A DNA stretch of 20,444 nt from a virus. Shown in pieces: positions 1-20,444 of the stretch. Made by a program: the position numbers and the translations under genes. The stretch spans positions 1-20,444 of IMG/VR virus record IMGVR_UViG_3300010157_000314; one strand, given 5' to 3'. Numbering within the stretch: the first letter of the stretch is position 1; the number at the start of each line of letters is the position of its first letter. The notes beneath the pieces were generated by a model. That model was not told the origin of the DNA. It saw only the letters and a list, made by a program, of their open reading frames with translations, and did not search any database.

Positions 1-371
1 GCCGAAGCCATAACGTCATCGAAAGAAGCGTTCAGAAGAAGTTCTGAAACTGCGATTGCGTAGCCATGCTCAGCAACAGTGATTGAGAACTGCTGTGCTG
101 TCAAAGCTGCGGTAGACATGCGAACACCTTCAACAAGTGCTGCTGCACTTCCGAGGTTGTTGTAACGCATGAAGTTGATCTGGAGACCAGGTGCAACACC
201 GAGTTCGGTCTTCTTAACAGCAAACTGTTCGAAGCGAAGAATTGGCATTGACTGGAAAAGGATTTCCTTTGACCAGATTGTCTGGATAGACTGCGTAAGC
301 TGGCTGTTAGCACCAGAATATGCGGTTGGTGAACCGGCTAGGTTGCCGGTTCCGGTAATGGACGCTGCCAT
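1..371 (-). CDS. Major capsid protein, N4-gp56 family (partial, C-terminus off the left edge)
   Basis: This is the main shell subunit of the icosahedral head, with a HK97-like fold expected for the family. Only the first 123 codons are in the window. The N-terminal part shows the family signature: a WSKEILFQSMPILRFEQFA block (residues about 32-50), then KKTELGVAPG, MRYNN, an LVEG segment, and an AVSELLLNASFDDV block near the window edge. The start is ATG at 371, preceded by AAGGAG (380-385) at a suitable distance. It lies directly downstream of the scaffold gene, the usual head-gene order. The family assignment comes from remembered motif similarity, not a search. Confidence 0.86.
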   Translation of the reverse strand, partial: MAASITGTGNLAGSPTAYSGANSQLTQSIQTIWSKEILFQSMPILRFEQFAVKKTELGVAPGLQINFMRYNNLGSAAALVEGVRMSTAALTAQQFSITVAEHGYAIAVSELLLNASFDDVMAS

Positions 372-415
372 GTGGTTTACTCCTTAAGAGAATAATAGAT
401 AGATGATTGCTATTT

Positions 416-1174
416 CTAGCCGAATAGACCCTTGCCGCGATCAGAAGCCGCTTGACCAAGAAGCTTCCCACGGTATTTGGCGTACTCACTCACTGACATG
501 GCGGCAATTTGCTCTGCCGTGAACGTTTGTTGCTCCGAATTTGTGTCCAGGGGTCCGGACGGGGGAGAAGTTATTCGACTCCCCGTCATTTCACGACGAG
601 CTGACGACATTGCCTGCTGCGCCGATTCAAGGATACGTGATGAACGCCCCTTAAGTCCTGCAATACTGTCTTCAATTTCTTCTGCGGTATTGCCAGAAAT
701 CAAATCAAGCAATTCCGGAATGATGTTGTCACGCTCTTCTTCAAGACGAGCATTCCGGTAGTTTTGAATCTCATTGAACTGACGTTCACGATCAAGTAGT
801 GCGAAAGCAGTTTCGCGTTCTTGACGTTCTGTCTCTAGACGTTCCGCCCACTCACGCTCTTTAGCGTTTAGAAGTTCGCGAACATCCATATCTTCTTCAG
901 CACGACGCTTAGACTCAGCTTCAGCTTCTGCCCGCAAGCGTGCCTCTTCTTCAAGACGAGATTCACGATCCTGCTTCAAAGAGTTTAGTTCTTCTTTAAG
1001 AGATTCAATTTGAGGATATAGTTTTGATTTTTCTTGTTCTCGCACCTTGTGAAGATCCTCTTCCGAGTATGTCTTCTGCTGCTGTGTCAAAGATTCTGAC
1101 ACCTCAGGTACTAAAACAAATTCTTGTGTAGCATCAACAAACTGCTGAGTTACATCTACATCTGGTGTAGCCAT
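416..1174 (-). CDS. Capsid assembly scaffolding protein
   Basis: This 252-residue protein probably guides capsid subunit assembly inside the prohead and is then removed. Residues about 40-160 are a long, highly charged, almost uninterrupted coiled coil rich in Glu, Arg, Lys and Ala. It is followed by a Ser/Pro/Gly linker (about 195-215) and a short helical tail with the pattern AEQIAAMSVSEYAKYRGKLL. Such a C-terminal helix after a coiled coil is typical of phage scaffolds, where the tail contacts the capsid protein. It sits between portal and capsid genes, the standard place. The start at 1174 has AAAGGA upstream. No protease motif is visible, so scaffold removal would need another protein or exit through pores. 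Confidence 0.82.
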   Translation of the reverse strand: MATPDVDVTQQFVDATQEFVLVPEVSESLTQQQKTYSEEDLHKVREQEKSKLYPQIESLKEELNSLKQDRESRLEEEARLRAEAEAESKRRAEEDMDVRELLNAKEREWAERLETERQERETAFALLDRERQFNEIQNYRNARLEEERDNIIPELLDLISGNTAEEIEDSIAGLKGRSSRILESAQQAMSSARREMTGSRITSPPSGPLDTNSEQQTFTAEQIAAMSVSEYAKYRGKLLGQAASDRGKGLFG

Positions 1175-1296
1175 AGTTATTATTCCTTTGAGTAATTAGG
1201 TCGTTTTCCAAATTAGTAGCACGATAGACCTGCGGTTTTATTATGTATATAGCTCAACATAAGATTAATCTAATGTCCCGCTAAACTTGTTGTAGG
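1175..1296 (-). promoter_or_regulatory. Spacer upstream of scaffold and capsid genes with a weak promoter candidate
   Basis: This 122-bp gap is long for this block. Read on the minus strand it holds TTAATC, a 17-nt spacer and CATAAT, a plausible although weak -35/-10 pair. The -35 lies inside a perfect 10-bp palindrome AGATTAATCT (1262-1271). A promoter here would give the highly needed scaffold and capsid proteins their own transcript. This is inference from motif spacing only. Confidence 0.3.
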
Positions 1297-2979
1297 TTAC
1301 TGGTCGTCGGGGTCAGGACCTCTACGTTGAGGGATCTTTGTTCCGTACGCTTTAGTAACCAAATCTGTTTGTAGTTGAGCCATGCTCTGTTGTTCAAACA
1401 TAGCAGCTTGTGGAGTCATTTGTGGAGCCATAGGTTGTCCTTCCGGACCCATCTGCTGCTCACCACTACCATCAGGCAAGATACCTGTTAGACCAACAAT
1501 AGCCGCATTAATTTGACTCTTAAGCATGCTAAGAGCACCATCTGACTTAGCATCTTCAATAAGCTCTGTGCGGATCTCTTGCAGCTTCTCATTCGGAAAT
1601 TCTTCACCTAGTCGGCGTAGAGCACCTTCACGACTCTCTAAGTTCATAGACATCATCTGTTGAATTTCACTAAGAACAATTAGCTTGTCAAGAGGCAATG
1701 GTTGTGGGAAATGCGCAAACGTTTGGTAAGTAAGCGGATCATTAGGATCCAACATTGGGTATTGACCCTGCTTTATTGGGCCGTTAAAGTCAGGGTTCCA
1801 TTCCATCATCTCTGGTTCTTTAAATGCCAGAGTGCGAATTACAAGGCTATTGATTTGCTCTAAGCCCTTACCGTACATAACAATTTTTTGCTGGTAACGG
1901 TTCATCAAGGGTTGGAACTGAATAGAAAGGGCAACGCCTGAAGTGTTAGATACAGCCTGCACCTGACCAAGAGCCGATTCAGGAACACCAACCATTTCGT
2001 GCATAGAGATCTTAACAATCTTTAGGTATTCAATAGCGCCTTGCAAACCTGATCCGCCACCATCAAGGTTGAATACTTTAGCATCCTTAGGAAGACCGCC
2101 CCATACTTTCTTTGGGCCCTTCTCTAGATTAGATGCTTTAGCACCAGTAATAACAGTTACCGGCGCCGCATGGTAATTAATAATGTCTGCCACATCTGTT
2201 GCAACTTCATTATAATTTCGATTAAGAACAATGATGTCATGGCAATCTGAAAGCCCCCATGGAGATCCTGAAATGAGTACGTTTGGAATGTGTACCACTG
2301 GAATAAGACCCAGTGGATTTGGACGAGAATCAATCAATTCATCATTGATGTACTCTTCAATCATGTCGTCGGTAAGAATTTCGGTGTATGTGTACACCTG
2401 ACGAGTACCTTCTACCGATGTGCCCCAGAAGCGGTACTTAAGCTTAAATCTAATAAGACGGTTACGATCATGTGGGTGGAACTCAGGAAAAGCAAATGAG
2501 GAGTTCAAAGGAAGAATTCTTACACGCCCCGGATGGAACTTACCGGTGCTGTCTTGCCAAGCTTCTTCGTAAGCGACCTTAACAAAGCAATCGCCTGATA
2601 CACCGCCCTGCTGGCCCATTTCCCAAAGCACAGCATGCTTATTGTTGTCTACTTCCCAAACTCTTTTGAGTAGGTCAGGAACAATAGCTTCGGTCTGCTT
2701 AGGGCTACGGAACTGTACACCGCGGCTAAATGTAAAGTTAACTACATAATCAGTAAATGCACGAAAATAGTTGTACACCATCTGAGTTTCACCGATTTCA
2801 CGGCGGTAACTCCAGTGATGGCCAAGGTACATGGCCCAGTTTAGAGAGTACCGGTTTAGTCTTGGACCGTGTACTTCAAACTCCTCATCCGCCAGCTCAA
2901 CAAGTCCCAATGGGGAGATGGAGATAGTAAGGTCGGATGAGGCCGCCCTATAGGACGGTGGTGAGAAATCAATGCTCAT
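1297..2979 (-). CDS. Portal protein
   Basis: The 560-residue product would form the dodecameric ring at one capsid vertex through which DNA enters and leaves. Length, position between terminase and scaffold, and composition fit. Visible features include an aromatic N-terminal segment (LNWAMYLGHHWSYRREIGE), a GDCFVKVAYEE strand, a VVHIPN segment, and a central helix-rich core with NRNYNEVATDVADIINYHAAP. There is then a segment VPESALGQVQAVSNTSG of the kind seen before the tunnel region of portals. The C-terminal 80 residues are Gln/Met/Pro-rich and look disordered. The start at 2979 is preceded by GTGAGGT and AAAGGA. The assignment is by motif memory and gene order and is fairly secure. Confidence 0.85.
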   Translation of the reverse strand: MSIDFSPPSYRAASSDLTISISPLGLVELADEEFEVHGPRLNRYSLNWAMYLGHHWSYRREIGETQMVYNYFRAFTDYVVNFTFSRGVQFRSPKQTEAIVPDLLKRVWEVDNNKHAVLWEMGQQGGVSGDCFVKVAYEEAWQDSTGKFHPGRVRILPLNSSFAFPEFHPHDRNRLIRFKLKYRFWGTSVEGTRQVYTYTEILTDDMIEEYINDELIDSRPNPLGLIPVVHIPNVLISGSPWGLSDCHDIIVLNRNYNEVATDVADIINYHAAPVTVITGAKASNLEKGPKKVWGGLPKDAKVFNLDGGGSGLQGAIEYLKIVKISMHEMVGVPESALGQVQAVSNTSGVALSIQFQPLMNRYQQKIVMYGKGLEQINSLVIRTLAFKEPEMMEWNPDFNGPIKQGQYPMLDPNDPLTYQTFAHFPQPLPLDKLIVLSEIQQMMSMNLESREGALRRLGEEFPNEKLQEIRTELIEDAKSDGALSMLKSQINAAIVGLTGILPDGSGEQQMGPEGQPMAPQMTPQAAMFEQQSMAQLQTDLVTKAYGTKIPQRRGPDPDDQ

Positions 2980-3017
2980 ACCTCACGTCCTTTCGTAATT
3001 AAGTTCATAATTGCCCT

Positions 3018-3266
3018 CTAAACAAAGCCATGTGCTTGGCGGTCTTTTTCTTTTTTTTCTTCTCGTTTTTTAGCTTCTTTTTTTCTTACATACTCTCTAG
3101 CTTTAGGATCTAAATCCTCTATTGAGTTAACGAACGTTCCACCTATCCTAGCATACTCGCTTCCTATGCCTTTGGCCGCAGCGTAGTTCATATGAATACC
3201 TGCGTGGTGTTCTGCTCTTTCATTCATAGATATTGAATCATGTAACTGAGGACTAGCGGGTATCAT
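3018..3266 (-). CDS. Small basic-tailed protein, function unknown
   Basis: I do not recognise this 82-residue protein. The N-terminal half is neutral and His-containing (NERAEHHAGIHMNYAAAKG). The C-terminal third is a strongly charged Lys/Glu/Arg helix (about residues 55-78). I place the start at ATG 3266 because AAGGAG (3274-3279) is seven bases upstream of it, while the in-frame TTG at 3272 is too close to that site. It lies between the 134-residue gene and the portal, so a virion or head-assembly role is plausible but unproven. Confidence 0.65.
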   Translation of the reverse strand: MIPASPQLHDSISMNERAEHHAGIHMNYAAAKGIGSEYARIGGTFVNSIEDLDPKAREYVRKKEAKKREEKKEKDRQAHGFV

Positions 3267-3291
3267 GATCAAACTCCTTACGCAACGACTA

Positions 3292-3322
3292 CCCAGCCCC
3301 AGAGAAGGGGTATGAGGCTGGG
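3292..3322 (-). terminator. Intergenic RNA hairpin without U-tract
   Basis: On the minus strand the arms CCCAGCCTC and GGGGCTGGG form nine pairs, one of them G-U, around a 13-nt loop. The hairpin sits between the stop of the gene ending at 3339 and the start of the next at 3266. No run of U follows, so it may act in RNA processing or stability rather than as an intrinsic terminator. Confidence 0.5.
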
Positions 3323-3338
3323 GAGCCGCTACTGTGAA

Positions 3339-3743
3339 TTAATCTACTACAGTCGCAGGGTTCATACGCATGTAGTGACCACCGGAACGGATATCTTCTT
3401 CAAAGCGCTGTTCGGCAGTATTGCCAAAAGCACCTTCAGAGAAGTTATTCAAAAAGTTTGGAGATTCAACCCAAGCAGCTGAGCCAACGTGTGCACGCTC
3501 TGCCATGGTCTCTTCTGGGTACTTTTCAAATACGTTCTGGTTGTGGTTTGGACGACCTGGAGGGGTGATGTACCCCTGGGATGCGCCATTCTGGAATTCA
3601 TTAGGAACGTCAGTGTCCGTTGCAATACCTTCTTCAAAACGAAGTGGACCACGAAGTCCAGGCTGTGCAGGGCTGAACTTACGTTCATATGATACCGGGG
3701 TCTTCTCAGGGAACTGAGGTACCGGAGCAATGTTAGCTGCCAT
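3339..3743 (-). CDS. Conserved-looking Pro/Asn-rich protein of the head module, function unknown
   Basis: This is a 134-residue protein I cannot name. It is rich in Pro, Asn, Phe and Gly with little predicted helix (for example PVPQFPEKTPVSYERKFSPA and ITPPGRPNHNQNVFEKYPEE). That suggests an extended or partly disordered virion-associated protein. The start is ATG 3743, preceded by AGGAG (3754-3758). A longer reading from 3779 has no ribosome binding site. It lies between terminase and portal and is flanked downstream by a hairpin, which could mean it is needed in large amounts. A head-decoration or head-completion role is a guess. Confidence 0.65.
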   Translation of the reverse strand: MAANIAPVPQFPEKTPVSYERKFSPAQPGLRGPLRFEEGIATDTDVPNEFQNGASQGYITPPGRPNHNQNVFEKYPEETMAERAHVGSAAWVESPNFLNNFSEGAFGNTAEQRFEEDIRSGGHYMRMNPATVVD

Positions 3744-3827
3744 AGTTATTTTTCTCCTAAAGGGATTGAGGATCCTCACTTATGAGTTTCCTATGAAATT
3801 GCTTAAATGTCAGAGTAAACGCATAAC

Positions 3828-5444
3828 TTAAAAAAATGGGTTTGCGCTTGCTTCAACAGTAGGCATGACTAATTCCTTAGTCATCGACACCGCAATAGCT
3901 AATGAATCCACAAAATCATCGTGAGCATGGGCTTCATCTGGTGCAGAAACAGTAAAGTTTGGTCCCTTATAGTGTACCTCGGCGTCTACCATTTGTTGGT
4001 AGAAACGTTTCCAAATTCTTAAACGACGAGTTTTAGCATGAGCAGGCCACGCAATCATCCGTCGCTGAATAAGAGCCTGAAGATGCTTAAAACGTTTTGA
4101 TTGTTCTGATGGACTAGAAGTAAGAGGTACTACCTCAGCGCGTGGCATCAGCACCTTAAGACGCCCGGCCACTGCATCACCAACACCATTAGCGTCGATT
4201 CCTATAGCAAGTACGTCGTAAGCTCCTAAGAAGTTAACAATCTGGTAGTACTGCTCTTCCCAGTCATCGCCTTGAATTTCAAGCCAATTTAGAATTCTGT
4301 GGTCATAATAACCAAACTCATCTGGTCGATCCCAATCTACCCAGACCACAGTAACAATAGTGCTGTCCATCTTACGTGCGGGGTCAATACCTACAATTAC
4401 AGGTGACTGGTACCAACTCTTAACAATTTCTTGAGAGGTGTCTCCCAAGTCATCCATGACGTTAGAAGTAACAAACATCCCTCGTTCAAGCAACCACTTA
4501 CAGTTGTACGACATTTGAAACTCATCAGAGTCTTCACCAATACGTAGCATCTCTTTTTTGATGAACTTGCCGTAGTTAGGGTTGCACTTCTCTACATCGC
4601 GATAGTCCCATTGAAAATGGTTTTGTTTGGAATTACGTCCAGTTTGGCGTCTTTTATTAGACTGAATGGCTTTGTAAAAGTTGTTCTTGGAAGTTGTAGG
4701 AGTTCCGGTCTTAACCATCGTAGCGTTGTAGTAAGCGCCCATTGGAGAGATAGATTTAGCAACTACAAAGTCATCTGCCTCTTGACACTCATCAATGATC
4801 ATTAAGTGAAAAGACTTAGACTCAATCTTAGCTCTTGGGTTAGCTGTCATCATCATTGCAGTTGAGCCGCTGTTTTTGAGTTTAATGTTCTTAGTTACGC
4901 CAGGAACTTTACTCAGGCTGTCGTCAATCTCTGAGTCACCCAATATTGCGACTGCAGACTCACTAGTTAAGCGGGTTACGACACGAGAGAAAAGAGTTTC
5001 TGCCTGGGACTGTACGGGGGCAAACATGCCCACCCAAAGTCCATCGCCAAACTTACCAAGAAGTTCTGGGTACATTTGGGCAAGTCTTGGTAGCAAAACC
5101 ATTAAAGCAGCTACTGTGTTAGCAATAGTCTCTGACTTACCTGACTGACGTGCTGCAAGAGCAGTAACTTCTTCACCGTCGTTAATAATAACGGATTCAA
5201 TAATTCTTCTTGCCAAAGGCTTTTGATAAGGGTGAAGTTCATGCCCAACTAGAGCAGTCATAAACAGCATAATTTTATCAATTAGCTGTACAACAAACTC
5301 TCTTGACAGTTCATCTAAACCGTCGTCCTCTTCTTGCTCTTCTTCAGCCTCTTTATTTAGGTATTCTAGAGGATCTGGGAAATACAGTTCCTCAAAATTT
5401 TCACCTAAATTTTCTTCTTCTTCACTAAATTCCGGGTTCATCAT
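3828..5444 (-). CDS. terL: Terminase large subunit (packaging ATPase and nuclease)
   Basis: This motor pumps DNA into the prohead and cuts it. The 538-residue protein shows both domains. In the ATPase, Walker A is ARQSGKS (98-104), Walker B is LMIIDE (214-219) and the coupling motif is KTGTPT (245-250). In the RNase H-like nuclease, the acidic residues are D354 in VGIDPA, D417 in IGIDANG, and D509/D510 with D513 in HDDFVDS. The first 45 residues are unusually acidic (runs of Glu and Asp), an extension that could bind a partner. The start ATG at 5444 overlaps the stop of the preceding gene as ATGA, so translation is probably coupled. No recognisable small terminase is in the window. Confidence 0.95.
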   Translation of the reverse strand: MMNPEFSEEEENLGENFEELYFPDPLEYLNKEAEEEQEEDDGLDELSREFVVQLIDKIMLFMTALVGHELHPYQKPLARRIIESVIINDGEEVTALAARQSGKSETIANTVAALMVLLPRLAQMYPELLGKFGDGLWVGMFAPVQSQAETLFSRVVTRLTSESAVAILGDSEIDDSLSKVPGVTKNIKLKNSGSTAMMMTANPRAKIESKSFHLMIIDECQEADDFVVAKSISPMGAYYNATMVKTGTPTTSKNNFYKAIQSNKRRQTGRNSKQNHFQWDYRDVEKCNPNYGKFIKKEMLRIGEDSDEFQMSYNCKWLLERGMFVTSNVMDDLGDTSQEIVKSWYQSPVIVGIDPARKMDSTIVTVVWVDWDRPDEFGYYDHRILNWLEIQGDDWEEQYYQIVNFLGAYDVLAIGIDANGVGDAVAGRLKVLMPRAEVVPLTSSPSEQSKRFKHLQALIQRRMIAWPAHAKTRRLRIWKRFYQQMVDAEVHYKGPNFTVSAPDEAHAHDDFVDSLAIAVSMTKELVMPTVEASANPFF

Positions 5445-5677
5445 ACGCTCCGCTTAACCAGCTCTTTGATAACAGCTTGCAGCGCTTCTGCGCCTAATTC
5501 TGCCTCAGATAGCATCTCTGGCTGCAGGGTGCGCTCCCAGGAAACTACATTTTTTCCAATAGTAAACAAAGTTTGATCGACCCACTTTACTAAGTCACGA
5601 GTTTCTAAAGAAGCTACTCGCTTTTCTAACTTTGTTTGTTCTTGCTCAATTTGTTTATTTTTTTTGCGTAGTATCAT
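5441..5677 (-). CDS. Small coiled-coil protein coupled to terL, function unknown
   Basis: The 78-residue product has a basic start (MILRKKNKQ) and a heptad-like helix (about residues 8-30: IEQEQTKLEKRVASLE). A second helical segment ends in AVIKELVKRS. It overlaps the terminase start by four bases and the preceding gene by 23. In-frame GTG and TTG codons lie upstream (to 5698), and the true start is uncertain because no strong ribosome binding site is visible. Its position invites comparison with a small terminase, but it is shorter than the usual 140-180 residues and I see no helix-turn-helix. Confidence 0.6.
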   Translation of the reverse strand: MILRKKNKQIEQEQTKLEKRVASLETRDLVKWVDQTLFTIGKNVVSWERTLQPEMLSEAELGAEALQAVIKELVKRSV

Positions 5678-5969
5678 CTTTTGCCCCACTAATACCAAAA
5701 CGAACTTCGTCCCAATCTAATTCGTCGTCTTCTACGTAACGACCACGAATAGCATAGGTTAACGCTTCACTTTCACTATACGAAGTCTTCCAGGTTCCAA
5801 TAACCATAGCTTTACAAGTAAAAGGTAGGCGAATAGACCAGCCACTGCCTGAACGAAAAGGTTCATCGATTTCCTGTGTCTCTGCTTTTTCCCAAAAACC
5901 TTTAGGTTTATTTGGGTATTTAAGCGGATGCCAATAAAAGTTACGAAATTCTTTAGGCTCTGTAGCCAT
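5655..5969 (-). CDS. Hypothetical protein upstream of terL gene pair
   Basis: This 104-residue protein is unrecognised. It has an aromatic- and Pro-rich N-terminal half (FRNFYWHPLKYPNKPKGFW) and an acidic C-terminal half (YVEDDELDWDEVRFG), looking like a small mixed alpha/beta fold. The start ATG at 5969 lies one base after the stop of the upstream gene. AAAGGAAAA is positioned correctly, so the ATG 72 bases further upstream is rejected. It probably belongs to the same transcript as terL. Confidence 0.68.
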   Translation of the reverse strand: MATEPKEFRNFYWHPLKYPNKPKGFWEKAETQEIDEPFRSGSGWSIRLPFTCKAMVIGTWKTSYSESEALTYAIRGRYVEDDELDWDEVRFGISGAKDDTTQKK

Positions 5970-5970
5970 A

Positions 5971-6858
5971 TTATTTTCCTTTGCTCCGTACGCGTACCAT
6001 TTTGGGATTTCCCCCACTGGCCTTAACTTGTGACATACCAAAATATCTTACACGAGTGCGAGGTTGCCACCCACCTGCTTTTGCTTTTCGCACTTGCTCG
6101 CCTCTAGCACGACCATACGCAATAATTCTAAGCTCTTCTGGGATGTTTTCCATGTTTGCAATACCACGAGGCTGCTTATCCAGCGTGTCACGTATGTACT
6201 CCCACTTGCTGCTGTTTCCCTTAAAGTCATCCCACATTTTTTGAGTGCAGTTGTAGTAGTTGTAAATAGTTCCGTCTCTAAATACCAAGGTGATAATTGA
6301 GCGTTGGTTGTCAAATGCTGCAGCTACTGTACGTGGACGCTCTGGGTTCTCAGTTGATGTAGGAATTTCAATGTCTTCTTCACGATCTTTGTTAAATGAG
6401 ACAGGCCCGGTAGATACTGACTCACCAGTTTCTACGTTAAAAGCACCACCAATAATTGTAAATTTACCAGTTATAGGGTCTTTAACACGTCTTTCTGGGT
6501 TAATAACCGTACGCGCATTGTTGCCATACTCAAATCCACGAGCTTGTCGTTTACCGCCTGGGGCTCTTAAGAAGTTTTCCCACACCTCATTAGACATCCA
6601 AATGTCTTGGGCTTCTGCAGCAGCAGCTTTGTCCTCAACGTCCATAACGCCTGCAAAATCAAATCCGTACTCTTCTTGAATTTTGTTAATTTCAGGGTTA
6701 TACCCAAACAAAGTTGATTGTTGCTTAGGGTTGTTAAGATAAATGTTAGGGGTGTTTGGGTGTACTTGACCAGGGTCACCAAATACATTTCTTAGTGCAT
6801 TAGTACGCCCACCATAAAGCTCATAGAACGCTGCATTAGGGTCTGTCATGTCTGTCAT
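5971..6858 (-). CDS. KTSC-domain-like phage protein
   Basis: The 295-residue product is hydrophilic. Residues about 178-228 read as a KTSC-type fold: an AFDNQRS strand, LVFRDGTIYNYYNC, then an amphipathic helix MWDDFKGNSSKWEYI. KTSC domains are small modules found in phage and bacterial proteins, often next to nucleic-acid enzymes, and their activity is not settled. The N-terminal 110 residues contain FYELYGGRTNALRNVFGDPG and GKRQARGFEYGNNA. The last 45 residues are very basic (GWQPRTRVRYFG, RVRSKGK), which suggests nucleic-acid or DNA-packaging contact. The start at 6858 has AAGGGG five bases upstream. The domain name is from memory and moderately secure. Confidence 0.7.
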   Translation of the reverse strand: MTDMTDPNAAFYELYGGRTNALRNVFGDPGQVHPNTPNIYLNNPKQQSTLFGYNPEINKIQEEYGFDFAGVMDVEDKAAAAEAQDIWMSNEVWENFLRAPGGKRQARGFEYGNNARTVINPERRVKDPITGKFTIIGGAFNVETGESVSTGPVSFNKDREEDIEIPTSTENPERPRTVAAAFDNQRSIITLVFRDGTIYNYYNCTQKMWDDFKGNSSKWEYIRDTLDKQPRGIANMENIPEELRIIAYGRARGEQVRKAKAGGWQPRTRVRYFGMSQVKASGGNPKMVRVRSKGK

Positions 6859-6867
6859 TTAAACCCC

Positions 6868-7041
6868 TTAAAAAGTATCGGATAGTGTAAAGTCTACTCG
6901 TTCCATAGGATTAACATCGTATAAAATATGTATGGTGTCGTGGTGGAAGAAAAAATCTTTTCCTACCATTTGAGCAGTCCACAAGTTTTCGTGTATATAT
7001 ACAGGGGTTTCTTGCGTATCTTCCGGGTCTTTATTAGACAT
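6868..7041 (-). CDS. Small hypothetical protein (57 aa)
   Basis: This short gene fills the gap between two larger ones. It starts at ATG 7041 one base after the upstream stop and ends with TAA nine bases before the next start. The product begins MSNKDPEDTQETPVYIHENL and continues with a compact aromatic segment (GKDFFFHHDTIHILYDV). Its last codons and stop contain part of the AAGGGG site for the next gene. It has an intact frame and tight packing but no recognised domain. Confidence 0.62.
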   Translation of the reverse strand: MSNKDPEDTQETPVYIHENLWTAQMVGKDFFFHHDTIHILYDVNPMERVDFTLSDTF

Positions 7042-7042
7042 G

Positions 7043-7339
7043 CTAGTCTTCCTCTTCTAAAGATTCTTTCTCTGAAGTGACGCAATTATGGTCCGGTAGA
7101 TTAGGTTCATGCACTAACGCTTGGCAGTTTCTGCATTTAAACCATTTATAAGGCCTAAAGTTATTCTGTGCTGTTCCCTCAACAGGGACTTCCGGACCCC
7201 CGTTTCCACTCCTTTGCTCATAATTCTCTACTACAGGTAGTGAACGGTAAAGCTCAGGAGGAAACGGACCTCTGGCGCCGCCAGCGGTTGTGGGTACAGG
7301 GTGCCCCTGCTTTGTCTGTACTCTAGTTATCCGAGACAT
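7043..7339 (-). CDS. Small protein with C-terminal zinc-binding motif
   Basis: In this 98-residue protein the first 60 residues are Pro/Gly-rich and probably flexible. A single zinc-finger-like element follows: C69, C72, H84 and C86 (FKCRNCQALVHEPNLPDHNC). The tail is acidic (EKESLEEED). The gene overlaps the upstream gene by 17 bases, which makes coupled translation likely. The function is unknown. Such knuckles can mediate protein or nucleic-acid contacts. Confidence 0.65.
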   Translation of the reverse strand: MSRITRVQTKQGHPVPTTAGGARGPFPPELYRSLPVVENYEQRSGNGGPEVPVEGTAQNNFRPYKWFKCRNCQALVHEPNLPDHNCVTSEKESLEEED

Positions 7340-7610
7340 CTGCAGCGCCTGGGTCTGTTGACTCTTCCGCTACCTTCTTCTTCTTATAAGGTGCTGGCAC
7401 TTCCACAGGAGTTTTTTCTACAACAGGCTCAGGATCAACTACAGGAGCTTCTACGGCTACTGTAGGCTGCTGAACGCGAGGCAATAATCCTGCACGATAA
7501 TCGTTAATTAACGACCATGGGATGCATGAACTACAAAAGTAGGCTGTTGAAGCAAACTCAGGTGCTGAGATGTATTCAGCCTCTGCTACACAGTTATCGC
7601 ATTTAATCAT
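7323..7610 (-). CDS. Zinc-ribbon-like protein with Pro/Val/Glu-rich tail
   Basis: The 95-residue product opens with a two-CxxC zinc ribbon (C4, C7, C26, C29), followed by a low-complexity segment of Pro, Val and Glu and a short KKKK stretch. I choose ATG 7610, which follows AAAGGTAACTATT. The longer frame from 7649 starts at TTG inside a strong hairpin. It is the first gene after that hairpin in the direction of transcription. Confidence 0.65.
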   Translation of the reverse strand: MIKCDNCVAEAEYISAPEFASTAYFCSSCIPWSLINDYRAGLLPRVQQPTVAVEAPVVDPEPVVEKTPVEVPAPYKKKKVAEESTDPGAADVSDN

Positions 7611-7633
7611 AATAGTTACCTTTTTGTTTATGT

Positions 7634-7679
7634 AGGAACCCCTACCCAAGCTGATTATAACAGCTCGGGCAGGGCTCCT
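7634..7679 (-). terminator. Long intergenic hairpin downstream of the 349-residue gene
   Basis: On the minus-strand RNA the arms pair over 19 positions with one bulge and a short AU-rich loop (UUAUAAU). Three pairs are G-U only on this strand. On the plus strand the same positions would be A-C mismatches, so the structure belongs to the minus transcript. The sequence after it is ACATAAAC, with no U-tract. It may attenuate transcription or protect the 3' end of the upstream mRNA. Confidence 0.6.
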
Positions 7680-7694
7680 GGGGGTTAAGCGAGA

Positions 7695-8744
7695 TTACTT
7701 CTTCTTGAACTCTACTGCGTAATCAAGATCAGCAAGTGAACCGCCAGCAACAAGAATTTCAAGTTCAACCTTTGAACCCGTAGTAATCTTGCCTGCAATA
7801 CGACCATCGGCATTGCCAAGGTTTGTAGCAGCAGGGAAGTTAATACCGCGAGTGCTTGTAGGAAGAATCTGATCTGAAACGTAGGCGTAGTATGCTGTAG
7901 TCTTGGTGTAATCAGCAGCCTTGTTGTAATCAGTTGTATCGGTTACAAGCTGAACAGCGTCAACTACCTGACCCTTAGTAACTACTGGCTGAGTAGCATT
8001 AGGGCTTGTTGAAGCAACAATTGTTGGAACAATAATTGCGTTACCTGAACCACTGAAAGTACCACTAGAGCTAACTGCGTAAGTAAAGCTGAAAGCATTT
8101 ACTACAGTAATTACAGCGCTAGTCACATGGTAACCAGTTGCAGTAGTAAGGTTAGAGATCGTAACCTTATCGCCAGTCTTCAAACCGTGAGGAACAGTTG
8201 AGCTGTTGTATGTAGCCACTGATCCGGACTGTGAGAAGTTAGCGTATGCGCCTGGGATAGCGCCTGAAAGGTGAGTAGCAGTTGCTACCTTTTCTGGGTA
8301 CTTAATTGTAAAAGTACCTGCAGACTGATTAACAGAAGCTACAGTTGCATCCTTCAAGTTGTAAGGAGCAAATGAAAGGCCATTGATCGTTACAACGTCA
8401 TTAGCAGACAAGTTATGTGCACCAGTTGTTGTAAAGGTCAAGGTAGTGCTGCTGTAAGCAGAGCTAGCATAGGTTGCATCGTTAGTTACGGATGCAATCT
8501 GGTAGTTCTTAGCAGTTGCGTAGTTGTAGTTGTACGTACGTGCGTAAACAGGAGGTGTAGTTGGAGGCGTAACCAAAATGTTAAACGTTGATGGTGAGGT
8601 TCCCACCGTACCTGCATAAACCTGGATGCTTGAAACATCAAGTTCACAAGGGGTAACAGCGAGAAGAGTTGTTACACCAGCAGAAACTGTGCTGGACTTA
8701 GTTCCGGCTACGACAAACGCGCCGGCGTCAAAATTCTCTGACAT
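7695..8744 (-). CDS. Beta-rich repeat protein, probable virion surface or decoration protein
   Basis: The 349-residue product is Ser/Thr/Ala/Val-rich with almost no Cys, typical of exposed beta-structured virion proteins. Two copies of a short module are visible. One is at about 101-149 (TTGAHNLSANDVVTINGL, then TVASVNQSAGTFTIKY). The other is at about 175-224 (VPHGLKTGDKVTISNL, then HVTSAVITVVNAFSFTY). The pattern H-[NG]-L-x-x-x-D-x-V-T-I recurs in many phage tail and decoration proteins. The start at 8744 has AAAAAGGTAA upstream, and a long hairpin follows the gene, as expected for an abundant product. A head fibre, decoration or tail tube role cannot be separated from sequence alone. Confidence 0.7.
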   Translation of the reverse strand: MSENFDAGAFVVAGTKSSTVSAGVTTLLAVTPCELDVSSIQVYAGTVGTSPSTFNILVTPPTTPPVYARTYNYNYATAKNYQIASVTNDATYASSAYSSTTLTFTTTGAHNLSANDVVTINGLSFAPYNLKDATVASVNQSAGTFTIKYPEKVATATHLSGAIPGAYANFSQSGSVATYNSSTVPHGLKTGDKVTISNLTTATGYHVTSAVITVVNAFSFTYAVSSSGTFSGSGNAIIVPTIVASTSPNATQPVVTKGQVVDAVQLVTDTTDYNKAADYTKTTAYYAYVSDQILPTSTRGINFPAATNLGNADGRIAGKITTGSKVELEILVAGGSLADLDYAVEFKKK

Positions 8745-8770
8745 TGAATATTACCTTTTTCTCTAGAGGG

Positions 8771-9205
8771 TTATTTAGTGCTGGCCTTCAATTGCCATGC
8801 CCATTTTTGATGCATGTCAATCCGTTCCGCAATGAAATTAGCAATCCCTTGCTCGTCAGCATCATTTGCGGTGTGAAAAACGTTTTTTAGTTTTTCTAGT
8901 ACCTCACCGTTAGCCGTTAGCAAATCTTTTGCCATGGCTACTGGTTTGGTTGGGACCTTGCTATCTTTCAACGAGGCCAACTTTATGAGTGTATCTAATT
9001 TAAACGGAGCATACTCGTCTAACTTACGAATATTTTCTGCAATTGGATCAATACTACTATATACGTCTTCGTAGATATTTTCAAATAATTCGTGGTATTG
9101 GGCAAAATCCTCACCCTCAACGTTCCAATGGTACCCGTGTACACGGAAATAAAAAACGGTTACGTCACCTAGTAGTTCACTAAGTTCCTTTGGTAGGTCG
9201 CTCAT
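8771..9205 (-). CDS. dps: Dps-like ferritin-family protein
   Basis: Dps proteins assemble into 12-subunit cages that oxidise iron(II) with peroxide and store it, protecting DNA. All core ferroxidase residues are present with the family spacing: H26 (in YHWNVEG), H38, D53 and E57, separated by 12, 15 and 4 residues as in the bacterial proteins. At 144 residues it is slightly short. It lacks the Lys-rich N-terminal tail that some Dps proteins use to bind DNA, so DNA binding is doubtful. The start overlaps the upstream stop as TAATG. Its place inside the virion block suggests late expression, and it could be packaged or act in the infected cell. Confidence 0.92.
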   Translation of the reverse strand: MSDLPKELSELLGDVTVFYFRVHGYHWNVEGEDFAQYHELFENIYEDVYSSIDPIAENIRKLDEYAPFKLDTLIKLASLKDSKVPTKPVAMAKDLLTANGEVLEKLKNVFHTANDADEQGIANFIAERIDMHQKWAWQLKASTK

Positions 9206-9528
9206 TACTTACTACTATGCTTTGTCGTCTTCTTACCCTTGTTACGCTTAGAAATAGCGGCTGCCTTCTTCTTAGCATCAGCCTTGCTAGAAGCACCCCA
9301 TGCGTTCAAAGACAGCAGCAAACGTGTTGGTTCGCCATTTGGCTTATGCTCAGGTCCTGGTGCACCACCCATACGAGCCAAGAAAGAGGCTCTACGCGGG
9401 TTATCTCCAGACTTTACAGGTGCTTTAAGGTTGTGGCCTTCAGCCTTTGCTGAAGCGCGTCCCTTGGCGTTTAGTCCACCCTTAGGGTTCTTACCTTCTT
9501 TACGCTGCCATGCAGGTGATTCAGCCAT
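9205..9528 (-). CDS. Basic conserved phage protein (DUF6321-like)
   Basis: The 107-residue product is very basic. It opens with a motif I recognise from many aquatic phages, SPAWQRKEGKNPKGGLNAKG, followed by RASAKAEGHNLKAPV, DNPRRASFLARM and a Lys-rich tail (KRNKGKKTTKHSSK). The family is, as far as I recall, of unknown function. The charge suggests nucleic-acid contact. It overlaps dps by TAATG, so the two are probably translated together. The start at 9528 is preceded by AGGAGAATAATC. The DUF number is from memory. Confidence 0.72.
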   Translation of the reverse strand: MAESPAWQRKEGKNPKGGLNAKGRASAKAEGHNLKAPVKSGDNPRRASFLARMGGAPGPEHKPNGEPTRLLLSLNAWGASSKADAKKKAAAISKRNKGKKTTKHSSK

Positions 9529-9530
9529 GA

Positions 9531-9743
9531 TTATTCTCCTACACCTTTACCGTAGCGTGGGTCATGCGGATTTAGCCAGTTAATAGACATAGTTACTAAA
9601 GCAATGATTGCTACAGAAACTGCGGGGGCTAAGTTAAACGATGAGATGTTCTCTACTACGTATGCTAGCCCGGCACCAACACCCACCTTAACAGCAGTGC
9701 CCAAAGGATTTTTAGCTAAAAACTTTAAAACTTTTTCTTTCAT
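9531..9743 (-). CDS. Small two-helix membrane protein, possible holin
   Basis: The 70-residue protein has a short basic N-terminus (MKEKVLKFLAKNP), two likely membrane helices (about 14-31 and 38-57) and a short polar tail ending NPHDPRYGKGVGE. Length and topology match small holins, which open the inner membrane at lysis. No endolysin gene is adjacent, and small phage membrane proteins have other roles, so holin is only a candidate. The start at 9743 is preceded by AAGAAGTAGGTAC. Confidence 0.55.
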   Translation of the reverse strand: MKEKVLKFLAKNPLGTAVKVGVGAGLAYVVENISSFNLAPAVSVAIIALVTMSINWLNPHDPRYGKGVGE

Positions 9744-9749
9744 TTGTAC

Positions 9750-10049
9750 CTACTTCTTATGTGCTCGTCGTTTGTTTTCTTTAGCGACGTTGTCGCTCTT
9801 AGAGATCACTCTTAGATTACTTTTAGAATCGTTTTTCTTATTGTTATCTTTGTGATCAACCTCTTTACCTTTTGCTACTTTACCATGTTTTTCTTCGTAT
9901 TCATGGCGAGCTTTGGTAATTGAAGTTGTGTGCCATTTTCCGTCTTTGCCTTTGTATTTCTTAACATAGATAGGGCGTCCTCCATTAGCAGCTGAGCCCT
10001 TGTAAGGACCCAAAATATAAGATTCTGTGCCATGCTTTTTGTTTGCCAT
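9750..10049 (-). CDS. HNH endonuclease
   Basis: The 99-residue product is highly basic and ends in a single HNH core: EVDHKDNN (H66), SNLRVIS (N78) and SKSDN (N87). The N-terminal half contains two strands around RPIYVKKYKGKDGKWHTTS that may contact DNA. It could be a free-standing homing-type nuclease. Alternatively it could assist packaging, as HNH proteins do in some HK97-like phages, although those lie beside the terminase and this one is 4 kb away. It overlaps the upstream stop as TAATG. No CxxC zinc pairs accompany the motif. Confidence 0.85.
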   Translation of the reverse strand: MANKKHGTESYILGPYKGSAANGGRPIYVKKYKGKDGKWHTTSITKARHEYEEKHGKVAKGKEVDHKDNNKKNDSKSNLRVISKSDNVAKENKRRAHKK

Positions 10050-10261
10050 TAGTTGCTCGATTCTCCCTGTACACCACGGCCTACGCTGCGATACGTAAAC
10101 ACACTTGATTTTTCAGTGGCTTTGTCTTCATAGTCGTTTTGTTCAGGTTCGTTATCAGAAAAGTAGTCAAAAGCTTCTCTGCCGTTATGGCGTAAATTTT
10201 TTCTACTTTTTATGGGTTTTTCATACGCTTCGTCATAAAAGTCTTTATAACTTCTAGACAT
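10049..10261 (-). CDS. Small hydrophilic hypothetical protein
   Basis: This 70-residue protein is unrecognised. It is rich in Tyr, Asp, Glu, Lys and Arg (SYKDFYDEAYEKPIKSRKN, FDYFSDNEPEQNDYED) and probably lacks a stable fold. It starts three bases after the stop of the 849-residue gene and overlaps the HNH gene by TAATG, so all three are probably translated from one message. Confidence 0.62.
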   Translation of the reverse strand: MSRSYKDFYDEAYEKPIKSRKNLRHNGREAFDYFSDNEPEQNDYEDKATEKSSVFTYRSVGRGVQGESSN

Positions 10262-10264
10262 TGG

Positions 10265-12814
10265 TTAGTCCTCAGTTGCAGGTGGGGTATTCTTAGCGGC
10301 CTTGCGTTGCGCAGCTTTTTGCTTTTTGTACGCCGCTATATCTGCTTCAGTCTCTTCTGGAGTCTTAACAGTAGGAGCAGGACCTCTTGGGGCACTAGTA
10401 GTTGTGTACTCACTCATAGGAGCTTCTGGCTCTTCTTCTACCTCTGAAGGGATACGACGAGGCTCTTCAATAGGCATAGATCCTGGAACACCTGAACCAC
10501 GGTTACCGCCCGAAACAGCTGGAGGAATTACTACTCTAATATTCTTACCGGTAACTGTCCCAGCATGCTGAGCAATTTGATCAGCTTGAGAAGCAAGTTC
10601 TTCTGAAATTCTACCCTGTGCACGCTCTGCAATAGTTTCCTCTGGTCTTTCACGAGTTTCAGCATCAAACCCAGTGTCTGAAAGACCAGTAAGTTTTTGG
10701 TCAGCGTTGCCTGAGCGTTCAAACTGAGCCAGGGAAGCATTTGCTGCCTGTACACCAGAACGGTTCAAATGAGCCTTAATTACAGCCTCTGCACCTGTTT
10801 TCCAGGTATCTGCAGCGGTGGCAAGACGCGAAGCCATTTTTCCTAAGCGACTTTCAGGACGACGACTATGAGTCAGAATATCTTCAATCTCCTGGCTTTT
10901 ATTTTTTTGTCCCTTAAAATGACGCATGCCAGCATCAACTAGAGCAGAGATGTAGTCTCTTTCTTGTTGTGCCGTACCACCAGTACTAGAGTCCGCAAAT
11001 ATGTCACCAAACTCATCACCAGGAGCACGGTAGCTAACAGCGCCCGACGCAACGACGTCTAGCTGCGGGTTATCAATTTTAATTGGGTTTCCGTCTTTAT
11101 CGCGTTTTGTAATGTTACGAATGCCTCCAGTATGTGATGGAACCTCTTCAGTTAAGGTTTTTTGGCGATTTACAGTTTCTCTTTCAAAACCACGACGATT
11201 ACCAAGAACCGCTTGAACAGCCTTTTTTAGTCGCGAATGTGTCAACCCGTAACCACCAGTAATGTACTTAGCCCGCTCACCCATAGTCTTAGCATGTTCA
11301 GTGAGCATGTCCATAAGGTTGTAGCGGTCTTCTAGCTGTCCTGGTCCTGACCACGCAGGGTTATCCAAAAACTCTTTATGACCGGGGCGATGAATAGTTA
11401 CAAGGTTTCTTAGCTTGTTACCGTGCTCATCTGTGGAAGTTTGAGTGTACGTAAGGGCAAGAGGGATTTCGCTATAGTCACTAGCCATTGGCTTACCAGT
11501 CTGTGGGTGGGGATCACCCATATGTACATTACATTGGTATTTATCGCCGTAAGAGTTTACTAAATCCAATGGCTCCCCAGTTTCAGGATGTCTCCAAGGG
11601 CACTGCTCTGCGGTATGGTTTGGTTGACTATGGTCTCCAAAACTTTCGTCGTAACGTACTTTATGTTTTTCGTAACCAATCTCACGAGAAGCTTCCATTG
11701 CGGCTTGTGCTTCTTCTGCATGGTGTGTAAAAAAGTTATTTCTTAAGTCTGTATTTAAAGCCTCTGTAGAAGAAGTCCCACCTCTTGCCAAGTGCTCTTT
11801 AATTGCCCCCAATTGACCTTTAACACATGCTGAATTTCCGCACTGTACAACCCCTTGCTCATCCGTAGGATGGCGAGCATCGTGGTTAGCACTAGCAGCA
11901 ATAAGGCCCCGCATACCGTAGTGAACACCCACACTTCGTCTACGAGACTTAAATTGTGCTACTCGGTCGCGTAAGAACCTATTCCAATGCCTAATTGAGT
12001 AAGGGTTTGACCAGCGCTCTTTATTTTCTTGTTCAAGACCTCCCGGACCAAAACCAGTAACGTCATGGCGGCCCTTGTTGCGGCCCATTTCATCATTAAT
12101 TGCGTCTTCATCAGCAGCAGTAGTTCTACTTTCACCGCTAGTAGAAGTATTAATTAAAGGATTTGCATCCCCCTTAGCAACTCTTCTGCCAGGAGCTCCG
12201 CCACGTACTTCTTGGTACTTTCCAGCAATACCTTGCAAAACAGAGTTAATGATTGATGAAGTACCTAGTCCTGCACGTGTCTGCCAATCTTCATCAGCAA
12301 GACGGCGCCTAGTTTGCTCTTCATCGTACTTTCTATTGGATTCAGGATCTGACTCATCCATTCCCTGAAACATATCAGCAAATGCCTGTACGTTAGCAGA
12401 AATAGCGCGTCGAGCTTTAACTTTAGCAGAATCAGCTAGAGCCTCGGTATGACGCTCTGAAATACCCTCTACACTAGGTGCTCTTACTTTACCGGCTTCA
12501 AGATCCGCTTGAGCTTGGCCAGGTGTACGAACATTATCAGGATCTGGCTCCTTCATGGTGTCCATTACGTTACCCATGCCTGGCTGAGAGTCAAAGACCC
12601 TAGTATCTCCACGAGTAAGACCTAGTTGGTCTTCAGGGATTACGATTTTGCGCGGATCGGTATCCTCAGAATAAGGCCTGCCTGATGTATCAGTCCATGT
12701 TGAAGTATCAATAGGTTTTTCAGAAGGACCCTTGTCATTACCAATTACTTGTTCTGCAGGGATTTCATCAAAGCTCATTTTAATCTTTGGATCACGCTTA
12801 ATATTATCTGGCAT
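10265..12814 (-). CDS. Very large hydrophilic protein of the late block, function unknown
   Basis: At 849 residues this is the largest product in the window and I cannot assign it. It has no membrane segment. The N-terminal 170 residues are Asp/Pro/Glu-rich and the C-terminal 130 are Pro/Glu/Ala-rich, both likely disordered. The centre (about 260-650) is more ordered, with an Arg-rich patch FKSRRRSVGVHYGMRG. There are four Cys (C325, C330, C405, C428) close to His residues, and two similar HP-[EQ]-TG-[EK]-P motifs flank the last Cys pair. That would suit a zinc-stabilised domain. Size, hydrophilicity and location fit an internal or ejected virion protein or a tape-measure-like protein, but none is shown by the sequence. 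Confidence 0.72.
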   Translation of the reverse strand: MPDNIKRDPKIKMSFDEIPAEQVIGNDKGPSEKPIDTSTWTDTSGRPYSEDTDPRKIVIPEDQLGLTRGDTRVFDSQPGMGNVMDTMKEPDPDNVRTPGQAQADLEAGKVRAPSVEGISERHTEALADSAKVKARRAISANVQAFADMFQGMDESDPESNRKYDEEQTRRRLADEDWQTRAGLGTSSIINSVLQGIAGKYQEVRGGAPGRRVAKGDANPLINTSTSGESRTTAADEDAINDEMGRNKGRHDVTGFGPGGLEQENKERWSNPYSIRHWNRFLRDRVAQFKSRRRSVGVHYGMRGLIAASANHDARHPTDEQGVVQCGNSACVKGQLGAIKEHLARGGTSSTEALNTDLRNNFFTHHAEEAQAAMEASREIGYEKHKVRYDESFGDHSQPNHTAEQCPWRHPETGEPLDLVNSYGDKYQCNVHMGDPHPQTGKPMASDYSEIPLALTYTQTSTDEHGNKLRNLVTIHRPGHKEFLDNPAWSGPGQLEDRYNLMDMLTEHAKTMGERAKYITGGYGLTHSRLKKAVQAVLGNRRGFERETVNRQKTLTEEVPSHTGGIRNITKRDKDGNPIKIDNPQLDVVASGAVSYRAPGDEFGDIFADSSTGGTAQQERDYISALVDAGMRHFKGQKNKSQEIEDILTHSRRPESRLGKMASRLATAADTWKTGAEAVIKAHLNRSGVQAANASLAQFERSGNADQKLTGLSDTGFDAETRERPEETIAERAQGRISEELASQADQIAQHAGTVTGKNIRVVIPPAVSGGNRGSGVPGSMPIEEPRRIPSEVEEEPEAPMSEYTTTSAPRGPAPTVKTPEETEADIAAYKKQKAAQRKAAKNTPPATED

Positions 12815-12833
12815 TTTAAAATTCCTTTAGTTG

Positions 12834-13637
12834 TTATTTCTTTTCGGGACGGTCAACATTTTTATCGGGGTCGGCAGCGTCTGCGCCAGATCTTCCAGTG
12901 CCACTACGATCGCGTGGAGTAATTACTACAGGCTCAGGTTTACCAGGCTTACCAGTGCCCGTACCAGCATCAACTGTAGTTGTAGGCTTATCACCGTCGT
13001 CTACAATTACAGCGTCTTGAATCTCATCAGCATCTTTCTTACCTGTATCACCTGTGCCGCCAGAACCTGTACATCTACCTCTATGCTTTGGAGCACCGCA
13101 TCTCTTACAGTTATTGTCTTTAGGCTTATCGGTAGGTTCTGGCTCATGGCTCTCTGGCTCATGGCTCTCTGGCTCATGCTCGCCAATACTTTCAGTAGCA
13201 CTATCCCCAGTAGCCATAGGATTATCTGGAGCACCGGGGTAGTTTTTATTGTAATTAAAAGTAGTAGTTGTGTTCTTATTAACAGTTTCTGTAGATTCGC
13301 CACTTCTAACGTGCCTAACCGTAGCTACGGATGGGTTAGTCCAAGTTCTACGACCAGACAGGTCAAAGCTTGCAATAGTTGGGTCATTGGCTCTTGCTTC
13401 ATCAGCCATTCGATTTACGTGTTGTCCAGCAGCAATACGTACGTAGTTGCTCGCAATGTCCTTACCAATTTGCATACGAAGAGCGTTTCGCAACCTTGTC
13501 TCTTCTTGAGCGCCGCTATTAAATACGTCCGCAAATCTTCGAAACATACTGGTACTACCAGTACTTGCGTTGTATCCCCATTGACGAGTGTATCGGGGCT
13601 GAGTACCTAGGTCTAATTGCTCTTCTTTTGGAATCAT
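12834..13637 (-). CDS. Protein with zinc knuckle and disordered C-terminal half, function unknown
   Basis: The 267-residue product has a helical, polar N-terminal half (FRRFADVFNSGAQEETRLRN, IGKDIASNYVRIAAGQHVNRM). A repeat of Glu-Ser-His-Glu-Pro units follows, then a knuckle CKRCGAPKHRGRC (C177, C180, H185, C189) and a Gly/Thr/Asp/Pro-rich tail. I take ATG 13637 as the start. It has no clear ribosome binding site but lies six bases after CATACT, so the mRNA may be leaderless. A TTG at 13664 in the same frame is the alternative. The gene follows a terminator, consistent with its own promoter. It precedes the 849-residue gene and may act with it. Confidence 0.65.
   Translation of the reverse strand: MIPKEEQLDLGTQPRYTRQWGYNASTGSTSMFRRFADVFNSGAQEETRLRNALRMQIGKDIASNYVRIAAGQHVNRMADEARANDPTIASFDLSGRRTWTNPSVATVRHVRSGESTETVNKNTTTTFNYNKNYPGAPDNPMATGDSATESIGEHEPESHEPESHEPEPTDKPKDNNCKRCGAPKHRGRCTGSGGTGDTGKKDADEIQDAVIVDDGDKPTTTVDAGTGTGKPGKPEPVVITPRDRSGTGRSGADAADPDKNVDRPEKK
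13141..13178. repeat. Coding 15-bp tandem repeat (2.5 copies)
   Basis: The unit GGCTCATGGCTCTCT occurs at 13141-13155 and 13156-13170 without a mismatch, followed by a partial copy to 13178. On the minus strand it encodes the pentapeptide E-S-H-E-P repeated in the 267-residue protein. Identity at every base points to recent slippage expansion. Confidence 0.9.
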
Positions 13638-13671
13638 ATCTCTAGTATGCACTTTAATAAACAATTTGTAT

Positions 13672-13715
13672 TACTAAAAGTAAATGCAGGGCCCCGGTTT
13701 ATCCGAAGCCCTGCA
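13672..13715 (-). terminator. Intrinsic terminator downstream of the TM/H1-like gene
   Basis: On the minus strand TGCAGGGC (13708-13715) and GCCCTGCA (13685-13692) form a perfect 8-bp stem. A second CGG/CCG stem lies inside, and the U-rich tract UUUACUUUUA follows. It separates the gene ending at 13731 from the one starting at 13637. Confidence 0.75.
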
Positions 13716-13730
13716 CTGTAGTTAGTTAGG

Positions 13731-14066
13731 TTACTTTGCGCGTGAAGCAGCTTTCTTTTCAGCGACCTTCTTTGCAACTGCCTTCTTTGCAGGTGCAGCT
13801 TTCTTTGCGACGCTCCGGCCCGTATTGACAGCCTTAACAGCACTAGGAGTGACTGCATGGCTACCACGAACTGACGCTAGGTCATCGACGCGGTCATGTA
13901 CAATCTGTAGGTTTTCTTCTACGTAGTCTGCGTATGCATGATAATTGACACTACGCAAAACGTCTCGGTCACGTAGGTTCTCAATAGCGTTAAATACTAC
14001 ATATGAGAAGCATGCAGTGTACACAGCCAAGATGCCTAGTACTACAAATGTTAGTGTATCGGACAT
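13731..14066 (-). CDS. Membrane-anchored protein with histone H1-like Lys/Ala tail
   Basis: The 111-residue product has one N-terminal membrane helix (about residues 6-26, LTFVVLGILAVYTACFSYVV), a mixed helical segment (30-70), and a tail from about residue 84. The tail is built almost only of Lys, Ala, Val and Pro in AKKAxxAKK units, like bacterial histone H1-type DNA-binding tails. The start is ATG 14066 with AGAAGGAA upstream. A longer frame to 14114 crosses a hairpin and is rejected. A role in tethering DNA at the membrane is an inference from the two parts. It is followed by a strong terminator. Confidence 0.7.
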   Translation of the reverse strand: MSDTLTFVVLGILAVYTACFSYVVFNAIENLRDRDVLRSVNYHAYADYVEENLQIVHDRVDDLASVRGSHAVTPSAVKAVNTGRSVAKKAAPAKKAVAKKVAEKKAASRAK

Positions 14067-14083
14067 GTTTATATTCCTTCTAT

Positions 14084-14096
14084 TAGTTATAGGTCT
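14084..14096 (-). promoter_or_regulatory. Short leader hairpin upstream of the TM/H1-like gene
   Basis: GGTCT and AGACC, three bases apart, form a perfect 5-bp inverted repeat. It lies about 18 bases upstream of the start at 14066, just before the AGAAGGAA ribosome binding site. It could be an operator half-site pair or a leader hairpin. The evidence is only the symmetry and position. Confidence 0.3.
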
Positions 14097-14128
14097 TGTA
14101 GACCCCATATACATATGCTAATAGCTAT

Positions 14129-14146
14129 CCGCGAAAGTATTCGCAG
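14129..14146 (-). terminator. Intergenic hairpin downstream of the 98-residue zinc protein gene
   Basis: On the minus strand CTGCGAA and TTCGCGG pair over seven positions (one U-G) with the loop UACU. It starts three bases after the stop at 14149. No U-tract follows, as with the other late-gene hairpins. Confidence 0.5.
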
Positions 14147-14148
14147 GT

Positions 14149-14445
14149 TTATTTACCTTCTTGAGTACCCTTATCAAAATGCTCAGGTCGGTTCTGTGGA
14201 GCTGCTGGGCACCAAGCATTAAAGTCAGCAGGGGCCTGTTCAGTTATCTCATGGTTTGGGCCTACTACAGTTGTTTTAGAACCGTAATAGATTCCATCCT
14301 CCCCTTTGCTAATATATTTTCTTTCACCACAGTTTGCACACTCGTACCCGGAAAAACCCCTCTCGCCCCATCCGTTTTCTGGTGTAAACCTTTGTTTTAA
14401 AACCATCTTGTGTTGAGTAAATAGGTCTGCTGCTTCGTGGCTCAT
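14149..14445 (-). CDS. Small protein with CxxC zinc-type motif
   Basis: The 98-residue product is unrecognised. C36 and C39 form YECANCGERKYI, a typical half of a zinc ribbon. H65 and C79 could complete the site. The rest is polar with several Gly and aromatic residues. The start overlaps the previous stop as TAATG. It belongs to a run of four genes (15301-15444 back to here) linked by one-base overlaps, so one message with coupled translation is likely. Confidence 0.62.
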   Translation of the reverse strand: MSHEAADLFTQHKMVLKQRFTPENGWGERGFSGYECANCGERKYISKGEDGIYYGSKTTVVGPNHEITEQAPADFNAWCPAAPQNRPEHFDKGTQEGK

Positions 14446-14798
14446 TACTTACCCTTACCTTCTTCTCTTCCAGTAAAGAAATGCTTAAGTTTTCTTCCTG
14501 TTGCAGCAACCGCGTTAATTCCGCTCTCTACTGCTCTTCCAACTCCTGGATGTTGAGGTAGGGCCAGATCTGTCATCATTCTGGCACCTTCGGCAACATG
14601 TCCACCAGACATTGCTCTTGCAGCCATTTCTGTAGCAGTACCAATAGCGCCACCCATAATTGGGTACTCCATGGCAGTAAAGCCTAAACGTACTGCTTCA
14701 CCAAGAGCGTAAGGCTTATCTGCCTTAACAGCCTCACGAAAAGTCAGCTTCTTAGGTTCTTCTGAGCCCTCTCCTGGTTCAGTAGTTTCTTCAGACAT
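14445..14798 (-). CDS. Gly/Ala-rich helical protein, function unknown
   Basis: The 117-residue product starts with an acidic segment (MSEETTEPGEGSEEPKK) and continues with Gly/Ala/Met-rich helices (LGEAVRLGFTAMEYPIMGGA, TEMAARAMSGGHVAEGARMM). It ends in a basic tail (GRKLKHFFTGREEGKGK). The middle is moderately hydrophobic but broken by charges, so I do not call a membrane segment. It is joined to both neighbours by TAATG overlaps. Confidence 0.6.
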   Translation of the reverse strand: MSEETTEPGEGSEEPKKLTFREAVKADKPYALGEAVRLGFTAMEYPIMGGAIGTATEMAARAMSGGHVAEGARMMTDLALPQHPGVGRAVESGINAVAATGRKLKHFFTGREEGKGK

Positions 14799-15301
14799 TA
14801 GCGATGATCTACGATTCTACCCGGGTCACCAGCACGATCCCTAGGAACACCTGCAGCAACTTGACCTTCATAAGCAGCCATGCGCTTACGCCTAACAGCA
14901 TCAAAATTTTGTGTACTAAGCTCAGCTTCATCTGCATAATGCTCACGAAGTGCAGCTGGGTCGTGTGTACCGTCCATAACGCCCTGTACATGCTCAGGGC
15001 TTAATCTATGACCCTCTGGGGTGTGCATAGTAACAGAAGCTCGCCTAGCACCAGTTGAATTTGAGTCACCTATTGGAATACTAACTGGGACTCTGTCTCT
15101 GGTCCATCTAGGCTGGCGAGAGCCGCCCACGGTGTCATAGGCCTGCATAACAGACCTACCAATTTCACCTAGTCTGCTTTGATCTGCTTCGTAGCTTCCA
15201 GCCTGACTAGGATCATGGTCAAGGCCTCCTTGGCCATGCTCATGCATGGTTACGGACCAAGATCCGCTTTTAAACGGAGTTCTGTACGGTGTTTGCTCCA
15301 T
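14798..15301 (-). CDS. Hypothetical protein of the late cluster
   Basis: This is a 167-residue polar protein I do not recognise. It has a His/Gly-rich N-terminal part (TMHEHGQGGLDHDPSQAG), an Arg-rich middle (SRQPRWTRDRVPVSIPIGD) and a segment HTPEGHRLSPEHVQGVMDG followed by a charged helix. It overlaps the gene upstream by one base (TAATG). Composition resembles that of the 849- and 267-residue products in being hydrophilic and low in Cys. Confidence 0.62.
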   Translation of the reverse strand: MEQTPYRTPFKSGSWSVTMHEHGQGGLDHDPSQAGSYEADQSRLGEIGRSVMQAYDTVGGSRQPRWTRDRVPVSIPIGDSNSTGARRASVTMHTPEGHRLSPEHVQGVMDGTHDPAALREHYADEAELSTQNFDAVRRKRMAAYEGQVAAGVPRDRAGDPGRIVDHR

Positions 15302-15444
15302 TATTGGTCTTCCTTATCTTCCCAAGGCTTGTATTCCTCAGGCATCTGTTCTTGTGCAAAATATGCAGGGTCAATTTGATCTGAGTCTTCTTTTTTCTTG
15401 ATTTGCACCAGAGAATGCCCGAATTGCTCGTGTTCTGGTCTCAT
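15301..15444 (-). CDS. Small acidic hypothetical protein (47 aa), probably leaderless
   Basis: The gene runs from ATG 15444 to TAA 15301-15303 and overlaps the next start as TAATG. The product (MRPEHEQFGHSLVQ at its start, ending in a Glu/Asp/Lys-rich stretch) is unrecognised. No ribosome binding site is present. TATTAT lies exactly six bases before the ATG, and TACACA lies 17 bases before that. This arrangement fits a leaderless mRNA of the kind common in actinobacteria. It would be the first gene of the 14149-15444 operon. Confidence 0.6.
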   Translation of the reverse strand: MRPEHEQFGHSLVQIKKKEDSDQIDPAYFAQEQMPEEYKPWEDKEDQ

Positions 15445-15450
15445 AGATCA

Positions 15451-15479
15451 ATAATACGTAGGCCACTGCCTGTTGTGTA
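15451..15479 (-). promoter_or_regulatory. Candidate leaderless promoter with palindrome in its spacer
   Basis: Read on the minus strand: TACACA (four of six matches to TTGACA), a 17-base spacer, then TATTAT (five of six to TATAAT). ATG follows six bases later. The spacer contains AGGCAGTGGCCTA, a palindromic element that recurs at 16037-16049, so it may be the operator of this promoter. Confidence 0.55.
15459..15471. repeat. 13-bp palindromic element, copy 1
   Basis: TAGGCCACTGCCT contains AGGC and GCCT arms around CACT. The identical 13-mer occurs at 16037-16049. Both copies lie in the short region upstream of a minus-strand gene, which suggests a shared operator or leader element. Confidence 0.7.
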
Positions 15480-15534
15480 GGTAAACCTGGAAAATATTAG
15501 GTACTTACAGCTACCCGTTAAATTTGCCCCAAAT

Positions 15535-15552
15535 CTCTCTCATCATAGAGAG
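15535..15552 (-). terminator. Hairpin downstream of the gene ending at 15571
   Basis: On the minus strand CTCTCT and AGAGAG form a perfect 6-bp stem with the loop ATGATG, about 18 bases after the stop codon. The following AUUUGGGG is only weakly U-rich, so termination here would be partial. Confidence 0.45.
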
Positions 15553-15570
15553 TTATTGTCTAAAAGACCA

Positions 15571-16014
15571 TTACTTGCAATGCCTGCAATCAAGATGAAG
15601 CAGCTTGTGGATAGCTCTTATCTCAGGAGGAGCTTCTCTAGATACGTGGTGACTTACACTAGGATTAGGACTCATAACAAGTTGATGCTGCTGTTCAGGA
15701 GTAAAATCAGGCCTACTAGTAATTCCTCCTGATATCCAAGAAGCAGTATGATCAGGACCCATATTATTAAGAACTTTTACTACGTGGTCTGTGGGGGAAT
15801 TTATTGCGAGATCTTTCAAATTATCAGATGAACTCCTTACTTTTACTTTAGCAGCAGAATAGTCATCTTTTGTATGAGTACCTGAGAGTATGCCATACCA
15901 AGCTTTATCTTCCTCTTTCATATGTGCGTCATACTCATCTGCCGCTCTTTGAAGACGCGACAGTCCCTCATCGCCTTGTGGCTGCCCGTTAAATTGGGGG
16001 TTTTGTGGCTCCAT
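15571..16014 (-). CDS. Hypothetical protein, first gene of the late block
   Basis: The 147-residue product is polar. It has a Gln/Asn/Pro-rich start (MEPQNPQFNGQPQGDEG), a helical middle (LSRLQRAADEYDAHMKEEDK), several His (QQHQLVMSPNPSVSHHVSRE), and ends in LDCRHCK, a CxxC at the extreme C-terminus. GGGAGG lies very close to ATG 16014. A TTG at 16023 and a later ATG are alternatives, so the start is uncertain. It stands alone between a palindromic element upstream and a hairpin downstream. I do not recognise the family. Confidence 0.58.
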   Translation of the reverse strand: MEPQNPQFNGQPQGDEGLSRLQRAADEYDAHMKEEDKAWYGILSGTHTKDDYSAAKVKVRSSSDNLKDLAINSPTDHVVKVLNNMGPDHTASWISGGITSRPDFTPEQQHQLVMSPNPSVSHHVSREAPPEIRAIHKLLHLDCRHCK

Positions 16015-16036
16015 ACCTCCCAAGTTAACACGTTTT

Positions 16037-16049
16037 TAGGCCACTGCCT
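16037..16049. repeat. 13-bp palindromic element, copy 2
   Basis: This is the same 13-mer as at 15459-15471. Here the symmetry extends: TAGGC and GCCTA around CACT. A wider TTTTTAG (16033-16039) and CTAAAAA (16051-16057) pair surrounds it. It lies 23 bases upstream of ATG 16014. Confidence 0.7.
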
Positions 16050-16080
16050 AGCTAAAAAGGGGCTACTTGCCCGTCTCTCC

Positions 16081-16114
16081 TGGCGCTAAGGTGTGAGAAA
16101 TGGCGTTAAAGGTG
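16081..16114. repeat. Tandem direct repeat, 20-bp spacing
   Basis: TGGCGCTAAGGTG (16081-16093) is repeated as TGGCGTTAAAGGTG (16101-16114), starts exactly 20 bp apart, about two helical turns. A GTGTGA follows the first copy and recurs at 16119-16124. Spacing on one face of the helix suits tandem binding of a regulator. Confidence 0.5.
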
Positions 16115-16167
16115 GGGGGTGTGATTATGACGTACTATGACTAGGTACGCACCAAGCAGGTCGGGGT

Positions 16168-16243
16168 TGCGGAGGGGGCGGAGCTATGCTCGCTTTCGGG
16201 TGAGTATCTCACGCCTCCACGGCCCCGGCCGTACCATTCCGCA
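16168..16243 (+). ncRNA. Predicted compact multi-branched structured RNA
   Basis: Five stems nest without conflict in 76 bases. P1 is TGCGGA (16168-16173) with TCCGCA (16238-16243). P2 is GGGGGCG (16174-16180) with CGCCTCC (16212-16218). P3 is GAGC-TAT-GCTC (16181-16191). P4 is TGAG-TAT-CTCA (16201-16211). P5 is ACGGCC-CC-GGCCGT (16219-16232). P1 stacks directly on P2, P3 is flush with P2, and P4 and P5 abut it. One P2 pair is G-U only on the plus strand, which favours a rightward transcript. I do not recognise a known family. Confidence 0.5.
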
Positions 16244-16260
16244 TCTCTTCTCTCGTGGTT

Positions 16261-16336
16261 GCCGTGGCTGCCTATCTTTGGCAGTGGTAGTTCCCGCTTA
16301 GCGGGGCAATGCAGGGTTCGACTCCCTGTCACGGCA
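16261..16336 (+). ncRNA. tRNA-like element with canonical T-arm and acceptor stem
   Basis: The total length is 76 bases. The acceptor GCCGTGG (16261-16267) pairs with TCACGGC (16329-16335), seven pairs with one G-U, followed by discriminator A and no encoded CCA. The T-arm CAGGG-TTCGACT-CCCTG (16312-16328) is textbook. The middle is not. A strong hairpin CTGCC-TATCTTT-GGCAG (16268-16284) replaces a normal D-arm. The anticodon-like arm CCC-GCTTAGC-GGG (16293-16305) has C instead of U before a UUA triplet and can close further into CCCGC-TTA-GCGGG. It may be a tRNA-like processing or regulatory element, a degenerate tRNA, or an aberrant tRNA. Confidence 0.5.
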
Positions 16337-16376
16337 CGTCACAACTCGGTGACACTTCATAGGAAGGCAAATCGCT

Positions 16377-16994
16377 ATGAGCGACGCCCCTAGCACGACC
16401 CCAGTTCTGGAGATTACTCTCCCAGAACGACCTGAAGAGCAAGTCCAGTACCTTACCGGCATCATGCGTGGTATGGGCAAGAACGTACATCACGCGTATC
16501 CGCTAGTCCTCGATGGTTTCGAGGCTCTTGGCAGGGATACACGTGAGTCCTGCATTGCACTTATCCACAATACTGAGGGTAAGAGTACTACGACTGGCAC
16601 GGAGACTGTATTCACCGCCAATCAGGCTAGGTGGATGGCAGGTCTGGTCATTTTCGTCCACCTCAATGGTGTGGTGACTACTGATCAGGCTTACAGCCTC
16701 GCGCAAGATGCCCTGTTCAAGGCAGGTTCACACCCTGCACTTGAGGAGTTGGAAGTCATCGTCAACGCTGTGTTGAGTGATGACCCAATGGGTACCCTTC
16801 TTGCACTGGGACAGTCTGCCCGTGTCAAGCGTGAAGCAGCACAGCGTGAGACTGACCATAAGAAAGCGGTCGCTCTCACTCCTGCTGAGGACTTGTACCG
16901 AGAGTGCGAGAAGTTCATTGCCGTCCACGGCATGAAGTTCTTCCTCGCACACTTCGGAATTACTCTGACTGAACCAAAAGAACAGTCTGAGTAA
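16377..16994 (+). CDS. First gene of the plus-strand block, function unknown
   Basis: The 205-residue product is not recognised. It starts with MSDAPSTTPVLEITLPERPE and appears mostly helical, with LVLDGFEALGRDTRESCIAL, ARWMAGLVIFVHLNG, LEELEVIVNAVL and a charged helix ending in LTEPKEQSE. The WMAGLVIFVHLNGVVTT segment is hydrophobic but too short and mixed for a clear membrane helix. The start is ATG 16377 with AGGAAGG upstream. Codons end in C or G more often than in the late genes. It directly follows the structured control region and is followed by a strong hairpin, so it is probably a single-gene early transcript, perhaps abundant. Confidence 0.75.
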   Translation: MSDAPSTTPVLEITLPERPEEQVQYLTGIMRGMGKNVHHAYPLVLDGFEALGRDTRESCIALIHNTEGKSTTTGTETVFTANQARWMAGLVIFVHLNGVVTTDQAYSLAQDALFKAGSHPALEELEVIVNAVLSDDPMGTLLALGQSARVKREAAQRETDHKKAVALTPAEDLYRECEKFIAVHGMKFFLAHFGITLTEPKEQSE

Positions 16995-17021
16995 TTCTCT
17001 CCACCCACGAGATGGGAGGCT

Positions 17022-17045
17022 GGCTAGGGGCTTATGTCCCTAGCC
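17022..17045 (+). terminator. Strong hairpin downstream of the 205-residue gene
   Basis: GGCTAGGG (17022-17029) and CCCTAGCC (17038-17045) form a perfect 8-bp stem with loop GCTTATGT, 27 bases after the stop. No U-tract follows, so it might be an RNA-stability element rather than a classical terminator. Confidence 0.55.
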
Positions 17046-17051
17046 TGTCTA

Positions 17052-17163
17052 GGGTACAGGGTCCCCCGACGTAAACAATCACACCCCTGTGCCCCAGTCA
17101 GGCTACTGTCCGTCAGTAACTCTCAGTGATGAGAGTACCACCAGGCTATCGGGCTTGGGTGGT
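17052..17163 (+). promoter_or_regulatory. Structured leader upstream of the small-gene operon
   Basis: Three further stems follow in the 196-base gap. GGGTACAGGG (17052-17061) pairs with CCCTGTGCCC (17085-17094), ten pairs with one U-G. ACTCTCA-GTGA-TGAGAGT (17119-17136) is a 7-bp inverted repeat. ACCACC (17137-17142) pairs with GGTGGT (17158-17163). The loop of the first stem carries a motif shared with 18526-18543. The next gene starts at 17191 behind TTAGGAGG. It could be a regulatory leader or a promoter with operators. I cannot decide which. Confidence 0.45.
17067..17084 (+). repeat. Conserved intergenic motif, copy 1
   Basis: CGACGTAAACAATCACAC matches CAACATAAACAATCGCGC at 18526-18543 at 14 of 18 positions, and all four differences are A/G exchanges. 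Both copies lie in non-coding spacers of the plus-strand block. Confidence 0.45.
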
Positions 17164-17190
17164 GTCTGTTATCAGGTTAGGAGGCCTGCC

Positions 17191-17346
17191 ATGGCATGTG
17201 AGTGCCGCAAGTACCACAAGATAGGGCATGACGCCTGTATGAGACAGGGCGTGCATGTCTGTTCACCGTGTGAGTGCGACTGTCACTACAAGCACGGTGG
17301 GGACTTGCATAACTGCAAGTTTACAGACTGTAAGGAGGTGAAGTGA
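17191..17346 (+). CDS. Extremely Cys/His-rich small protein (51 aa)
   Basis: Nine Cys (3, 5, 16, 24, 27, 29, 31, 42, 47) and six His (9, 13, 22, 32, 35, 40) in 51 residues make almost a third of the protein potential metal ligands. The densest part is CSPCECDCHYKHGG. This composition suits binding of several zinc ions, either as a compact multi-zinc fold or as a metallothionein-like sink. I do not recognise a family. ATG 17191 is chosen because TTAGGAGG lies at proper distance. A frame opening at 17089 crosses the structured leader without a ribosome binding site. The stop overlaps the next start as TGATG. Confidence 0.72.
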   Translation: MACECRKYHKIGHDACMRQGVHVCSPCECDCHYKHGGDLHNCKFTDCKEVK

Positions 17347-17561
17347 TGAGGAAAATGTGGCTGGTCTATTCAGTCAGCGACTGGTCTGGTGGATACAGAG
17401 GACCTGTCAAGTTCTGTAAGACTGAGGAAGAGGCAGAGGCTATGTGCAAGGCCCAACGTGAGGAGTTGTGGAAGGAGATCGAAGAGCAAGGCTGCTCTGA
17501 CGATACGTCTGAGTATTACTACTGGGAAGTAGATGTCCCTGATGAGGAGGAGATGAAGTAA
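17346..17561 (+). CDS. Small acidic protein, paralogue of the next gene
   Basis: The 71-residue product starts MRKMWLVYSVSDWSGGY. It has a strand-helix pattern with VKFCKTEEEAEAMCKAQREE and ends in YYYWEVDVPDEEEMK. The same layout (K-x-x-W-x-V near the start, then V-x-F-x-x-EE-x-A, then a YY-containing strand and acidic end) recurs in the following gene, so the two look like diverged tandem duplicates. AAGGAGG (17332-17338) lies seven bases before ATG 17346. Function unknown. Confidence 0.72.
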   Translation: MRKMWLVYSVSDWSGGYRGPVKFCKTEEEAEAMCKAQREELWKEIEEQGCSDDTSEYYYWEVDVPDEEEMK

Positions 17562-17815
17562 TGAAGAAATGTGTGTGGATGGTGAAGCAAGAGTCCTACT
17601 ATTGGAAGCACGTTACTAATGAGATAGTAATGGTGTTCTCTGATGAGGAGCAGGCTAAGAAGTGGTCTGACCTACAGCAGGATCAGGCTGACAAAGTTGA
17701 GGAATTTCCGCACCGTTACTACTCTGTCACTCCATTGGAGTTAGACACACTGCTGGAGAAGCCAATACTTCTTGATACGACAGCAGAATACTACACAGAT
17801 GAGGAGGTGAAGTAA
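17561..17815 (+). CDS. Small acidic protein, paralogue of the preceding gene
   Basis: The 84-residue product starts MKKCVWMVKQESYYWKH, continues with IVMVFSDEEQAKKWSDLQQD and HRYYSVTPLELDTLLEK, and ends in YYTDEEVK. The fold pattern matches the gene before it, with a longer C-terminal end. It begins with a TAATG overlap behind GAGGAGG that is itself part of the previous gene's coding end. The same junction sequence is repeated at its own 3' end. Function unknown. It may be an anti-host factor, as many such small early genes are, but that is a guess. Confidence 0.72.
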   Translation: MKKCVWMVKQESYYWKHVTNEIVMVFSDEEQAKKWSDLQQDQADKVEEFPHRYYSVTPLELDTLLEKPILLDTTAEYYTDEEVK

Positions 17816-17982
17816 TGAAGTGTGCGTTCTGTAAGGTAAGACACTCAGGAGATAAGACTCTTGTGTTTGAGAACTGGGATGTGTACAGCCTGTGTGATAC
17901 CTGTTTCCATAGCCCACGTAAAGAGTTCTTCTACTCTCAGTGGGTGAAGCGTATGGACTATGTACGTCGTAGTAGAAGGTAG
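17815..17982 (+). CDS. Small zinc-ribbon protein (55 aa)
   Basis: The gene runs from ATG 17815 (TAATG overlap, GAGGAGG upstream) to TAG 17980-17982. It has two CxxC pairs (C3, C6 and C27, C30) 20 residues apart, as in a zinc ribbon, followed by a basic aromatic tail (KEFFYSQWVKRMDYVRRSRR). The basic tail suggests nucleic-acid or RNA-polymerase contact. The family is unknown. Confidence 0.7.
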   Translation: MKCAFCKVRHSGDKTLVFENWDVYSLCDTCFHSPRKEFFYSQWVKRMDYVRRSRR

Positions 17983-18039
17983 TTTGCACGGAGTGTATCT
18001 ATGTATGTGGATATATTCCTTGGAGACTATTTGGTTTCC

Positions 18040-18055
18040 CCGCATAATTTTGCGG
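18040..18055 (+). promoter_or_regulatory. Short hairpin or operator upstream of the XRE-type gene
   Basis: CCGCA-TAATTT-TGCGG is a perfect 5-bp inverted repeat in the 94-base gap before the regulator at 18077, 21 bases upstream of its start. It could be an autoregulatory operator or a leader hairpin. Confidence 0.4.
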
Positions 18056-18076
18056 AATTCATTTGGAGGATAGCCC

Positions 18077-18301
18077 ATGGCTAAGAAGAAGAAGACTGGT
18101 ATGCCTTGGCTTCGTGATCGTATGGCGAAGCTTGGTTACACATCACTAGAGCAAGTAGCGACTGACATTGGTGTCAACCGTGGCAATCTACACCGTTACT
18201 TCATGCTAGTTAACAAGCCGAGTGTTGCGTTGCTACCAGTAATGAGCAAGGTGTTAGACGCATCATACGAAGACATACTCAAGGCGTTGGAATGCGTATA
18301 G
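18077..18301 (+). CDS. Small helix-turn-helix (XRE/Cro-like) regulator
   Basis: The 74-residue product has a Lys-rich start (MAKKKKTGMPW) and a classic helix-turn-helix at about 21-42 (TSLEQVATDIGVNRGNLHRY). Helices that complete a Cro/CI-type five-helix domain follow (VALLPVMSKVLDASYEDILKAL). There is no effector or cleavage domain, so it is DNA-binding only, Cro-like in size. GGAGG lies seven bases upstream of the start. An inverted repeat at 18040-18055 is a possible self-operator. Confidence 0.85.
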   Translation: MAKKKKTGMPWLRDRMAKLGYTSLEQVATDIGVNRGNLHRYFMLVNKPSVALLPVMSKVLDASYEDILKALECV

Positions 18302-18366
18302 TACTCGGAGCCTTGTTGCTGTGGCTGCTAGCGTTTGGCACCACACTATTTATGAACGGAGGATAA
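18292..18366 (+). CDS. Tiny single-span membrane peptide (24 aa)
   Basis: ATG 18292 lies inside the end of the regulator gene, and the frame runs to TAA 18364-18366. The product (MRIVLGALLLWLLAFGTTLF at its start, ending MNGG) is one hydrophobic helix with a single basic residue at the N-terminus. AAGGCG is a weak ribosome binding site. Its last codons contain CGGAGGA, the ribosome binding site for the gene at 18368, so part of its sequence could exist only for that. Translation is plausible, not certain. Confidence 0.45.
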   Translation: MRIVLGALLLWLLAFGTTLFMNGG

Positions 18367-18367
18367 C

Positions 18368-18517
18368 ATGAACTCTTTAATTGTTAAAGTAAATGGCACA
18401 GAATATATCTTTGAATGTCATTCGTTTGCCAAAATGGCAGAAATTATTGCTGCTCACCACGCATTGTGGGAGACAATGAGTCCCAAGCCATCTATTGATG
18501 ACATTCGTTGGGCATAA
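18368..18517 (+). CDS. Small hypothetical protein (49 aa)
   Basis: The start ATG 18368 has CGGAGGA at proper distance and the frame ends with TAA 18515-18517. The product begins with a beta hairpin-like segment (MNSLIVKVNGTEYIFECHSF), followed by a helix (AKMAEIIAAHHALWETM) and a short tail. It is unrecognised but compact and plausibly folded. Confidence 0.6.
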   Translation: MNSLIVKVNGTEYIFECHSFAKMAEIIAAHHALWETMSPKPSIDDIRWA

Positions 18518-18525
18518 TCCCTACC

Positions 18526-18543
18526 CAACATAAACAATCGCGC
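18526..18543 (+). repeat. Conserved intergenic motif, copy 2
   Basis: CAACATAAACAATCGCGC lies between the stop at 18517 and the start at 18563. See the matching copy at 17067-17084. Confidence 0.45.
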
Positions 18544-18562
18544 TCACATAAAAGGATGACGT

Positions 18563-18754
18563 ATGTCACGTACTGATAAGCACGTGCCAGCCAGGTTGGT
18601 CGCTGATCTACCCTGGTGGTATGCACGTAAGCACTTTGCCAAAGTATGTAGGCACAGTGAGCAAAACTGTGACTATTGCTATGCAAGGTACCGCAAAGCA
18701 CGTACCACTCGCAATCGTGAGTGGCTCAACTACGAGAGGAAAGCAGGATACTAG
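18563..18754 (+). CDS. Small basic protein with possible zinc site
   Basis: The 63-residue product is basic and aromatic (ADLPWWYARKHFAKV), with C29, H31, C36 and C39 in CRHSEQNCDYC and an Arg/Lys-rich tail (RYRKARTTRNREWLNYERK). AAAGGATG lies upstream of ATG 18563. The charge and metal-type cluster would suit RNA or DNA binding. I do not recognise it. The next gene starts one base after its stop. Confidence 0.65.
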   Translation: MSRTDKHVPARLVADLPWWYARKHFAKVCRHSEQNCDYCYARYRKARTTRNREWLNYERKAGY

Positions 18755-18755
18755 C

Positions 18756-19040
18756 ATGGAAGTAAAGTGCATTTGTCAGAAGTGTGAAAAACTCGTTCAC
18801 TACTATGACGAAGAAGGTTGGCCCAATACTATTAAGGGCGTGTTCTTTGATGGTTCAGCTACCACGTGGCTGTGCAAAGAGTGTGACACACCTGAGAATC
18901 GTCAGGAAATCTACGATGCGTACGCTAAGAAAGAGTACAAGGCAGCGTATTACTGCGAGCTATGTGACTCAACTAATGAGTTAGAGCCAAAGTATTGCCG
19001 TGTATGTAAGGAAGAGTACGAGGAAAGGAAAAAGAAATGA
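18756..19040 (+). CDS. Double zinc-ribbon protein
   Basis: The 94-residue product has four CxxC pairs. C7/C10 with C40/C43 and C67/C70 with C81/C84 would form two separate zinc ribbons joined by a charged helix (RQEIYDAYAKKEYKAA). The C-terminus is Lys/Glu-rich. I choose ATG 18756, one base after the upstream stop. The same frame open from 18621 overlaps that gene widely and has no ribosome binding site. It ends with an ATGA overlap onto the ClgR-like gene, so the two are probably co-translated. Confidence 0.72.
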   Translation: MEVKCICQKCEKLVHYYDEEGWPNTIKGVFFDGSATTWLCKECDTPENRQEIYDAYAKKEYKAAYYCELCDSTNELEPKYCRVCKEEYEERKKK

Positions 19041-19282
19041 GCATGCTACTTAGAGATGCCTTGGGTCAAGTACTCAAAGAGCAGAGAGATCGCAAGCATT
19101 GGACAATGCGCAAGGTCGTTGGACGTACTGGTGACATTGTCTCGCTTGGTTATCTGTCTGAAGTTGAGCGAGGCAAGAAAGAAGTATCGTCTGAGGTATT
19201 GAATTCTATAGTTGATGGCTTGGACGGTTATCTTCCTCAGATACTGAGGGATACAGCAGACAAGTTGGAGGAGGCACGATGA
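19037..19282 (+). CDS. ClgR-like XRE-family transcriptional regulator, short form
   Basis: The 81-residue product matches the DNA-binding half of ClgR, the actinobacterial activator of clp protease genes. It opens LLRDALGQVLKEQRDRKHWT and carries the diagnostic VSLGYLSEVERGKKEVSSE block (35-53), which in ClgR proteins is the recognition helix region. Cellular ClgR is longer and ends in a conserved hydrophobic tail ending near VVSLAVA that feeds it to Clp proteolysis. Here the protein stops at LRDTADKLEEAR, so that tail is absent. ATG 19037 overlaps the upstream stop as ATGA, with AGGAAAGGA before it. The family assignment is from remembered motifs. The effect on proteolysis is inference. Confidence 0.85.
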   Translation: MSMLLRDALGQVLKEQRDRKHWTMRKVVGRTGDIVSLGYLSEVERGKKEVSSEVLNSIVDGLDGYLPQILRDTADKLEEAR

Positions 19283-19533
19283 AGAAGATACTACGACGCA
19301 TTGCTGCGTGGCTTGGAGTTAGCAAGCAGCGTGTAGAGAATAGACGCTACATCCCCTGTAAGAATCAGGGATGTACGGAGGATACAGAGTCATACTTCTA
19401 TGAGAAAGATGGAGTATGGCTATTCGTAGAGAATGCATACGAAGCAATCTTGCATGATGGCAAGGCTATCTATGTATGTTCAGTGGGTTGCCAACAGGTG
19501 GCAATCCAACGTAGTAAGGAGATGGCACGATGA
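19279..19533 (+). CDS. Small Cys-containing protein with WLGV N-terminal motif
   Basis: The 84-residue product starts with an amphipathic basic helix (MKKILRRIAAWLGVSKQRVE), followed by CKNQGC and, later, VCSVGCQQ, two Cys pairs that could hold zinc. Aromatic residues fill the middle (ESYFYEKDGVWLFVENAYEA). The same MK-x-x-L-x-R-x-A-x-WLGV opening occurs in the gene at 20020. It starts in an ATGA overlap behind GGAGGAGG. Function unknown. Confidence 0.68.
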   Translation: MKKILRRIAAWLGVSKQRVENRRYIPCKNQGCTEDTESYFYEKDGVWLFVENAYEAILHDGKAIYVCSVGCQQVAIQRSKEMAR

Positions 19534-19805
19534 CTGCAATATACAAGGAGTTTGTAGCACGTGATGTATGTAGGGACTGCACATACATAGGGACTACAGA
19601 CTACCCCAAAGAATTTTCTACGAGGGGTACTATGGTGGACATCTATGAATGTACACAATTCAATGGCTTTAGATGGCTTATTGTGCAGAGCGATGAGGGT
19701 GGTGACTACAGCAGTATTCCTGCTGAGGTAGTTGGTAATTACCCAATAATCGATTGGTTAAAAGAGGTTACCCAATCAATGAAGAGTAAGGAGGCAGCGC
19801 AATGA
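19530..19805 (+). CDS. Hypothetical protein of the early block
   Basis: The 91-residue product contains VCRDCTYIG and IYECTQF, three Cys that might join a metal site, and aromatic strands (FRWLIVQSDEGGDY). A helical end follows (PIIDWLKEVTQSMKSKE). The start overlaps the previous stop as ATGA with AAGGAG in front. I do not recognise it. Confidence 0.67.
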   Translation: MTAIYKEFVARDVCRDCTYIGTTDYPKEFSTRGTMVDIYECTQFNGFRWLIVQSDEGGDYSSIPAEVVGNYPIIDWLKEVTQSMKSKEAAQ

Positions 19806-20023
19806 ATTACTGTCTAATTTGTGGTAGTCAAACGCATCGTGCGGATTCTGTTGGAGCCCATACTGAAGCAGAATATCATGACTACGTACAACGAGTAGCA
19901 AATGAAATCAAACGCGATAGAGTTGCCAAGATGCGTGCAGCCTACGACTTAGTAGCAAAAGACATTAAGAAAAAACCAACAAATATGGCTAAATTAGTCA
20001 AAAGACTGGGAGGTAAGTCATGA
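19802..20023 (+). CDS. Small protein with N-terminal C2H-type zinc finger
   Basis: The 73-residue product begins MNYCLICGSQTHRADSVGAH: C4, C7, H12 and then H20 or H25 could bind one zinc. The rest is a long basic helix (VQRVANEIKRDRVAKMRAAY, then KKKPTNMAKLVKRLGGKS). A finger followed by a basic helix suggests nucleic-acid binding. It starts in an ATGA overlap behind AAGGAGG. Confidence 0.67.
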   Translation: MNYCLICGSQTHRADSVGAHTEAEYHDYVQRVANEIKRDRVAKMRAAYDLVAKDIKKKPTNMAKLVKRLGGKS

Positions 20024-20223
20024 AAGAAAAACTAACACGCTTTGCCCTATGGCTTGGCGTCATTGAGCACGTGTATGAAGAGACCACAGAGCAAAAGATT
20101 GACCGGCTCATGCGTAAAATGGCTAGCGACAAGACTTGGGATGAGTACTGTAACGTACGGTGGGGCGTACTCAACGTAAACAAACCCGCCCGCAACCAAG
20201 AAGGTAAAACATGGGCAGCATAA
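20020..20223 (+). CDS. Small helical protein with WLGV N-terminal motif
   Basis: The 67-residue product starts MKEKLTRFALWLGVIEHVYE, sharing the amphipathic opening with the gene at 19279. It continues as a charged helix (TEQKIDRLMRKMASDKTWDE). No Cys pairs follow. It begins in an ATGA overlap behind GGGAGG and overlaps the next gene by 13 bases. Function unknown. Confidence 0.65.
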   Translation: MKEKLTRFALWLGVIEHVYEETTEQKIDRLMRKMASDKTWDEYCNVRWGVLNVNKPARNQEGKTWAA

Positions 20224-20444
20224 GGAAAGGCTATTACAGCGGAGGCTACCACAAGCATACTGAACTAGTGTGCTTGCAGGTAGGTGGCAGAGCAGACTTC
20301 ACACAAGTGGGTCTAGGGGGTGAGGTATCAATTAACTACTATAGCAAGCCAATTGATTTTTACATAACGTTTACCGTACTGTTCTTTTCAGCAACCTTTT
20401 CCCTACAGTTGGGTAAAGATAACTACGATTATGAGGAGGATGAA
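20211..20444 (+). CDS. Hypothetical protein (partial, C-terminus off the right edge)
   Basis: The frame is open from ATG 20211 for 78 codons to the window end, behind AGAAGG. The product starts with MGSIRKGYYSGGYHKHTE and has beta-type segments (LVCLQVGGRADFTQVGLGGE). One hydrophobic stretch (DFYITFTVLFFSATFSL, about 51-67) could be a membrane helix or a buried strand pair. An acidic run follows (DNYDYEEDE). It is unrecognised. The 13-base overlap with the upstream gene suggests coupling. Confidence 0.6.
   Translation, partial: MGSIRKGYYSGGYHKHTELVCLQVGGRADFTQVGLGGEVSINYYSKPIDFYITFTVLFFSATFSLQLGKDNYDYEEDE

Follow-up and report, generated by a model that had tools for sequence, protein, structure and literature searches.

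As reviewed in PMC11143913, the RNase P model substrates of McClain and Altman are hairpins composed of an acceptor stem, a T stem, and a T loop, and Hartmann et al. 1995, as cited there and in PMC4919922, identified the precursor of the C4 antisense RNA of phages P1 and P7 as an RNase P substrate. In eukaryotes, the tRNA-like elements at the 3' ends of MALAT1 and MEN beta (mascRNA and menRNA) are cut by RNase P plus RNase Z, while in mitochondria tRNA-shaped signals (t-elements, tRNA punctuation) set mRNA ends via the tRNA-processing enzymes (PMC4919922). The stretch of DNA analyzed here (the window) is a complete viral contig record of 20,444 bp, with a putative 5' leader RNA (16120-16376, plus strand) in front of its first plus-strand gene, a 205-aa ORF at 16377-16994. 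We give about an even chance to the reading that this leader consists of an upstream stable RNA domain and a downstream tRNA mimic cut by host RNase P.

Most genes up to position 16023 are on the minus strand, including those for the portal (1297-2979) and the large terminase (3828-5444), and a small plus-strand gene block starts at 16377. The terminase is ca. 96 to 97% identical to those of three contigs (L002 to L004) and 51 to 53% identical to those of the Streptomyces phages BRock, LuckySocke, and relatives. The contigs of L002 to L004 stop short of the control region considered below. WhiB, an actinobacterial marker (PMC10202952), is encoded by 8 of the 13 related records examined, mainly the longer ones, and is missing from the window itself. 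Given WhiB in the relatives and the terminase similarity to Streptomyces phages, the host is most likely an actinobacterium, and the relatives, together with the literature on such phages, point to a freshwater origin. Close homologues of the leader or its gene were found neither in isolate phages, viral contigs, and species genomes nor in 41 TerL-related records.

Sequence searches gave no homologue; the equivalent slot was located in the relatives by synteny. In the window it follows a divergent control motif (16039-16119) made up of GGCCACTG (16039-16046), TCTCTCCTGG (16074-16083), and TTAAAGGTGGGGGG (16106-16119), boxes that recur in the relatives at near-constant spacing. The general order is left genes, GGCYACTG, 27 to 29 nt, TCTCWCCTGG, ca. 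31 nt, and TTAAGGGTRGGGGGG or a variant; after the last box come a nonconserved leader of 124 to 257 nt (eight cases measured) and an ORF of 166 to 205 aa. The motif would act as a promoter or operator. No promoter consensus was found, and no site in 15950-17250 resembled a plus-strand intrinsic terminator (GC-rich stem plus T run). Scanning species genomes for the control motif gave two matches, in Actinomadura and Leptolyngbya, both taken as chance. A second set of boxes (GGCYACTG ... ACCAGG ... TGTWATCAGG), whose first box is common to the divergent control motif, was found in the window at approximately 17105-17180 and in L019, L059, L082, L085, L088, L113, L116, L127, L129, L131, and L145, with the spacing fixed at 75 to 78 nt in all carriers; it has no conserved pairing and is probably a DNA control element.

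Within the leader, a first-pass annotation had singled out positions 16168-16243 as a compact five-stem RNA too dense to be expected by chance and, because of a G-U pair, compatible only with a plus-strand transcript. Folded alone, this segment reached -41.9 kcal/mol (z of -4.0), outside the distribution of the shuffled controls (0 of 200 as good), and a repeat with 500 shuffles gave a z of -4.2 on the plus strand versus -1.4 on the minus strand. The structure therefore favors a plus-strand RNA, in agreement with the G-U argument. When the whole record was scanned in 76-nt segments on a 25-nt grid, the lowest-energy one overlapped 16168-16243. However, ca. 0.8% of this phage's 76-nt segments reach a z of -4 or lower, so that the folding energy is notable and not unique. 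On the minus strand, folding was strongest at 7601-7701 and 13651-13751, where z values of about -5 to -6 coincide with or lie near gene boundaries, possibly marking terminators or processing hairpins.

The strand bias also bears on a DNA-level explanation, in which the region would be a replication origin or an attachment site and RNA folding a by-product. The cumulative GC skew turns here, and the region is divergent and contains a G run; yet the switch in coding strand would by itself lead one to expect such a turn, no iterons were seen in the region, and if the region were an attP site copying the 3' end of a tRNA, the matching 5' acceptor strand should be missing. With the folding biased to the plus strand, we regard this explanation as highly improbable.

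The predicted fold of 16168-16243 is a three-way junction closed by P1 (16168-16173/16238-16243). As annotated, there are five helices with P1 stacked on P2 (16174-16180/16212-16218), but the three flush hairpins are instead one long arm, formed by P2, P3 (16181-16183/16208-16210), and P4 (16186-16194/16199-16207), and a single hairpin (16219-16223/16228-16232), both on P1. Pair probabilities computed in 30 sequence contexts revealed a different way of closing the fold, in which 16159-16166 pairs with 16223-16230 (stem P0); P0 cannot coexist with either P1 or the hairpin at 16219-16232. When the RNA of 16118-16160 was added, P0 usually outcompeted both, and the probability of P1 ranged from 0 to ca. 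0.95 depending on the ends taken, leaving the central arm (16174-16218; pair probability of 0.79 to 0.99) as the only part of the fold stable in every context. The five-stem RNA thus owes part of its shape to where the segment was cut and did not stand as a unit; its sequence was also not found in the 41 TerL-related records, and since no close relative covering 16168-16243 was found, no covariance model could be built for these 76 nt. The fold is a real, partly context-dependent piece of a larger structured mRNA leader: the unit exceeds 76 nt, the whole of 16120-16376 having a z of -4.7 on the plus strand (-2.6 on the minus strand) and including a tRNA-like element at 16261-16336.

The suggestion of a leader element controlling the plus-strand block is supported: in the relatives, too, the slot holds a leader that is structured on the plus strand and precedes a similarly sized gene. 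The plus-strand z ranged from -3.6 to -7.5 in seven of eight slot leaders tested (-1.2 in L084), and the plus strand folded better than the minus strand in all eight. The leader sequence drifts and the plus-strand structure stays; with such z values in a nonconserved sequence, it is structure, not sequence, that is kept. The ORFs that follow are very divergent among relatives, with nothing credible in Pfam or PHROGs, and an AlphaFold model of the one in L142 was helical and of low confidence (pLDDT of 64). In the window, a likely ribosome-binding site, AGGAAGG (16361-16367), can be read 9 nt upstream of the start codon, and the fraction of C-ending codons is 0.64 in the ORF compared to a mean of 0.44 in the other long ORFs. 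At every one of the 12 loci compared (the twelfth being L116, with a slot-like 225-aa ORF), the slot ORF exceeded the mean of its long neighbors, a bias expected of strongly expressed genes, so that the slot gene is probably highly expressed.

The most informative part of the leader, absent from the first-pass annotation, begins 18 nt beyond 16243. In this tRNA-like element (16261-16336, plus strand), an acceptor stem (16261-16267/16329-16335), with pair probabilities of 0.98 to 1.00 in all contexts, stacks with a T stem (16312-16316/16324-16328) into 12 bp topped by a canonical T loop, TTCGACT (16317-16323). A discriminator-like A (A16336), able to pair with U16260, stands next to the acceptor 3' strand. 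From 16261 to 16335 the element measures 75 nt, as a tRNA does, and two other hairpins replace the tRNA bottom half. Directly 3' of it lies the hairpin GTCAC-AACTCG-GTGAC (16338-16353).

An acceptor-T element of this kind was present in 6 of the 11 slot leaders (the window, L082, L084, L142, L143, and L145), always ending 41 to 54 nt upstream of the start codon, with a small hairpin only a few nucleotides further on. In the remaining five (L085, L089, L092, L093, and L113), the hairpins are long and carry no T loop. Three of the six (L142, L143, and L145) belong to new control regions retrieved with a control-motif pattern containing no T-loop term, and the element appeared in all three. The insert replacing the tRNA bottom half has 0, 13, or 44 nt, and the three copies without a bottom half keep a perfect 12-bp stack; in L082 and L084, this bare version (12 contiguous pairs plus T loop, in the same slot) is followed by ACCA or ACGC.

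The first strict scan for the element had fixed the stack at 12 bp and was therefore repeated without a fixed length. It returned 10 non-tRNA matches with stacks of at least 11 bp in 2.36 Mb, mostly of 12 to 13 bp; dinucleotide-shuffled sequence totaling 18.8 Mb yielded 5, none of them above 12 bp. Six of the 10 were the slot leaders, and three were located downstream of the slot gene, one each in L082, L145, and L116. The last (L125:4849-4893), with a 14-nt insert, ends 3 nt before a start codon in an apparently unrelated phage, and given this copy the element may extend beyond the present phage group. A second tRNA-like element in L145, at about 7099-7165, resembles that of the window in sequence (GCCGTTGCT..TTGGCAG..ACGGCACGT) and precedes an ORF resembling the window ORF that starts at 17192; judging from this resemblance, the element may move between leaders.

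L142 and L143 are homologous (76% protein identity), and among the 12 acceptor and T-stem pairs of their elements 8 are unchanged and 4 show two-sided compensatory replacement, with no other change, a covariation that concerns these two sequences and not the window element's own stems. The T loop is retained while both stems change, and one further pair, in the hairpin after the element, differs on both sides. The flanks of both elements can also pair (TTACGG/CCGTAA). No further relatives of this pair were found. These data weigh on two other explanations. The first, to which we assign a low though appreciable probability, is a plain mRNA-stabilizing or translation-tuning leader, whose structures protect a strongly expressed mRNA at its 5' end or leave the ribosome-binding site accessible; the stem with the T loop would then be just another of several hairpins, and uncut. 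Strong hairpins in all the leaders, the lack of the T loop in five, and the expression-like codon bias of the following gene would suit it, but it leaves unexplained a canonical T loop on a 12- to 13-bp stack in six leaders, far above chance, and its preservation in L142 and L143 despite the change in both stems. The second, decay of phage tRNA genes into functionless remnants within the leader, would agree with the tRNA size of the window element and the real tRNA genes in relatives. We consider it very improbable because the stems are kept by compensatory changes, the stack is still perfect in the copies that lack a bottom half, and the position upstream of the start codon is constant.

ARAGORN found no tRNA gene at 16261-16336, and there is no cloverleaf with a D arm and a 7-nt anticodon loop containing U33; what 16261-16335 has in common with tRNA genes is the acceptor stem plus T arm, the TTCRA loop, and the 12-bp stack. 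No Rfam family matched the leader at gathering and, as the first-pass annotation had supposed, Rfam 15 gave nothing over the fold itself at an E value of ≤10. Selenocysteine tRNA (RF01852; 20.4 bits versus a gathering cutoff of 47) and mascRNA-menRNA (RF01684; 17.5 versus 42.5 bits) were discarded. So were C4 antisense RNA, with no Rfam match at gathering in the window and none at an E value of ≤10 around the fold, and bacterial Y RNA, with no YrlA match in the window and no TROVE protein encoded by the 15 relatives searched, several of which are incomplete records. Compared with an RNase P substrate, the six slot leaders have the acceptor-T stack and T loop, whereas the encoded 3' RCCA is found only in L082 (ACCA), most copies having ACGY and the window ACGT. 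Many tRNA genes also lack an encoded CCA.

Other tRNA-like RNAs were met in the relatives. Streptomyces phage LuckySocke carries an unannotated 81-nt RNA (L108:17977-18057, plus strand) that matched the Rfam tmRNA model above gathering (48.6 bits; E value, 1.3e-18), with a counterpart in BRock (L107, about 11143-11221, minus strand). It lacks ca. 300 nt of the model, comprising a tRNA-like domain with the G3-U70 pair kept and no tag-coding part, and is present at 78 to 100% identity in five Streptomyces phages, in none of which it is annotated as tmRNA. A 95.7-kb relative (record G012; L022:84-374 and L086) has a full tmRNA gene predicted by ARAGORN.

From the computed plus-strand structure, tRNA-like geometry, recurrence in the same slot, and compensatory changes in one homologous pair, we infer a transcribed leader in which host RNase P would read the T loop and 12-bp stack and cut 5' of G16261. 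RNase Z and/or a CCA-adding enzyme may act after A16336. The cut would separate the upstream structured RNA, including the fold at 16168-16243, from the message, and either the tRNA-like stem or the hairpin at 16338-16353, just before the ribosome-binding site, would protect the remaining 5' end, with a possible effect on expression. The conserved parts (T loop, 12-bp stack, and discriminator-like A) are those read by tRNA enzymes, and the varying parts (bottom half and stem sequence) those that they ignore; cleavage before G16261 is the simplest account. Against it stand the five leaders of 11 without the element, the lack of CCA in most copies, the paired flanks in L142 and L143, which might impede RNase P, and, in the window, the potential U16260-A16336 pair. 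Alternatively, the element could act uncut and regulate translation by binding a partner such as EF-Tu, an enzyme that modifies the T arm, or a protein of the phage, perhaps the one encoded by the slot gene. EF-Tu and T-arm enzymes read the same acceptor-T domain, and the paired flanks in L142 and L143 would be in keeping with an element that is bound and stays intact; with no such phage regulation found in the literature searched, we judge regulation by binding to be improbable.

Returning to cleavage by RNase P, a broader proposal, tentative and somewhat short of even in our estimate, is that freshwater actinophages punctuate their early mRNAs with mini tRNA mimics (acceptor-T half retained, bottom half of 0 to 44 nt), host enzymes excising the leader RNA and thereby fixing where a highly expressed mRNA begins. 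If this is true, host tRNA-maturation enzymes serve these phages as an mRNA processing system, which would explain why one tRNA-shaped feature is kept in a poorly conserved leader. It would also provide a way to find such elements, missed by tRNA finders and Rfam.

The element is a variant of known tRNA-like processing elements, and no prior report of such leaders in phages was found in the literature searched, which was limited to open-licence papers. The RNase P model substrates have the geometry of the L082, L084, and L145 elements (12-bp stack plus T loop), but they are designed RNAs, whereas the phage leaders are natural, mostly without CCA, and putatively cleaved. If the proposal holds, they would offer a natural series of minimal substrates, the smallest a bare 12-bp hairpin and the largest close to a tRNA in size, with which to study how little of a tRNA RNase P needs in cells. 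Like the window leader, C4 of P1 and P7 is a phage leader-type RNA for which host RNase P processing is proposed; the window leader differs in matching no C4 family in Rfam and in having a T-loop tRNA-like stem directly upstream of the mRNA. In mascRNA and menRNA, as in the window, a tRNA-like element lies downstream of a structured RNA, although they belong to eukaryotic 3'-end formation and the window scores far below the cutoff of their family. Mitochondrial t-elements are organellar, and a counterpart in phage mRNAs was not found in the literature searched; if the proposal is right, tRNA punctuation gains a new use in bacterial viruses.
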